From positions 124,001 through 188,000 of the forward strand of contig NZ_VIRS01000015.1 in assembly GCF_006912135.1 (NCBI RefSeq): a stretch of DNA of 64,000 nucleotides. Direction: 5' to 3'. Under the pieces are notes generated by a model that had not been told where the DNA came from, ran no database searches, and saw only the letters and a program-made list of their open reading frames with translations. Position 1 is the stretch's first letter, and each line of letters begins with the position of its first letter. The position numbers were made by a program, and so were the translations under genes. This DNA is from Cryptosporangium phraense (lineage in GTDB: Bacteria > Actinomycetota > Actinomycetes > Mycobacteriales > Cryptosporangiaceae). Shown here piece by piece: positions 1 to 64,000 of the stretch.

Positions 1-94
1 CGACCCGGTGGCCGGCCTGTTCGAGGAGGGGGATCACGCGCGTCCAGGCTTCGGCGCTGTGCCAGGCACCATGGACGAGCAGGTAAGTTGCCAT
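1..94 (-). CDS. Alpha/beta hydrolase, N-terminal fragment (runs off the window)
   Basis: Only the first 31 codons are in the window. Read from the ATG at 94, the peptide begins MATYLLVHGAWHSAEAW, the usual opening of small esterases of the alpha/beta-hydrolase fold (salicylate or methyl-ester esterase type). HGAWHS is the oxyanion-hole loop after the first beta strand. The catalytic Ser, Asp and His would lie outside the window. It diverges from the HxlR regulator at 169, which probably controls it. A weak six-base inverted repeat (TGATTG 102-107, CAATCA 127-132) in the gap is a possible operator. Confidence 0.8.
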   Translation of the reverse strand, partial: MATYLLVHGAWHSAEAWTRVIPLLEQAGHRV

Positions 95-168
95 GCGGTC
101 ATGATTGGATCTGCTCATGTGGTGCGCAATCAGGCACTTTGCCGTGCCCCGGTTCCCTCGGAGTAACC

Positions 169-501
169 ATGGCCGGTAGGCGGGTAGGGTGCCGGCCGAT
201 CGTCGAAGACAAGTGGTCGCTGGTCATCGTCGAGTTCCTGGGGCACGGCCCGCGGCGGTTCACCGAGCTCCGGCGGGGCATCGACGGGGTCAGCCAGCGG
301 ATGCTGACGGTCACGCTGCGCAACCTGGAGCGGGACGGGATCCTCTCCCGGACCGTGCACAACGTGATGCCGCCGAACATCAGCTACGCGCTGACCCCGA
401 TGGGCGAGAGCCTGCTCGACTCGTTCCGTCCGATGATGCGGTGGGCCGCCGAGAACGTCGAGCAGGTCGAGAAGGCTCGCGACGAGTACGACGCCCGCTA
501 G
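169..501 (+). CDS. HxlR-family winged-helix transcriptional regulator
   Basis: A 110-residue one-domain DNA-binding protein of the HxlR type. It has the family opening (a Cys-containing turn before DKWSLVIVEFL), then GPRRFTELRRGIDGVSQRML (recognition helix) and the wing DGILSRTV...YALTPMGESL. The first Cys, often redox-sensitive in this family, sits in VGCRP. I chose the ATG at 169, with GGAG about eight bases upstream. An open frame goes back to 88, but those residues do not resemble the family and would overlap the promoter of the divergent hydrolase. The last four bases overlap the hemerythrin gene tail to tail. The effector is unknown. Confidence 0.88.
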   Translation: MAGRRVGCRPIVEDKWSLVIVEFLGHGPRRFTELRRGIDGVSQRMLTVTLRNLERDGILSRTVHNVMPPNISYALTPMGESLLDSFRPMMRWAAENVEQVEKARDEYDAR

Positions 502-947
502 AGGGGTCCGAGGACGGTTTGCGGGTCGGCGTCCAGATCGAGGTCTTCCAGGGCCGGGAGGAGCGTGCGCTCCTCGAAGCGGAAGTGCGATTCCATGATC
601 GCGGCCACGCCCTGGAGGTGGCGTCGCAGCTCGTCCGCCGTCGCCGACCGATCGACGGCGGCCTGCAGGCCGCCGAGAAGGTACCCGATCATCGAATGGT
701 CCTGCTCGAGCCGGCGGATCGTGTCGCGCAGCTCCGGATGCTGCGCGGCGAGCGCCGGGAACAGTTGCCGGTCCTCGCCCTCGTGATGTCCGGTGAGGGC
801 CGCGCAGAAGCCGTGGCAGTACAGCAGCAGGTCGTGGATCTCGACGTCTTCGTCGCGCGTGGCCCGTAGCGCGGCCCGGAGGCGCTCGTGCACGGTACGC
901 AGTTCTCGGCTCCAGGCCACCAGCCTGGTCTTGTCGCCCTCACCCAC
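498..947 (-). CDS. Hemerythrin HHE-domain protein
   Basis: A 149-residue four-helix bundle of the hemerythrin type. Candidate di-iron ligands are spaced as in the family: H20 (TVHERL), H54 and E58 (HHEGED), H84 (EQDHSMI), H121 and E125 (ESHFRFEE). Such proteins bind O2 or NO, or sense iron or redox state, in the cytoplasm; no fused output domain is present. The start is GTG at 947 and no clear Shine-Dalgarno sequence is seen. It is convergent with the HxlR regulator, so the two need not be functionally linked. Confidence 0.88.
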   Translation of the reverse strand: MGEGDKTRLVAWSRELRTVHERLRAALRATRDEDVEIHDLLLYCHGFCAALTGHHEGEDRQLFPALAAQHPELRDTIRRLEQDHSMIGYLLGGLQAAVDRSATADELRRHLQGVAAIMESHFRFEERTLLPALEDLDLDADPQTVLGPL

Positions 948-1049
948 GGGTGACGGGCGAAGGGAACGACGTGGTCACGTCGCGCTCCTTCGGTCCGACG
1001 CCTCCATGCCTGGCACAGCCTGCCACCGGCACGCGACGTTGGACGCAGT

Positions 1050-1229
1050 CTAGTGGGCCGGGGCGTCGTGGGGCCGGGCGTCTTGGGGACGGGCGGGCAG
1101 TTCGGTCGGGTCGACCAGGCGCTTCTGGGCCCGGGAGACGAGGTAGTCCCGCACGGCCTGCTCCAGCGGCCGCAGCACCACCCGGTCGGGTGCGTCCTTC
1201 GTGATCGTCATGGGGTAAGCGTCGGCCAT
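1050..1229 (-). CDS. Small hypothetical protein (59 aa)
   Basis: A short frame beginning MADAYPMTITKDAPDRVV and running through an amphipathic stretch (LEQAVRDYLVSRAQKRLVD) to a Pro/His-rich tail. Codon choice is normal for the window: GC-rich third positions, and acidic and basic residues well mixed. That sets it apart from the decayed DNA just upstream. No good Shine-Dalgarno is visible; the inner ATG (MTITKD) is an alternative start. I do not recognise the family. It may be the surviving 3' end of a larger gene whose 5' part has decayed, since the frame stays open upstream to 1553 with unconvincing sequence. Confidence 0.45.
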   Translation of the reverse strand: MADAYPMTITKDAPDRVVLRPLEQAVRDYLVSRAQKRLVDPTELPARPQDARPHDAPAH

Positions 1230-1960
1230 GAGGATGGGAAGCACCTGAGTAGTTCTGCGGGTCGGAACCAGGCTCGCAGCCACTCCCGGGTCCGGGTGGG
1301 GTCTGGGGCGTGGGGGCTGGGGCGTGGGGGCTGGGGCGTGGTCGTCCGGTCGGCGTCGCCGGCGAGGTCGGCGATCGCGCGCAGCGACTCCCGCCAGGCG
1401 CGGTAGGCCGAGTCCGAAGGGCACGGGGCCATCGCTCGGGTCGCGTGGCCAGCGGCCCCCGCACGCGCACCTCGGTGCACCGGACCGCCGGCTGGGCGCC
1501 GTCGATCGCCCCGACGACGTCGGCACCGTGATCTCGGCCGCCGTGCTGAGCACGACGCTAGCAGCCCCCGTCTCGACCTACGGACGACCGCACCCGACGC
1601 GCCCCGTGCGCTCCACGCGGCGAACCGGGCGATGCACGACTCGCCGCTGGACCCGCGAACTCCTGAAGCCGCGGATCTCGAACCACTGCCTCGACAGGCG
1701 CAGCCACGCGCGCTGGACCAGGGCGGGAAGCTGGACCGCATCGTGCAACGGGTCGCGGGGCGCGAGTAGGCGCTGTTCACGCCGATCGAGCGGCCGGGGC
1801 GGAAATGAGCCCGAAGCTGCGACAACGCTGACCGCGGCCGGCGTCAGCGACCAGGTCTGAGCCGAAGTGCGGGGCGTGTTGAGCGACGAGGAGCTCGGCG
1901 CGCTGGTCGAGCAGGTGGCGCTGATGAAGCATTCGACCGATTCGGAGTCCCGTTGCAGGC
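1230..1960. other. Decayed stretch without an intact gene
   Basis: No reading frame here looks like a whole protein. Short gene-like pieces appear in different frames. On the minus strand there is a VRCTEVRVRGPLATRPE-like piece near 1430-1490, then AYRAWRESLRAIADLAGDADR near 1340-1410, in another frame. On the plus strand there is ...QGGKLDRIVQRVAGRE before a stop near 1770, and LSDEELGALVEQVALMKHSTDSE near 1880-1950. A G-rich triplication (GGGGCTGGGGCGT type) lies at about 1300-1340. The pattern fits one or more genes broken by frameshifts. None of the pieces can be assigned to a family with confidence. Confidence 0.5.
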
Positions 1961-2425
1961 GCCGGCCGGGGGGTGGGTGACAGGACGCGGCCCGTCCGTC
2001 GGGGTGGGCGGAGGGGCCGCGGGCTCATATGCGGCCCGAGACGCGGACGCGCCTGGTGGCGCAAGCGCGATCGGACGCGCACGCGGCCCAAGGGGCGGCC
2101 CGAGGCGCGGACGCGCCTGGAGGCGCAGGCGCGATCGGACGCGCACGGGCACTCCAAGGCGCGGGCCGAGACGCGGACACGTCTGGAGGCGCAAGCGCGA
2201 TCGGACGCGCACGCGGCCCGAGGCGCGGACGCGGCCCAAGGCGCGGACGCGCCTGGAGGCGCAGGCGCGATCGGAAGCGCGCGCTCCGGAGCGCCGGGCC
2301 GAGACGCGAGCGCGGGCCGAGACGCCGACACGAGCCGAGACGCGGACGCGGACCCGGACCCGGACTGAGACGCGGACACGGACCGAGACGCGGACACGAG
2401 CCGGGCCGCGGACACGACCGGAAGC
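1960..2425. repeat. Low-complexity GC-rich block repeats
   Basis: Degenerate repeats built on GAGGCGCGGACGCG and CAGGCGCGATCGGACGCG. A block holding ACGCGCCTGG, GGCGCA and GCGCGATCGGACGCGCAC recurs near 2046, 2109, 2172 and 2244, about 63-72 bases apart. From about 2300 to 2410 shorter units of the GAGACGCGGACAC kind take over. All six frames stay open for long distances, but the translations are Arg/Ala/Pro-rich noise, so no protein is called. Confidence 0.8.
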
Positions 2426-2601
2426 GCACGCAGCCCGGAGCGCGCGCGGCCCGGAGCGCACGCAGCCCGAAGCGCACGCAGCCCGAAGCGCACGCAGCCC
2501 GAAGCGCACGCAGCCCGAAGCGCACGCAGCCCGGAGCGCACGCGGCCCGGAGCGCAGGCAGCCCGAAGCGCAGGCAGCCCGAAGCGCAGGCGGCCCGAAG
2601 C
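2426..2601. repeat. Tandem repeat, eleven copies of a 16-bp unit
   Basis: Eleven head-to-tail copies of a 16-base unit, consensus GCACGCAGCCCGAAGC. Copies three to six (2458-2521) are identical. The others differ by one to three bases (A/G at the GCACGCAG and CCGAAGC positions, C to G in copies nine to eleven). Because 16 is not a multiple of three, a translation repeats only every 16 codons and all frames are open. The array ends 65 bases before the stop codon of the minus-strand gene at 2667. Confidence 0.93.
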
Positions 2602-2666
2602 GCGGGCCGAGACGCGAGTGCGGGCCAGGCGCGGCGCGGCCTCGGCGCGGGTGGATCGGGTGGGCG

Positions 2667-3035
2667 TTAGCGGCCGGCGAGGACCGCGTCGGCGGCCTCG
2701 ATGTCCTTGAAGAACCGGCGGTGGATCCGCAGCTTCTCGTTGGCGACCGGCAGCACGTGCCAGACCCCCGTGCCCGGGCCGAGCCGCGTGGCCCGCGGCA
2801 ACTCGGTGACCACGCTGCGGGCCTTCTTCATGCTCGCCGGCCCCGCATCGAGCACCAGGATGCGGTGCGACGTGACCGCGAGGATGCGGTACCGGTTGAG
2901 GCCGAGGAACACGAAGACGCCGGCGAACGCGGCGACATACTGGCTGGCCGTCTGGGCCCCGATCACCTGGGTGATGGTCTCGCCGGGCGACAGGAACGGC
3001 TGGGCCGATTCACGCATCTTGTCACGAAGTGCCAC
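2667..3035 (-). CDS. Small membrane-associated protein with a possible PH-like fold
   Basis: A 122-residue protein. I chose the GTG at 3035 because GGAG lies eight bases upstream in the mRNA and the protein then opens with a charged helix (MALRDKMRESAQPFLSPGETI). The open frame back to 3308 is Arg/Pro-rich and not convincing. Residues about 35-50 (YVAAFAGVFVFLGL) are hydrophobic, followed by beta-strand sequence (NRYRILAVTSHRILVLDAG) like that of bacterial PH-type domains that report on membrane lipids. The C-terminal half is basic. Function unknown. It faces the tandem-repeat tract at its 3' end. Confidence 0.7.
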   Translation of the reverse strand: MALRDKMRESAQPFLSPGETITQVIGAQTASQYVAAFAGVFVFLGLNRYRILAVTSHRILVLDAGPASMKKARSVVTELPRATRLGPGTGVWHVLPVANEKLRIHRRFFKDIEAADAVLAGR

Positions 3036-3330
3036 GGGAATTACTCCACGGAAGATAGCGGCCAGCCATGGGCGTGACCGAGGGGTGGGGGCCGCCGGTC
3101 GAGCACCTCCGGGCGGCGGCAGGCTCGGAAAGTACCAGAGGTGACCGAGGGAAGATAAGAGTCCACTGTGTCTTCTCTGAACTTCTGTCCAGAACGCGAC
3201 ACCGGTCCATGTCGGCCAGGCAGAGCCGAGCGGCCCGGCGTGGCAAGCCGGATCCCTGGCCCGCCGGAGGTCAGCCCGCTCGTCCGCACGAGGCCGTCGG
3301 TCCAGCACGCTGCGGGCGCGCGCCGGCGGG

Positions 3331-3864
3331 TCAGGCGGCGCCCTCGGTAATCACCGCCCACGTCGTCTCCGGGGCCGGGCTCGTCCCGGGGTCGGCGGCG
3401 AACCAGGCCCCGTTCGTGAAGCCGAGCCCGTGGTTGCCGTTGCCGACCAACTGAACCGTTCCGTTGCCCTGATCGGCGCGGGTCCAGTAGAGCGACGGGT
3501 CGGGCACCTGCTGACCGCCGAACGTGATCGTTCCGCACTGGTCGGTGCCGAACGCGAGGTTCGGGCTCACGTCGAGGTCGAGGCACCCGCCAGTGCTGCG
3601 GAGGACCAGCCAGGAGCGGGTGGTCGACAACGGCGCGGACTCCTGCCAGAGCTGGTCCGGCCCGAACGTGCAGGGCCCGAGGCCGATCCGGGCGCGCCGG
3701 CCGACCTGGACGAGGCCGAGGCACTCGCCGGTCGCGACGTTCTGCAGCGAGATCGACGGCGTGGGGAGCGGGGCGGGCGGCGCGGTGGCCGCCTGGGCCG
3801 CGGCCGGAACCGCGACCACCGCGGTGGCGAGGGCAGCGGCGGCAGTCGTGAGAGCGCGAAGCAT
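3331..3864 (-). CDS. Secreted ricin-B-type (beta-trefoil) lectin-like protein
   Basis: 177 residues. An N-terminal Sec signal peptide (about 1-25, MLRALTTAAAALATAVVAV, cleavage near AQA) is followed by a single beta-trefoil-like domain: ISLQNVATGECLGL, GPCTFGPDQLWQES, LRSTGGCLDLDV, and QGNGTVQLVGNGNHGLGF. The repeated QxW-type strands and paired cysteines are those of RICIN domains, which bind sugars outside the cell. There is no attached catalytic domain, so it may be a free lectin. An AGGA sequence precedes the ATG. Transcription ends toward the PH-like gene. Confidence 0.8.
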   Translation of the reverse strand: MLRALTTAAAALATAVVAVPAAAQAATAPPAPLPTPSISLQNVATGECLGLVQVGRRARIGLGPCTFGPDQLWQESAPLSTTRSWLVLRSTGGCLDLDVSPNLAFGTDQCGTITFGGQQVPDPSLYWTRADQGNGTVQLVGNGNHGLGFTNGAWFAADPGTSPAPETTWAVITEGAA

Positions 3865-3986
3865 GGAAATCTTCCTGTCCGGTGTTCGTTGGCTCGATCA
3901 ACGATGCCGGTCCCCGGCGGATCCGCTGGTCAGGACGCCAACGTTCCGTCCGTCATCCCCGCTACCGTGAACGGTCTACTGAGGCG

Positions 3987-4184
3987 GTGATCCTCGTGCG
4001 CCGTCCGCCCAGCATGGTCCGCGCAATGCTTCCCGTCCTGCTCGGGTTGACCGCCGCCTACGGCGTCGTCGACGCGATCGTCGCGCCGGCCCTGACCGCC
4101 TTGATCGGCGAGCTCACCGCTCCGGACGGCCTACGGCGCACCAACGCGCGGTTCACCATCTCGCGGAACGCGGTCCGGATCCGG
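3987..4184 (+). pseudogene. MFS exporter remnant
   Basis: A plus-strand fragment reads MVRAMLPVLLGLTAAYGVVD, then a second hydrophobic stretch, ELTAPDGLRRTNARF and TISRNAVRI. This matches the loop between helices four and five of the enterobactin-exporter-like MFS family, where TISRNAVRI(V)GPALGG is typical. The match stops abruptly at about 4180, where the sequence becomes the antisense of the sigma factor gene. Both ends of the transporter are missing. The remnant overlaps the last 18 or so codons of the opposing sigma gene. Confidence 0.7.
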
Positions 4185-5048
4185 CGCGGGCGTGATCCAC
4201 GATCGGAGCTTGTCCGGGTTGCGCATGACCCAGATGCGGCCGATGCGATCGCCGGTGAAGCCGAACGCGAAGACCGTCGCGGTGACGCCGTCGTGCTCGG
4301 CGACCAGGCCGGGCTGACCGTTGACGGTGCGTTCGACGATCGCCGTGTGGTCGTCGGCCCGGTCGGCGAGCTCCAGCCAGGCCTGCGCGACCGCGGTGGC
4401 TCCCTCGATCGGCTCCAGGAACGTCAGTACGCGCCCGCCTCCGTCGGCGACCGCGGTCGCGTCCGGATCGAGGAGGTCGAGGAGCGCTCCCATGTCCTTG
4501 GCCGCCCAGGCCCGCCGGAATCGGCGGACGATCTCGGCGCGGTCCCCGGCCGCGGCCCGGCCAGCCGGTCCGGCCGGCACCGAACGCACGCGGCGACGGG
4601 CCGACGAGGCGAGCTGACGGCTGGCCGCCGGGCTCCGCCCCAGCACCGCCGAGACCTCGGCGAACGAATACCGGAACACGTCGTGCAGGATGAACGCGAC
4701 GCGCTCGGCCGGGGTCATCGAGTCGAGCACGACGAGGAACGCGATGCTCACCGACTCGTCCAGCGTCACCCGGTCGGCGGGATCGGCGTCGGGAAGCGGC
4801 TCGGGGAGCCAGCCGCCGACGTAGCGCTCCCGGCGGACCCGGGCCGAGCCCAGCAGCGTGAGGCAGAGCCGGCCGGCCACGGTCGTCAGCCAGGCGCCCG
4901 GAACCTCGATCGCGTCCCGCTCGGCCGGCGACAGCGCGTACCAGCGGGCGTACGTCTCCTGGACGACGTCCTCGGCCTCGGCCAGCGAGCCCAGCAGCCG
5001 GTAGGCCAGGTTGATCAGCCGGCGCCGCTCGCTCATCGGGGTGCTCAC
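4131..5048 (-). CDS. sigJ: ECF41-type RNA polymerase sigma factor (SigJ-like)
   Basis: 305 residues, starting at GTG 5048. Sigma region 2 is LINLAYRLLGSLAEAEDVVQ plus ETYARWY; region 4 is AFILHDVFRYSFAEVSAVLG. A C-terminal SnoaL-like domain (about 175-290) carries the marks of group ECF41: WLPEPLPD between the sigma regions, DGGGRV, and NPDKLR near the end. In this group the SnoaL-like extension acts as a built-in modulator instead of a separate anti-sigma factor. ECF41 genes usually sit beside an oxidoreductase or carboxymuconolactone decarboxylase; none is adjacent here. The final residues are encoded antisense to the MFS remnant. Confidence 0.9.
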   Translation of the reverse strand: MSTPMSERRRLINLAYRLLGSLAEAEDVVQETYARWYALSPAERDAIEVPGAWLTTVAGRLCLTLLGSARVRRERYVGGWLPEPLPDADPADRVTLDESVSIAFLVVLDSMTPAERVAFILHDVFRYSFAEVSAVLGRSPAASRQLASSARRRVRSVPAGPAGRAAAGDRAEIVRRFRRAWAAKDMGALLDLLDPDATAVADGGGRVLTFLEPIEGATAVAQAWLELADRADDHTAIVERTVNGQPGLVAEHDGVTATVFAFGFTGDRIGRIWVMRNPDKLRSWITPAPDPDRVPRDGEPRVGAP

Positions 5049-5119
5049 ATCACTACGACGGGACAGCGCCCGAAAACGTGAGGCCTGACATCCCGGCCAC
5101 CCATCCGGTCGAACTCAGC

Positions 5120-5722
5120 ATGACCGACGAACTCACCACGACTGCCATTGAACGCGCCGCCGCCGCCCTCACCGCCCACGGGTTCGGCGTCGAGATCCTG
5201 GACGACGCCGCAGCCGCCCGTGAACGGGTCCGGGAGCTGATCCCCGCGGGCGCGAGCGTCTTCACCGGGGCCAGCGAGACCCTCCGGCTGTCCGGCCTCG
5301 ACGACGATCTCAACACCGGCGGACGCTACGACGCACTCCGCCCCCGCGGCCTGGCCATGGACCGGGCCACCCGGGCCGACGAGATCCGGCGGATGTTCGC
5401 CGCGCCCGACGTGGCGGTCGGCAGCGTCGCCGCGGTGACCGAGACCGGGTCGGTGGTGATCGCGTCCGGGAGCGGGAGCCAGCTCCCGGGGTACGCGGGC
5501 GGAGCCGGCCGGGTGATCTGGATCGTCGGGGCGCAGAAGGTGGTGCCCGATCTGGACGCCGCGCTCGCCCGCGTCGAGCAGCACTGCCTGCCGCTGGAGA
5601 ACGAGCGGGCGCTGCGGGTCTACGGCGTGCCCAGCGCGGTCAACCGCCTGCTGATCCTCAACGCCGAACCGCGGCCCGGGCGCGCCACCGTGCTCCTGCT
5701 ACGCGAGTGCATCGGCTTCTGA
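5120..5722 (+). CDS. LUD-domain protein (LutC/YkgG-like)
   Basis: 200 residues from ATG 5120 (MTDELTTTAIERAAAALTAH); an in-frame ATG at 5078 would add 14 residues with no family resemblance. The LUD fold is seen in IPAGASVFTGASETLRLSG, the middle AAVTETGSVVIASGSGSQL and VIWIVGAQKVVPDLDAAL. LutC-type proteins take part in lactate oxidation with LutA and LutB, but those partners are absent here, so this may be a stand-alone member with another role. Its 3' end overlaps the GNAT gene by 24 bases tail to tail. Confidence 0.85.
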   Translation: MTDELTTTAIERAAAALTAHGFGVEILDDAAAARERVRELIPAGASVFTGASETLRLSGLDDDLNTGGRYDALRPRGLAMDRATRADEIRRMFAAPDVAVGSVAAVTETGSVVIASGSGSQLPGYAGGAGRVIWIVGAQKVVPDLDAALARVEQHCLPLENERALRVYGVPSAVNRLLILNAEPRPGRATVLLLRECIGF

Positions 5723-6184
5723 GAGCCGGAGCTTGAAGCCGTCGTGCGAGCGGGCGAAGCCGAGCCGCTCGTAGAACCGGTGCGCGTCGGTGCGGCTCTT
5801 GTCCGACGTCAGCTGCACCAGCGCGCAGCCCCGGCGGCGGGCCTCGTCGATCGCCCAGCGCATCATCGCCGCGCCGAGGCCCCGGCCGCGGTACTCGGCG
5901 GCGACCCGGACCGCCTCGATCTGGGCCCGCCGGGCGCCCCGGCGGGCCAGCCCGGGGATGATCGTCAGCTGGAACGTCCCGATCACCCGGCCGTCCGCTT
6001 CCGCGGCGACGAGCAGCTGCGCAGGGTCGGCGTCGATGGCCGCGAACGCGGCCTCGTAGGGCGCCGGGTCGTCGGGGTTCTCGCGGTGCGTGCCGAGCTG
6101 GTCCGCGGCCAGGAGCGCCAGCAGCTCGGGCAGATCGTCGCGCCGGGCCCGGCGCAGGTCTACGGTGACGCCTTCGATGTCCAC
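5699..6184 (-). CDS. GNAT-family N-acetyltransferase
   Basis: 161 residues, starting at GTG 6184. The acetyl-CoA binding motif A is complete: strand IEAVRVAAEYRG and the pyrophosphate loop RGRGLG at 99-104, followed by helix AAMMRWAIDEARRRG. Motif B FYERLGFARSHDGFKL ends the fold. The general shape (VIGTFQLTIIPGLARRG) is that of one-domain acetyltransferases acting on small molecules or amino groups. The substrate cannot be told. It diverges from the methyltransferase-like gene at 6256. Confidence 0.9.
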   Translation of the reverse strand: MDIEGVTVDLRRARRDDLPELLALLAADQLGTHRENPDDPAPYEAAFAAIDADPAQLLVAAEADGRVIGTFQLTIIPGLARRGARRAQIEAVRVAAEYRGRGLGAAMMRWAIDEARRRGCALVQLTSDKSRTDAHRFYERLGFARSHDGFKLRLSEADALA

Positions 6185-6255
6185 AGGTGGGTCACGGTAC
6201 CGGGCCGGGCGTTCGGCCGGTGTCGCGCGGGTTCCGTTGTTGCGACGCTGGATCG

Positions 6256-6753
6256 GTGGGTAGAGCGAAGGCTGCGGTGGGGAGCGTCGTGTTCCTCGTG
6301 GTCGCGCCGGGCACGGTGGCCGGTCTGGTGCCCTGGGTGCTGAGCGGTGGGTGGCGGTCGGCGGATCCGCCGGTGGTCGCGGTGGTGGTGGGCTGGCTGC
6401 TGGTGGTGGCCGGGGCCGGTGTGCTGCTGCACGCGTTCGCGCGGTTCGTCGTCGAGGGGATCGGGACGCCGGCGCCGGTGGCGCCGACCCGCGAGCTGGT
6501 CGTCGGCGGTCTCTACCGGTACGTCCGCAACCCGATGTACGTCGCGGTCGTGACGGTGATCGTCGGGCAGGCGCTGCTGCTCTGGCGTCCGGAGCTGCTC
6601 GCCTGGGCGCTGCTCTCCGGGCTGACGATGATGGGCTTCGCGAAGGGCTACGAGGAACCCACCCTGCTGCGCGACTTCGGCGAGAGCTACGCGGAGTACC
6701 GCCGGAACGTTCCCGGATGGTGGCCCCGCCTCACTCCCTGGCGCAACGACTAG
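6256..6753 (+). CDS. Isoprenylcysteine carboxyl methyltransferase-like membrane protein
   Basis: 165 residues from GTG 6256. It has about four membrane segments (VVFLVVAPGTVAGLVPWVL, VVAVVVGWLLVVAGAGVLL and a pair around 105-135) and the family signature of ICMT/phospholipid methyltransferases: ELVVGGLYRYVRNPMY, then the C-terminal EEPTLLRDFGESYAEYRRNV. In the family this C-terminal block binds S-adenosylmethionine. Bacterial members mostly have unknown substrates, lipids or quinones being likely. The upstream open frame to 6187 has no family features. Confidence 0.85.
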   Translation: MGRAKAAVGSVVFLVVAPGTVAGLVPWVLSGGWRSADPPVVAVVVGWLLVVAGAGVLLHAFARFVVEGIGTPAPVAPTRELVVGGLYRYVRNPMYVAVVTVIVGQALLLWRPELLAWALLSGLTMMGFAKGYEEPTLLRDFGESYAEYRRNVPGWWPRLTPWRND

Positions 6754-6755
6754 CG

Positions 6756-8024
6756 TCACTCCATCGCCTGCGTCTCGACCAGGATCACCGCCTCCGGCCG
6801 GGTGTCGGCGCGGTACCTGGTCCACGCCACCGCCGGGCTCCCTCCGCCCGCGCCGAGAACGTCCTGCGGGACCCACCCTCCGGACTCCCGCCCCATCGGC
6901 CGCGGCAGCGTCAGCGTCTTCTTCGTCCGCAGGTCGTAGACGGTCGTGCCGGAGACGAACAGGAACCGATCGCGGACGATGCCGAAGATCTTCCCGCCGG
7001 TCGCGAGCGGACGCGCGTCCGAACCGTCGCGGCGGGCCGCCGCGAGCCGGCCGGCCTGCTGGCCGACGCACCAGGAGAGCGAGCACTCGACGCCGGTCCA
7101 GGCGGCCGGCGGCCGGGCCGGCCGCTCCTCGCCGGTCTCCGCGTTGCGGATCGACCGGAAGCCCGGCGTGCGGAGATCGCTGAGCCACGGCCACTGCAGC
7201 ACGGTCCGGCCCGTCGAGTCCGGCAGCGTCCGGACCTTGCCCTCCCCGATCCGGACGGTCCGGATCGCCGCGGGCACCACCGCGCCCTTCTCGGGCTTCA
7301 GCGCCGGGCTGAGGATGATCGTGTCGCCGCTGATCAGCAGCCGGACCGCGCTCAGGTCGACGCCGTGCGACGTGCTGATCGGATCGCTCAGCACCTTGCG
7401 GGCCCTGCCCCCGCCGGCCGGCGCGTACCAGAGGTAGACCGGGGCGTCCTCGCTGATGTTCCCGGAGGGCTGCCCGATCCACGCGACCCACCGGGTCTCC
7501 CCCGCGTCGACCGGCTGGGCGACGACGACGACGTGATCGCCGTACTTGCCCACCGGGCGGGCCTTGCCGGTCGCCGGGTTCAGCGTCCACACGTGCGGCA
7601 TGTCGGGGTCGTCGGTCGTCGGGACGACCACCAGCTGGCCGTCCGGGAGTATCCGCTCGACGCCGAATCCGGTCGGCCGGCCCTTGATCGGGATCGTCCC
7701 GGGGATCGTCCGGACGGCGTCGGGCCAGACGTCGGCGATCGGGGAACCGTCCTCGTAGTCGGTGTGGACGATCCGGACCGGCGGGGTGATCGGACGGATG
7801 TCCTCGCCGCCGGTCACCAGCCGGATGACGGTCACCGCGGCGGCCAGGACGATCAGCACGGTGATGGCGGCCGCGGCGACCAGCAGCCGGCCGCGGGGGT
7901 CTTCCTCCGCTCGGCGGGCGCGCTCGCGGAGCAGCGCCTCGCCGGCCTCGCCGGCCGGCTCGGGCGCGGCCTCGGCCGCGCGCCTCAGGACCTCGGCGAG
8001 GGAGACTTCCAACGCGTCAGGCAC
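6756..8024 (-). CDS. Membrane-anchored propeller-like protein, probable anti-sigma partner
   Basis: 422 residues. A short cytoplasmic N-terminus (about 1-45, LAEVLRRAAEAAPEPAGEAG) precedes one membrane helix (about 47-68, LLVAAAAITVLIVLAAAVTV). The large outer domain is made of repeated beta sequence typical of WD40-like or beta-propeller folds (GVERILPDGQLVVVPTT, MPHVWTLNPATGKARPVG, IFGIVRDRFLFVSGTTVYDL). The gene overlaps the end of the sigma gene 8017-8550 by eight bases, so the two are translationally coupled. By analogy with sigma/anti-sigma operons I infer that it holds or signals to that sigma factor; no canonical zinc anti-sigma motif is seen. Confidence 0.75.
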   Translation of the reverse strand: MPDALEVSLAEVLRRAAEAAPEPAGEAGEALLRERARRAEEDPRGRLLVAAAAITVLIVLAAAVTVIRLVTGGEDIRPITPPVRIVHTDYEDGSPIADVWPDAVRTIPGTIPIKGRPTGFGVERILPDGQLVVVPTTDDPDMPHVWTLNPATGKARPVGKYGDHVVVVAQPVDAGETRWVAWIGQPSGNISEDAPVYLWYAPAGGGRARKVLSDPISTSHGVDLSAVRLLISGDTIILSPALKPEKGAVVPAAIRTVRIGEGKVRTLPDSTGRTVLQWPWLSDLRTPGFRSIRNAETGEERPARPPAAWTGVECSLSWCVGQQAGRLAAARRDGSDARPLATGGKIFGIVRDRFLFVSGTTVYDLRTKKTLTLPRPMGRESGGWVPQDVLGAGGGSPAVAWTRYRADTRPEAVILVETQAME

Positions 8025-8550
8025 GGGTGCTCCTCTCGTTGTCGACGACGCTGAGCGAGACGATCCGGTCGTCGGTGACGTGGCTGCGGAGCCGGCGGAG
8101 GGCCCGCAGCGCCTGGCTGCGTACCGTGCCGCGGGAGATGCCGAGGACGTCGGCGATCTCGTCGTCGTCGAGGCCCTCGTAGTAGCGGAGGACGAGGACG
8201 GCGCGCTGGCGGCGGCCGAGCACCTCGAGCGCCTGCCAGAGGCCGGTGTCGTCCTCGACCCGGCGTAAGCCGGGGTCGGGCGAGCCGCGCTCGGGCACCA
8301 GACCGGTCAGGTGCTCACCACGACGGCGGCGCCACCAGCTGACGTGCAGCCGGGACATCGTGGTGCGCACGTACGCCTCGGGATGTTCGCGGCCCTTGCC
8401 CCGGTCCCAGGCGTCACGGAGCCGGAGGAGCGCTTCCTGGACCAGGTCGGCGGCGGTGTGCGGATCACCGGCCAGCACGTAGCCGTAGCGCAGCAGCGAT
8501 CGGCTGCGTTCGGTGACGAACCGCACGAACGCGTCGTCGTCCGGGCCCAT
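8017..8550 (-). CDS. SigE-family ECF RNA polymerase sigma factor
   Basis: 177 residues. Region 2 is LLRYGYVLAGDPHTAADLVQ with EALLRLRDAW and MSRLHVSWWRRRR; region 4 is LEVLGRRQRAVLVLRYYEG, then LDDDEIADVLGISRGTVRSQ as the helix-turn-helix. This is the plain two-domain form common in large actinobacterial genomes and usually paired with a membrane protein, as here. The start ATG at 8550 has no strong Shine-Dalgarno. It is divergent from the TRIC-like channel, which has its own promoter. Confidence 0.92.
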   Translation of the reverse strand: MGPDDDAFVRFVTERSRSLLRYGYVLAGDPHTAADLVQEALLRLRDAWDRGKGREHPEAYVRTTMSRLHVSWWRRRRGEHLTGLVPERGSPDPGLRRVEDDTGLWQALEVLGRRQRAVLVLRYYEGLDDDEIADVLGISRGTVRSQALRALRRLRSHVTDDRIVSLSVVDNERSTRA

Positions 8551-8625
8551 CGAGCATCATCCCCGTTCGTCTGGTCGCCCCCTGAACGCGGCTGGGCGCC
8601 GAACTGTTGCACGGGCGGGCGTCAT

Positions 8626-8631
8626 TACGCT
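8626..8631 (+). promoter_or_regulatory. Probable -10 box of a leaderless transcript (TRIC-family gene)
   Basis: TACGCT ends seven bases before the GTG at 8639, which would make that G the first transcribed base. CTGTTG at 8604-8609, 16 bases upstream, is a possible -35. No Shine-Dalgarno lies before the GTG. Confidence 0.5.
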
Positions 8632-8638
8632 GCGTCTG

Positions 8639-9283
8639 GTGGACAGCCCTGTACTTCTCCTCGTGCTGAACCTGGCCGGGACGTTCGTGTTCGGTCTCAG
8701 CGGCGGCCTGGCGGCCGTGCGGGCGAGGCTCGATCTGGTCGGCGTGATCGTGCTGGCGACGGTGGTCGGGCTGGCCGGCGGCGTCGTCCGGGACGTGCTG
8801 ATCGGCACTCCCCCGGCCACGTTCCGGGACTGGCGCTACCTGGCCGCCGCGGCCGCCGGCGGCCTCGTGTGCAACGTCGCCGGTCGGGTCCTGGAGCGCT
8901 TCGAGCGGAGCATCCTGGTCTTCGACGCCCTCGGGCTCGGGCTGGTGTGCGTGACCGGCGCGACCAAGGGCCTGCAGTTCGGGCTCGGCCCGGTGCAGGC
9001 GATCCTGCTCGGCGCGACCAGCGGGATCGGCGGGGGCATGCTGCGCGACCTGCTGCTCCGGCAGGTCCCGACGGTGCTGCGCGAGGGCCTGTACGCGATT
9101 CCGGCGCTGCTCGGGGCCACGGTGCTGGTCGTCGCGCAGTCGCTCGGGGACACGGGGCCGGTGTACGCGGTGGTGGGGGCGGTGGTCTGCGTGGTGGTGC
9201 GGCTCGTCGGGTTGAAGTACGACGTCAACCTGCCGGCCCCGGCGAGCGCCCCGAATCCGGTTGAGCCGGGAACCGGCGGGTAG
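8639..9283 (+). CDS. TRIC-family (UPF0126) cation channel protein
   Basis: 214 residues from GTG 8639, with about seven membrane helices. It is two similar three-helix halves, each with the glycine-rich bend of the prokaryotic TRIC family: VVGLAGGVVRDVLIGTPPATF in the first, and ATSGIGGGMLRDLLLRQVPT in the second. Between them are FDALGLGLVCVTGATKGLQF residues typical of the family. Homologues form trimeric monovalent-cation channels in the cell membrane; the physiological role in bacteria is unclear. It is followed at 9308 by an FNT channel. Confidence 0.9.
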   Translation: MDSPVLLLVLNLAGTFVFGLSGGLAAVRARLDLVGVIVLATVVGLAGGVVRDVLIGTPPATFRDWRYLAAAAAGGLVCNVAGRVLERFERSILVFDALGLGLVCVTGATKGLQFGLGPVQAILLGATSGIGGGMLRDLLLRQVPTVLREGLYAIPALLGATVLVVAQSLGDTGPVYAVVGAVVCVVVRLVGLKYDVNLPAPASAPNPVEPGTGG

Positions 9284-9307
9284 TCGGGTCCCCGAGGAGG
9301 ACAACCC

Positions 9308-10129
9308 ATGGTCCTGGGCGACACCGACAGCGGACGGGATTCGGCGTCGGACGGCGAGCCCGAGCTCGACGACGCGTTCGACCGGCTGGTGTCGGAGGGC
9401 GAGATCCGCCTGCACCGCCCCTGGCCGACGCTGATCGTCACCGGGCTGCTCGGCGGCATCGACGTCGGCACGGGCGTCCTGGCGTACCTGCTCGTCGAGC
9501 ACGCCACCGGCTCGACGCTGCTGGCCGGGGTCGCCTTCAGCATCGGGTTCGTCGCGCTCCTGCTGGCCCGCAGCGAGCTGTTCACCGAGAACTTCCTCGT
9601 CCCGGTGACCGCCGTGGTCGGGCGCCACGGTTCGGTCGGGGCGCTGACCCGGCTGTGGGCGGTGACGCTGCTCGGAAACCTGGCCGGGGGCTTCCTGGTG
9701 GCCTGGCTGATCGTCCGGGCTTTCCCGGACCTGCGCCCCACCGCGCTCACGGCGGGCGCGCACTACGCCGGGTTAGGCGTCACGCTCACGTCGTTCGCGC
9801 TCGCGGTGCTCGCCGGGATGGTGATCACGCTGATGACGCGGATGCAGCACGCTACCGAGAGCCTCGGCGTGCAGCTCGTTCCGGCGGTTCTCTTCGGTGC
9901 GCTGCTCGCCGGAGGGCAGCTGTTCCACTGCGTCCTCGACTCGATCCTGATGTTCGCCGCGCTGCACGCCGGCCGGGCTCCGTTCGGGTATCTGGACTGG
10001 CTCGGCGCGCTCGGGTGGTCGGCGCTGGGCAACCTCGTCGGCGGCGTCGGACTGGTCGCCTTCCTCCGGCTCGCCCGGGTGCCCGGCCGGGTCGCCGACG
10101 AGCGCGCGAAGGCGTCCCGAGCCGGGTAG
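9308..10129 (+). CDS. Formate/nitrite transporter (FNT) family channel, YfdC-like
   Basis: 273 residues. An acidic cytoplasmic N-terminus (about 1-45) precedes six membrane helices of the formate/nitrite channel fold. Family landmarks are GLLGGIDVGTGVLAYLL, the LARSELFTENFLVPVTAVV helix with its break, WAVTLLGNLAGGFLVAWLIV, and WSALGNLVGGVGLVAF near the end. It belongs to the YfdC-like side of the family, for which the solute is not settled. The GAGGAGGA Shine-Dalgarno lies close upstream of the ATG. Confidence 0.9.
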   Translation: MVLGDTDSGRDSASDGEPELDDAFDRLVSEGEIRLHRPWPTLIVTGLLGGIDVGTGVLAYLLVEHATGSTLLAGVAFSIGFVALLLARSELFTENFLVPVTAVVGRHGSVGALTRLWAVTLLGNLAGGFLVAWLIVRAFPDLRPTALTAGAHYAGLGVTLTSFALAVLAGMVITLMTRMQHATESLGVQLVPAVLFGALLAGGQLFHCVLDSILMFAALHAGRAPFGYLDWLGALGWSALGNLVGGVGLVAFLRLARVPGRVADERAKASRAG

Positions 10130-10172
10130 TCCTACTCATCCGTCGCGGTCGAGGCGTCGGCACGATCGACGT

Positions 10173-10595
10173 ATGACACCGACGAGGATGCGCAGGCGGC
10201 CGCTCGGGGAACTGGCGGGTGTGATCGCGGTCGTGCTGGCGACCGCGGCGACCTGGTGGGGCTGGTTGGGCTGGGATGACGAGTACCAGGTCGATCCGGT
10301 CACCGGGCAGGTGTCGGGGCCGTACGAGGCCTGGCAGGTGATCGGCTGCGTGCTCGGCCTGATCGCGATCGTCGTCGTCGGCGTGCTGACGCTGCGGCCG
10401 TGGCTGGCGCCCCTCGCGCTGACCGGAACGTTCTCCGGGCTCTGGTCGTGGTGGGCCGGTAATCACGACGAGAGCGGGTTGTGGCTGGTCGGCGCGGTGC
10501 TGGTCGTCGGTGGTCTGGCCTGGGGTTCGGCGGTGGTGAGCGTGTTCACCTGGCTCGCGTCTAAGGGGCTGGGAACTGGGCCCAGACGTGCTTGA
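10173..10595 (+). CDS. Small integral membrane protein of unknown function
   Basis: 140 residues with four predicted membrane helices (LAGVIAVVLATAATWWGWLG, QVIGCVLGLIAIVVVGVLTL, WLAPLALTGTFSGLWSWW, LVGAVLVVGGLAWGSAVVSV). An acidic loop after helix one (WDDEYQVDPVTGQVSGPYEAW) and NHDESG after helix three face outside. I do not recognise a functional family. The last 35 bases overlap the anti-sigma kinase gene tail to tail. Confidence 0.75.
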   Translation: MTPTRMRRRPLGELAGVIAVVLATAATWWGWLGWDDEYQVDPVTGQVSGPYEAWQVIGCVLGLIAIVVVGVLTLRPWLAPLALTGTFSGLWSWWAGNHDESGLWLVGAVLVVGGLAWGSAVVSVFTWLASKGLGTGPRRA

Positions 10596-11001
10596 GTGGG
10601 GTGGGGCTCTCGTCGTCGGCGAACCAGCCGAGCGCCACCGCGAGGTCGCGGGCGAGCTTGAGGCCCAGGCCACCCGCCCCCGGCGGACGCGTCTCGGCGT
10701 ACTCCGGGATCAGCCGCGGGTCGTGGTCGGCGACGTCGAGGAGGAACGAGTCACCGGCCCGGTACAGCGTGACGATGGTCGGCGGCCGGCCGTGCTGCAG
10801 CGCGTTCGTGGCCAGCTCCGAGGCGACCATCACCATCTTCTCCGGCACCCCGTCGAGGCCGGCGTCCGGCGGCAACGACCGGCCGGTCAGCGCGTAGTGC
10901 ACTCCGTGCCGCAGCCGGCCCAGCTCGGCCGGGGAATTCAACACCCACCGCGCGAGCCGGACGCGGGAATCGGGAAGCGGCGACGCTGTCAACGGGGCCA
11001 T
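10561..11001 (-). CDS. RsbW-like anti-sigma regulatory ATPase (HATPase_c)
   Basis: 146 residues, one GHKL ATPase domain. The N box is ELATNALQHG, with E62 and N66 as base and Mg ligand; the G1 box is DVADHDP (89-95); the G2 box is GAGGLGL (108-114). Such small kinases phosphorylate STAS antagonists or bind sigma factors; actinomycete genomes hold dozens. The STAS protein on the opposite side (11140) makes a natural partner. The final segment (DESPTPLKHVWAQFP) is the usual short C-terminus. Confidence 0.9.
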   Translation of the reverse strand: MAPLTASPLPDSRVRLARWVLNSPAELGRLRHGVHYALTGRSLPPDAGLDGVPEKMVMVASELATNALQHGRPPTIVTLYRAGDSFLLDVADHDPRLIPEYAETRPPGAGGLGLKLARDLAVALGWFADDESPTPLKHVWAQFPAP

Positions 11002-11139
11002 GACGATGGTGTGCCCGCCGGACCGTCCTTTCTCACCCCTCGACCGGATCGACCGGGAACGGGTTCGACTTCCCCCTCGCGCGGGTACCCCTCCAGGGAC
11101 CGATCGCCTACTGAGCTAGGGGAAACGGAGCCGCCCTCG

Positions 11140-11571
11140 ATGACCGACCACCACGTCGACCACATCAATGCCCCCACGCCCCCGCACGGCATCCGGCTGC
11201 CGGACGGCCAGGCGCTCGACGACTTCGTCACCGACGACGGGCGGCTCCTGCTGACGGCCTACACGCGCGCGGACGCCGACTCCCGCCGCGCGGTGCTGCA
11301 GCTCCTCGGGGGGATCGACGCGCTGACCGTGCCGTGGTTCCGCGAGCGACTCGACACCGCGATCACGATGGCCGGACGACCGGGCACGGTCTACGTCGAT
11401 CTGCATTCGGTGACGTTCCTCAGCGCCGCCGGGGCCGGACTCCTCGGATCGTCGAACCGGGGCGGCACCGAGCTCGTCGTCAGCCAGCCGTCGCCGCTCG
11501 CCCGTCGGGTCCTGACGCTGACCGGCCTGGCCGGGGCGTTACGGATCGACCCGGCCGAACCGCCCTTGTAA
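11140..11571 (+). CDS. STAS-domain anti-sigma factor antagonist
   Basis: 143 residues from ATG 11140, with GGAG about ten bases upstream. After a 45-residue N-terminal tail the STAS fold is complete: RAVLQLLGGIDALTVPWFRE, GTVYVDLHSVTFLSAAGAGLL, LVVSQPSPLARRVLTLTGL. The phospho-acceptor position of RsbV-type proteins is normally the Ser in the D-S/T-S-G turn; here it is FLSAAG, so Ser is present. It probably switches with the divergent RsbW-like kinase (10561-11001). A longer frame starting at 10588 is antisense to the kinase and rejected. Confidence 0.88.
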   Translation: MTDHHVDHINAPTPPHGIRLPDGQALDDFVTDDGRLLLTAYTRADADSRRAVLQLLGGIDALTVPWFRERLDTAITMAGRPGTVYVDLHSVTFLSAAGAGLLGSSNRGGTELVVSQPSPLARRVLTLTGLAGALRIDPAEPPL

Positions 11572-11624
11572 GCCCGAACATCGGCCTCCGGCCGCTCGTC
11601 GGCTTTGTCGGCCAAACTGGGCGC

Positions 11625-13202
11625 ATGCTCGGTTTGGAGATGGTGGTGGTCCTCGGGGTCGCCGTCGTGATGTGTGGGGCCCTGGCCCGGCGGTTCCCGG
11701 TGGCTCCGGCGATCCTGCTGGTGCTGGTCGGCGTCCTGGTCGGTTTCGTGCCCGCGCTGCGACGGGCCGGGCTTCCGCCCGAGGTCGTCCTGCTGCTGTT
11801 CCTGCCCGCGCTGCTCTACTGGGAGAGCCTGACGACGTCGCTGCGCGAGATCCGCAGCAACCTGCGGGTGATCGTGCTGGCCAGCACCGCGCTGGTCGTC
11901 GTCACCGCGGCCGCGGTCGCGGCGACCGCCCACGCACTCGGGATGGAGTGGGGCCCGGGCTGGGTGCTCGGCGCGGCGATCGCGCCGACCGACGCCACCG
12001 CCGTCGGGGTGCTGGCCCGGGCGCTGCCCCGCCGGACCGTGACCGTGCTGCGGGCCGAGAGCCTGGTCAACGACGGCACCGCGCTGGTGATCTACGGGCT
12101 GGCCGTCGGGGTCACGGCCGGCGGCGAACACCTCGGAGCGGTGCACGTGGCCGGGCTGACCGTGCTGGCCTACGGCGGCGGGATCGCCGCCGGCGCGCTG
12201 GTGGCGCTGGTGAACTGGCAGGTGCGCCGGCGGATGGACGATCCGATGCTGGAGAACATCACGATCCTCGTCGTCCCGTTCGCCGCGTTCCTGCTGGCCG
12301 AGTCGGTGCACGCGTCCGGCGTACTGGCCGTCGTGACGTGCGGGCTGCTGATGAGCCGGCTCGCGCCCCGGATCACCAGCGCGACCGCCCGCCAGCAGCT
12401 GACCGCGTTCTGGTCGCTGGCCACCACGGTGCTGTCGAGCGTGCTGTTCGTGCTCGTCGGGCTGGAGGCGCAGTCGGCCGTGCGCAACCTGACCAGCGTC
12501 TCGGCCGGCCGGGCCGTCGGGTACGTGCTCGCGGTCACCGGGGTCGTGATCGGCGTCCGGTGGGCCTGGATGTACACGACGCCCTACGTCATCCGCGCGC
12601 TGGATCGGCGGCCCGCGCAGCGGCTGCGCCGGGTCGGCGCCCGGCAACGGACCGTCAACGCGGCGACCGGCTTCCGCGGCGCGGTGTCGCTGGCCGCGGC
12701 GCTGGCCGTTCCCAGCCACCTGGAGTCCGGCGCGCCGTTCCCCGGCCGCGACCTCATCGTCGTCGTCACCAGCGGCGTCATCGTGCTCACGCTCCTGCAG
12801 GCCGTGCCGCTGCCGATGATCGTCCGGTTCGCCCGGCTGCCGGTCGACACCTCGGTCGACGAGGAGCGACGGCTGGCCGAGATCACGATCGCGGACGCCG
12901 CCATCGCCGCGACCGAGCCGGTCGCCGCCGAACTCGGCAGTGGCCCCCACGTGATCGAGCGGGTGCGGCACGAGCTGGCCAAGGAGCGCAAGCTGCTGGC
13001 CGCCGACCAGGCGTCCGACGACCCGCTCGTGCAACACAACGACCAGTACACGGCGTTGCGGTTGGCGCTCATCGGCCGCCAGCGGGAGGCGCTTCTGGAA
13101 CTCCGCGATCAGCGGAGCATCGACGACATCGTGTTGCGTCAGGTGCAGGGGCAACTCGACAACGAGGAAGTCCGGCTGGCCCGGTCGTCGACCGCCGAGT
13201 AG
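11625..13202 (+). CDS. CPA1-family Na+/H+ antiporter
   Basis: 525 residues from ATG 11625. Twelve or so membrane helices hold CPA1 hallmarks: FLPALLYWESLTTSLREIRS, the ion-binding APTDATAVGVLAR (Asp pair in helix five), and RAESLVNDGTALVIYG. The RNAATGFRGAVSLAAALAV-like stretch (NAATGFRGAVSLAAALAVP) is the conserved Arg helix. A cytoplasmic tail of about 100 residues (VDEERRLAEITIADAAIAAT to the end) is helical and charged and probably regulatory. It exchanges Na+ or K+ for protons at the cell membrane. No Shine-Dalgarno; CAAACT ends six bases before the ATG. Confidence 0.92.
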   Translation: MLGLEMVVVLGVAVVMCGALARRFPVAPAILLVLVGVLVGFVPALRRAGLPPEVVLLLFLPALLYWESLTTSLREIRSNLRVIVLASTALVVVTAAAVAATAHALGMEWGPGWVLGAAIAPTDATAVGVLARALPRRTVTVLRAESLVNDGTALVIYGLAVGVTAGGEHLGAVHVAGLTVLAYGGGIAAGALVALVNWQVRRRMDDPMLENITILVVPFAAFLLAESVHASGVLAVVTCGLLMSRLAPRITSATARQQLTAFWSLATTVLSSVLFVLVGLEAQSAVRNLTSVSAGRAVGYVLAVTGVVIGVRWAWMYTTPYVIRALDRRPAQRLRRVGARQRTVNAATGFRGAVSLAAALAVPSHLESGAPFPGRDLIVVVTSGVIVLTLLQAVPLPMIVRFARLPVDTSVDEERRLAEITIADAAIAATEPVAAELGSGPHVIERVRHELAKERKLLAADQASDDPLVQHNDQYTALRLALIGRQREALLELRDQRSIDDIVLRQVQGQLDNEEVRLARSSTAE

Positions 13203-13226
13203 CCCGTTGTACGAATCGAGCCCGGC

Positions 13227-13264
13227 CCGCGGGCCGGAAGCGAGGTACCGCTTCCGGCCCGCGG
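13227..13264. terminator. Bidirectional terminator hairpin
   Basis: A perfect 16-bp inverted repeat, CCGCGGGCCGGAAGCG (13227-13242) and its complement (13249-13264), around a six-base loop AGGTAC. It lies between the convergent antiporter and I36 genes and lacks a long U-tract, as is usual in actinobacteria. Confidence 0.85.
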
Positions 13265-13292
13265 TCGCAGCTCAGACCGAACTATGGTCGGT

Positions 13293-13682
13293 TCAGCACG
13301 AATCGTCGCTGCTGAGCCAGCGGTGGGAGCGGAGGAAGTCGCCTCCGCCCAGGATCCCGTAGTACTGGCCCTGCGACGCCCAGGACGAAGGCCTCGAGTA
13401 GTTGGCGCCGATGTAGATGCAGACTCCCGCGTACGACGAACTGGTGCCGTTGTTGTAGAGGTACTGCACCGGCCTGGTCGCCGCCCAGGAGCAGACGACA
13501 GGCGCGGTCTGCCAGTCGGCGTCGGCGTTCGACCAGCTGCAGCGCCCCGAGCTGTGGTCGTGCACCGGCCAGATACAGAAACTTCCCGACGGGCACGACG
13601 GCGCCGCGGCGTCCGCCGGCTGCACCGCGACGAGAAGCGACAATACGACGGATAGCGCAACTGCCAGGACCTTACGAACCAT
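13293..13682 (-). CDS. Secreted peptidase-inhibitor family I36-like protein
   Basis: 129 residues. The Sec signal peptide (about 1-26, MVRKVLAVALSVVLSLLVAV, cleavage near ADA-AP) is followed by a Cys-rich beta domain: CPSGSFCIWPVHDHSSGRCSW, SNADADW, SVYLYNNG-like VQYLYNNGTSSSYAGVC and YYGILGGGDFLRSHRW. This matches the crystallin-like I36 inhibitors such as SMPI of Streptomyces. The Cys residues are even in number and likely paired. It could inhibit an exported metalloprotease or act as a wall-associated crystallin. Confidence 0.8.
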   Translation of the reverse strand: MVRKVLAVALSVVLSLLVAVQPADAAAPSCPSGSFCIWPVHDHSSGRCSWSNADADWQTAPVVCSWAATRPVQYLYNNGTSSSYAGVCIYIGANYSRPSSWASQGQYYGILGGGDFLRSHRWLSSDDSC

Positions 13683-13858
13683 GGCCAGTCCCTACTCTCG
13701 ATCTGTTCCCCGTGGAGTGGCCCGGTGGCGCGTAGTTCCTCCACTGTGGCCACTTCGACACTCTGGCACGAGCTGTGCGTCGCGCGCCCGCGAAGTTGCC
13801 GATTCCCGGGCGAAACCGACCGCGGAACCTTTGCTGCCCCGGCGCCGTGTCATCTGAC

Positions 13859-14638
13859 GTGACGTCACTCCACGCCCGTATCTCGTCCCTCAAGGCCGAC
13901 CCGCTGGCCTCGTCGATCCACCCGTCCCTGGACTTCTACTACGGCGACGGCGAGCGCGACGCGGCCCTCGACCGGTTCTACCGCCGGTTCGTCTCGCCCG
14001 GTGACCTCGTCTTCGACATCGGTGCGCACGTCGGCGACCACATCGCCTGCTTCCGCCGGCTCGGCGCGCGGGTGGTGGCGGTGGAACCGCAGCCGCTCTG
14101 CGGCCACGCGCTCCGCACGATCTACGCCGACGATCCCGAGGTGACGCTCGTCGAGGCGGCGTGCGGGGCCGAGGCCGGGCCGACGGTGACGTTCTACGTC
14201 AACTCGGAGAACCCGACCGTGTCCACGGTCTCGCCGGAGTTCGTGCGGGCCGCGGACGGGGCCGGCGGCTGGGAGGGCCAGGTCTGGGACTCCGAGATCC
14301 AGGTCCCGACCGTCACGTTCGACGGGCTGATCCGCGAGCACGGCACCCCGGCGTTCACGAAGATCGACGTCGAGGGGTTCGAGGAGTCGGTGCTGGCCGG
14401 GCTCACCACATCGGTCCGGGCGCTGTCGTTCGAGTTCACGACGATCGAGCGGGAGGTCGCGCAGCGTGCGCTGGAGCGGGCGGCCGCGCTGGGGTTCGAC
14501 CGCTTCAACGTCTCGCTCGGCGGGAACCTGGCGCTCGAGTACGGCGAGTGGGTGTCGATGGAGGCGATGGGCGCGCATCTGGCCGCGCTGCCGCACGAGG
14601 CCAACTCCGGTGATGTCTACTGCCTGCATGCTGACTGA
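13859..14638 (+). CDS. FkbM-family SAM-dependent methyltransferase
   Basis: 259 residues from GTG 13859. The Rossmann methyltransferase core has motif I FDIGAHVGDH (52-61), the acidic SAM ligand in VVAVEPQPL (E76), and the FkbM landmarks VTFDGLIREHGTPAFTKIDV and EGFEESVLAGL. FkbM enzymes O-methylate sugars or polyketides. The gene overlaps the chorismate mutase gene by 11 bases, so the pair is co-translated. The upstream frame back to 13775 adds a basic stretch with no support. Confidence 0.88.
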   Translation: MTSLHARISSLKADPLASSIHPSLDFYYGDGERDAALDRFYRRFVSPGDLVFDIGAHVGDHIACFRRLGARVVAVEPQPLCGHALRTIYADDPEVTLVEAACGAEAGPTVTFYVNSENPTVSTVSPEFVRAADGAGGWEGQVWDSEIQVPTVTFDGLIREHGTPAFTKIDVEGFEESVLAGLTTSVRALSFEFTTIEREVAQRALERAAALGFDRFNVSLGGNLALEYGEWVSMEAMGAHLAALPHEANSGDVYCLHAD

Positions 14639-14897
14639 GATCCGGGCCGAGATCGATCGGCTCGACCGCGAGATCGTCGCGTTGATCGGCCGGCGCGAGG
14701 AACTCGTCCGCCGGGCCGGTCGACTCAAGGCCGATGCCGACGCCGTGCGCGCGCCGGACCGCGTCGAGCAGGTGATCGGGAAGGTCCGGGCGCTGGCCGG
14801 GGAGTCCGGCGCCGACGCGGACGTGGTCGAGGCCACGTACCGGGCGATGATCGCCGCGTTCATCGACCTCGAGCTGCGCGTCCGGCCGGAGGAGTGA
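14628..14897 (+). CDS. AroQ-class chorismate mutase (or isochorismate pyruvate lyase)
   Basis: 89 residues forming the three-helix AroQ unit: EIRAEIDRLDREIVALIGRR, EELVRRAGRLKADADAV, then VEATYRAMIAAFIDLEL. The active-site Arg near the N-terminus, the Lys of GRLK and the C-terminal Glu/Gln region are in place. It turns chorismate into prephenate, but short stand-alone forms such as PchB instead split isochorismate to salicylate. The ATG at 14628 lies inside the end of the FkbM gene. No other aromatic pathway gene is nearby, so the branch it serves is open. The 3' end overlaps the TetR gene by 38 bases. Confidence 0.88.
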   Translation: MLTEIRAEIDRLDREIVALIGRREELVRRAGRLKADADAVRAPDRVEQVIGKVRALAGESGADADVVEATYRAMIAAFIDLELRVRPEE

Positions 14898-15396
14898 CGA
14901 TCAGGTCGACGGCGATCGTCATCCGCTCGACGAACTCGGCGCGGGTGGCCGCTTCCTGCTTGATGCCGATCGCGGTGCTGCGCAGCGTGCGGGCGACGTC
15001 GTCGGGCACCGCGTCCGAGAGCAGGGACAGGAACCGCTTCGGGTAGTCGTCCGCGATCGGGCCGAGCAGCTCCGGACTGGTGTCGATCAGCACGGCGATC
15101 TCCTGCGCCATCGGGCCGACGTAGCGGCCGGTCCAGGCGTCGAACGCCGCGATCAGACGGTCGCGCAGCGGCCGGTCGGCGTCGGCCAGGATCCGCTCGA
15201 CGGCGGCGAGGTCGCCATCGAGCGCGTGGACGACCGCGGCCCGGAACAGGCTCTGCTTCGACGCCCACAGGAAGTACAGGCCGGGCCGGGAGATGTCCGC
15301 GGCCCGGGCGACGTCGTCCATCGACGTCTTGCGGTAGCCGTAGCGGGCGAAAGTCGCCAGGGCGATCTCCAGCACGTGTGCTTGCCTGTCGGTCAC
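14860..15396 (-). CDS. TetR-family transcriptional regulator
   Basis: 178 residues from GTG 15396. The N-terminal helix-turn-helix is TSMDDVARAADISRPGLYFL (about 24-43), followed by WASKQSLFRAAV. The C-terminal ligand domain (about 55-165) is all helix. It diverges from the SDR gene at 15434 with only 37 bases between the start codons, so it almost certainly controls that gene and itself. The ligand is presumably the SDR substrate or a related compound. Confidence 0.9.
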   Translation of the reverse strand: MTDRQAHVLEIALATFARYGYRKTSMDDVARAADISRPGLYFLWASKQSLFRAAVVHALDGDLAAVERILADADRPLRDRLIAAFDAWTGRYVGPMAQEIAVLIDTSPELLGPIADDYPKRFLSLLSDAVPDDVARTLRSTAIGIKQEAATRAEFVERMTIAVDLIVTPPAGRAARGR

Positions 15397-15433
15397 ACTA
15401 GACAGATTAAGCGCACTCCGTATAGTAGGTCCA
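15397..15433. promoter_or_regulatory. Overlapping divergent promoters for two leaderless genes (TetR, SDR)
   Basis: Plus strand: TAGACA (15399-15404), 16 bases, then TATAGT (15421-15426), seven bases before the SDR GTG. Minus strand: TAATCT (15409-15404) lies seven bases before the TetR GTG. The -35 of one promoter overlaps the -10 of the other, so a repressor bound here would block both. Confidence 0.65.
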
Positions 15434-16351
15434 GTGGATACGAGAACTGCCGACGACGTCGTCGCCGGCGTCGACCTGACCGGCGTCCGCGCGATCGTCA
15501 CCGGGGCGTCCTCCGGGATCGGCGTCGAGACCGCCCGGTCTCTGGCGCGCGCAGGCGCGCAGGTGACCCTGGCCGTACGCAATACGGACGCCGGAGCCGC
15601 GACCGTCCGGGACATCGGCGGAGGGGACGTGAGCAGGCTCGACCTGGCCGACCGGGCGTCGGTGGCCGCGTTCGTCGAGCGCTGGACCGGGCCGCTGCAC
15701 CTGCTGATCAACAACGCCGGGGTGGTCGTCAGCCGGCTGACCCGGACGCCCGAAGGCTGGGAGCTGCAGTTCGCGACGAATCACCTCGGGCACTTCGCGC
15801 TGGCGCTCGGGCTGCGTCCGGCGCTGGCCGAGGGCGCGCGGGAGCGCGGGTCGGCCCGCGTGGTCACGGTCAGCTCGACCGCGCACATGCGGTCGCCGGT
15901 CGTGTTCGACGACCTGCACTTCGAGCGGCGCCCGTACGACCCGCAGGCTGCCTACGCGCAGTCGAAGACCGCGAACTCGCTGTTCTCGGTCGAGGCGACG
16001 CGGCGGTGGGCCCCGGACAGCATCGTGGCCAACACCGTGAATCCGGGCGGCGTCGCCACCGGCCTGCAGCGGGACTTCACCCAGCAGCAGAAGGACTACC
16101 TCGCGGCGGCCGAGGCGGCCGGCGCGTTCGTCTACAAGACTCCCCAGCAGGGCGCGGCGACGACGCTGGTCGCCGCGGTCGCGCCGGAGTACGCGCACTC
16201 CGGCGGTCACTACCTCGACAACGGCCGCGAGGCCCGCCTGGTCGAGAACGACGCCGACCTGTTCACGAACAGCGACGGCGTCAAGCGCTGGGCCCTGGAT
16301 CCGGAGGCGGCTCAGCGGCTCTGGAAAGTTTCTTCGGAGCTGGTGTCGTAG
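15434..16351 (+). CDS. Short-chain dehydrogenase/reductase (retinol-dehydrogenase-like)
   Basis: 305 residues from GTG 15434. NAD(P)-binding TGASSGIG is at 23-30 and NNAG at 93-96. The catalytic triad is S148, Y174 and K178 (YAQSK). The long insert STAHMRSPVVFDDLHFERRP is that of the WWOX/retinol-dehydrogenase-like SDR group, which oxidises or reduces lipophilic alcohols and ketones. Under probable TetR control. The terminal part (EAAQRLWKVSSELV) is the family's usual ending. Confidence 0.9.
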   Translation: MDTRTADDVVAGVDLTGVRAIVTGASSGIGVETARSLARAGAQVTLAVRNTDAGAATVRDIGGGDVSRLDLADRASVAAFVERWTGPLHLLINNAGVVVSRLTRTPEGWELQFATNHLGHFALALGLRPALAEGARERGSARVVTVSSTAHMRSPVVFDDLHFERRPYDPQAAYAQSKTANSLFSVEATRRWAPDSIVANTVNPGGVATGLQRDFTQQQKDYLAAAEAAGAFVYKTPQQGAATTLVAAVAPEYAHSGGHYLDNGREARLVENDADLFTNSDGVKRWALDPEAAQRLWKVSSELVS

Positions 16352-16413
16352 TAGGCGTGGCCGGTTCGTAGCCCTGATGAGAAACCACCACGGAATCCCC
16401 TCGGAGGCACACC

Positions 16414-16806
16414 ATGACCACTCTCACCGCCGCCCCGTCCTCGCGCGTCATCCTCACCGGACTCGCCGCCACCGTCGCCGCCGGCCTCGCCACCCCCGCG
16501 GTGGCCGCGGCCGGCCAGGCCGCCGGGGTCAGCCTCGACGTGTCCGGCGCGCCGATCCCGGTGGCCGGGTTCGCCACGCTCACCGTGCTGTTCTCGATCG
16601 TCGGCGTCGTCCTGGCCGCGGTCCTGGCCCGCTACGCGCGCCGACCGCGCCGGACGTTCGTCCGGACGACCGCCGTCCTCACCGCCCTGTCGTTCGTTCC
16701 CGACGTGCTGGCCGACGCCGCCCCGAGCACCAAGGCGCTGCTGATGCTCACCCACGTCGTCGCCGCGCTCATCGTCATCCCCGCGGTCGCCCGCCGCCTC
16801 CGCTGA
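16414..16806 (+). CDS. DUF6069-type four-helix membrane protein
   Basis: 130 residues, with a GGAGG Shine-Dalgarno before the ATG. Four membrane helices: VILTGLAATVAAGLATPAVA, GFATLTVLFSIVGVVLAAVL, TTAVLTALSFVPDVLA, and LLMLTHVVAALIVIPAVA. The conserved histidine in the last helix (LTHVVAA) and the loop DVSGAPIPVAGF match small actinobacterial DUF6069 proteins. No function is known. Overlaps the MarR gene by 32 bases at the 3' end. Confidence 0.75.
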   Translation: MTTLTAAPSSRVILTGLAATVAAGLATPAVAAAGQAAGVSLDVSGAPIPVAGFATLTVLFSIVGVVLAAVLARYARRPRRTFVRTTAVLTALSFVPDVLADAAPSTKALLMLTHVVAALIVIPAVARRLR

Positions 16807-17221
16807 CCGCGGCCCGGAGGGCGTGGAGCGCCGTGCCCAGGTTCTCCAGCTGATCGGCGTCCAGGGGCTCGGCCAGCAGGGACGCCAGCTCCCGGTCGAG
16901 CACCGCTCCGGCCCGCTCCACCACCTCCCGCCCGGACCCGGTCAGCTCCAGCACCGACGATCGTCGGTTCCGGGGGTGGGGCCGGCGCACGCACCAGCCC
17001 CGCCGCTCGACCCGGTCGACCGCCTGACTCGCACCCCCGACCGTGATCTCCAGCGCCCCCGCCACCTCTTGGACCCGGCACTCCGGCGTCCGCTCGATCA
17101 CCTGCATCACGTTCAGCGCCCCGAGCGGCAGGTCGCACTCCTGCTTCAGCCGCTCGTCCAGCGCGTTCCAGAGCAGGATCTCGAACCGGATGAGGTCGTC
17201 GAAAACCACGCGCAGATCCAT
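16775..17221 (-). CDS. MarR-family transcriptional regulator
   Basis: 148 residues from ATG 17221. The winged helix reads LNVMQVIERTPECRVQEVAG, then ALEITVGGASQAVDRVERRG (recognition helix) and the wing CVRRPHPRNRRSSVLELTGSG. N- and C-terminal helices form the dimer. It diverges from the quinone oxidoreductase at 17273, and an imperfect palindrome in the gap is a likely operator. No clear Shine-Dalgarno; a TAGGTT box six bases upstream suggests a leaderless mRNA. Confidence 0.9.
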   Translation of the reverse strand: MDLRVVFDDLIRFEILLWNALDERLKQECDLPLGALNVMQVIERTPECRVQEVAGALEITVGGASQAVDRVERRGWCVRRPHPRNRRSSVLELTGSGREVVERAGAVLDRELASLLAEPLDADQLENLGTALHALRAAVSGGGGRPRG

Positions 17222-17272
17222 GGAATAAACCTAGCACTATGGTTATCAGCGCTAATGACCTTAGGAGGCACC
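17222..17272. promoter_or_regulatory. Divergent MarR/oxidoreductase control region
   Basis: GGTTATCAGC and GCTAATGACC (17241-17260) form an imperfect palindrome (8 of 10 pairs). Minus-strand TAGGTT (17233-17228) lies six bases before the MarR ATG. On the plus strand TATGGT (17238-17243) could be the -10 of the oxidoreductase, which has AGGAGG at 17263-17268. Confidence 0.5.
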
Positions 17273-18184
17273 ATGGCCCGCGCAGTGCAGTTCGACCACT
17301 ACGGCCCCGCCGACGTGCTCCACGTCGTCGACGTCCCGACCCCGGTTCCGGACGCCCGGGAGGTCGTCGTCGAGGTCCGGGCGGCCGGCATCAACCCCGG
17401 CGAGATCGGCATCCGCTCCGGCGCGATGCACGACACCTGGCCGGCGACGTTCCCCTCCGGACAGGGCAGCGACCTGGCCGGCGTGGTGGTGGCGGTCGCT
17501 CCCGACGTGTCCGAGTTCGCGGTCGGCGACGAGGTGCTGGGCTACTCCTGGCGCCGGTCCAGCCACGCCAGCCACGTCGCCGTGCCCGTCGACCAGATCG
17601 TCCGGAAGCCGTCGTCGGTGCCGTGGGAGGTGGCCGGCGCGCTCTACGTCGTCGGCGTGACCGCGTACGCGGCGGTGCGGGCGATCGACCCGTCGCCGGG
17701 TGAGACCGTGGCCGTGTCCGCCGCCGCCGGCGGCGTCGGAACAGTGGTCGTTCAGCTTCTCCGGGCGCGCGGAGCGCGCGTGCTGGGCATCGCGTCGCCC
17801 GCGAACGACGAGTGGCTCACCACCCACGGCGCGACGCCGGTGCACTACGGCGACGGTCTCCGGGACCGGCTGGCCGCCGAGGCGCCGGACGCGTTCATCG
17901 ACCTGTTCAGCCCGGACTACGTCCGGCTGGCCCTCGACCTGGGCATTCCGGCGGACCGCATCAACACCGCGGTGTCGTACCAGATGAAGGAGGACCTCGG
18001 CGTGAAGACCGAGGACAGCCTCGACGCCTCCACGCCGGAGGTCCTCGACGAGCTCGCCGGCCTGGTCGCGGACGGCACGCTGGAGATCCCGATCCCCGCG
18101 ACCTATCCCCTGGAGAAGGTCGTCGACGCGTTCACCGAGCTCGAGCGCCGCCACACCCGAGGCAAGATCGTGCTCATTCCGTGA
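17273..18184 (+). CDS. NADPH:quinone oxidoreductase-like zinc-free alcohol dehydrogenase
   Basis: 303 residues from ATG 17273 with AGGAGG upstream. Medium-chain dehydrogenase fold: the GroES-like N-terminal half (VVVEVRAAGINPGEIGIRSG, FPSGQGSDLAGVVVAVAPDV) and Rossmann motif AAAGGVGTVVVQLLRARGA. The Cys/His catalytic zinc ligands are absent, as in quinone oxidoreductases. The tail (YPLEKVVDAFTELERRHTRG and KIVLIP) is standard. It probably reduces quinones or enones with NADPH and is controlled by the divergent MarR protein. Confidence 0.9.
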   Translation: MARAVQFDHYGPADVLHVVDVPTPVPDAREVVVEVRAAGINPGEIGIRSGAMHDTWPATFPSGQGSDLAGVVVAVAPDVSEFAVGDEVLGYSWRRSSHASHVAVPVDQIVRKPSSVPWEVAGALYVVGVTAYAAVRAIDPSPGETVAVSAAAGGVGTVVVQLLRARGARVLGIASPANDEWLTTHGATPVHYGDGLRDRLAAEAPDAFIDLFSPDYVRLALDLGIPADRINTAVSYQMKEDLGVKTEDSLDASTPEVLDELAGLVADGTLEIPIPATYPLEKVVDAFTELERRHTRGKIVLIP

Positions 18185-18641
18185 GCCGCTGGAGGTTGTC
18201 GAGCGAGCTCTCCAGCGCGCTCAGCGGCACGACCGGCCAGGTCAGCATCTCCAGCAGCTTGGGGTGCGCGCCGCTCCAGTCGCAGTACGACGTGACCTCG
18301 GTGGCGTCCGGGCCGAGCGGGGTCAGCGTGTAGCCGTAGGTGTGTCCGATCGGCGAGCGGTCGACGGCCCCGGGCTGCCAGGCCAGCTCCCGATCGGACT
18401 CGAAGCGCACGATCGTGTTCTTCACCGTGTACTTGCCCATCGGCAGGTCGCCGAGCGGCTCGCGGTCCATGTTCATGATGAACGTGTCGCCCACCGCGCC
18501 CACCGGCCGCGCGTCGGGGGCGGCGATCAGCATTCCCGAGCCGTCGATCGCCACCTGGCCGGACGGGTCGGTGATCAACGCGAAGATCCGCTCGGCGGGC
18601 GCGTCGATCCGGCGCGTGGTCGCGATTCGTTGTCCGGTCAC
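18174..18641 (-). CDS. SRPBCC-fold (START-like) protein
   Basis: 155 residues from GTG 18641, preceded by AAAGGAG at nine bases. The helix-grip fold is seen in ATTRRIDAPAERIFALITDP, GDTFIMNMDREPLGDLPM, YTVKNTIVRFESDRELAWQP and TEVTSYCDWSGAHPKLLEML. Such proteins enclose a hydrophobic ligand in a central cavity and act as cyclases, carriers or toxins/antitoxins of unknown ligand. The upstream frame to 18680 is less likely because the Shine-Dalgarno fits the GTG. Confidence 0.85.
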   Translation of the reverse strand: MTGQRIATTRRIDAPAERIFALITDPSGQVAIDGSGMLIAAPDARPVGAVGDTFIMNMDREPLGDLPMGKYTVKNTIVRFESDRELAWQPGAVDRSPIGHTYGYTLTPLGPDATEVTSYCDWSGAHPKLLEMLTWPVVPLSALESSLDNLQRLTE

Positions 18642-18681
18642 GTCGGCGGCTCCTTTGCTCGTCCTTGGATCATGGAACACC

Positions 18682-19425
18682 GTGAGCCTCGATTCCGCCT
18701 ACTTCGACCAGTGGTACGCCGACCTGGCGACCTCACCGGCCCGCGAGGCGATCGTCGCCCGCGCCCTCGGCCTCCCGCCTGAGCTGCGGTTCGCCGGGAT
18801 CCTCCCGTGGTCCGGCCTCGCCGACCTCACGTCGGCCCTGCGCCTGCCGCCGGACGGCCTGCTGCTCGACCTCGCCTGCGGCCGCGGCGCGTACGGCGTC
18901 GAGGTCGCCCGGCGCGCCGGCGCGCGCCTCGTCGGCGTCGACTTCTCCGCCGTCGCCGTCGGCCAGGCTGCCGCGCTGTCGGCCGGTCGTCTGCCCGTCG
19001 ACCGGTTCACGTTCACCACGGGGACGTTGGACGAGAGCGGTCAGCCCGCCTCCACGGTGGACGCGGTGATGTGCGTGGACGCGGTGCAGTTCGCCGAGCC
19101 GCCGCTGGTCGGGCTCGAGGAGATGCGCCGGGTGCTGCGGCCGGGCGGCCGGGTGGCGCTGACCTGCTGGGAGGGTGTGGGCGCGGAGGTGCCGGCGCGG
19201 ATCCGGGCGGTGGACCTGGCCCGGGACCTGCCGAGGGCGGGGTTCGAGGAGGTGGAGGTGCTGGATCGGCCCGATTGGCGGGCGGCCGAGCGGAGGCTGT
19301 GGGAGATGGCGCTGGAGGCGGTTGATCCGGACCCGGCCGTCCGCTCGCTGCAGGAGGAGGCTCGCCGTTCGCTGGACACGTTCGACGCGATGCACCGAGT
19401 GTTCGCAACCGCCACCGCCCCGTGA
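18682..19425 (+). CDS. Class I SAM-dependent methyltransferase
   Basis: 247 residues from GTG 18682. Motif I is LLDLACGRG (61-69), the acidic SAM ligand is in RLVGVDFSAVAVGQA, and motif III/post-I is DAVMCVDAVQFAEPP with VLRPGGRVALTCWE. This is the UbiE/Methyltransf_11 pattern. The C-terminal cap (DLPRAGFEEVEVLDRPDWRA) would set the substrate, which is unknown. It diverges from the SRPBCC gene with 40 bases between the starts. The transposon scar begins right after its stop. Confidence 0.88.
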   Translation: MSLDSAYFDQWYADLATSPAREAIVARALGLPPELRFAGILPWSGLADLTSALRLPPDGLLLDLACGRGAYGVEVARRAGARLVGVDFSAVAVGQAAALSAGRLPVDRFTFTTGTLDESGQPASTVDAVMCVDAVQFAEPPLVGLEEMRRVLRPGGRVALTCWEGVGAEVPARIRAVDLARDLPRAGFEEVEVLDRPDWRAAERRLWEMALEAVDPDPAVRSLQEEARRSLDTFDAMHRVFATATAP

Positions 19426-19517
19426 TCGGTGTCCCGGACCTGCCTGGGGACCGCCCGCGGGCTGTTCCGGGACCTGCAGCGTGACGGAGCCGGGGCCCGG
19501 GGCCCGGGCCCGGGGAA

Positions 19518-19654
19518 GTGTCGGTCGACTCGACCGTGGTCGTCGCGCGGTGGGCTGAGCACCAAGATCCACCTGGCCCGAACCCACAAGCGGCGCCACG
19601 CCGTCGAATGCGGAATCAACCGCCTCAAGCGCTACCGAGCCGTAGAGGACCCCC
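19518..19654 (+). pseudogene. IS5-type transposase remnant (internally deleted and frameshifted)
   Basis: Two pieces of an IS5-family (DDE) transposase survive. The first, VSVDSTVVVAR (from 19518), matches the DSTVVRAH motif. The second, one frame off, is SRGGLSTKIHLA (from 19543) joined directly to HKRRHAVECGINRLKRYRAV (to about 19645). In intact elements more than 60 residues, including the second catalytic Asp, separate GGLSTKIHLA from the VE-INRLKR block. The element is dead; no terminal inverted repeats were found. Confidence 0.75.
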
Positions 19655-19689
19655 GACCTATCCAGGCGACTGGCGCGGCCGAAATCGAA

Positions 19690-19830
19690 CCAGCGCCGGA
19701 GGACATCGCGGCGGTGTCGGCGAGGCAGATGAGGGCGGCGTTGTCGCGCTTGCCTTCGGCGCGTTCGCCGTCGTGGTAGGCCCGGCGGATGGGGTCGGGT
19801 GAGCTGGCGAATGCAGCGACGTGATCCGGG
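19690..19830 (-). pseudogene. IS110-type transposase C-terminal remnant
   Basis: On the minus strand, DHVAAFASSPDPIRRAYHDG followed by ERAEGKRDNAALICLA (about 19826 to 19719) matches the C-terminal end of IS110-family transposases, where RAYYDRKRAEGKRHNAALICLARRR is typical. The RRR and everything beyond are lost, and the catalytic DEDD and Tnp20 parts are absent. It sits beside the IS5 remnant, so this spot has been hit at least twice. Confidence 0.6.
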
Positions 19831-19891
19831 TGGCTTCACCGGTCAGGTCGTTCTCGAACCCGACCGGCACCTCCAACTCGGCCCTGGCTGC

Positions 19892-20143
19892 CTAGCCCGG
19901 GTGCAGGTCAGCGATGCGGCGCGTCGCCGGACCGGGCAGATGAGCCACATCATGTCCCGGGCGCGGGCGACCGCGGCCCACAGCGCGCCGATCGAGGCCG
20001 ATCGATCGACGCTCGAGCGCGCGTCCGTGGCGGCCCAGCCAATCGAACAGGCGGGCTTCGTCGTTGGGCAGCGGCGTGTCGTGCCGCCGTTCGAAGGCCG
20101 GCAGCCACGTCGACCAGAACAGGGCGGCGGGCCGCTCGGTCAC
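19892..20143 (-). CDS. Short protein coupled to the AhpD gene, possibly truncated
   Basis: 83 residues from GTG 20143, which overlaps the AhpD stop as GTGA. The first 50 residues (VTERPAALFWSTWLPAFERR, DEARLFDWLGRHGRALERR) look like a real helical protein. From about residue 52 the sequence turns Arg/Gly-rich and loses that character, next to the transposase remnants. I read it as a second gene of the AhpD operon that lost its 3' part when the insertion sequences came and decayed. No family recognised. Confidence 0.5.
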   Translation of the reverse strand: MTERPAALFWSTWLPAFERRHDTPLPNDEARLFDWLGRHGRALERRSIGLDRRAVGRGRPRPGHDVAHLPGPATRRIADLHPG

Positions 20144-20628
20144 GGGCGGGGGTTCAGGTAACCCCGGGTCGCCAGCGTCCGGGCCCGCTCCGCGTACTGG
20201 GCCGACTCCGCAGGCAAAGTCGTCGCCAGACCGTCCACATAGCGGTTGAACATCGAGAACGCGGCTGCGATCAGCACCGTGTCGTGAATGGTCCGGTCGT
20301 CCGCGCCCGCCTCGCGGGCCCGGGCGACGTCCTCCGCGGTGACCGACCGGCCGTCCACGCGCACCTTCTCGGCGATCGCCAGCAGCGCCTCCATCCCGGC
20401 CGCGTCGCCGCCGAGTTCGCGCGCCACCGCCCCGTGGGTCTCGGCACAGTACGTGCACTCGTTGCCCCGCGAAACGGCGGCGGCGATCGTCTCGCGCTGG
20501 GCCGGCGTCAACGGCGACGGGCCGCGCAGCAACGCCTCGCCGAGCCGGCCGAGCAGGTCGCCCGTGTCGGGGTACCCAGCGAGGAGACCGGCGATCCCCG
20601 GCAACGGCGGGAGGTCGATGTGCGGCAT
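20140..20628 (-). CDS. AhpD-like carboxymuconolactone decarboxylase-family protein
   Basis: 162 residues. The core helix pair of the AhpD fold carries the redox motif NECTYCAETHG, with C58, C61 and H65 placed as in alkylhydroperoxidase AhpD and peroxidase-related proteins. Flanking sequence (LTPAQRETIAAAVSRGN, DRTIHDTVLIAAAFSMFNRY) is typical. It probably reduces peroxides through a dithiol relay. The promoter appears leaderless: TAGCGT six bases before the ATG. It diverges from the MOSC fusion by 37 bases. Confidence 0.9.
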   Translation of the reverse strand: MPHIDLPPLPGIAGLLAGYPDTGDLLGRLGEALLRGPSPLTPAQRETIAAAVSRGNECTYCAETHGAVARELGGDAAGMEALLAIAEKVRVDGRSVTAEDVARAREAGADDRTIHDTVLIAAAFSMFNRYVDGLATTLPAESAQYAERARTLATRGYLNPRP

Positions 20629-20665
20629 CCCGCCACGCTACCGGCCCGGCCGTACACTCGCCCGC
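20629..20665. promoter_or_regulatory. Divergent leaderless promoters (AhpD, MOSC fusion)
   Basis: Minus-strand TAGCGT (20640-20635) is six bases from the AhpD ATG. Plus-strand TACACT (20653-20658) is seven bases from the MOSC GTG. The gap between the start codons is exactly 37 bases, as in the TetR/SDR pair at 15397. Confidence 0.55.
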
Positions 20666-22318
20666 GTGGCGACGCTCCTGTCGGTGAACGTCGGACTGCC
20701 CCGGGACGTCGCGTGGAACGGGCAGACGGTCCGCACCGGCATCTGGAAGGAACCGGTCCGCGGGCCGGTCACGGCCCGCCGCCTGAACCTCGACGGCGAC
20801 GGCCAGGGTGACCTGGCCGGACACGGCGGCGAGATGCGCGCGGTGTTCGTCTACCAGGCCCAGTCCTACGACCACTGGCGCGAGCACCTGAACCGGACCG
20901 ACCTCACCTGGGGCATGTTCGGCGAGAACTTCACCGTCGACGGCCTGGCCGACGACGAAGTGTGCATCGGCGACCGGTACCGCATCGGCGGGGCCGAGTT
21001 CGAGGTGAGCCAGCCGCGCGTCACCTGCTACCGCCTGGGCCTGCGCCTCGGCGAGCCGCGGATGCCCGCGCTGGTCGTCGCGCACCACCGGCCCGGCTTC
21101 TACCTGCGGGTGCTGCGCGAGGGCCCGGTGCAGGCCGGCGACGACATCGTCCGGATCGGCCGGGCCACCGAGCGGATCACGATCGCGGTCACCGACGCGC
21201 AGCTGTACCTCCCGGGCGCCGACATCGAGGTGATGCGCCGGCTGCTGCGGGTGCCGGCGTTGAGTCCGGGCTGGCAGGGGTCGTTCCGCGAGCTGGTCGG
21301 CGGGGCGGTTCCGCCGGAGTCCCCGGCCTGGCCGGGGTTCCGCCCGATGCGCGTCACCGCGATCACTCCGGAGACCGCTCTGGTGTCGTCGATCCGGCTG
21401 GCGCCGACCGGCCCCGATCCCCTGCCGGCGGCCAGGCCCGGCCAGTACCTGACGCTCCGGCTGCCCGACGCGCACGTCCGGAGCTACTCGCTGTCGGCGG
21501 CCGGCCCCGACGGCTACCGGATCAGCGTCAAGCGCGAAGGCCCGGCCAGCACCTTCCTCACGACCGGCCTCGCCGTCGGCGACGACCTCGACGTCGCCGC
21601 ACCCCGCGGCGAGTTCGTCCTCGACGACGGTACGGCTCCGATCGTGCTGCTCTCGGCCGGCATCGGCGTCACCCCGGTGCTGGCCATGCTGCACGCGCTC
21701 GCCGCCGCGCACAGCACCCGCGAGGTCTGGTGGCTGCACACCACGAGGTCGCCCGCCGATCACGCGCTCGCCGCCGAGGCCGGCCGGCTGATCGCCGGGC
21801 TCCCGCACGCGCGCAGCCACGTCTACTACACCGCGACCGACGGCCGCGTCACCCGCTCCACGCTCGAGCAACTCGATCTTCCGATCGAGGCCCAGGCCTA
21901 CGTCTGTGGTCCCGGTCCTTTTCTGGACGTGATGACCGCCGCGCTGTCGAGCCTCGGACTGGCGCCGGAGCACGTCCACACCGAACGGTTCACGTCACTG
22001 GCCGCGATCAACCCCGGGGTCGTCGGGGGGCACCGGCGGGCGCCGCACCCACCGGCGACGCCGGGCACCGGACCGGCGGTCACGTTCGCCCGGGCCGGGC
22101 TGACGGTCCCGTTCGCCGAGGCCAGTCTGCTCGAGCTGGCCGAGGCCTGTGACGTGCCGACGCGGTGGGCGTGCCGCACCGGTGTCTGTCACACGTGCGT
22201 GACGCCGCTGCTCGCGGGCGTGGTCGAGTACGCGCCCGAGCCGCTCACACCGCCCGGTGCCGGCGACGTGCTGCTGTGCTGTTCGCGGCCGAGTGGCCCA
22301 GTAGTTCTCGATCTCTAG
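20666..22318 (+). CDS. MOSC domain fused to a ferredoxin-type reductase (FAD, NAD, 2Fe-2S)
   Basis: 550 residues from GTG 20666. An N-terminal MOSC domain (about 1-165, GDGQGDLAGHGGEMRAVFVY, MFGENFTVDGL, QPRVTCYRLGLRLG) and a 3-alpha linker (about 165-210) precede an FAD-binding barrel (VRSYSLSAAGPDGYRISVKR) and a nucleotide-binding domain (LSAGIGVTPVLAMLHALA). The C-terminal plant-type ferredoxin has C503, C508 and C511 plus C538/C539. The YiiM-like MOSC part uses molybdenum cofactor to reduce N-hydroxylated compounds; here its electron chain is built in. Membrane anchors are absent. Confidence 0.92.
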   Translation: MATLLSVNVGLPRDVAWNGQTVRTGIWKEPVRGPVTARRLNLDGDGQGDLAGHGGEMRAVFVYQAQSYDHWREHLNRTDLTWGMFGENFTVDGLADDEVCIGDRYRIGGAEFEVSQPRVTCYRLGLRLGEPRMPALVVAHHRPGFYLRVLREGPVQAGDDIVRIGRATERITIAVTDAQLYLPGADIEVMRRLLRVPALSPGWQGSFRELVGGAVPPESPAWPGFRPMRVTAITPETALVSSIRLAPTGPDPLPAARPGQYLTLRLPDAHVRSYSLSAAGPDGYRISVKREGPASTFLTTGLAVGDDLDVAAPRGEFVLDDGTAPIVLLSAGIGVTPVLAMLHALAAAHSTREVWWLHTTRSPADHALAAEAGRLIAGLPHARSHVYYTATDGRVTRSTLEQLDLPIEAQAYVCGPGPFLDVMTAALSSLGLAPEHVHTERFTSLAAINPGVVGGHRRAPHPPATPGTGPAVTFARAGLTVPFAEASLLELAEACDVPTRWACRTGVCHTCVTPLLAGVVEYAPEPLTPPGAGDVLLCCSRPSGPVVLDL

Positions 22319-22530
22319 GAGGCACGGCGGTGCTCGACTATCCGCAGTCCGGCGAGCGCTTCCGGAGCCGCGAGAAGATCGCCGCCCAGCGCGGCGGCCA
22401 CCCGACCGAGCCCGTTTCCCCCGTCGCCCCAGCGAACCGCCCTGGCCGAACGGATCGAGTAGCCCGCCCGGGCTGCGGGAGGCGGAGCGGGCCGGCCATC
22501 CGACGCCAGGACGGCCATCGTCCTGATCAT
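22315..22530 (-). CDS. Small hypothetical protein (71 aa)
   Basis: A short frame behind the MDR gene, starting MIRTMAVLASDGRPAPPPAA and ending GGDLLAAPEALAGLRIVEHR. Its stop overlaps the stop region of the MOSC fusion by four bases. Composition is plausible but no family is recognised and no good Shine-Dalgarno is seen. It could be a remnant of a longer gene. The 240-base gap between the MOSC and MDR genes contains nothing else. Confidence 0.35.
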   Translation of the reverse strand: MIRTMAVLASDGRPAPPPAARAGYSIRSARAVRWGDGGNGLGRVAAALGGDLLAAPEALAGLRIVEHRRAS

Positions 22531-22558
22531 CGCCTCGAACCGGGGCACCTCGACAAGC

Positions 22559-23485
22559 TCACGCCGGGGTGAGGACGATGCGGCGCGGGCTTCCGTGGGC
22601 CTCCGACCAGGTGCGCTCCACGTCGGACAACGGGACCGGGTGGACGTCGATCGTGAAGACGCCGTCGGCGATCGCCTGGGCCAGGCCGGACAGCTCAGCC
22701 AGGATCTCGCGGGTACCGACCGACCCCTGGCCACTGCCGACGATCTGCGTACGGGAGGCGCGCAGCGCCGCCGACGGGATCGCCGCGGTCGGACCGGCGA
22801 CCGAGCCGATCTGCACCCAGCTCAGCGGCTTGCCCCGGTCGGGCCGCGCGGTGACGAGCGCGACCATCGCGGCCGTGGCGGGCTCGCCCCACAGGTAGTC
22901 GAGGACCACGTCGACGTCCGCGGCGACCTCGCCGACCCGGTCGAACGTGGAGACGTCGTCGGCGCCCACCGTCGCGAGCTTCTCCGCGTTGCGGCCGGCC
23001 GCGACGACGCGGCTCGCGCCGAGGTGACGGCAGACCTGTACGGCCAGCCGTCCGGCGCTACCGGTGGCGCCGAGGATCAGCGCGCTGAAGCCGGGCTCGA
23101 CCCGGACGCGGCGGCGCAGCGCGACCCAGGACGACATCGCCGGGTTCATCGCGGCCGCGACCGCGATCGGATCGGCGCCCTCGGGCAGGACGATGCTGCG
23201 CCGAGCGTCGATGACGGTCTGCTCGGCCATCGAGCCGAGCGTCGTGTCCGGGAGGACGAAGTAGCGCAGGTTGCCCTCGGCGTCGCGGCCGACGCCGTCG
23301 ATGCCCGGGACGAGCGGCAACTCGTCGGTGCTCGTGTAGTGCGAGCCGTTGGCCTGGGACAGCACGCGTGGGTGCAGGCCGGCCGCCAGGACGTCGACGA
23401 CCAGGTCGTCCGGGCCGGGCGTGGGGAGGGAGAAGTCGGCGTAGCGGGGTGCGGTGTCGAACGAGGAAACGACGGCTGCCTTCAT
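22559..23485 (-). CDS. Zinc-free medium-chain dehydrogenase (quinone oxidoreductase-like)
   Basis: 308 residues from ATG 23485 with GGAGGT upstream. GroES-like half (PGPDDLVVDVLAAGLHPRVL, GIDGVGRDAEGNLRYF) and Rossmann half (LILGATGSAGRLAVQVCRHL). NADP-binding turn GATGSAG and a polar loop replace the zinc site, as in quinone oxidoreductase relatives. It resembles the enzyme at 17273 in fold but not closely. It is divergent from and probably repressed by the MarR protein at 23562. Confidence 0.88.
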   Translation of the reverse strand: MKAAVVSSFDTAPRYADFSLPTPGPDDLVVDVLAAGLHPRVLSQANGSHYTSTDELPLVPGIDGVGRDAEGNLRYFVLPDTTLGSMAEQTVIDARRSIVLPEGADPIAVAAAMNPAMSSWVALRRRVRVEPGFSALILGATGSAGRLAVQVCRHLGASRVVAAGRNAEKLATVGADDVSTFDRVGEVAADVDVVLDYLWGEPATAAMVALVTARPDRGKPLSWVQIGSVAGPTAAIPSAALRASRTQIVGSGQGSVGTREILAELSGLAQAIADGVFTIDVHPVPLSDVERTWSEAHGSPRRIVLTPA

Positions 23486-23561
23486 CGGGCACCTCCGAAA
23501 GTAGTGGGTAACACGAACTAAAGTAGTTTGCATTGCCAGCAAAAGCAAGTAGGGTTCGGCC
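23486..23561. promoter_or_regulatory. Divergent MarR/MDR control region with repeats
   Basis: Two direct copies of AAAGTAGT (23498-23505, 23520-23527) lie 22 bases apart, two helical turns. The second is part of an inverted repeat AACTA-AAG-TAGTT (23516-23528). TAGGGT (23550-23555) is six bases from the MarR ATG, which suggests a leaderless mRNA. The region is AT-richer than its surroundings. Confidence 0.55.
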
Positions 23562-23972
23562 ATGGAACAGAACGACGAACTCGTCGACGCACTGATGCGG
23601 AGCGCGTTCGCGGTGATGGCCGTTTTGAACACCGTCGGCGCCGAGCTCGACCTGTCGCTCACCCAGCTGCGGGTTCTGGGGATACTGCGCGACCGTCCGC
23701 CGGTGCGGATGGCCACGCTGGCCGAACATCTGGGACTCGACCGCTCGACGATGACCGGCCTCGTCGACCGGGCCGAGAAGCGCGGGCTACTCGTCCGCCG
23801 GCCCAGTCCGACGGACGGACGGGCGGTCGAGGTGTCGATCGCGCCCGGAAGCGTCGAATTGGTCGAATCGACCTACCGGAGGGTCGTGGAGGCGGTGACG
23901 CCGCTGGTCGCGGACCTCAAGGAGGCCGACCGGCGTCGCCTGCGGACGCTCCTGGAACAGGTGGGGTCCTGA
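23562..23972 (+). CDS. MarR-family transcriptional regulator
   Basis: 136 residues. Winged helix: TQLRVLGILRDRPPVRMATL, AEHLGLDRSTMTGLVDRAEK (recognition helix), wing GLLVRRPSPTDGRAVEVSIA. The SPTDGR turn is the family wing signature. It likely represses the divergent MDR oxidoreductase and responds to a phenolic or oxidant. The ATG at 23562 has no Shine-Dalgarno. Confidence 0.92.
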   Translation: MEQNDELVDALMRSAFAVMAVLNTVGAELDLSLTQLRVLGILRDRPPVRMATLAEHLGLDRSTMTGLVDRAEKRGLLVRRPSPTDGRAVEVSIAPGSVELVESTYRRVVEAVTPLVADLKEADRRRLRTLLEQVGS

Positions 23973-24004
23973 GCCGATCCGCTCCACGCGGGCGGCCGAA
24001 CGCC

Positions 24005-24010
24005 TACCCT
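24005..24010 (+). promoter_or_regulatory. Probable -10 box, leaderless acyltransferase gene
   Basis: TACCCT ends seven bases before the GTG at 24018, with no Shine-Dalgarno in between. Confidence 0.45.
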
Positions 24011-24017
24011 CCGGTAG

Positions 24018-24704
24018 GTGGACATCGGCATCACAACGCTGCTGAACCGGGGCGTGCTGGCCGGCTGGCGGTGGCTCGACCGGATCGGCAAGGTCACGCC
24101 GGGCACCCACGCCGCGGCGCAGTTCGGCAGCTTCGGGGCCCACTCCAGCATCGGGTTCCCGTCGGCGACCTTGATGAACACCGGGTCGATCCACGTCGGG
24201 TCGGGCGTGATCATCGGGCGGCAGGCGACGCTCTCGGTCGGGTACTGGCCGGACTATCCCGGGTTGCCCGAGCGCGGTCTGGTGATCGGCGACCGGTGCG
24301 TGCTGGGTGACAGGTGCAGCCTGCTGGCCCACGAATCGATCGAGCTGGGCGACGACGTGTGGTTCGGGCAGGACGTCTTCGTGTGCGACGCCAGCCACGG
24401 GTACCAGGATCCGGACCTGCCGGTCGGTAACCAGTTCGGCAGTCACGTGCCGGTGAAGATCGGGGCGGGGACCTGGGTCGGGCACGGTGCGATCATCCTG
24501 CCCGGGACGACGATCGGGCGGAACGCGGTCGTAGCGGCCGGGTCGGTCGTGCGGGGTGAGGTCGGCGACCACTGCGTCGTCGGCGGCGCCCCGGCGAAGT
24601 TGCTGCGCCGGCTCGAGCCGGGCGTCGGCTGGGTGGGGCGGCGGGGGGACGTGCGACCGGTGCGGCGGGGTCACTTCGGCGAGGAGGAGTTCGAGTCGGC
24701 TTGA
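24018..24704 (+). CDS. Left-handed beta-helix (hexapeptide-repeat) acyltransferase
   Basis: 228 residues from GTG 24018. Hexapeptide turns run through GSGVIIGRQATLSVG, LVIGDRCVLGDRCSLLAHES, IELGDDVWFGQDVFVCDASH, and VKIGAGTWVGHGAIILPG, then TTIGRNAVVAAGSVV, closing with the usual GAPAKLLRRL. The catalytic His is in DASHGYQD. These trimeric enzymes transfer acetyl or succinyl groups, often to sugars of surface polymers (WbbJ/maltose acetyltransferase type). The next gene (24786) may modify the same product. Confidence 0.9.
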   Translation: MDIGITTLLNRGVLAGWRWLDRIGKVTPGTHAAAQFGSFGAHSSIGFPSATLMNTGSIHVGSGVIIGRQATLSVGYWPDYPGLPERGLVIGDRCVLGDRCSLLAHESIELGDDVWFGQDVFVCDASHGYQDPDLPVGNQFGSHVPVKIGAGTWVGHGAIILPGTTIGRNAVVAAGSVVRGEVGDHCVVGGAPAKLLRRLEPGVGWVGRRGDVRPVRRGHFGEEEFESA

Positions 24705-24785
24705 CCGCTCCTTCGGGGGCACCGAGCTCACAGAATGGCGAGCTACCGTAACTCGGGGCGATCACCGAGCGATACGGGGGATGTT

Positions 24786-25559
24786 GTGCCGACGAGCGTT
24801 GACCTGAGCGGTGACCCGCCCGAGTGGGAGCTCCGCCTGGCCCAGCTCCTGCAGGATCTCTACGACGGCGGCGTGCGCCGCGTGGTCCGGACCCCGCGGA
24901 AGACCGTGACGGCCGCGTCGGCCCTGCTGCGGTTACCGATGCTGACGCTCGATCTCGACGATTCGCTGGAGGGTCGGGCGATCCGGGGGCATCTGAGCCG
25001 GATCTCGTCGAAGTTGGGGTGGTTGTTCCGGCAGAAGACGCTGGCCGACGTGTTGGCCGTTCCGGCGGAGGCCGGTGACTACGTGCAGGGGCGGAGTCGT
25101 CAGACGTTGCGTCGGAAGGTGCGGCAGGCGGAGAAGGCCGGGATCACCTGGCGGGAGGAGAACTCCGCCGAGGAGCGGGCCCGGTTGCTGAAGAAGCTCG
25201 CCGAGTGGGAGCGGGTGCATCCGCTCGAGCAGTACCGGATCGACGATCCGCAGCTGGACTATCTGGTGGATTTCCGGCTGTGGCTGGTGGCCGAATCGCG
25301 GAGCGGGGAGCCGTTGTTGCTGGCGGCCATTCCGGTGTCGGGGCAGTGGGCGCTGCTGCGGTATTTCCGGTCGATCGGGGCGGGCGACGAGCAGTCGTTG
25401 GCTCGGTACTACATGACGAAGGTGCTGGTCGAGGAGCTGTCGAAGCGCGGCGTGCGATTCCTGATCGACTCGCACACGCCGCACCTCGTGCCGTCGGGCC
25501 TGCGGCACTTCCAGCGCATGACGGGCTGGCGCCTGGCCCGCCTCCGGTTCGCCTCCTGA
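24786..25559 (+). CDS. GNAT/FemAB-like protein of unknown substrate
   Basis: 257 residues from GTG 24786 (GGGGGA just upstream); an ATG at 24735 is an alternative. The central region GRSRQTLRRKVRQAEKAGIT followed by REENSAEERARLLKKLAEWE resembles the strand-helix of BioF2/FemAB-type acyltransferases, where a basic NxRRxxRKAEK segment precedes the second GNAT lobe (LLAAIPVSGQWALLRYFRSI, ARYYMTKVLVEELSKRGVRF). Neighbouring an LbH acyltransferase suggests surface-polymer modification. The family match is by pattern only. Confidence 0.6.
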   Translation: MPTSVDLSGDPPEWELRLAQLLQDLYDGGVRRVVRTPRKTVTAASALLRLPMLTLDLDDSLEGRAIRGHLSRISSKLGWLFRQKTLADVLAVPAEAGDYVQGRSRQTLRRKVRQAEKAGITWREENSAEERARLLKKLAEWERVHPLEQYRIDDPQLDYLVDFRLWLVAESRSGEPLLLAAIPVSGQWALLRYFRSIGAGDEQSLARYYMTKVLVEELSKRGVRFLIDSHTPHLVPSGLRHFQRMTGWRLARLRFAS

Positions 25560-25577
25560 GGCGGGCCGCGGATTTGC

Positions 25578-25619
25578 GACTTTCCGGGGTTCTCAGGCCG
25601 CCCAGAACCCCGGAAAGTC
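25578..25619. terminator. Bidirectional terminator hairpin
   Basis: A perfect 16-bp inverted repeat, GACTTTCCGGGGTTCT (25578-25593) and its complement (25604-25619), with a ten-base loop. It separates the convergent gene at 25559 from the catabolic operon ending at 25636. Confidence 0.88.
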
Positions 25620-25635
25620 GGTACCGCGCGCGGGG

Positions 25636-27063
25636 CTATGCGGTGAGGGCTATGTACTTCTCCTCCAGGAACTCCAGGATTCCTTCCGAGCTGCCCTCCC
25701 GGCCCAACCCACTCTGCTTCACCCCGCCGAACGGAGCGGCCGGGTCACTGACCACACCCCGGTTCACCGCGACCATCCCCGCCTCCAGGCGGCGGGCCAC
25801 GGCGACCGCCTCGCGCTCCTCGCCGAACACGTACGCCATCAGGCCGTAGATCGTGTCGTTCGCCATCCGCACGGCCTCGTCGACCGAGTCGAACCGCACG
25901 ACCGCGGTCACCGGGCCGAAGATCTCGGTCGTGTTGATCGTCGAGCCGTGCTTCACGTCGGTCAGCAGCGTCGCGTCGTAGAACGCGCCCTCGTCGGACG
26001 CGTGGCCGCCCCGGACCAGCGTCGCGCCGTCGGCGAGGGCACCGGTCACGAGCTCCGCGACCTTGTCCCGCTCCCCCACCGAGACCAGCGCGCCGAGGTC
26101 GTTGGAGCGGTCCAGACCGCGGCCGACGGCCACCTTCGCCAGTGCCGCGTCCATCCGCTCGACGAACTCGTCGTGCACCGAACTGTGGACGTAGAACCGG
26201 TTGGCCGCCGTGCACGCCGAACCGCCGTTGCGCATCTTGGCCAGCAGCGCCCCGGCCACGGCCGACTCCAGGTCCGCCCCCGGCAGCACGACCAGCGGAG
26301 CGTTGCCACCGAGCTCCATCGACGTGCTCACCACCGAGTCGGCGCACGCCCGCAGCAGGTCGCGGCCCACCTCGGTCGAGCCGGTGAACGAAAGTTTCCG
26401 CACCTCGGGCCGGTCGATCATCGCCTTCACCAACGGTCCGGTCGGCGCCGGCGTCACCAGGTTGACCACCCCGCGCGGCACCCCGGCCCGCCGCAGGACG
26501 TCGACCACGTACGCGGCGGTCAGCGGGGTCTCGCGGGCCGGTTTGAGGATCGTCGTGCAGCCTGCGGCCAGGGCCGGGGCCAGCTTCCGGGTCGCCATCG
26601 CGGCCGGGAAGTTCCACGGGGTGATGAGCAGCGACACCCCGATCGGCTGGCGGTCGACGATGATCCGCTTGTCGCCGGCCGGTGAGAGCCGGTAGTCGCC
26701 CGGGACCCGCACGGCCTCCTCGGCGAACCAGCGGAAGAACTCCTTGGCGTAGGTCGCCTCGCCGGCGGCGTCGGCCCAGGACTTGCCGTTCTCGCGGACC
26801 ATGATCTCCGCGAAGAGCTCGGCCTCCTCGGTGAGGATCTCGTAGGCCTGGCGCAGGATCTCGCTCCGCGCGCGCGGGGCGGTCGCGGCCCAGGACTCCT
26901 GCGCGGCCGCGGCCGCGTCGACCGCGGCCAGGCAGTCCGCCTCCGTCGCGATCGCGAACTCGGCGACGGTCGAGAGGTCCGACGGGTCGACGACGTCGAA
27001 GCGACGGCCGTCCGAGCCGGGGCGCCACTCACCGTCGATGAACAGGTCGGTGAAGAGGTTCAT
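25636..27063 (-). CDS. NAD(P)-dependent aldehyde dehydrogenase (succinate-semialdehyde type)
   Basis: 475 residues, last gene of the seven-gene catabolic operon; its ATG overlaps the upstream stop as ATGA. Catalytic C284 (GGSACTAANRF), general base E250 (MELGGNAP), and the NAD site PWNFP (149-153) with K160 are all present. The GKSWADAAGEATYAKEFFRW block and the C-terminal FGGVKQSGLGREGSSEGI are those of succinate- or glutarate-semialdehyde dehydrogenases. It would oxidise the aldehyde released by the HpcH/HpaI aldolase, or made by the alcohol dehydrogenase, to an acid entering the TCA cycle. Full length; nothing is missing. Confidence 0.92.
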   Translation of the reverse strand: MNLFTDLFIDGEWRPGSDGRRFDVVDPSDLSTVAEFAIATEADCLAAVDAAAAAQESWAATAPRARSEILRQAYEILTEEAELFAEIMVRENGKSWADAAGEATYAKEFFRWFAEEAVRVPGDYRLSPAGDKRIIVDRQPIGVSLLITPWNFPAAMATRKLAPALAAGCTTILKPARETPLTAAYVVDVLRRAGVPRGVVNLVTPAPTGPLVKAMIDRPEVRKLSFTGSTEVGRDLLRACADSVVSTSMELGGNAPLVVLPGADLESAVAGALLAKMRNGGSACTAANRFYVHSSVHDEFVERMDAALAKVAVGRGLDRSNDLGALVSVGERDKVAELVTGALADGATLVRGGHASDEGAFYDATLLTDVKHGSTINTTEIFGPVTAVVRFDSVDEAVRMANDTIYGLMAYVFGEEREAVAVARRLEAGMVAVNRGVVSDPAAPFGGVKQSGLGREGSSEGILEFLEEKYIALTA

Positions 27064-28346
27064 GCGGCACTCCGATCGGTGAGCAGGCCGTCGTGGGCCC
27101 GGGTCAGGATCTCCAGCAGAACATCCCGGGAGGGCTCGATCGGGGCGATCGCCAGCAATCGCGCCGATCCCAGCGCCAGCTCGGCGATGCGCGGCAACTC
27201 GTCCCGGCCGAGACCGATGTCGGCGAGGGTACGGGGCACGCCGATGGCCCGGTTGATCGCCGCGACCCGCGCGATCGTGCCCGCTGCCGTGAAGCCGAGC
27301 CCAGACCCGCCCACGGCCGGGCTGCCCACGGCCGCCGGGCCGTCGGCTTCCGGCGCGATACCGTGCATCACGGCGCCCAGGGTCGCGATCCGGTCGGCGG
27401 TCGCCGGATCGGCCGAGATCGCGTCGAGGACGTACGGGAGCATCAGGCCCGTGCCCAGGCCGTGGGGCGTCTTGGTCAGCGCACCGATCGGGTACTGCAG
27501 CGCGTGGCACAGGTGCGTCCCGGTCGACCCGAACGCGACCCCGCCCAGCAGCGCCCCGGCCGCGACCTCCTCGCGGGCCCGCCGGTCCCCCGGCGACGCG
27601 ACCGCCACCTCGAGCCACGGCCCCAGGTGCCGCGCCGCCTGCAGCGCGACCGGCCCGCTCAGCACGTTCCGCCCGGTGAACACGGGCAGCGGAGCGTCCC
27701 ACGACGACGACAGCTCCCGCGCGGTGTACGACTCCACCGCGTGCACGAGCGCGTCGATCCCGGAGTACGCGGTCACGGTCGCGGGCGACCCGAGCGTGAA
27801 CTCCGGATCCACGATCGCCGCCGCCGGCACCAGGAACGGCGACGAGATCCCGACCTTGAGCTCGCGCTCCGGGTCGGAGACGACCGCGACCGGCGTCACC
27901 TCCGACCCGGTGCCCGCGGTCGTCGGCAGCGCCACGATCGGCGCGACCGGCCCCGGCACGAGGTTCTCGCCGTAGAAGCTGGAGAGCGGTCCGCCGTACA
28001 CCGCGAGCAGCGCGATCAGCTTCGCGGCGTCGAGCGCGCTGCCCCCGCCGATGGCCACGACGACGTCGGCCGCGAACTCGGTCGCGACCGCGCCCGCGGC
28101 GTCCAGAGAAGAGACCGGCAGTTCGGGGGTGACGTCCGCGTGGACGCGAACGGAGACCCCGGCGGCGGTGAGGCCGTCGACGGCCTCGGCCAGGAACGGC
28201 GTGCGGGTCAGGAACGGGTCGACGACCAGCAGCGCGCGCCGTCCGTAGGTGCGGACGACCTCGGGGAGCTGGGCCCGCGACCCGTAGCCGAAGTGCACGC
28301 GGGACGGCAGTCGCAGAGTGCCGGACTCAGGCAACGAAACCCCCAT
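27060..28346 (-). CDS. Iron-containing alcohol dehydrogenase / maleylacetate reductase-like
   Basis: 428 residues. NAD-binding GGGSALDAAK (100-109), TTAGTGSEVTP, and the metal ligands D198, H202 (GIDALVHAVES), H281 (LCHALQYPIG) and H295 (KTPHGLGTG). A loop of unusual composition, rich in Gly, Ala and Pro (EADGPAAVGSPAVGGSG, about 323-339), sits where the family normally has a short turn. It overlaps the SDR stop by 20 bases and the ALDH start by four. In this operon it could reduce maleylacetate-like ketones or interconvert a 4-hydroxy acid and its semialdehyde. Confidence 0.88.
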   Translation of the reverse strand: MGVSLPESGTLRLPSRVHFGYGSRAQLPEVVRTYGRRALLVVDPFLTRTPFLAEAVDGLTAAGVSVRVHADVTPELPVSSLDAAGAVATEFAADVVVAIGGGSALDAAKLIALLAVYGGPLSSFYGENLVPGPVAPIVALPTTAGTGSEVTPVAVVSDPERELKVGISSPFLVPAAAIVDPEFTLGSPATVTAYSGIDALVHAVESYTARELSSSWDAPLPVFTGRNVLSGPVALQAARHLGPWLEVAVASPGDRRAREEVAAGALLGGVAFGSTGTHLCHALQYPIGALTKTPHGLGTGLMLPYVLDAISADPATADRIATLGAVMHGIAPEADGPAAVGSPAVGGSGLGFTAAGTIARVAAINRAIGVPRTLADIGLGRDELPRIAELALGSARLLAIAPIEPSRDVLLEILTRAHDGLLTDRSAA

Positions 28347-29073
28347 CCACCGGCAGGATCACGCCGGACAGGTGCGACGAACGGTCGCTGAGCAGGAACG
28401 ACGCCACCGCGCCGACCTCGGACCCGGTCCCGGCCTTCCGCAGCGGGGTGGCCGCGATTCGGGCCTCGACCCCGCCGGGGATCGCGCGCCGGGTCGCGTC
28501 GAGCATCGGGGACTCGGTCGGGCCGGGCGCGAGGACGTTGACCCGGATGCCGAGCGGCCCGAAGTCGTGCGCGGCCGTACGGGTCAGGCCGATGACCGCG
28601 TGTTTCGACGCCTGGTACGCGCCCATGCCGGAGCTGCCGCGCAGGCCGCCGATGCTGCTCACGTTCACGATCGAGCCGTGGTCGCGCATTGCCCGCACCT
28701 CCTCGCGGAGACAGAGCCAGGTGCCCTTGACGTTGACCGCCATGATCCGGTCGAAGTCCTCCTCGGTCACCGCGTCGAGGCGCCCGGCCTGCGTCATCGC
28801 CGCGTTGTTGAACGCGCCGTCGAGGCGGCCGAAGCGGTCGACGGTCGCGTCCACGAACCGGCGTACGTCGTCGGCGACCGATACGTCGCCGGTCGTGTAG
28901 GCCACGTCGTGGCCCTCTTTCTCGAGCCTGGCGGTCAGCTCGGCCAGCGGCTCCTCGGACCGCGCGACCAGCATCAACGCGGCCCCGTCGGCGGCGAGCA
29001 CGCGGGCCGCCTCGGCCCCGATCCCGGCGCTGGCCCCGACCAGCAGGATCACTTTCCCGTCGAGGTCAGGCAT
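28327..29073 (-). CDS. Short-chain dehydrogenase/reductase
   Basis: 248 residues of the classical SDR type: GASAGIG at 13-19, NNAA at 89-92, catalytic S140, Y153 and K157 (YQASK), then PGPTESPM and the C-terminal SGVILPVDGGFV. Close in style to 3-hydroxyacyl/3-hydroxy acid dehydrogenases. In the operon it is well placed to oxidise a 3-hydroxy acid to the beta-keto acid that the BKACE enzyme cleaves. Its start overlaps the aldolase stop by eight bases. Confidence 0.9.
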   Translation of the reverse strand: MPDLDGKVILLVGASAGIGAEAARVLAADGAALMLVARSEEPLAELTARLEKEGHDVAYTTGDVSVADDVRRFVDATVDRFGRLDGAFNNAAMTQAGRLDAVTEEDFDRIMAVNVKGTWLCLREEVRAMRDHGSIVNVSSIGGLRGSSGMGAYQASKHAVIGLTRTAAHDFGPLGIRVNVLAPGPTESPMLDATRRAIPGGVEARIAATPLRKAGTGSEVGAVASFLLSDRSSHLSGVILPVDGGFVA

Positions 29074-29788
29074 GGGCTCTCCGTCCGGAGTCGACGGCCG
29101 CCCTGAGCGCGCTGCCGAGCAGGGTCGCGTCGTTGCTGAGCAGGGTGAACGTGAAGCCGGCGGCGAACGCGGCCCTGGCCGCCTCCGCCGTCGCTCCGCC
29201 GGCGTTGCCGACCGGCTTGCCCGCGGCCCCGGCCGCCGCCACGACCTCGGCGATCAGGTCGTCGATGTCGTCCCGGCCCTCGCTCACGGCCAGGTCGGCT
29301 GCGCCGACCAGGAGCGCATCCACTCCCTCCGTCGCGGCGATCTTCTCGGCATTGCGGACGCCTTCGGCGCTCTCGATCTGGGCGATCAGGACGACGTCCT
29401 GCCGCAGGTAGTCGTCGCGAGACATCGCGCCCCAGGCGCCGGCGCGGCTCGTGGAGCCGACGCCGCGGGCGCCCAGCGGCGGGAACCGCACCGCGTCGAC
29501 CGCGGCCCGGGCCTGCGCCACCGTGTCGACGTGCGGCACCATGATCCCGGCCGCGCCGGCGTCGAGCAGCCGGGCGACCAGGCCGTCGACCTGCGGCACC
29601 CGGACGATCGGGGCGACCCCGGTGTGCCGGCCGGTGCCGATCAGCCGGGACGCGGTCTCGACGCTGATCGGCGAGTGCTCGAGGTCGATGACGACGAAGT
29701 CGAAGCCGGCCAGCGCGGCCAGTTCCACGACCTCCATCGCCGGGATCTTGACCCAGGTACCGAGTGCGCCGTCGGGGAGCGTCATCAT
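29066..29788 (-). CDS. HpcH/HpaI-type class II aldolase
   Basis: 240 residues of the metal-dependent pyruvate aldolase barrel. The base H38 (VIDLEHSPIS), metal ligands E139 (IAQIESAEGV) and D165 (GAADLAVSEG), substrate Arg in IVRVPQ and the loop FPPLGARGVGS are in place. Family members split 4-hydroxy-2-oxo acids into pyruvate and an aldehyde, such as succinate semialdehyde. The first of two Met codons (29788) overlaps the cupin stop as ATGA. It supplies the aldehyde for the downstream dehydrogenases. Confidence 0.9.
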   Translation of the reverse strand: MMTLPDGALGTWVKIPAMEVVELAALAGFDFVVIDLEHSPISVETASRLIGTGRHTGVAPIVRVPQVDGLVARLLDAGAAGIMVPHVDTVAQARAAVDAVRFPPLGARGVGSTSRAGAWGAMSRDDYLRQDVVLIAQIESAEGVRNAEKIAATEGVDALLVGAADLAVSEGRDDIDDLIAEVVAAAGAAGKPVGNAGGATAEAARAAFAAGFTFTLLSNDATLLGSALRAAVDSGRRAHA

Positions 29789-30696
29789 GTGGCCGGATAG
29801 TCGTCGGCGTTGAGCACCCAGCCCTGGTTCGAGAAGTCCACGCGCGGCGGCGAGAAGATGTCGATGAGCTGCTGGTGGTCGCCGATGCCCTGGGTCGTGT
29901 GCACGGTCGGGGGCGGAATCACGCAGATCGACGGGGTCGCGATCTCGGCGTGCTCGTCCTCGCGCCACCGGGTGGAGTCCGGGCCCCAGGGATAGCGGAT
30001 GTGGTGCTTGAAGCGGCCCTTCACCGCGAGCGAGATCTGCTCGAAGTCGTCGTGGTGGTGGGGGGAGAGCTTCTGCACGTTCCGGGGCTGTGGCTCCTCG
30101 GCCAGGAAGTTCACCATGAGGTTCGTGGTGCGGAAGATGCGGCCGAACCGGCCCTCGGCGATCGGGGTGTCGGCCAGGCGGTAGATCCGGAGCCGGAATC
30201 CACCGGCCGGGTCCGGCCACGGCTCCAGCGGCGTCGCCCGGGCGTCCGGCTCGGCGTAGGCGTCCGCGTTGAGGGTGGCCTCGGCCAGGTCGGTGGCCAC
30301 GGTCGAGAACAGGCGGATGAGGACGCCGTCGGCGTCGGCGCGGACCTCGGAGTCTCCCGGCGGGACGACGACGAAGGCCTCCTCGGCGACGGATTCGGAC
30401 GCGTCGCCCGCGGTCACCGTGATCGGGGCGCTGTCGGAGTAGAGCAGGACCGCGTACTCGTCGGGCTGGGCGGTGCGGGGGAAGACGTCGCCGGCGCGGG
30501 CCTCGGTGTAGGCGATCACCAGGTTCGTCGCGCGGGCGAGCCAGGTGCGGCTGCCGTTCGGGGCGGTCTCGGTGGGGGGCAGGGTGAGGAACTCGATCCA
30601 CTGGGACGGCTTGATCGGTGTCGACGGATCGACCGTGCGCGCCGGAGGCGCGGCCGCGAGCTTCGAGCGGATGTCGTCGGCTGCGTACGCAGTCAT
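29785..30696 (-). CDS. Cupin-domain protein, bicupin-like
   Basis: 303 residues from ATG 30696 with AAGGAG upstream. The C-terminal cupin has the metal motif in KLSPHHHDDFEQISLAVKGR with IPPPTVHTTQGIGDHQQLID as the second half. The N-terminal half (GDVFPRTAQPDEYAVLLYSD, SEVRADADGVLIRLFS) has a cupin shape without obvious metal ligands. No family with a known reaction is recognised; isomerase, dioxygenase or lyase are possible. Its ATGA overlaps with genes on both sides show it belongs to the operon. Confidence 0.8.
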   Translation of the reverse strand: MTAYAADDIRSKLAAAPPARTVDPSTPIKPSQWIEFLTLPPTETAPNGSRTWLARATNLVIAYTEARAGDVFPRTAQPDEYAVLLYSDSAPITVTAGDASESVAEEAFVVVPPGDSEVRADADGVLIRLFSTVATDLAEATLNADAYAEPDARATPLEPWPDPAGGFRLRIYRLADTPIAEGRFGRIFRTTNLMVNFLAEEPQPRNVQKLSPHHHDDFEQISLAVKGRFKHHIRYPWGPDSTRWREDEHAEIATPSICVIPPPTVHTTQGIGDHQQLIDIFSPPRVDFSNQGWVLNADDYPAT

Positions 30697-31724
30697 GCCG
30701 AGGTACTCCTTCCGGAGGGGGTGGGAACCGCGCCGCGCCCGGCCGCCGCGGCGGCAGCCGGCGCGGGATCGGCCGGCGCGCCCGCGGCCGGGGTGGCGGC
30801 GGCCGGGGTGGGGCGGCCCTTGAGCTGCAGCATCTCCCGCGCTTCGGCGGGCGTCGCGATTTCCTTGCCGAGGTCTTCCACTACCGCACGGATCTTGCCG
30901 ACCTGTTCGGCGTTCGACCTGGCCAGACGGCCCTTGCCGATCCACAGGCTGTCTTCCAACCCCACCCGGACGTGCCCGCCCAGCCACGCGCTGTGGGTGC
31001 CGAACTGCATCTGGTCGCGGCCGGCCGCGAACGCCGAGAACTGGTAGTCGTCGCCGAACAGCTTGTCGGCGATCCGCACCATGTGCGCGAGGTTCTCGTG
31101 GTCGGCGCCGATCCCGCCGAGGATCCCGAACACCCCCTGGATCAGCAGCGGCGCCGGCGCCAGCCCGCGATCCACGAAGTAGGCCAGCGAGTAGAGGTGC
31201 CCGATGTCGTAGCACTCGTACTCGAACCGCGTGCCTTTCGCCCCCAGGGTGCGGAGCGTGTGCTCGATCCGGTCGAACGAGTTGATGAACGGGTGCGAGT
31301 ACGTGTTCAGGACGTACGGCTTCTCCCAGTCGTGCCGCCAGTCCTTCACCTTGTCGGCGATGCCGGAGTACACGAAGTTCATCGAGCCCATGTTCAGCGA
31401 CGCGATCTCGGGCTCGAACCGGATCGCCGCCGCGAGCCGCTCGTCCATCGACATCGCCGACGAGCCGCCGGTCGTGATGTTGATGACCGCGTCGGTCCGC
31501 TCCATGATCGGCGGCACGATCTCCTCGAACACCTCGGGCTCGAACGCCGGCCGCCCGTCCGGGTGCCGGGCGTGCAGGTGCACGATCGCCGACCCGGCCT
31601 CGACCGCCTCGACCGCCGCGGTCACCACCTCCGACGTCGAGAGCGGCAGGTACGGGCTCTGCGAGGGCACGTTCACCGAGCCGGTCACCGCCGTCGTGAT
31701 GATGACCTTCGATGCCCGGCGCAT
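30693..31724 (-). CDS. Beta-keto acid cleavage enzyme (BKACE, DUF849)
   Basis: 343 residues from ATG 31724. TIM-barrel enzyme that condenses a beta-keto acid with acetyl-CoA to give acetoacetate and a new acyl-CoA. Zinc site H49 and H51 (IVHLHARHPDG), the substrate region TTGGSSAMSMDERL, NMGSMNF, and GLEDSLWIGKGRLARSN are those of the family founded on 3-keto-5-aminohexanoate cleavage enzyme Kce. The last 35 or so residues are an Ala/Pro-rich extension not usual in the family. The start overlaps the upstream stop as TGATG. Confidence 0.9.
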   Translation of the reverse strand: MRRASKVIITTAVTGSVNVPSQSPYLPLSTSEVVTAAVEAVEAGSAIVHLHARHPDGRPAFEPEVFEEIVPPIMERTDAVINITTGGSSAMSMDERLAAAIRFEPEIASLNMGSMNFVYSGIADKVKDWRHDWEKPYVLNTYSHPFINSFDRIEHTLRTLGAKGTRFEYECYDIGHLYSLAYFVDRGLAPAPLLIQGVFGILGGIGADHENLAHMVRIADKLFGDDYQFSAFAAGRDQMQFGTHSAWLGGHVRVGLEDSLWIGKGRLARSNAEQVGKIRAVVEDLGKEIATPAEAREMLQLKGRPTPAAATPAAGAPADPAPAAAAAAGRGAVPTPSGRSTSA

Positions 31725-32635
31725 CAGGGCTTCTCTTCCAGGCCGAGCAGGTAGGCGGTGTTGTGGCAGATCATCTGCCGGACGTCGGCGGCCGCGATCC
31801 CCGAGTCGAGCAGCTGCTGGACGACGTACAGGTAGGCGTCGACCGGCAGCGGGTTGCCCTCCTGGCCGAGGTCGGAGTTGATCACGGTGTGCTCCGGCCC
31901 GACCTTGCGGATCCAGTCGACGAGTTGCGAGATCGGCCAGCCGACCGCGGCCACGTCGGGGTGGTACATCGCGAGGTCGTGTTCGACGAACACCCCGAGC
32001 GCGACCATCTCGTCGATGTCGGTCCCGGCGACGTTCACGATGTAGTCGGGGTGGTGCAGCAGCATGCGCCGGACGCCCTTGGCGTGGGCGACCTGGAAGA
32101 AGTCCTTCATCGCGGCCCCGTCGAGGTGCCCGCCGGTGAGCATGATCCCGGCGTCGGCGACGAGCTGTAACACGAGGTGGGTGTCCTCGGAGACGTCGCC
32201 GGACCCGTCGTAGATCGAGACTTCCTTCTCGTACAGCTCGCCGGCCGCGCTCGGGAAGCCGTCGCCGTGGCTGTGCGCGCAGATGTGCTGCTTGGCCGAG
32301 ACCGTCGGCCCCCAGACGCAACGCCCACCCATGTTGATCGCCAGCGCGGTCGCGGACGGGTTGATGCCCCCGACCTCGGAATTCAGCGCGACCCCGCCGA
32401 ACACCGGGGTCGGCGCCTGGTCGAGCAGCTTCTTCATCGCCAGCACGTCCATCACCGTGTTGTGGTGGTGGGACTTGACCAGGATCCCGCGCATGTTGAT
32501 CCGCGCGCCGTCGTGCGAGGCGTCCACGTGGTCGAACCGGCGGGGGAACGGGCTCGGGCCGGAGTGGCAGTGGAGGTCGACGGTGCCGTCCAGGACCTCG
32601 AGCAGGGCGGGCGTGACCTCCGGCGTCGTAACCAT
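31724..32635 (-). CDS. DUF6282 amidohydrolase-like protein
   Basis: 303 residues, first gene of the catabolic operon, with GGAGG before the ATG. Amidohydrolase/PHP-like barrel with many metal-type His and Asp: VDLHCHSGPSPF (HxH), KSHHHNTVMD, CAHSHGDGF, GGHLDGAAM, LLHHPDYIVNVAG, INSDLGQEGNPLP. The last two motifs are close to amidohydrolase strands six to eight. Reaction unknown; hydrolysis of an amide or lactone ring at the start of the route is a reasonable inference. It diverges from the ABC importer genes. Confidence 0.82.
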   Translation of the reverse strand: MVTTPEVTPALLEVLDGTVDLHCHSGPSPFPRRFDHVDASHDGARINMRGILVKSHHHNTVMDVLAMKKLLDQAPTPVFGGVALNSEVGGINPSATALAINMGGRCVWGPTVSAKQHICAHSHGDGFPSAAGELYEKEVSIYDGSGDVSEDTHLVLQLVADAGIMLTGGHLDGAAMKDFFQVAHAKGVRRMLLHHPDYIVNVAGTDIDEMVALGVFVEHDLAMYHPDVAAVGWPISQLVDWIRKVGPEHTVINSDLGQEGNPLPVDAYLYVVQQLLDSGIAAADVRQMICHNTAYLLGLEEKP

Positions 32636-32810
32636 CCGGGAACCTCCATTGTTCGGATGACGCAGTCCGCGTTCACCTTACGGACGGACCTCAGCATGGT
32701 CCACGAGCTCAGAGTTCGCAATGCGATCCTGGAGGTTGCATGTTGAACTTCCGCCTGCTTCACTAGCGGAACTTCAAACGCCGTTCACACCGCACGCAAG
32801 GAGGCGTGAG
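32636..32810. promoter_or_regulatory. Divergent promoter region with a probable IclR operator
   Basis: The 175 bases between the catabolic operon and the ABC importer hold an inverted repeat: GTTGAACTTCCGC (32742-32754) and GCGGAACTTCAA (32766-32777), an 11-base spacer and one mismatch. The inner TTCCGC-N11-GCGGAA is the size and shape of IclR-type operators. The IclR regulator is encoded downstream on the importer side. AAGGAGG precedes the first importer ATG. Confidence 0.65.
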
Positions 32811-33668
32811 ATGAGCAAGCGGCGCGTTCCGAGCCCGCAGTGGCTTCTCGTGCTACCGGCGCTCGCGCTGCTCACCGTGATCCTGCTCGTTCCCCTCGGC
32901 CGCAGCGTCGGGCGGAGCGTCGGGGCCCCGGTCTGGACGTTCGAGCACTACAAGGCGCTCTTCACCGACGGTGTCACGCTCACCGTGCTCGGCCGTACGG
33001 CCGCGACCGCCGCCATGGTCACGGTCATCGCACTTCTGCTCGGCTATCCCTACGCGTACGTGATGACCCGCGTCGGTCCCCGCCTGCGCGGCCTCCTCAT
33101 GGTGATCGTCCTCGTCCCGTTCTGGACGTCGGTCATGGCGCGAAACTTCGCGTGGATCCTCATCTTGCAACGAAACGGACCAGTTGACTCGTTCTTCCAG
33201 CTGTTCGGGCTGCACGTGGTCCTCTTCGAGTCCGTGTCCGGCGTCGTCGTGGCGATGAGCCAGGTGCTGCTGCCGTTCATGGTCCTGCCGCTGTTCAGCA
33301 CGTTGTCGAGCATCGACCGGCGGCTGCTGCTGGCCGCCCGGGGGCTCGGTTCGCATCCGGTGAAGGCGTTCTGGCGGATCTACTGGCCGCTGTCCCGGGG
33401 TGGCGTCGTCTCCGGCGTGATCCTCGTCTTCACGCTCAGCCTCGGCTTCTACGTCACGCCGGCGCTGCTCGGCTCGCCGCAGGAGTCTCTGGTCGCCCAG
33501 CTGCTCGGGCAGCGCACGACCCAACTGCTGGACTTCGAGGGCGCGAGCGCGCTGGGCATGCTCGTGCTGGTCGTGACGCTGGTGCTCGTCGCCTGGGCCA
33601 ACCGGGTGGGCGGGACGATCTCGGCGATCGGTGCGGTCGCCACGACCCGGACGGAGGGTCGGCGATGA
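32811..33668 (+). CDS. ABC transporter permease, PotB-like
   Basis: 285 residues from ATG 32811. Six membrane helices and the inner-membrane permease EAA loop LLAARGLGSHPVKAFWRIYW in the form typical of spermidine/putrescine PotB. Landmarks are WTFEHYKALFTD outside and VLVPFWTSVMARNFAWILIL. It forms the pore with the PotC-like permease; the two genes overlap as ATGA. The substrate is likely a small cationic or carboxylic compound fed to the divergent catabolic operon. Confidence 0.92.
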   Translation: MSKRRVPSPQWLLVLPALALLTVILLVPLGRSVGRSVGAPVWTFEHYKALFTDGVTLTVLGRTAATAAMVTVIALLLGYPYAYVMTRVGPRLRGLLMVIVLVPFWTSVMARNFAWILILQRNGPVDSFFQLFGLHVVLFESVSGVVVAMSQVLLPFMVLPLFSTLSSIDRRLLLAARGLGSHPVKAFWRIYWPLSRGGVVSGVILVFTLSLGFYVTPALLGSPQESLVAQLLGQRTTQLLDFEGASALGMLVLVVTLVLVAWANRVGGTISAIGAVATTRTEGRR

Positions 33669-34489
33669 CCGCGGTCCTGGAGAAGGCCCCCACCAGGAGG
33701 GAACGGGCCGTCGACGCCATCCCCTGGTGGCTGAAGCTGCTGGCCGGCGTCGTCGCGCTGTACTTCGTGCTGCCGACGCTGTTCGTCATCCCGATGAGCT
33801 TCTCCACCGCGACGACGTTCCAGTTCCCGCCGAAGGGCTTCTCGTTCCACCTCTACGAGAACTTCTTCACGAACCCGGTCTGGCTCGACGCGCTGCGCAA
33901 CTCGGTGGTCGTCGCGCTGCTGGCCTCGCTGCTGGCCACGGTCGTCGGCACGGCGGCCGCGCTGGGGCTGCACAACCTGCAGGGGCGGCTGGCCCGGTTC
34001 GCCCGGACGCTGCTGATGATCTCGATCGTCACCCCGGCGATCGTCATCGCGGTCGCGATCTACATCTCGTTCCTGCAGTGGCAACTGGTCGGGACGCTGG
34101 CCGGCTACGTCCTCGCGCACGCGGCGATCGGCGTCCCGTTCGTGCTGGTGTCGGTGTCGAGCGCGCTCGGCGGCTTCGACCCGAAGCTGCTCCGGGCGTC
34201 GGCCTCGCTGGGCGCGCCGCCGGTCCGGACGTTCCTCCGGGTCACCGCGCCGCTGATCAGCCGGGGAATCGTCACCGGCGCGGTGTTCGCGTTCGTGACG
34301 TCGTTCGACGAGGTCGTGATCGCGCTGTTCCTGCGCTCGCCGGCGCTCCAGACGCTGCCGGTGCAGATGTACAACAGCGTCACCGTCGAGATCGACCCCA
34401 CGATCGCCGCCTCGTCGAGCGTCGTGGTCACCGCGGTGACCGTCACCTGCCTCGTCCTGCAGTTCGTGGGAAGCCGACGGAAGAAGTGA
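33665..34489 (+). CDS. ABC transporter permease, PotC-like
   Basis: 274 residues with six membrane helices and the EAA loop LLRASASLGAPPVRTFLRVT, followed by PLISRGIVTGAVFAFVTSFD and EVVIALFLRS, a signature of PotC-type permeases. The N-terminal part (LLAGVVALYFVLPTLFVIPM) is normal. It pairs with the preceding permease (four-base overlap) and is followed after two bases by the ATPase. Confidence 0.92.
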   Translation: MTAVLEKAPTRRERAVDAIPWWLKLLAGVVALYFVLPTLFVIPMSFSTATTFQFPPKGFSFHLYENFFTNPVWLDALRNSVVVALLASLLATVVGTAAALGLHNLQGRLARFARTLLMISIVTPAIVIAVAIYISFLQWQLVGTLAGYVLAHAAIGVPFVLVSVSSALGGFDPKLLRASASLGAPPVRTFLRVTAPLISRGIVTGAVFAFVTSFDEVVIALFLRSPALQTLPVQMYNSVTVEIDPTIAASSSVVVTAVTVTCLVLQFVGSRRKK

Positions 34490-34491
34490 AC

Positions 34492-35619
34492 ATGCCTGCC
34501 ACCAAGATTCGCCCGGTCGCCCCGGAGAAGACGAACGCCGGCACCCGGATCCTGCTGACCGACGTCACCAAGGACTACGGGCTGGCGACGCCGGCCGTCG
34601 ACGGCGTCTCGCTCGCGATCGAACCGGGCGAGTTCATGACGCTGCTCGGCCCGAGCGGCTCCGGTAAGACGACGACGCTGAACCTGATCGCCGGGTTCGA
34701 GACGCTGACCAGCGGCACGATCGAGTTCGACGGCGCCGATGTCGGCGCGCTGCCGCCGCACAAGCGCAACCTCGGCATGCTCTTCCAGAACTACGCGCTG
34801 TTCCCGCACATGACCGTGGCCCAGAACGTCGCCTATCCGCTGAAGGAGCGGAAGCTCCCCAAGGCGCAGATCGCCACCCAGGTCGAAGAGGTCCTCGAGC
34901 TGGTGCAGCTGACCGGCCGGGACGACCACTACCCGGCCCAGCTCTCCGGCGGGCAGCAGCAGCGGGTGGCGCTGGCCCGGGCGATCGTGTTCGGCCCGAA
35001 CGCGCTGCTGCTGGACGAGCCGCTCGGGGCGCTGGACCGCAACCTCCGGGCGACCCTGCAGGCCGAGATCCACCGCATCCACCGCGAGGTCGGGACGACG
35101 TTCGTGTTCGTCACCCACGACCAAGAGGAGGCGATGAACCTCTCGGACCGGATCGCGCTGTTCAACAACGGACGGATCGAGCAGGTCGGGACGCCCGAGG
35201 CGCTGTACCAGTCGCCGGAGACGCTGTTCGCGGCCCGCTTCCTGGGCGACTCGAACGTCTTCGAGCTGGCCGAGGCGCCCACCGACAAGGTCGCCTGGGA
35301 AGACCACGTCTGGGCGATCGACCCGGCCACGGTCTCGGCCCGGGCGTCCGCCCCTGGGAACGCGGTCGCGCTCGTCGTCCGTCCGGAGGACGTCCACATC
35401 GGTCTGGACGGGACCGAGCCTCCGACCGGCACCAACGCGGTGACCGCCACCGTTCGCGACATCGAGTACCTGGGCTCCTACCGGATGGCCGTCCTCGCGA
35501 TCGGGCGCGGCGGAACCGTCGGGAAGGCCCGCCTCGGCTCCCGGGAGGGCGGGCTGGCCGAAGGCCAGCCGGTCGTCGCCTGGTGGCCGGTCGAACGTCA
35601 ACACCTCGTCGCTGTCTGA
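34492..35619 (+). CDS. ABC transporter ATP-binding protein, PotA-like
   Basis: 375 residues. Walker A GPSGSGKT (53-60), Q-loop LFQNYALFPHMTV, signature LSGGQQQRVALARA, Walker B LLLDEPLGALD, H-loop VFVTHDQEEA. The C-terminal TOBE domain (about 270-375, ALVVRPEDVHIGLDG, IEYLGSYRMAVLAIGRG) is the regulatory part of PotA/MalK-type ATPases. It drives import through the two permeases. The neighbouring SBP at 35645 gives the full BCAD set. Confidence 0.93.
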   Translation: MPATKIRPVAPEKTNAGTRILLTDVTKDYGLATPAVDGVSLAIEPGEFMTLLGPSGSGKTTTLNLIAGFETLTSGTIEFDGADVGALPPHKRNLGMLFQNYALFPHMTVAQNVAYPLKERKLPKAQIATQVEEVLELVQLTGRDDHYPAQLSGGQQQRVALARAIVFGPNALLLDEPLGALDRNLRATLQAEIHRIHREVGTTFVFVTHDQEEAMNLSDRIALFNNGRIEQVGTPEALYQSPETLFAARFLGDSNVFELAEAPTDKVAWEDHVWAIDPATVSARASAPGNAVALVVRPEDVHIGLDGTEPPTGTNAVTATVRDIEYLGSYRMAVLAIGRGGTVGKARLGSREGGLAEGQPVVAWWPVERQHLVAV

Positions 35620-35644
35620 CCCCCTCCCCCGAAAGAAGGCAACG

Positions 35645-36712
35645 ATGCCCAGAACCAGACGTGCTCTGGCCGTCCTCAGCGCGGCGGTCGCCGTCGCGCT
35701 GCTGGCCGGCTGCGGCGGCGGCTCGGCCGCCGAGAACGACCCCGACGGCAAGATCACGCTGACGTTCACCGCCTACGGCGGCGACGGCCAGAAGGCGATG
35801 ATCAGCTCCTACCAGAAGCCGTACTCGGCCGCCCACACCAACATCTCGTTCACCAACACCTCGCCCCCGGACCTCGCGCAGGTCAAGGCCCAGGTCCTGA
35901 GCAAGTCGGTGAAGTGGGACGTGGTCGCGGTCGCGCCGGCCGCGGCCACCCAGAACTGCGGGAAGCTGTTCGAGAAGCTCGACTTCTCCGACGTGAAGAA
36001 GGACGACCTGGTCCCCGGCGCGGTCGGCGAGTGCTACCTGGCGAACTGGATCAACGCGAACCCGATCGCCTACCGCACCGACGCGTACCCCGACCCGGCC
36101 AAGGCGCCGAAGACCGTCGCCGACTTCTTCGACCTGAAGAAGTTCCCGGGCAAGCGCGGGATGCTGACCAACCTGCAGAACGGCATCCTCGAGTACCCGC
36201 TGCTCGCCGACGGGGTCGCGCCCGACAAGCTGTACCCGCTGGACGTGCCCCGGGCGCTGAAGAAGCTCGACACGATCCGCTCGTCGACGACGTTCGCCCC
36301 CAACGTCGGTGCGCTGCAGCAGGCGGCGGGCGCGGGCCAGGTCGACATGTTCATCATGCCGGACTCGCGTCTCGTCCCCCTGATGAACTCGGGCACGAAG
36401 ATCACCGTCCTGTGGGACAAGACCGTCACCGCGCTGAACGCGTTCGCGGTCCCGAAGGGATCGCCGAACAAGGAGGCCGCCCGCAGGTTCATCGAGACCG
36501 TCGTGTCGCCGGAGGGCGTCAAGGCGATCTCCGAGGCGCTGGGGACGCAGCCGATCAACAAGACGGCGACGCTGAACCTGTCGGACAACGCGAAGAAGGT
36601 CGAGGTCGCGGGTCCGCAGAACACCGGGGTGGAAGTCCCGCAGGACGTCGACTGGTACGCGAAGAACTTCGACCAAGTGACCACGCAGCTGAACAACTGG
36701 CTCGTCGGTTAG
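35645..36712 (+). CDS. ABC transporter substrate-binding lipoprotein, PotD-like
   Basis: 355 residues. A lipoprotein signal peptide ends in the lipobox LLAGC (C23), so it is tethered outside the membrane. The body is a two-lobe type II binding protein of the PotD/PotF class: SSYQKPYSAAHTNISFTNTS, NPIAYRTDAYPDPAKAPKTV, MLTNLQNGILEYPLLADGV, VPKGSPNKEAARRFIETVVS. AGAAGG precedes the ATG. Its acidic binding pocket would reveal the substrate if modelled. Confidence 0.9.
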   Translation: MPRTRRALAVLSAAVAVALLAGCGGGSAAENDPDGKITLTFTAYGGDGQKAMISSYQKPYSAAHTNISFTNTSPPDLAQVKAQVLSKSVKWDVVAVAPAAATQNCGKLFEKLDFSDVKKDDLVPGAVGECYLANWINANPIAYRTDAYPDPAKAPKTVADFFDLKKFPGKRGMLTNLQNGILEYPLLADGVAPDKLYPLDVPRALKKLDTIRSSTTFAPNVGALQQAAGAGQVDMFIMPDSRLVPLMNSGTKITVLWDKTVTALNAFAVPKGSPNKEAARRFIETVVSPEGVKAISEALGTQPINKTATLNLSDNAKKVEVAGPQNTGVEVPQDVDWYAKNFDQVTTQLNNWLVG

Positions 36713-36730
36713 TCGTCTCTCGATGTGAAC

Positions 36731-36736
36731 TAGGAT
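36731..36736 (+). promoter_or_regulatory. Probable -10 box of a leaderless IclR transcript
   Basis: TAGGAT ends six bases before the IclR ATG at 36743, in a 30-base gap without a Shine-Dalgarno. The regulator can thus be made independently of the importer operon. Confidence 0.5.
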
Positions 36737-36742
36737 TCCTAC

Positions 36743-37492
36743 ATGGCGAACTCTGACCCGAGCGATGCCTCGACCTCCGACATCCAGGCGGTCGCCCGCG
36801 TTGGCCAGATCTGTGCACTGTTCGGCCCTCGGATCCCCGAATTGACGGCGGCGGACATCGCTGACCGCACCGGGCTGAACCGCACCACGGCCTACCGGTA
36901 CTGCGCGTCGATGGTGGCCGCCGGGATCCTCGAACGGGGAACCCGGCGGGGAGCCTTCGCGCTCGGGCCGCTGATGCTGGAACTGGGGGCACTCGCCCTC
37001 GGGCGTCAGCGGATCGTGGAGATCGCCCGTCCGCACCTGCAGAGGCTGAGGACCGCCGTCCGCATGACGGCGGTGCTCAGCGTCCAGGGTCCACAGGGGC
37101 CGGTGGCCACGCTGGTCGAGGAGGACACCAGCCGGATGGTCGTGGTGACGGTCCTGCCCGGCACCCGGCTGGACGCCGGGGCCGCGCAGACCCGGCTGTT
37201 CCTCGCCCACACCGACGGGTCCACGATGGAGCACCTGCTGGCCGGGCTCACCCCGGTGGAGCGGGCCCGGCTCGACGCCGAGGTCACGGCGGCCCGCCAG
37301 CAGGGCTTCGCCTACGTCCGGCCGGCCGGGGCGCCCAGCGTCGTGGCCGCGCCGGTCTTCGACGAGACCGGTATCGTCGCGACGGTGGCGATCCTGTCCC
37401 CGGGCGACATCCCCGATCTCTCCCCCGCGCTGGAGCAGCTGCAGGCCGCCGCGGGTGCGCTGAGCGCGGAACTGGGGGCTTCGATTGCCTGA
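36743..37492 (+). CDS. IclR-family transcriptional regulator
   Basis: 249 residues. N-terminal winged helix: ICALFGPRIPELTAADIADR, TGLNRTTAYRYCASMVAAGI, LERGTRRGAFALGPLMLELG. The C-terminal effector domain (about 80-245) has the IclR pocket pattern (VSVQGPQGPVATLVEEDTSR-like, TRLFLAHTDGSTMEHLLAG, PAGAPSVVAAPVFDETGIVA). It probably controls both arms of the cluster through the repeat at 32742-32777, with a pathway intermediate as effector. It is followed by the cyclase gene with an eight-base overlap. Confidence 0.9.
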   Translation: MANSDPSDASTSDIQAVARVGQICALFGPRIPELTAADIADRTGLNRTTAYRYCASMVAAGILERGTRRGAFALGPLMLELGALALGRQRIVEIARPHLQRLRTAVRMTAVLSVQGPQGPVATLVEEDTSRMVVVTVLPGTRLDAGAAQTRLFLAHTDGSTMEHLLAGLTPVERARLDAEVTAARQQGFAYVRPAGAPSVVAAPVFDETGIVATVAILSPGDIPDLSPALEQLQAAAGALSAELGASIA

Positions 37493-38450
37493 GCGGCCGG
37501 CGTTCGACGACCTGGCCGGCGCCCGGCCGCCGTACTCGTCCTGGGAGTACTTCGGCAACGACCGCGGGACGATCAACTTCCTGACGCCGGCCCGGGTGGC
37601 GGCGGCGGCCGCGCTGGTGCGCACCGGCGAGCAGTTCGGGCTCGACTACCCGGTGGGCGCGTTCGAGCCGTACCCGACCGGCACCCGCCCGCCGACCAGG
37701 CACCAGGTGTTCGCGAACAACGAGTTCCACCGGGACGACTGGCTCGACTCGTTCTACCTGCAGTCGACCACGCAGATCGACTCGCTGCGCCACATCGGGC
37801 ACCCGTCGCACGGGTTCTATGGCGGGCACTCCCCGGACGAGAGCACGCTCGGGATCCACAACTGGGCGGGCTCCGGCATCGCCGGGCGGGGTGTGCTGCT
37901 GGACGTGCCGCGGTACTTCGCGGCCCAGGGCCGCGACTACGACGTCGAGACGACGATCGCGTTCTCTCCGGACCTGCTCGACGAGATCGCCGCCTTCCAG
38001 GGCGTGGAGTGGCACGGCGGCGACCTGCTGCTGTTGCACACCGGCTGGACCGCGAACTTCCTGGCCAAGTCGCACGACGAGCGGGTGGAGTTCACCCGGC
38101 GCAACGCCGGGCCCGGGCTGGCCCAGCGGGAGTCGGTGCTCCGCTGGCTGTGGGATCACGAGATCGCGCTGACCGCGGCCGACAACCTCGCGCTGGAGGC
38201 CGACCCCGTGATCGAGTCGGACTTCTTCCTCGACGGGGCGGCCCCGCCGCCGAAGGGCGTCAACCACAACGGGATGCTGCACCGGCCGCTGATCGCGCTG
38301 CTCGGCATGGCGGTCGGCGAGATGTGGAAGCTGGACGCGCTGGCGTCCTCGTGCGCGGCCGACGGTCGCTACGACTTCTTCGTGACCGCCAAGCCGCTGA
38401 ACATCGTCGGCGGGGTCGGCTCCCCGGCCAACGCGATCGCCTTCAAATAA
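37485..38450 (+). CDS. Cyclase-family (kynurenine formamidase-like) metal hydrolase
   Basis: 321 residues from TTG 37485, inside the IclR end. Long-form cyclase/KynB-like fold. In the family HxGTHxDxPxH binds the metal; here the motif is STTQIDSLRHIGHPSH, so the first His and the GTH are changed but Asp and the last His stay. Later landmarks are GRGVLLDVPRYFA, GGDLLLLHTGWTANFL, GLAQRESVLRWLWDHE and NHNGMLHRPLIALLGM. These enzymes hydrolyse amides or lactones. It is the last gene of the importer arm and may act on the imported compound. Confidence 0.85.
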   Translation: MPERPAFDDLAGARPPYSSWEYFGNDRGTINFLTPARVAAAAALVRTGEQFGLDYPVGAFEPYPTGTRPPTRHQVFANNEFHRDDWLDSFYLQSTTQIDSLRHIGHPSHGFYGGHSPDESTLGIHNWAGSGIAGRGVLLDVPRYFAAQGRDYDVETTIAFSPDLLDEIAAFQGVEWHGGDLLLLHTGWTANFLAKSHDERVEFTRRNAGPGLAQRESVLRWLWDHEIALTAADNLALEADPVIESDFFLDGAAPPPKGVNHNGMLHRPLIALLGMAVGEMWKLDALASSCAADGRYDFFVTAKPLNIVGGVGSPANAIAFK

Positions 38451-38453
38451 CGG

Positions 38454-40367
38454 TCACACCTCGACGTGTGAGCCCATGATCACCGTGCGGTCGCGGGGCA
38501 GGCCGAAGTGCTCGGCCGCGTCCGCGGTGATGTACGACGTCGCGATGAACAGCCGCTTGCGCCAGCGGGCCATCGTCGGCTCCGGTCCCGTCATCAGGTC
38601 GATCTTGGAGAGGAACCACGACGCGCCGTCCAGGTCGAGCGGGCGCTCGGTGTCGTCCGCGTCGAGCTGGCGCAGCGCGCCGAGGATGTCGGCGTTGTCC
38701 ATGTAGCCGAAGCGGGCCCGGACGAAGCTGATGCCGTCGTCGGCGTAGCCGAGGTCGTCGACCACGATGCGCTCCTCGGCCGGGACGCGGGGCACCGGCA
38801 TCGTCTCGATCGCCAGGATCAGGACGTGCTCGTGGCGCACGTGGTTGTGCTCGACGTTGGCGCGCAGCGCCAGCGGCGCGGTCTGCTTCCCCCGGTTGAG
38901 GAACACCGCGGTGCCCGGGACGCGGGTGATCGGCGGGGTGCCGTCGTGCATCGACTCGATGAACTCGCTGAGCGAGCCCTCCTGCCGGGTGCGCTCGGCC
39001 GTGACGATGGCCCGGCCGCGCTGCCAGGTCGTCATGATCGTGAACGCGGTCAGCGCGATGAGTAGCGGCAGCCAGGCCCCGTGGACGATCTTGGTCAGGT
39101 TGGCCGCGACGAACAGCAGGTCGATCAGCAGCAGCACGGTCGCGCCGCCGATCAGCAGCCAGGTCGGGATCTTCCGCCAGCGCAGGTGGGCGACGTAGAA
39201 GAACAGCAACGTCATGATCGTGATCGTGCCGGTGACCGCCATGCCGTAGGCGTAGGCCAGCGCGGCCGAGCTGCGGAACGCGAAGACCAGCGTGAGCACC
39301 GAGACCAGCAGCAGCCAGTTGATGAACGGGACGTAGATCTGCCCGATCGTGGTCGCCGACGTGTGCGCGATCCGCAGGCGGGGCAGGTAGCCGAGCTCGG
39401 CCGCCTGGGCCGCGACCGAGTAGGCCCCGGTGATCACGGCCTGGGCGGCGATGATCGTCGCCGCGGTCGCCAGCAGCACCAGCGGCAGCCGGGCCCAGCC
39501 CGGGGCGAGCAGGAAGAACGGGCCGCTGAGGTTGGCGCTGTCCTCGATCACCAGCGCGGCCTGCCCGAAGTAGCTGAGCATGCAGGCCGGCAGCACGAGG
39601 AACAGCCAGCCCCGGGTGATCGCGCGCCGGCCGAAGTGGCCCATGTCGGCGTAGAGCGCCTCGGCCCCGGTGACCGAGAGCACGATCGCGGCCAGCGCGA
39701 AGAACGCGATGCCGAAGTGGCCGGCCAGGAACCCGACCGCGTACGTCGGCGACAGCGCTTCGAGGATGCTGGGGTGTTTCGCGATCCCGGTGACCCCGAG
39801 GACCCCGATCGTGACGAACCACAGGATCATCACCGGGCCGAAGAACCGCCCGACGGCCGCCGTGCCCCGGCGCTGCACCAGGAACAGCGCCACGATGATC
39901 ACCGCGGTGATCGGCACGACCCACTCGTCGAACGAGGGTTCGACGAGTTTCAGGCCCTCGGTGGCCGACAGCACCGAGATCGCCGGGGTGATCATGCTGT
40001 CGCCGAAGAACAGCGCGGCGCCGAAGATGCCCAGCCCGGCCAGCGTCATCGCGGTGCGCCGGGTGCGCCCGGCGCCGAGCCGGCGCAACAGCGTGATCAG
40101 GGCCATGATGCCGCCCTCGCCGTCGTTGTCGGCGCGCATGGCCAGCAGGATGTACGTGACCGTGACGATGATCATCACCGACCAGAAGATGGTCGAGACG
40201 ACGCCGAACACGTTGTCGACGCTCACCGGCACCGGGTGCGGGTCGTCCGGGCTGAAGACGGTCTGCAGGGTGTAGATCGGGCTGGTGCCGATGTCGCCGA
40301 ACACGACGCCGAGCGCCCCGACGACGACCGCGAGTCGCACCGGGCCGTCGGCCTTTACGTCGGACAT
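38454..40367 (-). CDS. kup: KUP-family potassium uptake transporter
   Basis: 637 residues from ATG 40367. Twelve membrane helices start at LAVVVGALGVVFGDIGTSPI and YTLQTVF, the strongest KUP signature; GDSMITPAISVLSATEGLKL, GTAVFLNRGKQTAPLALRAN and VEHNHVRHEHVLILA follow. The cytoplasmic C-terminal part (about 460-637) is complete. It moves K+ with protons at the cell membrane. The transcript looks leaderless. It is tail to tail with the cyclase gene, four bases apart. Confidence 0.95.
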   Translation of the reverse strand: MSDVKADGPVRLAVVVGALGVVFGDIGTSPIYTLQTVFSPDDPHPVPVSVDNVFGVVSTIFWSVMIIVTVTYILLAMRADNDGEGGIMALITLLRRLGAGRTRRTAMTLAGLGIFGAALFFGDSMITPAISVLSATEGLKLVEPSFDEWVVPITAVIIVALFLVQRRGTAAVGRFFGPVMILWFVTIGVLGVTGIAKHPSILEALSPTYAVGFLAGHFGIAFFALAAIVLSVTGAEALYADMGHFGRRAITRGWLFLVLPACMLSYFGQAALVIEDSANLSGPFFLLAPGWARLPLVLLATAATIIAAQAVITGAYSVAAQAAELGYLPRLRIAHTSATTIGQIYVPFINWLLLVSVLTLVFAFRSSAALAYAYGMAVTGTITIMTLLFFYVAHLRWRKIPTWLLIGGATVLLLIDLLFVAANLTKIVHGAWLPLLIALTAFTIMTTWQRGRAIVTAERTRQEGSLSEFIESMHDGTPPITRVPGTAVFLNRGKQTAPLALRANVEHNHVRHEHVLILAIETMPVPRVPAEERIVVDDLGYADDGISFVRARFGYMDNADILGALRQLDADDTERPLDLDGASWFLSKIDLMTGPEPTMARWRKRLFIATSYITADAAEHFGLPRDRTVIMGSHVEV

Positions 40368-40373
40368 GAGGGA

Positions 40374-40379
40374 ACAGTA
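40374..40379 (-). promoter_or_regulatory. Probable -10 box of leaderless kup transcript
   Basis: Minus-strand TACTGT (40379-40374) ends six bases before the kup ATG. It lies in the 27-base gap behind the sugar porter gene, so kup can be transcribed on its own. The usual c-di-AMP riboswitch has no room here. Confidence 0.5.
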
Positions 40380-40394
40380 CGACCCGCCCGCGGG

Positions 40395-41783
40395 TCAGAA
40401 ATCGGCGGGCTTGAACTTGCCTTTCTGCAGGTGGTCCTCGATCTGCTCGAGGCTGTGGCCGGTCAGCTCGGGCATCTTCCGGTAGAGGAAGACGAACGCG
40501 ACGACGTTGAACAGTGCGTACAGCCAGAACGTCGGGCCGGTGCCGATCGCGTTCATCAGGCTGAGCAGCGTGAGCGTGATCAGGACGTTGGTGCCCCAGA
40601 GAGAGGCCGACTGGGCCGCGGCGCCGGCCGCCCGGGTGGCCAGCGGGTAGATCTCGGAGCCGGTGAGCCAGCCCATGAGCTGGATCCCGCCGGCCGTGCA
40701 GGCCATGAAGAACACGAGCGTGGCGATGATCCACGGCACCATCGACTTGCCGCTGTGGCCGGTCGCGAAGAACGTCCCGAGCACGATCAGCGCGAGCGCG
40801 GCGAACGGCAGCGTCACCAGCGTCAGGCGGCGACGGCCGACGCGGTCGATGATCGCCAGGCCGACGAGCTGGGCGACCAGGTAGGTGAGGCCGAGGGCGA
40901 CCGAGACCCGGAGCGCGGTGGAGTCGCCGAAGCCGTTGTCGGTGAGGATCGTCGGCGTGTAGTAGACGATCATCTCGATGCCGGAGAGCTGGGTGAAGAC
41001 CGCCAGCCCGCAGCCGACGACCAGCGCCGGCCGGACCCAGGCCTTCTTCAGCCCGGCCCAGCCGCGGGTGCTGGCCTCCTGCTCTTCTTTGACGTTCTCC
41101 TCGATCTCGTGCAGCTCCTGATCGAGGTCGGCGTCGTCGGCCCGGACCCGGGCCAGGGCCGCCCTCGCGTCGCCGCCCTCGCGGGCCAGCCAGCGCGGGC
41201 TCTCGGGCAGCCGGAGCATCAGCAGGAACATCAGACCGGCCGGGACCGCGGCCAGGCCGATCGCCAGCCGCCAGTCGATGACCTCGGCCGCGCCGACGAT
41301 CGTGGCGATCACGATGCCGACGCCGATCGCGATCTGGAAGAACAGCACCAGACGGCCCCGGTAGGCCGACGGCGCGAGCTCGGCCACGTAGACCGGTGCG
41401 GTCTGGGTGGCTCCGCCGACCGCGAAGCCGAGCACGAGCCGGCTGAGCGAGAGCGTGATCGGCTCGGGCGAGAGCGACGCGGCCACCGCCCCGACGACGA
41501 ACACGATGCCGATCAGCAGCAGCGTCCCGTGGCGGCCCCGGCGCTCCGCTAAGCGGCTGCAGGTGAGCGCGCCGATGACCGCCCCGACCAGGATCGACGC
41601 GGTGATCGTCTGCTCCCAGACGTGGCCGATGCCGAAGTCGTCGCCGATCTGGAGCAGCGCGCCGGAGATGATCCCGGTGTCGTACCCGTACAGGAGGCCG
41701 GAGATCGCCGAGACGAGCGCGACGACGATCACCGAGCCGGTCAGCCGGTCGTTCTGACGGGGGAGTTCCTGCGTCCGACTCAT
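40395..41783 (-). CDS. MFS sugar porter
   Basis: 462 residues, twelve membrane helices with GGGAGG before the ATG. Sugar-porter signatures: GYDTGIISGALLQIGDDFGI at helix one, loop 2-3 RLAERRGRHG, PESPRWLAREGGDARAALAR after helix six, loop 8-9 IDRVGRRRLT, and the helix-ten motif GSEIYPLATRAAGAAAQSAS. The central loop is charged and long. It takes up a hexose, pentose or polyol with protons. The kup gene lies 27 bases downstream on the same strand. Confidence 0.93.
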   Translation of the reverse strand: MSRTQELPRQNDRLTGSVIVVALVSAISGLLYGYDTGIISGALLQIGDDFGIGHVWEQTITASILVGAVIGALTCSRLAERRGRHGTLLLIGIVFVVGAVAASLSPEPITLSLSRLVLGFAVGGATQTAPVYVAELAPSAYRGRLVLFFQIAIGVGIVIATIVGAAEVIDWRLAIGLAAVPAGLMFLLMLRLPESPRWLAREGGDARAALARVRADDADLDQELHEIEENVKEEQEASTRGWAGLKKAWVRPALVVGCGLAVFTQLSGIEMIVYYTPTILTDNGFGDSTALRVSVALGLTYLVAQLVGLAIIDRVGRRRLTLVTLPFAALALIVLGTFFATGHSGKSMVPWIIATLVFFMACTAGGIQLMGWLTGSEIYPLATRAAGAAAQSASLWGTNVLITLTLLSLMNAIGTGPTFWLYALFNVVAFVFLYRKMPELTGHSLEQIEDHLQKGKFKPADF

Positions 41784-41846
41784 GAAGGGGCCTCCCGGTA
41801 CGGCGCCGAACCTGGTGCCGACCGAGTTACCCAGGTTCGGGGAAAC

Positions 41847-42680
41847 TCAGTCGGCGAAGGCGGCCGCGTAGTTGCGGACGCAGACCTCCGGGGTGGCCCG
41901 CGAGGCCACGACGTGGCCGTCGACCAGCACCGGCGGGTCGAGCGGGACCATCCGGACGCGGTCCGAGCTCGCGCTCGCGAGCTGCTCGGCCGGCAGCAGC
42001 GTCCAGCCGATCGGGTCGGCGCCGACCTCGAACAGCGCGTGCAGCAGCGCGCCCGACGGCGGCCGGACCGGCGGCGCGGGCAGCGCGGCCACGATCGCGT
42101 CGTACAGCGCGGGGTCGTTCTCCCGGGACGCCAGCCGCAGGCCGCGCGGGTCGAGGTCGTCGAGGCCGACCGCCGGCTTGCCGGCCGCCGGGTGGTCGCG
42201 GGACACCACCGCGGCCAGCGGCTCCGACCAGACCCGGACCACGGTGACCGCGGGCGCGGTGACGATGCCCCGCACCAGCGCGAGGTCGAGGTCCCCGTTG
42301 CGCACCGCGTCCAGCCGGGCCACGACCGGCAGGTCGATCAGCACCGGCTCGGCCGCGTGCAGGCGGGCGAGCGCCCGGTCGAGCCGGTCGGTCACGCAGG
42401 AGGCCACGCCGATCCGCAGCCCGTCCGCCTGCCCGGCCACGACCCGGACCCGGGCCGCCGCGGCCAGCGTCTCCCGGGCCGCGTCCAGCACCCGCGCCCC
42501 GGCCGGCGTCAGCCGGACCCGGCGCGACGACCGCTCGAACAGGCGGACGCCGAGCTCGCGCTCGAGCCGCGAGACCTGCTGGCTCACCGCGGGCTGGACG
42601 ATGTGCAGCCGCTCGGCCGCCCGGCCGAAGTGCAGCTCCTCGGCGACCGTCACGAAGTACTGCAGTGATCTCAGCTCCAC
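41847..42680 (-). CDS. LysR-family transcriptional regulator
   Basis: 277 residues from GTG 42680. HTH: FVTVAEELHFGRAAERLHIV with QPAVSQQVSRLERELG, then LFERSSRRVRLTPAGARVL. The effector-binding domain (about 90-277) is of slightly reduced length. It diverges from the LLM oxidoreductase at 42765, with an ATC-N9-GAT box in between. Frames upstream to 43661 are antisense noise. Confidence 0.9.
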   Translation of the reverse strand: MELRSLQYFVTVAEELHFGRAAERLHIVQPAVSQQVSRLERELGVRLFERSSRRVRLTPAGARVLDAARETLAAAARVRVVAGQADGLRIGVASCVTDRLDRALARLHAAEPVLIDLPVVARLDAVRNGDLDLALVRGIVTAPAVTVVRVWSEPLAAVVSRDHPAAGKPAVGLDDLDPRGLRLASRENDPALYDAIVAALPAPPVRPPSGALLHALFEVGADPIGWTLLPAEQLASASSDRVRMVPLDPPVLVDGHVVASRATPEVCVRNYAAAFAD

Positions 42681-42692
42681 GACTCTGGATCT

Positions 42693-42707
42693 ATCACGGA
42701 AATTGAT
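42693..42707. promoter_or_regulatory. LysR-type box (ATC-N9-GAT)
   Basis: ATCACGGAAATTGAT lies in the 84-base divergent gap between the LysR gene and the LLM oxidoreductase, 13 bases from the LysR start. It has the ends and spacing of LysR-type binding boxes. Confidence 0.5.
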
Positions 42708-42764
42708 CGTTGCCGAGGGTGATCGCTGCTGGTTCGCGCGCACCGGGTCGGCTGGGATCGAGCC

Positions 42765-43601
42765 ATGCGCATCGGAACCGCACTGATCTCGGCCTCCTCC
42801 CCCGCCGACGTCGTGGCCGCCGCCGCGGACGCCGCCCGCCGCGGGCTCGACAGCTTCTGGACGAACCAGATGCCCGGCGGCTGGGACCCGCTGACGCTGC
42901 TGGCGCTGCTCGACGAGCGCCCGCCCGAGATCGGCACCGCGATCGTCGCGACCTACCCCCGGCACCCGGTGACGATGGCGTCCGAAGCCGTGACGCTGCA
43001 GGCGGCCAGGGGTGGGCTGGCGCTCGGGGTCGGCCCCAGCCATGCCTGGTACGTCGAGCAGGCGCTCGGGCTGTCGTACGCGTCGCCGCTCCGGCACACC
43101 CGGGAGTACCTCGAGGTGCTGCGTCCGCTGCTGCACGGTCGGCCGGCCCGGTCGCACGGGGTGGACACCGCGCTCGACGTGCGGGCCGAGCCGCCCGCGC
43201 TGCTGCTGGCCGCGCTCGGGCCGAAGATGCTGGGCCTGGCCCGCGAACTGGCCGACGGGGTGGTGCTCACCTGGGTCACGCCCGAGGTCGTGGCCGAGCG
43301 GATCGTGCCGGCCGTCGCGCCCGGGGCCCGGGTGGTGGTCGGGCTCGGCGTCGTGCTGACCAACGACCCGGACGCCGCCCGCGAGCAGGTCGCCCGGGAC
43401 TTCGGGATGGCCGGTGACCTGCCCGCCTACCGGGCGTCGCTGAGTCGCTCGGGCATCGCGTCGGTCGCCGACACGGTCGTGATCGGGGACGAGCCGGAGC
43501 TCACCCGGGCTCTCGACCGGTACCGCGACGCCGGGGCCACCGACGTCGTCCTGATGCCGTTCGGGGTCCGGGAGCGCGCGCTCGACGTGGTGAGTGCCTG
43601 A
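42765..43601 (+). CDS. LLM-class F420- or FMN-dependent oxidoreductase
   Basis: 278 residues of the luciferase-like barrel: MRIGTALISASSPADVVAAA, GLDSFWTNQMPGGWDPLTLL, EIGTAIVATYPRHPVTMASE, AARGGLALGVGPSHAWYVEQ, LGPKMLGLARELADGVVLTW. These are the motifs of F420-dependent members (mycobacterial methylene-H4MPT reductase-like). Substrate unknown. The divergent LysR regulator probably controls it. Confidence 0.9.
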   Translation: MRIGTALISASSPADVVAAAADAARRGLDSFWTNQMPGGWDPLTLLALLDERPPEIGTAIVATYPRHPVTMASEAVTLQAARGGLALGVGPSHAWYVEQALGLSYASPLRHTREYLEVLRPLLHGRPARSHGVDTALDVRAEPPALLLAALGPKMLGLARELADGVVLTWVTPEVVAERIVPAVAPGARVVVGLGVVLTNDPDAAREQVARDFGMAGDLPAYRASLSRSGIASVADTVVIGDEPELTRALDRYRDAGATDVVLMPFGVRERALDVVSA

Positions 43602-43651
43602 GCGCGCTCTAATGGAGGGACTCACTGGTACCGGGGTCTCCGAGGAGTGCA

Positions 43652-44071
43652 ATGAGCACACAGATGTCGCATGCCCCCGGTACCAAGGACGACGACCTGC
43701 TGGGCCGGGCCGGGCGGTGGCTGCTCGCGAAGATCTGGTTCGGGTGCGTGTTCTCGGGTTTCTACGCGCTGTCGCGGCACTTCGCCTGGCCGGACGCGCT
43801 CGTCTCGATCGCCGCCGCGCTCGGGGCGCTGGGGCTGGCGGTCGCCGCGTACTGGCTGCCGATCTGGACCCGGGAGTACACCACCGGCATCCGGTTCGTC
43901 GACGTCACGATCCGGGTCGTGGTGTGGCTCGGGCTGGTCGCGGCGGTGGTCTCGCTGCTGGTCGGTGAGCCGGCCGTGGGGCTGGTGGCCGGCGCGTTGC
44001 TGCTGACCACGGCCTGGCGCACGTTCGGCCCGGCCCCGGCCGACGGCTCCGCCCGCGGCCGGATCGCCTGA
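43652..44071 (+). CDS. Small membrane protein of unknown function
   Basis: 139 residues with GAGGAG upstream. Four membrane stretches: IWFGCVFSGFYALSRHF, ALVSIAAALGALGLAVAAYW, FVDVTIRVVVWLGLVAAVVS and AVGLVAGALLLTTAW. The polar N-terminus (MSTQMSHAPGTKDDD) stays in the cytoplasm. No family recognised. Confidence 0.75.
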   Translation: MSTQMSHAPGTKDDDLLGRAGRWLLAKIWFGCVFSGFYALSRHFAWPDALVSIAAALGALGLAVAAYWLPIWTREYTTGIRFVDVTIRVVVWLGLVAAVVSLLVGEPAVGLVAGALLLTTAWRTFGPAPADGSARGRIA

Positions 44072-44154
44072 TTCTCGGGGACCGCGCCCCGGCCGCGAGG
44101 GCCGAGGCGCGCGGGTCACCGGGAGGGCCGGTCAGCGCTGCTCGCGTCGCCGCC

Positions 44155-45048
44155 TCACCGCCACGGCACCGCCGGCCGGCACGTCGACGGGTCGGTCGTG
44201 GAACCCACGACCACGGTGCCGTCCGGGTCGACCGCGCAGGTGTCGCCGTCGGCGACGAACGGAGCCGTCAGCTTCCCGTGCAGCGGATATCCCCGGACGC
44301 TGGCCGGCCGGGTGGGCGGCTTCTGGTGCGTCACGCTGGCGATGAACGTGCCCTGCCGGACCCCGTAGAGATACGACTTCTCCCCGGCCGTGACGGCGAC
44401 GTTCCGCACGTCCGGGGTCGCCCGGCCGATGACGAGGGTGGTGAACGGCGGGCCACCGCTCGTCAGCACCAGATCGATCATCACCGGACCGGGCAGCCAC
44501 TGCACGTGCTCGCCGTAACCGAGCACGTCGACCTGGGCGGCCGGGGGAAGCGACGAGCGGCCGGCCACCGACCGCCAGATGCAGTAGGTCAGCTTCTCGC
44601 CGTCGGTGAGCACGGCGATCGTCTGCGTCCGGGCGTCGGTGACCGCGTTGAGCAGCTGGAGATCGTCGAGGTCGACGAACTGCTTGGCCATCCTCGTCGG
44701 CGACATGCCCTGGCCGGGTTTCTCGTTCTTCAGGGCGGTGACGCAGGCGTTGCGCAGGGCCAGACGGCCGGCCGCGGTGAAGCCGGGTAGGTCGTACGGC
44801 GCCGGCGCCGGGTGCGGGCGGTGCGACGCGGGTTCCGGCCCGCGGTGGTCGCGGATCAGCGTCAGCACGGTGACGGTCGTGCCGAGGACGACGAGTACCG
44901 CGGCCGCGGCCACCAGCGGGAGGAGGTGCCGGCGGGCGCGGGGGCCCGGGCGGCGGCGGTGGGTGGCGATGCGGCGGCGCAGGTCGGCGTGGATGGCGGC
45001 CCGGCGTTCCGGCGACACCTCGCGCTCCGGGGGAATCGTGCTGGTCAT
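44155..45048 (-). CDS. Membrane-anchored protein coupled to an ECF sigma factor
   Basis: 297 residues. A basic cytoplasmic N-terminus (about 1-45) precedes one membrane helix (LLPLVAAAAVLVVLGTTVTV) and an outer domain of about 220 residues with paired Cys (RNACVTAL, LTYCIWRS, DTCAVDPDG, STCRPAVPW). No zinc anti-sigma motif is seen. The ATGA overlap with the sigma gene suggests an anti-sigma or sensor function, as for the pair at 6756-8550, although the outer domains differ. Confidence 0.75.
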   Translation of the reverse strand: MTSTIPPEREVSPERRAAIHADLRRRIATHRRRPGPRARRHLLPLVAAAAVLVVLGTTVTVLTLIRDHRGPEPASHRPHPAPAPYDLPGFTAAGRLALRNACVTALKNEKPGQGMSPTRMAKQFVDLDDLQLLNAVTDARTQTIAVLTDGEKLTYCIWRSVAGRSSLPPAAQVDVLGYGEHVQWLPGPVMIDLVLTSGGPPFTTLVIGRATPDVRNVAVTAGEKSYLYGVRQGTFIASVTHQKPPTRPASVRGYPLHGKLTAPFVADGDTCAVDPDGTVVVGSTTDPSTCRPAVPWR

Positions 45049-45611
45049 CGGTCCTCCCCTCCGGCGTTCGCGAGTACGAGCCGGCTCAGGCGTGACTTGG
45101 CCCGGCTCACCCGGGAGCGGACACTGGCCTCGGCGATTCCGAGCACTTGGGCAGCGTCCGCATAGGAGACGCCCGACCACACGCAGAGGGCCAGGGCCTC
45201 GCGCTCGGCCCGGGGCAGCTCCTCGGTGGCCGCGAGCACCTCGGCCATCCGGCGCTCGTCGTCGAGGCGTTGGGCGACGTCGTCGGCATGGTCGGGCGCC
45301 GGACGCGGCACCGGGAGGCGCTCGAGGAGCGCCGCCCGGCGGCGCCGGGACCGGTACTCGTTGCGGACGGTGTTGGTGGCGACGGTGAGCAACCACGGCA
45401 GCGCGGAGTCGTGCACCAGCGTCACCGCGCTCCGCTGACGCCAGGCCGCGAAGAACGTCGCCGCGGTGGCGTCGTCGGCCAGCGCCCAGTTGCCGGTGAG
45501 CCGGAAACAGTGGTTGTCGACCGCCTTGAGGTGCCGGTCGAACAGCACCCCGAAGGCGTCGTCGTCGCCGGCCGCGGTGGCTTCCCACAGCTGCCGATCG
45601 GAGGTCGTCAC
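45045..45611 (-). CDS. ECF RNA polymerase sigma factor
   Basis: 188 residues from GTG 45611. Region 2: LFDRHLKAVDNHCFRLTGNW, ALADDATAATFFAAWRQRSA, then LPWLLTVATNTVRNEYRSRR. Region 4: TEELPRAEREALALCVWSGV, SYADAAQVLGIAEASVRSRV, SRAKSRLSRL. This is the plain ECF layout. It is coupled to the membrane protein at 44155 and probably transcribes its own operon; the bases upstream hold no TANNNT box. Confidence 0.9.
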   Translation of the reverse strand: MTTSDRQLWEATAAGDDDAFGVLFDRHLKAVDNHCFRLTGNWALADDATAATFFAAWRQRSAVTLVHDSALPWLLTVATNTVRNEYRSRRRRAALLERLPVPRPAPDHADDVAQRLDDERRMAEVLAATEELPRAEREALALCVWSGVSYADAAQVLGIAEASVRSRVSRAKSRLSRLVLANAGGEDR

Positions 45612-45726
45612 ACTAGTCAGTCACCGCCCGGCGGCCCCGCGTTGCACGGAACGCGAAATCGACGCAGAACCTGGCCGACGGCGGCGCATGCGCGGACAGT
45701 AACGGAATCGAACACACGGGGGGACG

Positions 45727-45978
45727 ATGACCGTCACAGTGAGGGTCCAGAGGACCACGTCGATGACCGCGACGGTCGTGAACGCGCTGCTCACGTCGGC
45801 CGAGCGGTACGCCCACCTGGCGAGGATCGTGAGCGACCGGTCGGCCGCGGCCCGGCTCGCCGAGATGGCCGGCGACGCCGAGCGGCTGGCCGAGAAGCTG
45901 CTCGCCCGCCCGGCCCGTCAGACCGCGACGAAGTCGGCGACGACGCAGGAGAGGTTGTCCGGCGCCCCGGCGTCGTGA
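45727..45978 (+). CDS. Small hypothetical helical protein (83 aa)
   Basis: Starts MTVTVRVQRTTSMTATVVNA and is mostly helix (TSAERYAHLARIVSDRSAAA, RLAEMAGDAERLAEKLLARP). The final 20 residues are encoded antisense to the 3' end of the MerR-PP2C gene (61-base overlap). A G-run precedes the ATG. No family recognised; the codon pattern is reasonable. Confidence 0.45.
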   Translation: MTVTVRVQRTTSMTATVVNALLTSAERYAHLARIVSDRSAAARLAEMAGDAERLAEKLLARPARQTATKSATTQERLSGAPAS

Positions 45979-46952
45979 ACCAGCCGGACGAGCGCGCCCA
46001 CCACGTCGTCCGGGGTGTCCCCGGTGGTCAGCGCGGAGTGCAGCGCCGGGCGGGCGACGACCGCCGACACCCCGTCCGAGCAGAGCAGGTACCGGTCGCC
46101 GGGCAGCGCGGTGCGCAGGCCGAGGTCGGCCTCGACCGCGGACGCGCCGACGCCGAGCGCTCGCGTCAGCAGCGCCCGCTGCGGATGCCCGGCCGCGCCC
46201 TCGAGGCTGAGCCGGCCCTGGTCGATCTGGGTCTGGACCCAGGTGTGGTCGGTGGTGAGCTGCACCAGCTCGCCGGCGCGAACGAGGTACGCGCGGGTGT
46301 CCCCGACGTGCACGAGACCGAGCTGCGACCCGTTGCGCACCAGCGCGGTGAGCGTGGTGTCGCCACCCACCGCGCGAACCCGGCGGTCGGCGTCCTCGAC
46401 CGCGTCGACCAGGGTGCTCAAGAGCCTGGCGTCGGCCGGGCCGCTTTCGACGAGGGCCGCGATCGCGGCCGCGCTGGCGGCCGCTCCGGACGGGCCCCGG
46501 ACGCCGTCGGCGACGGCCAGCAGGTGATCGCTCGCGTGCACGGAGTCGTCGTTGACGTCCCGGACGTCGCCGGGCTCGCTCGCGGTCGCGTACCGGACGG
46601 TCAGCGTGGTGGACATGGTGTTCCTTCCCGACAGATGCTCGAGGAGAAGTCCGGCCACCCGGGCGCGGACCGCGTTCTCGGCGGTCACCCGTCGCCAGTA
46701 CGCGGCGACCGCCTCGGCCGCGGCCGGACCGTCCAGCGTGCAGACGGTCCGGATCTCGGCCAGCGGCATCCCGATCCGGCGCAGCTCGGCGATGAGCCGG
46801 GCGGTGTCGAGCTGGGCCGGGTCGTAGAACCGGTAGCCCGACTCCGGGTCCACCGCCACCGGCGGCAGCAGCCCCGACGAGTCGTAGAGCCGCAGCGCCT
46901 TCGGCGTCAGCCCGGAACGCCGGGCGAACGCACCGATGGTCAGCAAGCGCAC
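45918..46952 (-). CDS. MerR regulator fused to a PP2C-type Ser/Thr phosphatase
   Basis: 344 residues from GTG 46952, which lies nine bases after GAGGAGG (the ATG at 46961 is too close to it). Residues 1-70 are a MerR winged helix: LLTIGAFARRSGLTPKALRL, YDSSGLLPPVAVDPESGYRF. A helix (about 75-108) leads to a PP2C domain with metal sites DVNDDSV (D132-D136), VADGVRG (D149), GDTRAYLV, CSDGVSAVV and PDNLSCVV. It would join ligand or redox sensing on DNA to dephosphorylation, perhaps of itself or of a kinase target. No kinase is adjacent. Confidence 0.88.
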   Translation of the reverse strand: MRLLTIGAFARRSGLTPKALRLYDSSGLLPPVAVDPESGYRFYDPAQLDTARLIAELRRIGMPLAEIRTVCTLDGPAAAEAVAAYWRRVTAENAVRARVAGLLLEHLSGRNTMSTTLTVRYATASEPGDVRDVNDDSVHASDHLLAVADGVRGPSGAAASAAAIAALVESGPADARLLSTLVDAVEDADRRVRAVGGDTTLTALVRNGSQLGLVHVGDTRAYLVRAGELVQLTTDHTWVQTQIDQGRLSLEGAAGHPQRALLTRALGVGASAVEADLGLRTALPGDRYLLCSDGVSAVVARPALHSALTTGDTPDDVVGALVRLVHDAGAPDNLSCVVADFVAV

Positions 46953-46996
46953 GGGAGCCATCCTCCTCGCGCCGGCCACGGTGACCGGCGCGTTCC

Positions 46997-47027
46997 ACGC
47001 TGGGCCCGGCCCCCGGGTGAAGGTCAA
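46997..47027 (-). promoter_or_regulatory. Possible MerR-type promoter with a 19-base spacer
   Basis: On the minus strand TTGACC (47027-47022) is followed by TTCACCCGGG and, 19 bases on, CAGCGT (47002-46997). The TTGACCTTCACC -35 and long spacer are typical of promoters driven by MerR proteins. It overlaps the end of the aldo/keto reductase gene and would make the fusion self-controlled. Confidence 0.35.
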
Positions 47028-47866
47028 GCGCGGTCGAGCACCGCGAACTCCTCGTCGGTCAGCGCGATCCGCCCGGCGGCCAGGTTCTCCTCCAGGTGGG
47101 CCACCGACGACGTGCCCGGGATCGGCAGCATCACCGGCGAGCGACGCAGGAGCCAGGCCAGCGCGAGCTGGTTGATCGAGGCGCCGTGCCGGGCGGCGAC
47201 AGCGGCGATCGCCCCCTGCGAATCGGGCAGGCCGGTGCCGGCCAGCGGGAACCACGGGAGGAACGCGATGTCGTGCTTCTCCGCGTACTCCAGTACGTCG
47301 GCCGCGTCCCGGTTCACCAGGTTGAACAGGTTCTGCACCGAGGCGATCGGCGTCACCGCCCGGGCGGCTTCGACCTGCTCGACCGTGACCTCGGAAAGCC
47401 CGATGTGCCGGACCTTGCCCTCGTCGCGCAGGTCGGCCAGCGTCCCGACCTGGTCCTCGAGCGGCACCTGCGGGTCGACGCGGTGCAGCTGGAGCAGGTC
47501 GATGCGCTCGAGCCCGAGCGTGCGCAGGCTCAGCTCGGTCTGCTGGCGCAGGTACTCGGGCCGCCCGACCGGCACCCACTCGCCCGGCCGGGGCCGGGAG
47601 ACCCCGACCTTCGTCGCGATCACCAGGTCGGCCGGGTACGGGTGCAGCGCCCGCCGGACGAGCTCGTCGGTGACGAACGGCCCGTAGGAGTCGGCCGTGT
47701 CGATCAGCGTGACGCCGAGCTCGACCGCGCGCCGGAGAACCACGACCGCGGTGTCCTGGTCGGCCGGGAACCCGAACGTGCCGGGCCCGGTGAGTTGCAT
47801 GGTGCCGTAGCCGAGGCGGCCGACGTTCAGGTCGCCGCCGAGGGAGAACGTTGTCATGTCGTTCAC
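47024..47866 (-). CDS. Aldo/keto reductase
   Basis: 280 residues, starting at GTG 47866 or the ATG three codons later. (Beta/alpha)8 barrel with the full tetrad D56, Y61 (DTADSYG), K86 (IATKVG) and H128 (LQLHRVD). Landmarks LGLERIDLLQLH, KVRHIGLSEVTVEQVEAARA and PIPGTSSVAHLEENL place it near the general stress/AKR13-like group. It reduces aldehydes with NADPH. The XRE regulator at 47959 diverges from it. Confidence 0.9.
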   Translation of the reverse strand: MNDMTTFSLGGDLNVGRLGYGTMQLTGPGTFGFPADQDTAVVVLRRAVELGVTLIDTADSYGPFVTDELVRRALHPYPADLVIATKVGVSRPRPGEWVPVGRPEYLRQQTELSLRTLGLERIDLLQLHRVDPQVPLEDQVGTLADLRDEGKVRHIGLSEVTVEQVEAARAVTPIASVQNLFNLVNRDAADVLEYAEKHDIAFLPWFPLAGTGLPDSQGAIAAVAARHGASINQLALAWLLRRSPVMLPIPGTSSVAHLEENLAAGRIALTDEEFAVLDRA

Positions 47867-47958
47867 CGTGCGTCGGCCCGCGCCGGACGCCCAGACCCGC
47901 TCGTGGGTACCCCTGGCAGGGTCAGGAAATCCGGGCCCGGCCGACGCATACTTGGCTC

Positions 47959-48831
47959 GTGACGACGTTGCTCGGCGAGTTCCTCGCCGCCCACCGCGCT
48001 CGGATCACGCCCGAGCAGGCGGGTCTGCGCCTCTACGGCGACCGGCGGCGGGTCGACGGCCTGCGCCGCGAGGAGCTGGCGATGCTGGCCGGCGTCAGCT
48101 CGTCGTACTACACCCGGCTCGAGCAGGGTCAGTCGCGCAACGCGTCCCCGCAGGTCCTGGACGCGATCGCGACCGCGCTGCGGCTCGACGAGACCGAACG
48201 CCTGCACCTGCACCGCCTCGGCGACGCCGACTCACACCCGCGCCGTCCCGGCCGGCGCCCGGTGTCCGAGAAGCCCAGCCCGGGGCTGCTGCAGCTCCTC
48301 GGCGCGATGCCGTCGGTCCCGGCGATGGTGATCGGCGTGCGCAAGGACATCCTGGCCTGGAACCCGCTCGGGCACGCGCTGCTCGCCGGTCACCTGCCGT
48401 TCGCGGCGCCGGCTACGCCGGCCTCCCGCCCGAACATGGCCAAGCTCGTCTTCCTCGATCCCGAGATGCGGGCCCTGTTCGGCGATTGGGACGCCCGAGC
48501 GCGCGCCGACGTCGGCTGTCTGCGTCTGTTCGCGGGCGAGTATCCGGACGACCCCGGGCTGGCCGAGCTGGTCGGCGCGCTGGCCGTGGGGAGCTCGGAG
48601 TTCGCGGCGCTGTGGGGCGACAACCGGGTCACGGCCTGCGGTGCACAGAGCTACGAGCTGCAGCATCCGCTGGTCGGCCGGGTCACGGTGACCGAGCAGG
48701 GCCTGAGCGCGGGCGAGTTGATCGCCCAGCGTCTGGTGACGTACACCGCGCCGGCGGGATCACCGTCGGCCGAGGCCCTCACGTTGCTCGCGCAGCTGGT
48801 CGGCGACGGTCCGGCCGCGGCACGCCCTTGA
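47959..48831 (+). CDS. XRE-family regulator with MmyB-type ligand domain
   Basis: 290 residues from GTG 47959. HTH at about 36-60 (LRREELAMLAGVSSSYYTRL, EQGQS), preceded by LRLYGDRRRVDG. The C-terminal part (about 100-280, PAMVIGVRKDILAWNPLGHA, DPEMRALFGDWDARARADVG, RVTACGAQSYELQHPLVGRV) is the MmyB-like domain that binds fatty-acid-type ligands. It probably regulates the divergent aldo/keto reductase. Its stop codon lies inside the -35 of the next promoter. Confidence 0.92.
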   Translation: MTTLLGEFLAAHRARITPEQAGLRLYGDRRRVDGLRREELAMLAGVSSSYYTRLEQGQSRNASPQVLDAIATALRLDETERLHLHRLGDADSHPRRPGRRPVSEKPSPGLLQLLGAMPSVPAMVIGVRKDILAWNPLGHALLAGHLPFAAPATPASRPNMAKLVFLDPEMRALFGDWDARARADVGCLRLFAGEYPDDPGLAELVGALAVGSSEFAALWGDNRVTACGAQSYELQHPLVGRVTVTEQGLSAGELIAQRLVTYTAPAGSPSAEALTLLAQLVGDGPAAARP

Positions 48832-48855
48832 CGTAACGAACGCGTTCGTTACGAT
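48828..48855 (+). promoter_or_regulatory. TetR-controlled leaderless promoter with 22-bp palindrome
   Basis: TTGACG (48828-48833), 16 bases, TACGAT (48850-48855), then seven bases to the GTG at 48863. A perfect 22-bp palindrome (half site CGTAACGAACG) fills 48832-48853, from the end of the -35 into the -10. A repressor on it would fully occlude RNA polymerase. A half site, GCGTTCGT, recurs at 48857-48864. Confidence 0.75.
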
Positions 48856-48862
48856 CGCGTTC

Positions 48863-49522
48863 GTGCCACCTCGACGCAGTCCGGTCAGCCGCCGTGATCG
48901 GCCCGCCAAGCCGCCGCTCAGCCGCGACGGCGTCGTCGCGGTCGCGCTGCGGATCCTGCGCGCGGAGGGCCTGGACAAGGTCACGATGCGACGGCTGGCC
49001 GCCGAGCTCGACACCGGACCGTCGTCGCTCTACGTCTACCTGCGCAACATGGCCGAGGTGCACGGCGCGGTGCTGGACGCGCTCCTGGCCGACCTGCCGA
49101 TGCCGTCCGGGTCCGACGACCCGAAGGCCGACCTGGTCGACCTGCTCTCGGCCTACACCGCGCTGCTCTACGAGCACCCCAGCCTGGCCCGGTCGGTGCT
49201 CGCACTCTGGCCCTCGGGCCCGAACTACCTCCGGCTGATCGACACGACGCTCGGTCTGCTGGTCGCGCTCGGGGTGCCGCCCCGGCCGGCCGCCTGGGGC
49301 GTCGACGCACTCCTGCAGTACGCCACGTCCACCGCCGCCGAGCAGGGCACCCGCGACGAGAACGACAGCGACTGGGACGGGCTCACCGAGGCGATCGCCC
49401 GCGCGTCGAACCCGTTCATCGCCCGGCACCGCGACGAGCTGTTCTCCGGCACCCCCGACGAGAAGCTGCGCTGGACGTTCACCGCCCTCATCAACGGCAT
49501 CGCCGGAACGGAGACGCCATGA
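48863..49522 (+). CDS. TetR-family transcriptional regulator (TetR_C1-like)
   Basis: 219 residues from GTG 48863. HTH: KPPLSRDGVVAVALRILRAE, GLDKVTMRRLAAELDTGPSS, LYVYLRNMAEVH. This is the opening of the tetracycline-repressor subgroup with a helical C-terminal domain (FTALINGIAG end). It overlaps the monooxygenase start as ATGA, so the two form an autoregulated operon. The ligand is presumably the monooxygenase substrate. Confidence 0.92.
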   Translation: MPPRRSPVSRRDRPAKPPLSRDGVVAVALRILRAEGLDKVTMRRLAAELDTGPSSLYVYLRNMAEVHGAVLDALLADLPMPSGSDDPKADLVDLLSAYTALLYEHPSLARSVLALWPSGPNYLRLIDTTLGLLVALGVPPRPAAWGVDALLQYATSTAAEQGTRDENDSDWDGLTEAIARASNPFIARHRDELFSGTPDEKLRWTFTALINGIAGTETP

Positions 49523-50604
49523 CCACGATCGCGATCGTCGGCGCGGGCCTCGGTGGCGTCACGCTCGCCCGCGTCCTGCACGTCCACGGCATCCCGGCCA
49601 CGATCTACGAGGCCGACGCCTCACCGGCCGCGCGCACCCAGGGCGGGATGCTCGACATCCACGCCGACGAGGGCCAGGCCGCCCTGCGCGCCGCCGACCT
49701 GTACGACGAGTTCCGGGCCCACGTCCACCCCGGCGGCGAGGCGACCCGGGTCCTCGACCGGCACGGCACCGTCCTCCTCGACGAGGCCGACGACGGCGAG
49801 GGTGACCGTCCGGAGATCGACCGCGGTCAGCTGCGCCGGATCCTGCTCGACTCGGTGCCGCCGGGCACGATCCGGTGGGGACGCAAGGTGGTCTCGGCGT
49901 CTCCGGGGCGACTGGAGTTCGCCGACGGGTCGGTGGGGACCGCCGACCTGATCGTGGGCGCCGACGGTGCCTGGTCGCGGATCCGCCCGCTGGTCACCGA
50001 CGTCGTCCCGGCGTACTCCGGGGTCTCGTTCGCCGAGGTCGACCTGCTCGACGCCGACCGGCGTCACCCCGAGCCGGCCGCGGTCGTCGGGGACGGCATG
50101 CTGTTCGCGCTCGGCGCCGGCCAGGGGTTCCTCGCGCACCGGGAGACCGACGGCAGCCTGCACGTCTACGTCGCACTGCGGAAACCGGCCGACTGGATCG
50201 AGGGGATCGGGTTCGAGGCGCTGCTGTCGGAGTTCGCCGGGTGGGCGCCGGAGCTGCGGGCGTTGATCAGCGAGGCCGACGGTCCGCTGATCCCCCGGAC
50301 GATCAACGCGCTGCCGATCGGCCACCGCTGGGACCGCGTCCCCGGCGTCACGCTGATCGGCGACGCCGCCCACCTGATGTCGCCGTTCGCCGGGGCCGGG
50401 GCGAACCTGGCGTTGCTCGACGGGGCCGAGCTCGGCCTGGCGCTGGCTGGGCATCCGGGTGATCCGGCGGCGGCGCTCGATGCCTACGAGGAGCCGATGT
50501 TCGTCCGGAGCGCGGAGAATGCGGCCCAGGCCGCGGCCGGTCTGGAGCTCTGTTTCGCCGACGACGCCCCGCGCGGTCTGGTCGACCTGTTCACCGGCGG
50601 GTAG
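49519..50604 (+). CDS. FAD-dependent monooxygenase, TetX-like
   Basis: 361 residues. GxGxxG dinucleotide fold (IAIVGAGLGGVTLARVLHVH), GGMLDIHADEGQAALRAADL as in TetX-like enzymes, DRGQLRRILLDSVP, DG motif (ADLIVGADGAWSRIRPLV) and GD motif TLIGDAAHLMSPFAGAGANL. Class A flavin hydroxylases use NADPH and O2; TetX members inactivate tetracyclines, others hydroxylate phenols or polyketides. A TetR regulator in front is consistent with a drug- or polyketide-induced pair. Substrate not determinable. Confidence 0.9.
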   Translation: MTTIAIVGAGLGGVTLARVLHVHGIPATIYEADASPAARTQGGMLDIHADEGQAALRAADLYDEFRAHVHPGGEATRVLDRHGTVLLDEADDGEGDRPEIDRGQLRRILLDSVPPGTIRWGRKVVSASPGRLEFADGSVGTADLIVGADGAWSRIRPLVTDVVPAYSGVSFAEVDLLDADRRHPEPAAVVGDGMLFALGAGQGFLAHRETDGSLHVYVALRKPADWIEGIGFEALLSEFAGWAPELRALISEADGPLIPRTINALPIGHRWDRVPGVTLIGDAAHLMSPFAGAGANLALLDGAELGLALAGHPGDPAAALDAYEEPMFVRSAENAAQAAAGLELCFADDAPRGLVDLFTGG

Positions 50605-50886
50605 CTGCTGGCGTTTGCTCGCCGGTGCCCGTGCGGCGGGGAGTCGGCGGCCGGTGGGAACTACTCCCCGTCGACCCCTCCCCCGCCCGCTGCCGCGTCG
50701 GCCGGGTGGCAGTACGGGGCACCGCAGCCGCACCCGCCGGCCTACGGATTCACCGCGCTCGGCCCGCGACCGGCGGTCTACCCGGTCGTTCTCTTCACCC
50801 TGTTCTTCGGCGCGTTCGGCGCGATCTCGGCCGCCCGGCGGGCCGCCACCGCGAAACGCCTGGGCCACTCCGCCCGCCCCTACTGG

Positions 50887-51207
50887 GTGGGCTTCGGCGT
50901 CACCCTGGGCGCCACCGTCGCCGCCTCCCTGGTCGCGGTCATCGCGGCCGTGGCTCTGCTGATCGGTGCGGCCGGCACGTCCGCCGTCACCGGAACCGGC
51001 GCCGGCACGGTCATGACCGCTGCCCAGCTGGAGAACGAGCTGGTCGACAACAACACCAACGAGCTGGTCACGTCCGCGCACTGCATTCCGGAGGGCGTCC
51101 GGGCCGACGGCTCCGGCACCTACGGCTGCGTCATCTACTTCAGCGACGGAGACAACCGCGGCGCGACGATCCTGGTCGGCCCGGACGGCGACTGGCTCGA
51201 GAACTGA
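50887..51207 (+). CDS. Secretory or membrane protein, start uncertain
   Basis: From GTG 50887 it reads a membrane helix (TLGATVAASLVAVIAAVALL) and an outer domain: TAAQLENELVDNNTNELVTS, HCIPEGVRADGSGTYGCVIY, FSDGDNRGATILVGPDGDWL. The C-terminal part is like DUF4333-type sensors. The frame is open back to the monooxygenase stop at 50604 and holds good protein sequence: a Pro-rich tract, WQYGAPQPHPPAYGF, and a helix AVYPVVLFTLFFGAFGAISA. It has no ATG, GTG or TTG there, so the natural N-terminus may have lost its start. Confidence 0.65.
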   Translation: MGFGVTLGATVAASLVAVIAAVALLIGAAGTSAVTGTGAGTVMTAAQLENELVDNNTNELVTSAHCIPEGVRADGSGTYGCVIYFSDGDNRGATILVGPDGDWLEN

Positions 51208-51211
51208 GAAC

Positions 51212-51433
51212 TCAGTACCCCAGTCCATTCAGGATCCGCTGCACGGTCTCGGCCACCCCGGCGCCGCGCTTCGGCGACGAGGACGCGCCGCCGGTCGGCA
51301 CCTCGTCCCCGCCGATCAACGTCATCAGCTCGTCCACCCCGGCGACGACGTCGGCCCGCCCGGCCTCCGCGGCCGCCGACCGCAGCTCCAACGAAAGCCG
51401 CAACAACCCCGCCGTTCGCCCGTCCAGCTCCAT
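51212..51433 (-). CDS. Small hypothetical protein (73 aa)
   Basis: From ATG 51433 with GGGGGG upstream: MELDGRTAGLLRLSLELRSA, GRADVVAGVDELMTLIGGDE, a Ser/Pro linker, and GVAETVQRILNGLGY. Two helices around a flexible middle; no family recognised. Tail to tail with the preceding gene, four bases apart. A longer start at 51499 is possible. Confidence 0.5.
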   Translation of the reverse strand: MELDGRTAGLLRLSLELRSAAAEAGRADVVAGVDELMTLIGGDEVPTGGASSSPKRGAGVAETVQRILNGLGY

Positions 51434-51551
51434 CCCCCCAGCGTAAAGACCCACCACCACCCCAGGTGTAGCCCCGTACATCGCCGACGCTCGACGCACG
51501 CGCCGTCTCGTCGCACTCGCCGCCGGGCGAGGCGGCGCCGGTCGTCGTGCC

Positions 51552-52217
51552 CTACTGACGCACCAAGCCGGTCTGGTACGCGATCACGACCAGCTGCGCG
51601 CGATCCCTCGCGCCGAGCTTGGCCATCGCCCGGTGCACGTGCGTCCGGGCGGTCAGCGGCGACACCACCAGCCGCTCGGCGATCTGCTCGTTCGTGAGGC
51701 CCTCGGCGACCAGCGCCAGCACCTCGCGCTCCCGGTCGGTCAGCACCTCGAGCCGCTCCGGGACGGCCCTCGGGGTCGCGTCCGGCTGGGCCAGGAACCG
51801 TCCGATCAGGCCCATCGTCGCCTTTGGCGACAGCAGCGCCTCGCCCCGGTGCACGACCCGGACGGCCTCCAGCAGCTCGCCCGGCCCGACGCCCTTCCCG
51901 AGGAAACCGCTGGCCCCGGCGCGCAACGCCTGCAGCACGTACTCGTCGATCTCGAACGTCGTCAGCACGACGACCTTCACGTCGCGCAGCGACGGGTCGG
52001 ACACGATCTCGCGGGTGGCGGTCAGCCCGTCGACGTCCGGCATCCGGATGTCCATCAGGACGACGTCGGCCGCGGTCTCCCGCACGAGATCGACGAGGCC
52101 GACCCCGGACTCAGCCTCCCCCACCACGGTCAGGTCGGCGGCCGACTCGATCAGCACCCGGAACCCGGCCCGGATCAGCGCCTGATCGTCGGCGATCACC
52201 ACCCGGATCTGCTCCAC
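51552..52217 (-). CDS. NarL/LuxR-type response regulator
   Basis: 221 residues from GTG 52217. Receiver domain with the phospho-acceptor D56 (VVLMDIRMPD), acidic DD at 10-11 and K in SGFLGKGVG. The C-terminal LuxR HTH is LTDREREVLALVAEGLTNEQ, IAERLVVSPLTARTHVHRAM. It pairs with the divergent histidine kinase (52310). The transcript looks leaderless (TAGGGT six bases before the GTG). Confidence 0.92.
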   Translation of the reverse strand: MEQIRVVIADDQALIRAGFRVLIESAADLTVVGEAESGVGLVDLVRETAADVVLMDIRMPDVDGLTATREIVSDPSLRDVKVVVLTTFEIDEYVLQALRAGASGFLGKGVGPGELLEAVRVVHRGEALLSPKATMGLIGRFLAQPDATPRAVPERLEVLTDREREVLALVAEGLTNEQIAERLVVSPLTARTHVHRAMAKLGARDRAQLVVIAYQTGLVRQ

Positions 52218-52309
52218 CCCCGCACCCTAAGCCACTACTGCAGACGCAGTACGCGCCGCTACGGCGTGGGGAGGAAGCACCCGGCACCGCGCCGACCTAG
52301 GGTCGAGCC
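52218..52309. promoter_or_regulatory. Divergent two-component promoter region
   Basis: Both genes have the same TAGGGT box six bases before their start: minus strand 52229-52224 and plus strand 52298-52303. Between them is an inverted repeat TACTGC-AGAC-GCAGTA (52236-52251), a possible site for the response regulator. Confidence 0.55.
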
Positions 52310-53416
52310 ATGAGCAGAGCGTTCGACGCCTGCCTGGCCGCCGTGGCCGCCGCCGTCGGCACGGCCGGAGCGGTCGCCGCGGTCCACGCGCCGTGGCCGG
52401 TCGTCGTGCTCGCGATCGCCGGCAACCTGCTGCTGGTCGTCCGGCGGCAGTGGCCGCTGCCGGTGCTGGTCGGCGTCACCGCGGTCACCGCGGTCGTCTG
52501 GGTGGCCGCCGGCGACCCGCGTCCGATGGCGCTGGGCTGCCTGATCGCCGTCTACACGGTCGCCGCCCGGACCACCCGGGGCATCGGTCTGGTGGCGGCC
52601 GCGGTGACCGCGGTCGCGGCCGGCGTGGCCAGCAACCTCGCGACCGACGCGTCGGTGTTCGACGCGCGCAACGTGGTGCCGATCATCTGGATCGGGCTGG
52701 TCGCGGCCGCGGGCGTCGCCGTGCGCAACCGTCGCGCCTACGTGGCCGCGGTCGAGGAGCGGGCCCGGCGGGCCGAGGAGACCCGCGAGCAGGAGGCCCG
52801 TCGCCGGGTCGCCGAGGAGCGCCTGCGCATCGCCCGCGAGCTGCACGATGTGGTCGCGCACAGCATCGCGCTGGTGAACGTGCAGGCCGGGGTGGCCGCG
52901 CATCTGCTCCGCGAGCAGCCGGACGCCGCCGAGGAGGCGCTCGACCACGTCCGCGCGGCCAGCCGCTCGGTGCTGGACGAGCTGGGCACGATGCTCAGCG
53001 TGCTGCGCGAGAGCGACGATCCGGTGGCCCCGTCGGAGCCCGCGCCGGGTCTCGATCGGCTCGACGACCTCGTCGAGACGTTCCGGGCGACCGGCATGCG
53101 GGTCGACGTCCGCCTCACCGGCGCGATGCAGCCGGTGAGCACGACGGCGAGCCTGGCCGCCTACCGGATCGTCCAGGAGTCGCTGACCAACGCGCGCAAG
53201 CACGGCGCGGAGGACCGCGCGACCGTGGCGGTCACGTTCGACGAGGCCGCGGCCACGATCAGCGTCCGCAACCCGGTGGGCGGACCGGCGACCGAGGGGA
53301 CCGGCCACGGGATCCTGGGGATGCGCGAACGCGCGGCCGCCGTCGGCGGACGGCTGACCGCGCAGCAGCGCGGCGACGACTTCGTCGTCGACGCCACGCT
53401 GCCGTACCCGAAGTGA
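52310..53416 (+). CDS. NarL-type sensor histidine kinase
   Basis: 368 residues. Four or five N-terminal membrane helices (about 10-135) with no large outside loop, then the HisKA_3 helix with phospho-His in RIARELHDVVAHSIALVN (H179), and a HATPase domain: SLTNARKHGAEDRATVAVTF, GHGILGMRERAAAVGGRLTA. DesK-like kinases of this sort sense membrane or antibiotic stress. Divergent from its response regulator; an ABC exporter is tail to tail at 53419 and may be a target. Confidence 0.92.
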   Translation: MSRAFDACLAAVAAAVGTAGAVAAVHAPWPVVVLAIAGNLLLVVRRQWPLPVLVGVTAVTAVVWVAAGDPRPMALGCLIAVYTVAARTTRGIGLVAAAVTAVAAGVASNLATDASVFDARNVVPIIWIGLVAAAGVAVRNRRAYVAAVEERARRAEETREQEARRRVAEERLRIARELHDVVAHSIALVNVQAGVAAHLLREQPDAAEEALDHVRAASRSVLDELGTMLSVLRESDDPVAPSEPAPGLDRLDDLVETFRATGMRVDVRLTGAMQPVSTTASLAAYRIVQESLTNARKHGAEDRATVAVTFDEAAATISVRNPVGGPATEGTGHGILGMRERAAAVGGRLTAQQRGDDFVVDATLPYPK

Positions 53417-53418
53417 GG

Positions 53419-54198
53419 TCAGGCGTCCCGACGGCGGAGCAGCACCGCGGCCGCGGCCAGGGCGACGGCGATCCAGGCGACGAAGACGGCCAGCCCGGTC
53501 CCGGCCGAGAGCTGATCCGACGTGGTGGTCAGCGCCATGATCGAGTTCCCGGCGTTCGACGGGAGATACGCGGCGACCGCGTCGCTCCAGCTGTCGGGCA
53601 GCAGGCTGACGAGTCCGGGCGCGATCAGCACGATGCCGACGAGCGCCCCGATCGCACCGGCGGTGTGCCGCAGCAGGGCCCCCAGTGCCAGCCCGAGCAG
53701 CCCGACCCCGGCCAGGTACACGGCCGCGCCCAGCACCGCGCGCAGCACGTGCTCGTCGCCGATCGAGGCCGCGTCGGAGCCGAGGACGACCTGGGCGCCG
53801 AAGAACGCGCCGAACGCCGCGACCAGCGAGACGGCCAGCGCGACCAGGCCGAACACCAGCGTCTTGGCCCAGAGCACCGGCAGCCGGCGAGGGACCGCGG
53901 AGAACGTCGCCCGGATCATCCCGGTGCTGTACTCGCCGCTGATCACCAGCACGCCGAGCACGCCGATGATCAGCTGCCCGAGCGTCACCCCGGCCAGGCT
54001 TAGCCCCACCGGGTCGGACGCGCCCCGCCCCGGACCGGTGCCGCTGCCGACCGAAGCGGCGGCGATCAGCCCGAACCCGATCACCGCGGCCAGCAGGGCC
54101 ACCAGCGTGATGGTCGTCGACCGGAGCGACCGGAGCTTGATCCACTCGGACGCGACCGTACCTCGGAACGTGACGCGTTCCAGCGCAGTGGTAGTCAT
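53419..54198 (-). CDS. ABC-2-type exporter permease
   Basis: 259 residues, six membrane helices. The opening EWIKLRSLRSTTITLVALLA and ISGEYSTGMIRATFSAVPRR are the signatures of actinobacterial ABC-2 permeases that work with a separate ATPase. A Ser/Gly loop follows helix one. The ATG overlaps the ATPase stop by one base (TGATG). Confidence 0.92.
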   Translation of the reverse strand: MTTTALERVTFRGTVASEWIKLRSLRSTTITLVALLAAVIGFGLIAAASVGSGTGPGRGASDPVGLSLAGVTLGQLIIGVLGVLVISGEYSTGMIRATFSAVPRRLPVLWAKTLVFGLVALAVSLVAAFGAFFGAQVVLGSDAASIGDEHVLRAVLGAAVYLAGVGLLGLALGALLRHTAGAIGALVGIVLIAPGLVSLLPDSWSDAVAAYLPSNAGNSIMALTTTSDQLSAGTGLAVFVAWIAVALAAAAVLLRRRDA

Positions 54199-55112
54199 CA
54201 GGCGGCCGCTTCCAGCGTCGTGTACTCGGTCAGGTCCTTGGTCAGCGTCATGAACGCCTCTTCGAGCGACGCGTGCCGCGTCGCCAGCTCGTGCAGCACG
54301 ATCCGGTTCCGGAACGCGATCTCCCCGATCGCAGACGCCTCCAGCCCCACCACGTCGAGGACTCCCCGCTCCGCGCTGGTGATCGTCACACCCGGGCCGG
54401 CCAGCATCGGCACCAGCGCGCCCGCCTCCGGGCTCCGCACGTGCACGGTGGCGGTCGAGGCGCTCTCCACGAACTCGTCGACCGACACGTCCGCGACCAG
54501 ACGTCCGCGGGCCACGACGACCAGGTGTTCGGCGGTGAGCGCCATCTCGCTCATCAGGTGGGACGACACGAAGACCGTGCGGCCCTCGGCCGCCAGTTGC
54601 TTGAGCAGGGTGCGGATCCACAGGATCCCGTCGGGATCCAGGCCGTTGACCGGCTCGTCGAGCATGACCGTCCGCGGGTCGCCGAGCAGCGCCGACGCAA
54701 TCCCGAGCCGCTGCCCCATCCCCAGGGAGAACGCCCCCGCGCGCTTCCGCGCGACGTCGTGCAACCCGACCAGGTCGAGCACTTCGTGGACGCGGGCCCG
54801 CGGGACGCCGTTCGTCGCGGCCAGTGCGGCCAGGTGGTGGTACGCCGAGCGGCCGGGGTGGATCGCCTTGGCCTCGAGCAGCGCGCCGATCTGGTGCAGC
54901 GGGTCGGGGTGGTCGCGCAGCGGGCGGCCGTTGACGGTGACGCTGCCGGTCGTGGGTGCGTCCAGGCCCATGATCATGCGCATGGTGGTGGACTTGCCGG
55001 CGCCGTTGGGGCCGAGGAAGCCGGTCACGATCCCGGGTTTCACCTGGAACGACAGGTCGTGGACCGCGGTTTTCGGCCCGTAGCTCTTGCTGAGGTTCTG
55101 GACGTCGATCAC
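54198..55112 (-). CDS. ABC exporter ATP-binding protein
   Basis: 304 residues from GTG 55112 with GGAGAG upstream. Walker A GPNGAGKST, Q-loop and signature FSLGMGQRLGIASALLGDPR, Walker B TVMLDEPVNGLDPDGI, H-loop VFVSSHLMSEM. The C-terminal 80 residues are the DrrA/BcrA-like tail. DrrA-type pairs export drugs or lipids or give lantibiotic immunity. A strong palindrome at 55157-55174 lies 45 bases upstream. Confidence 0.92.
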   Translation of the reverse strand: MIDVQNLSKSYGPKTAVHDLSFQVKPGIVTGFLGPNGAGKSTTMRMIMGLDAPTTGSVTVNGRPLRDHPDPLHQIGALLEAKAIHPGRSAYHHLAALAATNGVPRARVHEVLDLVGLHDVARKRAGAFSLGMGQRLGIASALLGDPRTVMLDEPVNGLDPDGILWIRTLLKQLAAEGRTVFVSSHLMSEMALTAEHLVVVARGRLVADVSVDEFVESASTATVHVRSPEAGALVPMLAGPGVTITSAERGVLDVVGLEASAIGEIAFRNRIVLHELATRHASLEEAFMTLTKDLTEYTTLEAAA

Positions 55113-55156
55113 GGGATCAACTCTCCGGCGGCCGGGCGTCGGCGGCATCGTCCGCC

Positions 55157-55174
55157 TACCGACACTTGTCGGTA
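55157..55174 (-). promoter_or_regulatory. 18-bp palindromic operator upstream of the ABC exporter
   Basis: TACCGACA-CT-TGTCGGTA is a perfect inverted repeat with two central bases, the form of TetR-family operators. It lies just upstream of the exporter operon and downstream of the MocR stop. A second short hairpin, GGTACT/AGTACC, is at 55171-55190. The cognate repressor is not next to it. Confidence 0.6.
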
Positions 55175-55194
55175 CTCCCTCCGCAGTACCCGGG

Positions 55195-56526
55195 TCAGCG
55201 GTAGGCGTCCTCGAGCGTCACCTCGCGGACCGTCCGTAGCGTCGACCGGAGGGTGTCGAGGTCGGTCGAGGAGAGCGCGAGGCGCAGTGCCTGCGGCACC
55301 GGCGTCGCCACGGCGAACGGCTCGGCCGTGGTGACCGAGATGCGCTGCCGCGCGAGGGTGGCGGCCAGCCGATCGGCCCGGGCGTCCTCCGGCAACGGCA
55401 TCCAGACGAAATACGACGAGCCATGGCCGACGTACGGGAGCCCGGCGAACTCGGCCCGGACGATGGCCTGGCGCGCCCGGGCGTCGTCACGCTTGCGGGC
55501 CTCCAACTCGTCGACCGTGCCGTCCTCGAGCCAGCGGCAGGCGATCGCGGTGGTCAGCGCGGGCGTGTTCCAGGTGGTGAGGCGGATCGCGCGCTCGACG
55601 CCGGCGACCACCGACGGCGGCGCGACGACGAACCCGACCCGCAGCCCGGTCGCGACGCTCTTGGAGAGCCCGGAGACGTAGACCGTGCGCTCCGGCTCGA
55701 TCGCGGCCAGCGGCGGCGGCGGGTTCTCGACGAGGTACGCGTAGGAGGCGTCCTCGATCAGGAGCGCGTCGTGACGCCGGGCCAGGGCCGCGAGGTCGTG
55801 CCGCGTGGCCTCCGGGAGGACCCAGCCGAGCGGGTTGTGCAGCGTCGGCATCGTGTAGATCGCCTTGACCGGGCGGGCGACGCAGAGCCGTTCGAGCGCG
55901 TCGAGGTCGGGCCCGGCGCTGGTCGTGGCCACCGGGGCGAGCTCGAGGTGGAGCTGTTTCGCCAGCGCCCGGAAGCCGGAGTACGTCAGCGCGTCGGCCG
56001 CCACGACGTCGCCCGGGTTCAACGTCGCCATCAGCGTGGTGGCCAGCCCGTGCTGGGCGCCGCTGACGATCAGGACGCGCTCCGGGTCGGCGTCGAGACC
56101 GCGGCGACGGAGGTGCCGGGCGACCGCCTCGCGGTCGCGGGTGCGGCCGCGGTGGGGCTGATAGCGCAGGAGTCCCTCCAGGTCACCGGAGGTGGCCAGG
56201 TCGCGGAGCGCGGCCCGGAGGGTCTCGGTCTGGCCGGGCAGCGAGGGGTAGTTGAACGTGAGGTCGACCGCGTCCGCGGCGACCGTGTCCTGGTCGACGC
56301 CGTGGCCCGGCGGCAGCGCGAGGTCCCGGACGAACGTGCCCCGGCCCTGTTCGCGGCTGACCAGGCCGAGCGCGTCGAGCTCGGCGTAGACGCGGGTCGC
56401 GGTGACGATCGCGATGCCTTCGCCGGCGGCCAGCGCGCGGTGGGTGGGCAGCCGGGTGCCGGGCGCGAGGTCGCCCGAGCGGATCCGGGCCACGAACGCG
56501 TCGACGATCCGCTTGTAGCGCTGCAC
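55195..56526 (-). CDS. MocR-type regulator (GntR HTH plus aminotransferase fold)
   Basis: 443 residues from GTG 56526. Residues 1-70 form a GntR winged helix (IVDAFVARIRSGDLAPGTRL, PTHRALAAGEGIAIVTATRV). The rest is a fold-type I aminotransferase with the PLP lysine K289 (SGLSKSVATGLRVGF), D259, N231 and R296 in place. MocR proteins such as PdxR and GabR sense PLP or its adducts. It diverges from a DJ-1 gene and probably controls it. Confidence 0.92.
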   Translation of the reverse strand: MQRYKRIVDAFVARIRSGDLAPGTRLPTHRALAAGEGIAIVTATRVYAELDALGLVSREQGRGTFVRDLALPPGHGVDQDTVAADAVDLTFNYPSLPGQTETLRAALRDLATSGDLEGLLRYQPHRGRTRDREAVARHLRRRGLDADPERVLIVSGAQHGLATTLMATLNPGDVVAADALTYSGFRALAKQLHLELAPVATTSAGPDLDALERLCVARPVKAIYTMPTLHNPLGWVLPEATRHDLAALARRHDALLIEDASYAYLVENPPPPLAAIEPERTVYVSGLSKSVATGLRVGFVVAPPSVVAGVERAIRLTTWNTPALTTAIACRWLEDGTVDELEARKRDDARARQAIVRAEFAGLPYVGHGSSYFVWMPLPEDARADRLAATLARQRISVTTAEPFAVATPVPQALRLALSSTDLDTLRSTLRTVREVTLEDAYR

Positions 56527-56589
56527 GAGCGGAATTGTAGGCAGGACAATTATTCGACTGTCCTGCCTAGGCCCCCTACCGTCCGGCCC
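56527..56589. promoter_or_regulatory. MocR operator and divergent leaderless promoters
   Basis: A perfect inverted repeat TAGGCAGGACA (56538-56548) / TGTCCTGCCTA (56559-56569) with a ten-base AT-rich spacer. Minus-strand TACAAT (56539-56534) lies seven bases before the MocR GTG and touches the left arm. Plus-strand TACCGT (56577-56582) lies seven bases before the DJ-1 ATG. MocR binding would control both genes. Confidence 0.7.
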
Positions 56590-57219
56590 ATGCACATCGC
56601 GATCCTGACGTTCGAGGGCTACAACGAGCTGGACTCCCTGATCGCACTCGGGGTGCTGAACCGGGTGCCCGGGCTGCGGGTGACGATCGCGTCGCCCGCG
56701 CCGCGGGTGCGGTCGATGAACGGCGTCGTGATCGAGTCGATGGCGACGCTCGAGGACGCCTGCGCCGCCGACGCGGTGATCGTCGGCAGCGGCGTCGCCA
56801 CCCGCGAGGTCGTCGAGGACCCGTCGATCATGACGACGCTGCGCGGGCTCGACCCGTCCCGGCAGCTGCTGGCCGGGCAGTGTTCGGGCGCGCTCGTGCT
56901 GGCCCGGCTCGGCCTGCTCGACGGCGTCCCGGCCTGCACCGATCTGACGACGAAGCCGTGGGTGGTGGCGGCCGGGATCTCGGTGCTGGATCAGCCGTTC
57001 TTCGCCCGGGGGAACGTGGCGACGGCCGGGGGCTGTCTGGCGTCGCACTACCTGGCCGGGTGGGCGTTGGCCCGGCTCGTCGGGCGCGAAGCGGCCGAGT
57101 CGGCGCTGCACTACGTCGCCCCGGTCGGCGAGAAGGAAGAGTACGTCTCGCGGGCCTGGGCGAACATCGACCCGTACCTGGTTACGGGGTTTCCGCAACT
57201 GGCTTCCTCCCAGCCGTGA
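56590..57219 (+). CDS. DJ-1/PfpI-family protein
   Basis: 209 residues. Flavodoxin-like fold with the nucleophile elbow AGQCSGALVLARLG (C98) and the acidic partner in LTFEGYNELDSLIALGVLNR. The ACTDLTTKPWVVAAGISVLD region and ATAGGCLASHYLAGW follow the isonitrile hydratase-like branch. It may be a glyoxalase-like or deglycase-type enzyme, or hydrate a nitrile. A MocR regulator in front suggests a link to pyridoxal or an amine. Confidence 0.88.
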   Translation: MHIAILTFEGYNELDSLIALGVLNRVPGLRVTIASPAPRVRSMNGVVIESMATLEDACAADAVIVGSGVATREVVEDPSIMTTLRGLDPSRQLLAGQCSGALVLARLGLLDGVPACTDLTTKPWVVAAGISVLDQPFFARGNVATAGGCLASHYLAGWALARLVGREAAESALHYVAPVGEKEEYVSRAWANIDPYLVTGFPQLASSQP

Positions 57220-57220
57220 G

Positions 57221-58366
57221 GTGCCTGATACTCCCCCGGTGACGATTCGACCGGTGGCGCTGTTGGCGCTGTTGGTAGTGGTGGTGCTGGCCGAGGTGCG
57301 GTTCCTCTCGGTGGCGTCGCCGAGCGGGGTGTTCGTCCTCGGTCTGCTGGTCGCGATGCTGGCGTCGGGGCTGGTGAGCCTGGCCGCGTGGGCCGGTGCG
57401 GGTGGCGCGGTCGTCGGGCTGTGCATCGGGGCCGGGCGACCGGTGTGGTTCCGCCGGTCGGCGTCGGGGTTCTACGTGCAGGTGAACGCGGTGCCGCTGG
57501 CAATCAGCCCCCTGAGCTTCGGGGCGCGTCTTGGGCGGTCGCCGCGGGCGCCGTTCGTGGCGCTGCTGGCCTGCTGGGCTGCGCTCGGCGTCGTCAGCCT
57601 GGGGGTTCTCGCGACGACCCGGAGTGAGTTCGCGTTCGGCGTCGCGGCCGGGACGCTCGTCGTGGGCGTCGTCGCCTGGAGCAGCCGGCGGCCGAGCGCG
57701 GCGCTGCCGGCCGCGCGCTCGGAGCGGGAGGCGCGGGCCCGGGCCCGGCTGACGCCGGTGTTCCTCGCCTCGGCCCGCAGCGACTACGCGGCGGTGCTGG
57801 AGCTGACCGCGGACGCCCCGCCGGTGCCGCGGGACTGGACCGACGCGATGCTTACGATCCAGCGCGCCGCCGCGCTCTCCGAGCTCTCCCGCCCGACGGA
57901 GGCGGTCCGCCTCCTCCGGATCGCTGTCGACGGGGCGGGTGCGCTCCGGGCGGGAGCCGACGGGCCGCGGGCGCTCGGGGGGCTGGCGCCGTTGCTGCCC
58001 GGGGCGCTGGCCACCGCGCTGTTCTTCGCTCTGCTCCGGGGCGAGGTGCCGGCCGAGCACGTCGCCTCGGTCGTCGCCGAGATCCGGAACTCCGCGCGCC
58101 TCCGTCCGCCGAGCCCGCTGATGCGTCTGATCCTCGACGCCCAGGCGGCCTACGTCGACGGCCACTACCCGCGCGCGATCACGGCCGCGGTCCGAGCCGC
58201 CCGCCACAGCCCACCCGGCGAACGCGCCAACGCCTACGCGCTGGCCGCGCTCTCCTGCGCCCGCTCCGGCGATGCGGACGGCTCCCGTCACTACCTGGAC
58301 CTCGCCGTCCGCGACAACCCGGACGCGCCGCTGCTCCTACCGGCCTCAGCCGGTGTCAACGGCTGA
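57221..58366 (+). CDS. Membrane protein with TPR-like C-terminal domain, unknown
   Basis: 381 residues from GTG 57221, directly after the DJ-1 stop. Four to five membrane helices (LLALLVVVVLAEVRFLSV, FVLGLLVAMLASGLVSLAAW, PFVALLACWAALGVVSLGVL, AFGVAAGTLVVGVVAW), with a beta loop GFYVQVNAVPLAISPLSFGA between helices two and three. The C-terminal 200 residues are paired helices resembling TPR repeats (LTIQRAAALSELSRPTEAVR, YVDGHYPRAITAAVRAARHS). Unknown role; a site-2-protease-like M50 origin for the N-terminal part is possible, but the HExxH motif is absent. Confidence 0.65.
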   Translation: MPDTPPVTIRPVALLALLVVVVLAEVRFLSVASPSGVFVLGLLVAMLASGLVSLAAWAGAGGAVVGLCIGAGRPVWFRRSASGFYVQVNAVPLAISPLSFGARLGRSPRAPFVALLACWAALGVVSLGVLATTRSEFAFGVAAGTLVVGVVAWSSRRPSAALPAARSEREARARARLTPVFLASARSDYAAVLELTADAPPVPRDWTDAMLTIQRAAALSELSRPTEAVRLLRIAVDGAGALRAGADGPRALGGLAPLLPGALATALFFALLRGEVPAEHVASVVAEIRNSARLRPPSPLMRLILDAQAAYVDGHYPRAITAAVRAARHSPPGERANAYALAALSCARSGDADGSRHYLDLAVRDNPDAPLLLPASAGVNG

Positions 58367-58372
58367 TCGACC

Positions 58373-59041
58373 ATGCCACCTGAGACCCTCTACCACCGTC
58401 TGGTCGGCTGGCACGCGCCCGCGCTGCGCCGGGCCGTGCTCGCGGTCCTCGTCGGCGTGGCCGCCGCCGGGATCCTGATCCCGTTCGCCCGGTGGCAGCT
58501 GGCCGCGGTGACCGGCTGGGACGCCGCCGCGCTCACCTACCTGGCCACGATCTGGCCGATCATCCTCCGGGCCGACAGCACCCGCGCCGAGATGCTGGCC
58601 CGCCGCGAGGACGAGCGACGCGGAGCGGCGGCCGTGCTCCTGGTCGGGGCCAGCGTCGGCAGCCTGTTCGGGGCCGCGTTCGCGCTCGGCGCCGCCGGGG
58701 GCCAGCACGGCGCGACACGGGCCCTGCTGACCGGCGCGGCCGTCCTCACGGTCGCGCTGTCGTGGCTGGTCATCAACACGGTCTACACGACCCGCTACGC
58801 CGACCTCGAGTATCGGAACCCGAAGGGCGGGATCGAGTTCGGCGACGACGACGAGAAGCCCGACTTCCGCGACTTCGCCTACGTCGCGTTCACGATCGGC
58901 ATGTGTTACCAGGTCTCCGACACGACGCTGCGCAGCCGCACGATCCGTCGGACCGCGCTCACCCACGCGCTGCTCTCGTACCTGTTCGGCGCGGTCATCG
59001 TCGGCGGCTCGGTCAATCTGATCGCCGGCCTGCTGAACTGA
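58373..59041 (+). CDS. DUF1345 membrane protein
   Basis: 222 residues with five or six membrane helices. The family marks are LPFARWQLAAVTGWDAAALT-like (IPFARWQLAAVTGWDAAALT), YLATIWPIILRADSTRAEML, NTVYTTRYADLEY, and FRDFAYVAFTIGMCYQVSDT near the end. DUF1345 proteins are bacterial membrane proteins of unknown job. It starts seven bases after the previous stop. Confidence 0.88.
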   Translation: MPPETLYHRLVGWHAPALRRAVLAVLVGVAAAGILIPFARWQLAAVTGWDAAALTYLATIWPIILRADSTRAEMLARREDERRGAAAVLLVGASVGSLFGAAFALGAAGGQHGATRALLTGAAVLTVALSWLVINTVYTTRYADLEYRNPKGGIEFGDDDEKPDFRDFAYVAFTIGMCYQVSDTTLRSRTIRRTALTHALLSYLFGAVIVGGSVNLIAGLLN

Positions 59042-59043
59042 GA

Positions 59044-59069
59044 ACGGGCGACCCTCCCGGGCCGCCCGT
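59044..59069. terminator. Weak terminator hairpin
   Basis: ACGGGCG (59044-59050) and CGCCCGT (59063-59069) pair around a 12-base loop between the convergent DUF1345 and peptidoglycan-binding genes. Confidence 0.4.
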
Positions 59070-59106
59070 GGTCACCCGCACGCCTCCGCTCGGCGGGTGG
59101 CCGGTC

Positions 59107-59481
59107 TCAGAACGCCCGCAGGTAGGCCCAGGTCTGCTCGCCGACGATGCCGTCGACCTTGATGTGCTGCCCCGAGTCGTAGATCGACTGCTGGAAGTCG
59201 TGCGCGGCCTTCTTCGAGTTCGGGCCGAGCACCCCGTCGATCGTTCCCGGGTTGTAGCCCAGCCGCTTGAGCAGGCACTGGGCCTCGATGCCGGACGACG
59301 ACACCCCGGTCGACGACGGGGTCACCGAGTAGCCGGAGTAGTACCCGGCGAAGTGGTCGCCGCCCGACACCGAGTAGTGGCAGGTGTACGCGGCCGAGGC
59401 GGCCGACGCGGGCAGCACCGCTAACCCGCCTCCGAGCGCCAGGGCGGCGGCCGCCAGGACGATGCGTGGTTTGAGGTTCAA
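59107..59481 (-). CDS. Secreted peptidoglycan-binding (PG_binding_1) protein
   Basis: 124 residues from TTG 59481, with AAAGGAG eight bases upstream. Sec signal peptide (about 1-30, VLAAAALALGGGLAVLPASA) and one PG_binding_1 domain: GIEAQCLLKRLGYNPGTIDG, VLGPNSKKAAHDFQQSIY, VDGIVGEQTWAYLR. Two Cys (YTCHYS, EAQCLL) may pair. It would bind cell-wall glycan outside the cell; no catalytic domain. Confidence 0.9.
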   Translation of the reverse strand: MNLKPRIVLAAAALALGGGLAVLPASAASAAYTCHYSVSGGDHFAGYYSGYSVTPSSTGVSSSGIEAQCLLKRLGYNPGTIDGVLGPNSKKAAHDFQQSIYDSGQHIKVDGIVGEQTWAYLRAF

Positions 59482-59574
59482 AAGAGCTCCTTTCCTGGAT
59501 ATTCCACTCAGGACTCTAGCGAGTACGCTCGGGCCGACGGGTGTTCTCGAGGTTCTGACCGGCCGACGCCGGGA

Positions 59575-59967
59575 TCAGCGGGCGTCGAGGCGGGCGACTC
59601 GGCGGGGGCCGGCGGTCCGGCGGTAGCTGGCGTCGACGAGTTCGGCCAGTTCGTCCCAGTCGGTGTCGTCGTCGAGGTCGATGCCCAGCCAGCCGGACGG
59701 GCCCAGGTAGGCCGGGACGTAACAGCGCGCATCGCCCGCCAGCGCGGTGCGCTCCTCGTCGTCGAGCAGGACGAGGAGCGAGCGCTCGTGCCGGTGGTAG
59801 CGGCCGTCGATCTTGATCGAGCCGCCGAAGTACGCGAACACCTTGGTCGTGTAGAAGGCCGGGATGCCGTGGGAGATCTTCTCGGCCGCGTCCGGGAAGG
59901 CGAGCGCGATCTCGCGCACCCGGCGCAGCACCGGATCGGCGTCGTCGACGTTGCGCGGGTGCGTCAC
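59575..59967 (-). CDS. MmcQ/YjbR-family protein
   Basis: 130 residues from GTG 59967. Typical sequence: VREIALAFPDAAEKISHGIP, AFYTTKVFAYFGGS, LVLLDDEERTALAGD, YVPAYLGPSGWLGIDLDDDT and DWDELAELVDASYRRTAGPR. The fold is CyaY-like; the function is unknown, although DNA binding has been suggested. Leaderless promoter: TAGGGT six bases before the GTG. Confidence 0.9.
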   Translation of the reverse strand: MTHPRNVDDADPVLRRVREIALAFPDAAEKISHGIPAFYTTKVFAYFGGSIKIDGRYHRHERSLLVLLDDEERTALAGDARCYVPAYLGPSGWLGIDLDDDTDWDELAELVDASYRRTAGPRRVARLDAR

Positions 59968-60056
59968 ACCCCGACCCTACGGTCTACTTCTTACGAGAGT
60001 CTGGCGTCCCGGTGCCGACCGGCCGGGGCCGGGCACTTCCTCCCTAGCGTGTCGGT
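59968..60056. promoter_or_regulatory. Divergent leaderless promoters (YjbR, epimerase)
   Basis: Minus-strand TAGGGT (59979-59974) is six bases from the YjbR GTG; plus-strand TAGCGT (60045-60050) is six bases from the epimerase ATG. Confidence 0.5.
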
Positions 60057-61109
60057 ATGCGAATCCTCGTCACCGGCGGTGCGGGCTTCATCGGGTCGTG
60101 CGTGGCCGACACCCTGATCGGGGCCGGGCACGACGTCCGGATCCTCGACGTCCTGCTCCCCGCGGCCCATCCGGCCTACCCGTCCGGCCGGCCCGGCTAC
60201 TCGGCCGACCTGGACCTGCGGGTCGCCGACGTCCGGGACCGGTCGGCCGTGGCCACCGCGCTCTCCGGCGTCGAGGCGGTCGTCCACCAGGCCGCGATGG
60301 TCGGCCTCGGCACCGGGGCGACCGACCTGCCCGACTACGTCGGGATCAACGACCTCGGCACCGCCGTGCTGCTCGAGGCGATGGCCGACGCCGGGGTGGG
60401 CCGGCTGGTGGTGGCCGGCTCGATGGTCGTCTACGGCGAGGGTCGGTACCTCTGCCGACGGCACGGGGCGGTCCGGCCGGGCCCGCGCGAGGAGGCCGAC
60501 CTGGCCGCCGGGGTCTTCGAGCCGCGCTGCCCGCACTGCGCCGCGCTGCTCACGCCCGGAGCGGTCGAGGAGGACGCACCCCTGGACCCGCGGAACGTGT
60601 ACGCCGCGACCAAGGTCGCCCAGGAGCATCTCGCCTCGGCCTGGGCCCGGATGACCGGCGGCGCCGCGATCGCGCTCCGCTACCACAACGTCTACGGGCC
60701 GCGGATGCCCCGCGACACCCCGTACGCCGGGGTCGCGTCGCTGTTCCGGTCGGCGCTGGAGCGCGGGATCGCCCCCCGGGTGTTCGAGGACGGCGGCCAG
60801 CGACGCGACTTCGTGCACGTCGCCGACGTCGCCGAGGCCAACCGGGCCGCGCTGGCGGCGACCGACCGGCCGGGGTTCCGGGCCTACAACGTCGCCTCGG
60901 GCCAGGTGCACACGGTCGGGGAGATGGCCCGGGCACTGGCCGACGCGCTCGGCGGGCCGGAACCGGTCGTGACCGGCGAGTACCGGCTCGGGGACGTCCG
61001 GCACGTCACCGCGTCGCCCGACCGGGCCGCGGCCGAGCTGGGGTTCCGGGCCCGATGGGACTTCGAGGCCGGGATGAAGGAGTTCGCGGCCGCGCCGCTG
61101 CGCGGCTGA
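60057..61109 (+). CDS. NAD-dependent sugar epimerase/dehydratase with zinc-ribbon insert
   Basis: 350 residues, extended SDR. NAD motif TGGAGFIGS (7-15), catalytic Y182 and K186 (VYAATK), and the usual YHNVYGPRMPRDTPYAGVAS. Between strands there is an insert with C133, H136, C158 and C161 (YLCRRHG ... RCPHC), likely a zinc site, flanked by the acidic EEADLAAG. It is a nucleotide-sugar enzyme; the exact sugar is unknown. The end overlaps nothing; the kinase gene begins four bases on, in opposite direction. Confidence 0.9.
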   Translation: MRILVTGGAGFIGSCVADTLIGAGHDVRILDVLLPAAHPAYPSGRPGYSADLDLRVADVRDRSAVATALSGVEAVVHQAAMVGLGTGATDLPDYVGINDLGTAVLLEAMADAGVGRLVVAGSMVVYGEGRYLCRRHGAVRPGPREEADLAAGVFEPRCPHCAALLTPGAVEEDAPLDPRNVYAATKVAQEHLASAWARMTGGAAIALRYHNVYGPRMPRDTPYAGVASLFRSALERGIAPRVFEDGGQRRDFVHVADVAEANRAALAATDRPGFRAYNVASGQVHTVGEMARALADALGGPEPVVTGEYRLGDVRHVTASPDRAAAELGFRARWDFEAGMKEFAAAPLRG

Positions 61110-61112
61110 GTC

Positions 61113-62132
61113 TCAGGGCACCGGCAGACGGACCGTGAACCGGCACCCGGCGTCGATGTTCGCGACCGCGATCTGGCCCTGGTGAGCTTCGACCAGCCCG
61201 CGCGCGATCGCCAGCCCGAGCCCGCCCCTCGCCTCGCCACCCCGGGCGGGCCCGGGGGTGCGGGCGGCCTCGCCGCGGAACGCCTCGTCGAAGACCCGGG
61301 GCAGGTCGGCCTCGGGGATCCCGCCGCACGCGTCGGACACCGCGACCCACCCGCCGTCGGGGTCGACGTCCCCGGTCACCGTCACCACGCCGTCGCTCGG
61401 GGTGTGCCGGATCGCGTTCAGCAGCAGGTTGCTGAACACCCGGCCGAGTTCGGGCTCGCTGGCCCGGACGGTCGCGTACCGCGCCTGCTCGGCAACCAGC
61501 CGGACACCCTTGGCCCGGGCCAGCGGCGCCGCCGTCGCGACCGCGTCCGAGACGACGTCGGCCAGCGAGACGTCGGCGAGCGTGAGGCGCAGCGCCCCGG
61601 CGTTGATCCGGGAGAGCTCGAACAGGTCGTCGACCAGCTCCGACATCCGGTAGGTCTCCCGGCGGATCCGCCGGTGGTAGTCGGCGACCGTCGCCGGATC
61701 GGCGACGACGCCGTCCTCCAACGCCTCGGCCATCGCCCGGAGCCCGGCCAGCGGCGTGCGCAGGTCGTGGCTGACCCAGGCGACGATCTCGCGCCGCCGC
61801 GACTCGGCCTCGCGCTCCCGCGCGCGGGCCTCGTCGGCCCAGATGCTCTGCCGGGTCAGCCGTCGTCCGGCCCACCAGGCCACGGCCAGGCTGACGACGC
61901 CGGAGACGCCGATGACGACGAACAGGATCACCATGTCGTGCGAGCTGATGAACATCGCCCGGGCCGACACCACGACCCCGGCGACGATCGCGACGACGGT
62001 CGTGACCAGCAGCGCGCTCAGGTGCGCGGTGACCGAGCGCCCGCGCATCGACCGCAGCACGACGACGCCGGCCAGGCCGACGGCCAGCGAGCAGCCCAGC
62101 GCGACCAGCCCGATCAGCACGAGGTCGGGCAT
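61113..62132 (-). CDS. Sensor histidine kinase
   Basis: 339 residues. Two membrane helices (LVLIGLVALGCSLAVGLAGV, VILFVVIGVSGVVSLAVAWW plus a short third between) and no large outside domain, then HisKA with IVAWVSHDLRTPLAGLRAMA (phospho-His in SHDLR), N box FSNLLLNAIRHTPSDGVVTV, G1 WVAVSDACGGIP and G2 RGGLGLAIARGL. It works with the response regulator whose stop overlaps its ATG by one base (TGATG). Confidence 0.93.
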   Translation of the reverse strand: MPDLVLIGLVALGCSLAVGLAGVVVLRSMRGRSVTAHLSALLVTTVVAIVAGVVVSARAMFISSHDMVILFVVIGVSGVVSLAVAWWAGRRLTRQSIWADEARAREREAESRRREIVAWVSHDLRTPLAGLRAMAEALEDGVVADPATVADYHRRIRRETYRMSELVDDLFELSRINAGALRLTLADVSLADVVSDAVATAAPLARAKGVRLVAEQARYATVRASEPELGRVFSNLLLNAIRHTPSDGVVTVTGDVDPDGGWVAVSDACGGIPEADLPRVFDEAFRGEAARTPGPARGGEARGGLGLAIARGLVEAHQGQIAVANIDAGCRFTVRLPVP

Positions 62133-62827
62133 CAGCGGTCCCCTCCCGATCGGTAGGCCGGGTCGAAGCGGTAGCCGACGCCCCAGACGGTCGCGATGCG
62201 CACCGGCTTGGTCGGGTCGGGCTCGATCTTCTCGCGCAGGCGCCGGACGTGGACGGTCACCGTGCTCTGGTCGCCGAACGACCAGCCCCAGACCTGGGCC
62301 AGCAGCTCGCCCCGGTCGAACGCCCGGCCGGGGTTGCGCAGGAAGTGCACGAGCAGGTCGAACTCGCGCACGGTCGTCGACAGCGCGGTGCCGGCCCGGG
62401 TCAGCGTGCGCGCGACCGTGTCGACCCGGAGGTCCCCGTCCACGTAGATGTCGCCGTCCGGCTCGGGCGGCCGGGTGCGGCGCAGGATCGACTGGACCCG
62501 CAGCACCAGCTCGCGGGGAGAGAACGGCTTCGTCACGTAGTCGTCGGCGCCCAGTTCGAGGCCGACCACGCGATCGGTCTCCTCGCCGAGCGCGGTCAGC
62601 ATCACGACCGGCACGTCGGACCGGGAGCGCAGCTTGCGGCAGACGTCCAGGCCGGACATGCCCGGGAGCATGAGGTCGAGGACGACCAGCGACGGCCGGT
62701 GCCGGTCGGCCGCCTCCAGGGCGGCCGGTCCGTCCGCGGCCAGCACGACCGCGAGACCGGCCCGCTCCAGGTAGCGACGGACGACGTCGCTGACGGTCGG
62801 GTCGTCGTCGACGACGAGGACGGTCAC
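62132..62827 (-). CDS. OmpR-type response regulator
   Basis: 231 residues from GTG 62827, overlapping the glycosyltransferase stop as GTGA (a GTG one codon earlier is also possible). Receiver: VDDDP at 6-10, phospho-acceptor D51 (VVLDLMLPGMSG), K in DDYVTKPFSPREL. Winged helix: LSTTVREFDLLVHFLRNPGR, FGDQSTVTVHVRRLREKIEP, VWGVGYRFDP. Cognate kinase downstream. Confidence 0.94.
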   Translation of the reverse strand: MTVLVVDDDPTVSDVVRRYLERAGLAVVLAADGPAALEAADRHRPSLVVLDLMLPGMSGLDVCRKLRSRSDVPVVMLTALGEETDRVVGLELGADDYVTKPFSPRELVLRVQSILRRTRPPEPDGDIYVDGDLRVDTVARTLTRAGTALSTTVREFDLLVHFLRNPGRAFDRGELLAQVWGWSFGDQSTVTVHVRRLREKIEPDPTKPVRIATVWGVGYRFDPAYRSGGDR

Positions 62828-64000
62828 CACTTCAGCTCCAGGGTGAGCTGCACGAGCAGCGTGAGCGCGAGCTGGGCGGCGAGCCAGCGACGGCGTCGGT
62901 CGGGGGGAAGAGCCGCGGTCGCGGTGAGGAGCCACAGCTCGAACGGGAGGTAGATCCGCTCGACCTCACCCTTGGACAGATTGGACGCACACGCGAGCAG
63001 CACCGCGACGAGCGCCGCCGCGGGCAGCACGACGGCCCGCCCGAGCGGGCCGTGAAGCCTTTCGCGGGCGCCCGCGCCGGCCGAGGCGAGGCCGGCCGCG
63101 CCGGCCGAAGCGCGGACGCCTGCGCCGGCCGAGGCGAGGCCGGCCACGGCGGCCGGGCCGACCGCGATGGCCAGCGCGGCCAGGTTCGCGACCAGGAAGT
63201 ACGCCGTCGGCCGGTCGATCCAGGCCGGCCCCTCGCGCACCCGTTCGCTCGCGATCGCCAGCCCGTCGAGCCACCAGAACCCCTCGGCCGCGAACGCCCC
63301 GATCACCGCCAGCACCGCCGGCGCGGCCACCAGCAGCGGACGGACCCGCCGCTGCCCGAGCACCACGGCCACGGCCGGCACGCTCATCAACGTCAGACCG
63401 TAGGAGAGGAAGAGCGTCGCGCCGAGCAGGAGCCCGGCGCCGACCGCGAGCAGATCGCCGGCCCGGTCGTGGCGGGAGGCCGCGTGGGCCAGCGCGCACA
63501 CCCCCCAGGCGCTGACGCCGAGGAACAGCGCGTCGGCCGAGGTCGCGATCCACAGCACGGACGGCGCCAGCGCCACGAACGGAGCCGCCGCCCGCGCGGT
63601 GGTCTCGTCGGCGAGCAACCGCAGGGTGAGCAGCACCGCGGGCACCGCCGACGCCCCGGCCAGGATGCACAGCGCCGCCGACCAGCCCGGGGCCCCGAGC
63701 CCGACCCGATCGAGCCCGGTGAACACGAGCAGCGCGCCCGGCGGATGACCGGACACGTGCGTGACCCACTGGAACCCCGCCGACCCGCCGAGCACGTGCT
63801 CGGTGAACGTCGAGAGGAAGGGCCGCAGCTCACCGACGCGGTGCACGTCGCGGAGGTACTCCCAGCGGGTGGTGAGCGGCGCGCTGAGCGCGCCGATCCC
63901 GTCGGTGGCGGCGACCACGACGGCCCAGAGCGCGGTCGCGGCGGCCGAGCCGACGAGCAGCCGTCCCCACGCCGCTCGCCGCGTGAATTCGGCCGCGTAG
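62824..64000 (-). CDS. Integral membrane glycosyltransferase-like protein (5' end outside)
   Basis: The frame is open to the window edge, so the start lies beyond 64000. At least 392 residues, about ten membrane helices. The outer loop after helix one holds WEYLRDVHRVGELRPFLSTF and GHPPGALLVFTGLDRVG; HPPG is typical of GT-C polyprenyl-phosphate-mannose or -arabinose transferases. A 16-residue Ala/Gly repeat (AGLASAGAG...) sits in a loop near residue 270. It is the first visible gene of the operon with the two-component pair, which suggests cell-envelope control. Confidence 0.78.
   Translation of the reverse strand, partial: YAAEFTRRAAWGRLLVGSAAATALWAVVVAATDGIGALSAPLTTRWEYLRDVHRVGELRPFLSTFTEHVLGGSAGFQWVTHVSGHPPGALLVFTGLDRVGLGAPGWSAALCILAGASAVPAVLLTLRLLADETTARAAAPFVALAPSVLWIATSADALFLGVSAWGVCALAHAASRHDRAGDLLAVGAGLLLGATLFLSYGLTLMSVPAVAVVLGQRRVRPLLVAAPAVLAVIGAFAAEGFWWLDGLAIASERVREGPAWIDRPTAYFLVANLAALAIAVGPAAVAGLASAGAGVRASAGAAGLASAGAGARERLHGPLGRAVVLPAAALVAVLLACASNLSKGEVERIYLPFELWLLTATAALPPDRRRRWLAAQLALTLLVQLTLELKW
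63074..63145. repeat. 48-bp spaced direct repeat inside the membrane glycosyltransferase gene
   Basis: A 24-base sequence (GCGCCGGCCGAGGCGAG plus GCCGGCC) occurs at 63074-63097 and again at 63122-63145, 48 bases (16 codons) apart. It encodes the repeated AGLASAGAG stretch of a cytoplasmic or outer loop. Confidence 0.85.

What the first reader, a model, noticed from the sequence alone, without database searches (positions are those of the whole stretch)
45918..46952. MerR DNA-binding domain fused in frame to a PP2C phosphatase
A single frame encodes a MerR winged helix, its helix, and a complete PP2C domain with all metal motifs. A transcription factor carrying Ser/Thr phosphatase activity could dephosphorylate RNA polymerase partners, itself, or a kinase client at the promoter. 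Whether the MerR effector changes phosphatase activity is unknown to me.
Basis: partly seen in the sequence, partly recalled or inferred. Interest (0 to 1): 0.62.

Follow-up and report, generated by a model that had tools for sequence, protein, structure and literature searches.

The report
Regulator-phosphatase gene with internal start
A bacterial gene-switch protein is joined to a protein phosphatase, and a conserved hidden start signal at the joint suggests that the same gene also makes the phosphatase on its own.

Summary
Window 46952-45918 (minus strand, GTG start, 344 aa) is one open frame: MerR winged helix, long helix, complete PstP-like PP2C domain. It is no sequencing error: 82 full-length fusions (window included) from at least five named actinobacterial families keep the frame. 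The architecture was already in print (PMC12088040).

In 80 of 82 the linker DNA carries a Shine-Dalgarno-like stretch followed in frame by ATG, GTG or TTG (window: GGAAGG 46628-46623, ATG 46616). The amino acids vary while the signal stays. Arg codons there are AGR in 51 of 65, against 3.5% elsewhere. mRNA structure dips around the site and GC3 falls after it. The short product would begin about where M. tuberculosis PstP begins. So the gene very probably yields two proteins, MerR-PP2C and a free phosphatase, as tipA yields TipAL and TipAS; 18 of 19 TipA-type genes pass a similar test. Like junctions occur in some MerR fusions to DnaN-like, GyrI-like and TPR-like domains; other subclasses lack them.

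Upstream lie a conserved MerR-type promoter (19-nt spacer, 70 of 82) and a leader hairpin, suggesting autoregulation. No expression data exist here.

The parts
46997..47027 (-). MerR-type promoter: -35 TTGACC (47027-47022), 19-nt spacer holding a degenerate palindrome, -10 CAGCGT (47002-46997)
   Evidence: for coordinates; 19-nt arrangement in 70 of 82 fusions, 1 of 1640 shuffles, 0 of 1441 random windows; a pattern made from four same-genus promoters, this one included, occurs once in the own genome at up to 3 mismatches, here
46969..46991 (-). leader stem-loop, 9 bp (46991-46983 with 46977-46969), 5-nt loop, one G-U
   Evidence: 84.3% of cells paired in 58 selected rows, covariation 0.233 vs 0.115 shuffled and at most 0.106 slid; but pairs with two-sided change (4 vs 3.5) and further pair types (13 vs 11.4) do not exceed shuffles, and the outer pairs are often open; window leader MFE -27.2, z -2.89; no Rfam match for 46500-47200
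46962..46967 (-). Shine-Dalgarno AGGAGG of the full-length protein, 1 nt after the stem; start codon GTG 46952-46950
   Evidence: median duplex energy -11.6 kcal/mol over the 76 of 82 in which a start was found, each taken as the best-SD candidate near the N-terminus
45918..46952 (-). full-length MerR-PP2C gene, 344 aa
46740..46940 (-). MerR winged helix-turn-helix (residues 5-71)
   Evidence: PF13411 E 2e-16
46632..46730 (-). long helix of MerR type, probable dimerisation helix (residues 75-107)
   Evidence: AlphaFold2 model; role inferred from MerR family
46623..46628 (-). internal Shine-Dalgarno-like GGAAGG inside codons Gly-Arg (GGA AGG)
45918..46616 (-). inferred second product: free PP2C phosphatase of 232 aa from internal ATG 46616-46614
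   Evidence: N-terminus lines up with PstP; production not shown
45924..46604 (-). PP2C catalytic domain (residues 117-343)

Best explanation
A one-gene, two-product, autoregulated phosphatase unit. Shown by sequence: one open frame for MerR-PP2C behind a conserved MerR-type promoter and a leader hairpin, and a conserved Shine-Dalgarno plus in-frame start codon at the domain joint. Inferred: ribosomes start at both sites, giving a dimeric DNA-bound MerR-PP2C (long form) and a free, presumably monomeric, PstP-like Ser/Thr phosphatase (short form). Inferred further: the long form binds its own 19-bp-spaced promoter and untwists it as MerR activators do. The PP2C domain takes the place of the usual sensor domain, so its state (phosphoprotein, metal, or phosphorylation by a kinase) would tell the long form to switch on more phosphatase. 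This is the logic of TipAL/TipAS with an enzyme in place of a drug-binding domain. Confidence by step: fusion real 0.99; internal start used 0.9; autoregulation 0.8; short form an active phosphatase 0.75; PP2C as sensor 0.35. The score below is for fusion plus internal start plus autoregulation.
For: Start codon at the joint: ATG 54, GTG 26, TTG 1, none 1 of 82; I count L033's GTG as spurious, so 80 of 82. In 53 rows under 85% identity: 44 ATG, 6 GTG, 1 TTG, 2 none. Duplex energy <=-5 at 79 of 81 joint starts, against 406 of 1436 other in-frame ATG/GTG/TTG; non-redundant 51 of 51 against 230 of 850. Arg codons AGR 51 of 65 against 3.5% elsewhere; non-redundant 29 of 39 against 61 of 1654. Val at the commonest start position (+7) is GTG in 24 of 24. 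The SD is spelt by different residues (GR, GK, RK, WK, EGG, QEEQ) in different lineages. GC3 of codons +1 to +6 is 215 of 298 against 272.3 expected for those amino acids, with no drop at -20 to -10 (525 of 561 against 518.1); 40-nt MFE is -7.3 at the start against -14.0 in the rest of the gene (51 non-redundant genes). Plasmid copies not used before: 5 of 5 with SD, start and promoter (5 of the 10 records covering 80% or more). TipA-type positive control: 18 of 19. Subclasses of MerR fusions that I had sorted as lacking a joint start show no MFE dip (-14.9, -14.6), those with one do (-7.5, -6.7, -8.9). PstP's domain begins at about the same residue as the short form. Promoter.
Against: No protein, ribosome-profiling or N-terminal data were available. 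The synonymous-shuffle test with the protein fixed was weak gene by gene: p<0.05 in 18 of 82, below the null mean in 64 of 82, because the encoded residues already spell much of the SD and the search zone was wide. The internal SD is weaker than the N-terminal one (median -6.5 against -11.6). The joint is the strongest internal site of its gene in only 30 of 81, top three in 64 of 81. Two fusions have lost the start (L013, L033), independently on the tree; L013 also lacks the promoter. L111 lacks the joint altogether. The MFE dip is broad, from about codon -12 to +10, so linker amino acids may add to it; GC3 is also low at -9 to -1 (the SD zone) and slightly low at +7 to +18. Rows are related, so counts are not independent.
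Confidence: 0.8

Rival explanations
1. The SD-like joint is an elongation pause that helps the two domains fold in turn; only the full-length protein is made.
For: SD-like sequence at a domain boundary.
Against: A pause needs no start codon, yet a start codon (ATG, GTG or TTG, three different amino acids) follows at SD-compatible spacing in 80 of 82. Synonymous GC3 falls just after the start. TipA-type genes, where a short form is known for S. lividans, look the same.
Confidence: 0.06
2. Vestige: MerR and PP2C were once two coupled genes, and the old RBS and start lingered after the stop was lost.
For: The joint looks like an overlapping gene start; in the TPR-like class stand-alone domain genes exist (L247, L248).
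Against: No unfused MerR|PP2C pair was seen: none of 21 PP2C-only loci holds a relative of this MerR nearby. A vestige should decay at synonymous sites, but AGR codons and start codons persist among proteins 44-69% identical to the window's.
Confidence: 0.06
3. One reading: a single fused protein acts as a promoter-bound phosphatase on polymerase partners or on itself; the internal start is used little.
For: Strong N-terminal RBS (median -11.6) and conserved promoter.
Against: Does not account for the conserved internal initiation signals.
Confidence: 0.08

Closest known systems
TipAL/TipAS of Streptomyces (TipA class of MerR regulators; PMC7762955, passages seen)
   Same: MerR winged helix plus C-terminal domain; two start codons in one gene give a long and a short form (stated there for S. 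lividans tipA); autoregulated; SD+start signature in 18 of 19 TipA-type loci
   Different: C-terminal domain is PP2C, not the TipAS antibiotic-binding domain (no PF07739 match); short product inferred, not shown; ligand unknown
PstP / Stp1-type PP2C (PPM) phosphatases, e.g. M. tuberculosis PstP (1txo, 2cm1)
   Same: domain fold, catalytic motifs, N-terminal start position
   Different: fused to MerR; a separate, less similar PP2C (46% identity to this one) lies elsewhere in the own genome (L069)
MerR-PP2C domain architecture listed by PMC12088040 (passages and section 3.4 with its Fig. 5 legend seen)
   Same: MerR and PP2C in one protein, as I read the legend
   Different: the parts seen only list the architecture and say nothing of an internal start
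BmrR-like MerR regulators with GyrI-like effector domain (name recalled)
   Same: MerR plus C-terminal domain; one subclass shares the joint start (10 of 11; 7 of these 11 loci were also in the first survey)
   Different: effector is a ligand-binding domain; another GyrI-like subclass of 8 loci has no start with SD at the joint (L177 has one at residue 135, inside the domain), and 8 further GyrI-like loci are mixed

Membership tests
MerR family (PF13411/PF00376) | N-terminal winged HTH with MerR signature | tested here: met
   PF13411 E 2e-16, PF00376 E 7.4e-11, both over cut-off
MerR family (PF13411/PF00376) | long helix after the HTH (dimerisation helix) | tested here: met
   helix 75-107 in the model, pLDDT 68-95 along it; the dimer itself was not modelled
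MerR family (PF13411/PF00376) | target promoter with 19-20 bp spacer | tested here: met
   19-nt spacer in 70 of 82 upstream regions; palindrome judged by eye and degenerate in the window; binding not tested
PP2C/PPM phosphatase | conserved metal- and phosphate-binding residues | tested here: met
   invariant columns R131 D136 D149 G150 D218 D293 D332 N333 in 33 rows; roles recalled from PstP literature
PP2C/PPM phosphatase | fold | tested here: met
   Foldseek 1txo_B E 1.8e-23, TMt 0.89
PP2C/PPM phosphatase | Mn/Mg-dependent Ser/Thr phosphatase activity | not testable with these tools
   needs assay
NCBIfam NF033484 Stp1/IreP equivalog | score over curated cut-off 230 | tested here: not met
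   134.6 bits, so not filed as an equivalog
TipA class | TipAS domain PF07739 | tested here: not met
   no match at E<=1; works like it, is not a member
TipA class | internal in-frame start at the joint | tested here: met
   sequence signature only
TipA class | two proteins made in the cell | not testable with these tools
   needs Western blot or ribosome profiling

The most novel reading that the evidence does not exclude
TipAL/TipAS is not a curiosity but the founding case of a recurrent actinobacterial gene design. One-component MerR regulators carry a built-in ribosome-binding site at the domain joint, so one autoregulated gene supplies both the DNA-bound sensor and a free copy of its C-terminal domain. 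Here that domain is an enzyme, and a phosphatase would sense phosphoprotein load to set its own amount. Some MerR fusions to DnaN-like, GyrI-like and TPR-like domains would follow the same plan.
Probability: 0.6. Interest if true: 0.75.

Novelty: new variant of a known kind. Interest (0 to 1): 0.62.

Why it matters
In five annotated records such genes carry one full-length product under either name, 'MerR family transcriptional regulator' (2) or 'protein phosphatase 2C domain-containing protein' (3), which hides a possible second, free phosphatase. If right, many actinobacteria have an additional inducible PstP-like phosphatase set by a feedback loop in one gene. The dual-product rule, known from tipA, would then extend to several other MerR fusions and is testable with one start-codon change per gene.

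Tried and rejected
Sequencing error or hidden stop: rejected, frame open in 82 fusions. Separate genes in relatives: none of 21 PP2C-only loci has a MerR relative nearby. Conserved operon partner: apart from frames that overlap the gene itself, no neighbour family is shared by more than 19 of 54 loci (crude ORF clustering; the neighbour families were not identified). Wider regulon: a pattern made from four same-genus promoters is found once in own genome, at its own promoter, up to 3 mismatches. Known RNA family for the leader hairpin: none in Rfam over 46500-47200. Baseline from 28 MerR hits of the own genome: my script took 26 of them and misplaced several, so I drew nothing from it. Two TipA scripts used too strict a motif and too short a zone; one search replaced them and used 19 of 30 loci, those I judged to hold the MerR part (others had short or unclear upstream frames); it asks for any start with energy <=-6 in a 22-codon zone and has no chance rate of its own; where the known TipAS start lies is recalled. 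The first synonymous-shuffle test was weak. GC3 after the start is not lowered in the GyrI_A class (53 of 54) and only slightly in DnaN_A (26 of 30, p 0.08). For one search I sorted loci into with/without-start groups by looking at their joints; L178 was put in DnaN_B though it is closer to DnaN_A (it returns as L233), and L126 has a -6.1 site at residue 135. Leader alignment A2 uses 58 of 82 rows picked by eye mostly for a visible stem, which favours the stem; an automatic search found a stem of 6 bp or more in 64 of 82, 58 of them followed by an SD-like stretch, and a few of these stems are the operator. Literature: searches turned up, as far as their listings show, no paper on MerR-PP2C function or on internal starts in MerR fusions other than TipA; opened were only passages of PMC7762955 and passages plus section 15 of PMC12088040.

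Full report
What was checked. Residues 5-71 are a MerR winged helix (PF13411, E 2e-16). Residues 134-334 match PP2C_2 just over its cut-off (24.2 against 24 bits), and the better-fitting NCBIfam Stp1/IreP model gives E 3.8e-39 but stays under its equivalog cut-off. By sequence the PP2C half is closest, among solved structures, to PstP of Mycobacterium tuberculosis (2cm1, 1txo; E about 4e-42). An AlphaFold2 model from 33 rows has mean pLDDT 90.8, with a helix 75-107, lower confidence at 91-120, and a PP2C fold whose best solved match is 1txo (E 1.8e-23, 43% identity). Arg131, Asp136, Asp149, Gly150, Asp218, Asp293, Asp332 and Asn333, which line up with PstP's catalytic motifs, are invariant in those 33 rows; the roles of these residues are recalled, not tested.

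Is it more than an accident? Yes. One scan of genome contigs brought back 56 loci. I set aside L058 (same MerR, other effector), L059 (PP2C without MerR) and L061 (MerR fragment), leaving 53. Adding the window, three same-genus genomes and 25 loci from a search of 394 genomes of the class (40 of 394 had a match at E<=1e-55, some of them PP2C only) gave 82 full-length fusions, all with the frame open. The named families are Micromonosporaceae, Streptosporangiaceae, Streptomycetaceae, Pseudonocardiaceae and Actinopolymorphaceae. Left out: L096 (frame changes within PP2C), L111 (a deletion that removed the joint), further fusions fetched by other searches (L103-L110 and L112, mostly repeats), and PP2C-only hits. 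Of 21 PP2C-only loci none holds a relative of this MerR nearby. No two of the 82 are identical in DNA, but close relatives do occur. Copies also sit on plasmid records of Streptomyces and Nocardioides, annotated as one full-length gene under either name in the five looked at. The architecture is already in print: PMC12088040 lists MerR among the domains of PP2C proteins (section 3.4 and figure legend seen).

At the joint the DNA reads GGA AGG AAC ACC ATG (window 46628-46614). The same design, a purine-rich Shine-Dalgarno-like stretch and then an in-frame start codon, appears in nearly all 82. The start is ATG in 54, GTG in 26, TTG in 1 and absent in 1 of 82. The GTG assigned to L033 lies further on and I count it as lost, so 80 of 82. 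In 53 rows under 85% identity: 44 ATG, 6 GTG, 1 TTG, 2 none. The amino acids that spell the SD differ: Gly-Arg, Gly-Lys, Arg-Lys, Trp-Lys, Glu-Gly-Gly, Gln-Glu-Glu. What is kept is thus a nucleotide signal. On a tree of 69 rows the label ATG/GTG/TTG/none needs seven changes, two of them losses.

Statistics. Binding energy to the 16S tail is at or below -5 kcal/mol for 79 of 81 joint starts, against 406 of 1436 other in-frame ATG/GTG/TTG of the same genes. In the non-redundant set it is 51 of 51 against 230 of 850, and Arg codons in the SD zone are AGG/AGA in 29 of 39, against 61 of 1654 elsewhere. Val at the commonest start position is GTG in 24 of 24. In 51 non-redundant genes that keep the start, GC3 drops in codons +1 to +6 (215 of 298; 272.3 expected for the same amino acids) but not at -20 to -10 (525 of 561; 518.1 expected). 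It is also low at -9 to -1, the SD zone, and slightly low at +7 to +18. A 40-nt mRNA window folds at -7.3 kcal/mol on the start, against -14.0 in the rest of the gene; the dip is broad. These are ordinary marks of bacterial translation starts. Against this, the gene-by-gene synonymous shuffle was weak (p<0.05 in 18 of 82), the joint is the best internal site in only 30 of 81 genes, and the internal SD is weaker than the N-terminal one (medians -6.5 and -11.6). Five plasmid copies not used before agree, 5 of 5.

What the short product would be. It starts a few residues before the segment that aligns with PstP's own N-terminal strand, so it would be a complete free PstP-like phosphatase of 232 residues without the DNA-binding domain and the long helix.

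Precedent and controls. S. lividans tipA makes TipAL and TipAS from two start codons of one gene (PMC7762955, passages). With a similar measure, 18 of 19 TipA-type loci show an SD and start at the TipAS joint. Other MerR fusions of the same subfamily show it too. The first survey had 5 of 5 TPR-like loci. In the dedicated searches, at energy -6 or lower, 7 of 8 DnaN-like, 10 of 11 GyrI-like 'A' and 9 of 10 intact TPR-like fusions show it (L238 is at -5.9; contig-edge pieces L243 and L249, L239 with a stop, L245 without a matched MerR half, and the stand-alone L247 and L248 were not counted). Many of these loci are the same as in the first survey (5 of 8, 7 of 11 and 5 of 10). A GyrI-like 'B' subclass (8 loci) and a DnaN-like 'B' group (5 loci) lack it at the joint, and their joints show no structure dip (-14.9 and -14.6, against -7.5, -6.7 and -8.9 in the classes that have it). 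I sorted these groups by looking at the joints, so only the structure result is an independent contrast. L178, put in DnaN_B, is closer to DnaN_A. Eight further GyrI-like loci are mixed. The GC3 dip is absent in GyrI_A and slight in DnaN_A, so the classes are not alike in every mark.

Control region. TTGACC or a near form, 19 nt, then a CAnnnT-like box occurs in 70 of 82 upstream regions, in 1 of 1640 shuffles and in 0 of 1441 random windows of the same loci. The pattern was written after looking at these regions, and 23 of 82 also fit it at 22 nt. A 19-bp spacer is the mark of MerR-activated promoters (established knowledge). Between promoter and start lies a stem-loop one nucleotide before the SD. 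In 58 rows chosen for a visible stem, 84.3% of cells pair and the covariation score is 0.233 (0.115 shuffled, at most 0.106 slid); one central pair is CG in 25, GC in 22, UG in 6 and UA in 4. Two other measures (pairs changed on both sides, further pair types) do not beat the shuffles, and the outer three pairs are often open. G-U pairs favour RNA over a DNA palindrome, but the row choice leans towards the stem. Rfam has no match. The operator pattern occurs once in the own genome and no neighbour family is shared by more than 19 of 54 loci, which fits a self-contained, autoregulated unit.

Mechanism. I take the gene to be an autoregulated two-product phosphatase unit, with long-form MerR-PP2C on its own promoter and short-form free PP2C. 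That PP2C acts as the sensor, so that phosphoprotein load or metal state sets its own expression, is inference from its position and from TipA. No expression or activity was shown here.

Verdict. Observation confirmed; interpretation partly supported. The fusion is a known architecture; the conserved internal start makes it a new variant of a known kind, with a wider rule for MerR fusions as the bold reading.

Noticed in passing
L058 5001-5852: Microbispora corallina has the same MerR half (65% identical over 3-120) with joint LSGKDTAM but an effector that clusters with GyrI-like ones instead of PP2C, as if effector modules are swapped at the internal start.
   Followed up: partly
L072, L117, L123, L166, L167, L226-L232: MerR fused to a DNA polymerase III beta-clamp-like domain (Pfam scanned on L117 and L119 only) with SD and start at the joint; a second group (L119, L126, L162, L164) lacks it at the joint.
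   Followed up: partly
L124, L127, L130, L169, L173, L234-L249: MerR fused to a domain with only a weak TPR match (scanned on L124); joint start conserved; short stand-alone frames of the same domain exist (L247, L248).
   Followed up: partly
window 46969-46991 and leaders of relatives: Leader stem-loop directly before the ribosome-binding site, not in Rfam; role unknown (mRNA 5' protection, translation control or second operator).
   Followed up: partly
window 47022-47027: The -35 box overlaps the stop codon (47026-47024) of the upstream aldo/keto reductase-like gene (identity judged by eye), so the two units are tightly packed.
   Followed up: no
L221, L222, L223, L224, L225: MerR-PP2C genes lie on plasmid records of Streptomyces (4, linear) and Nocardioides (1, circular), so the unit may move between strains.
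   Followed up: partly
L111: Variant in which a deletion joins the MerR winged helix directly to the later part of PP2C, losing the joint start and first catalytic motifs; perhaps a decaying copy.
   Followed up: no
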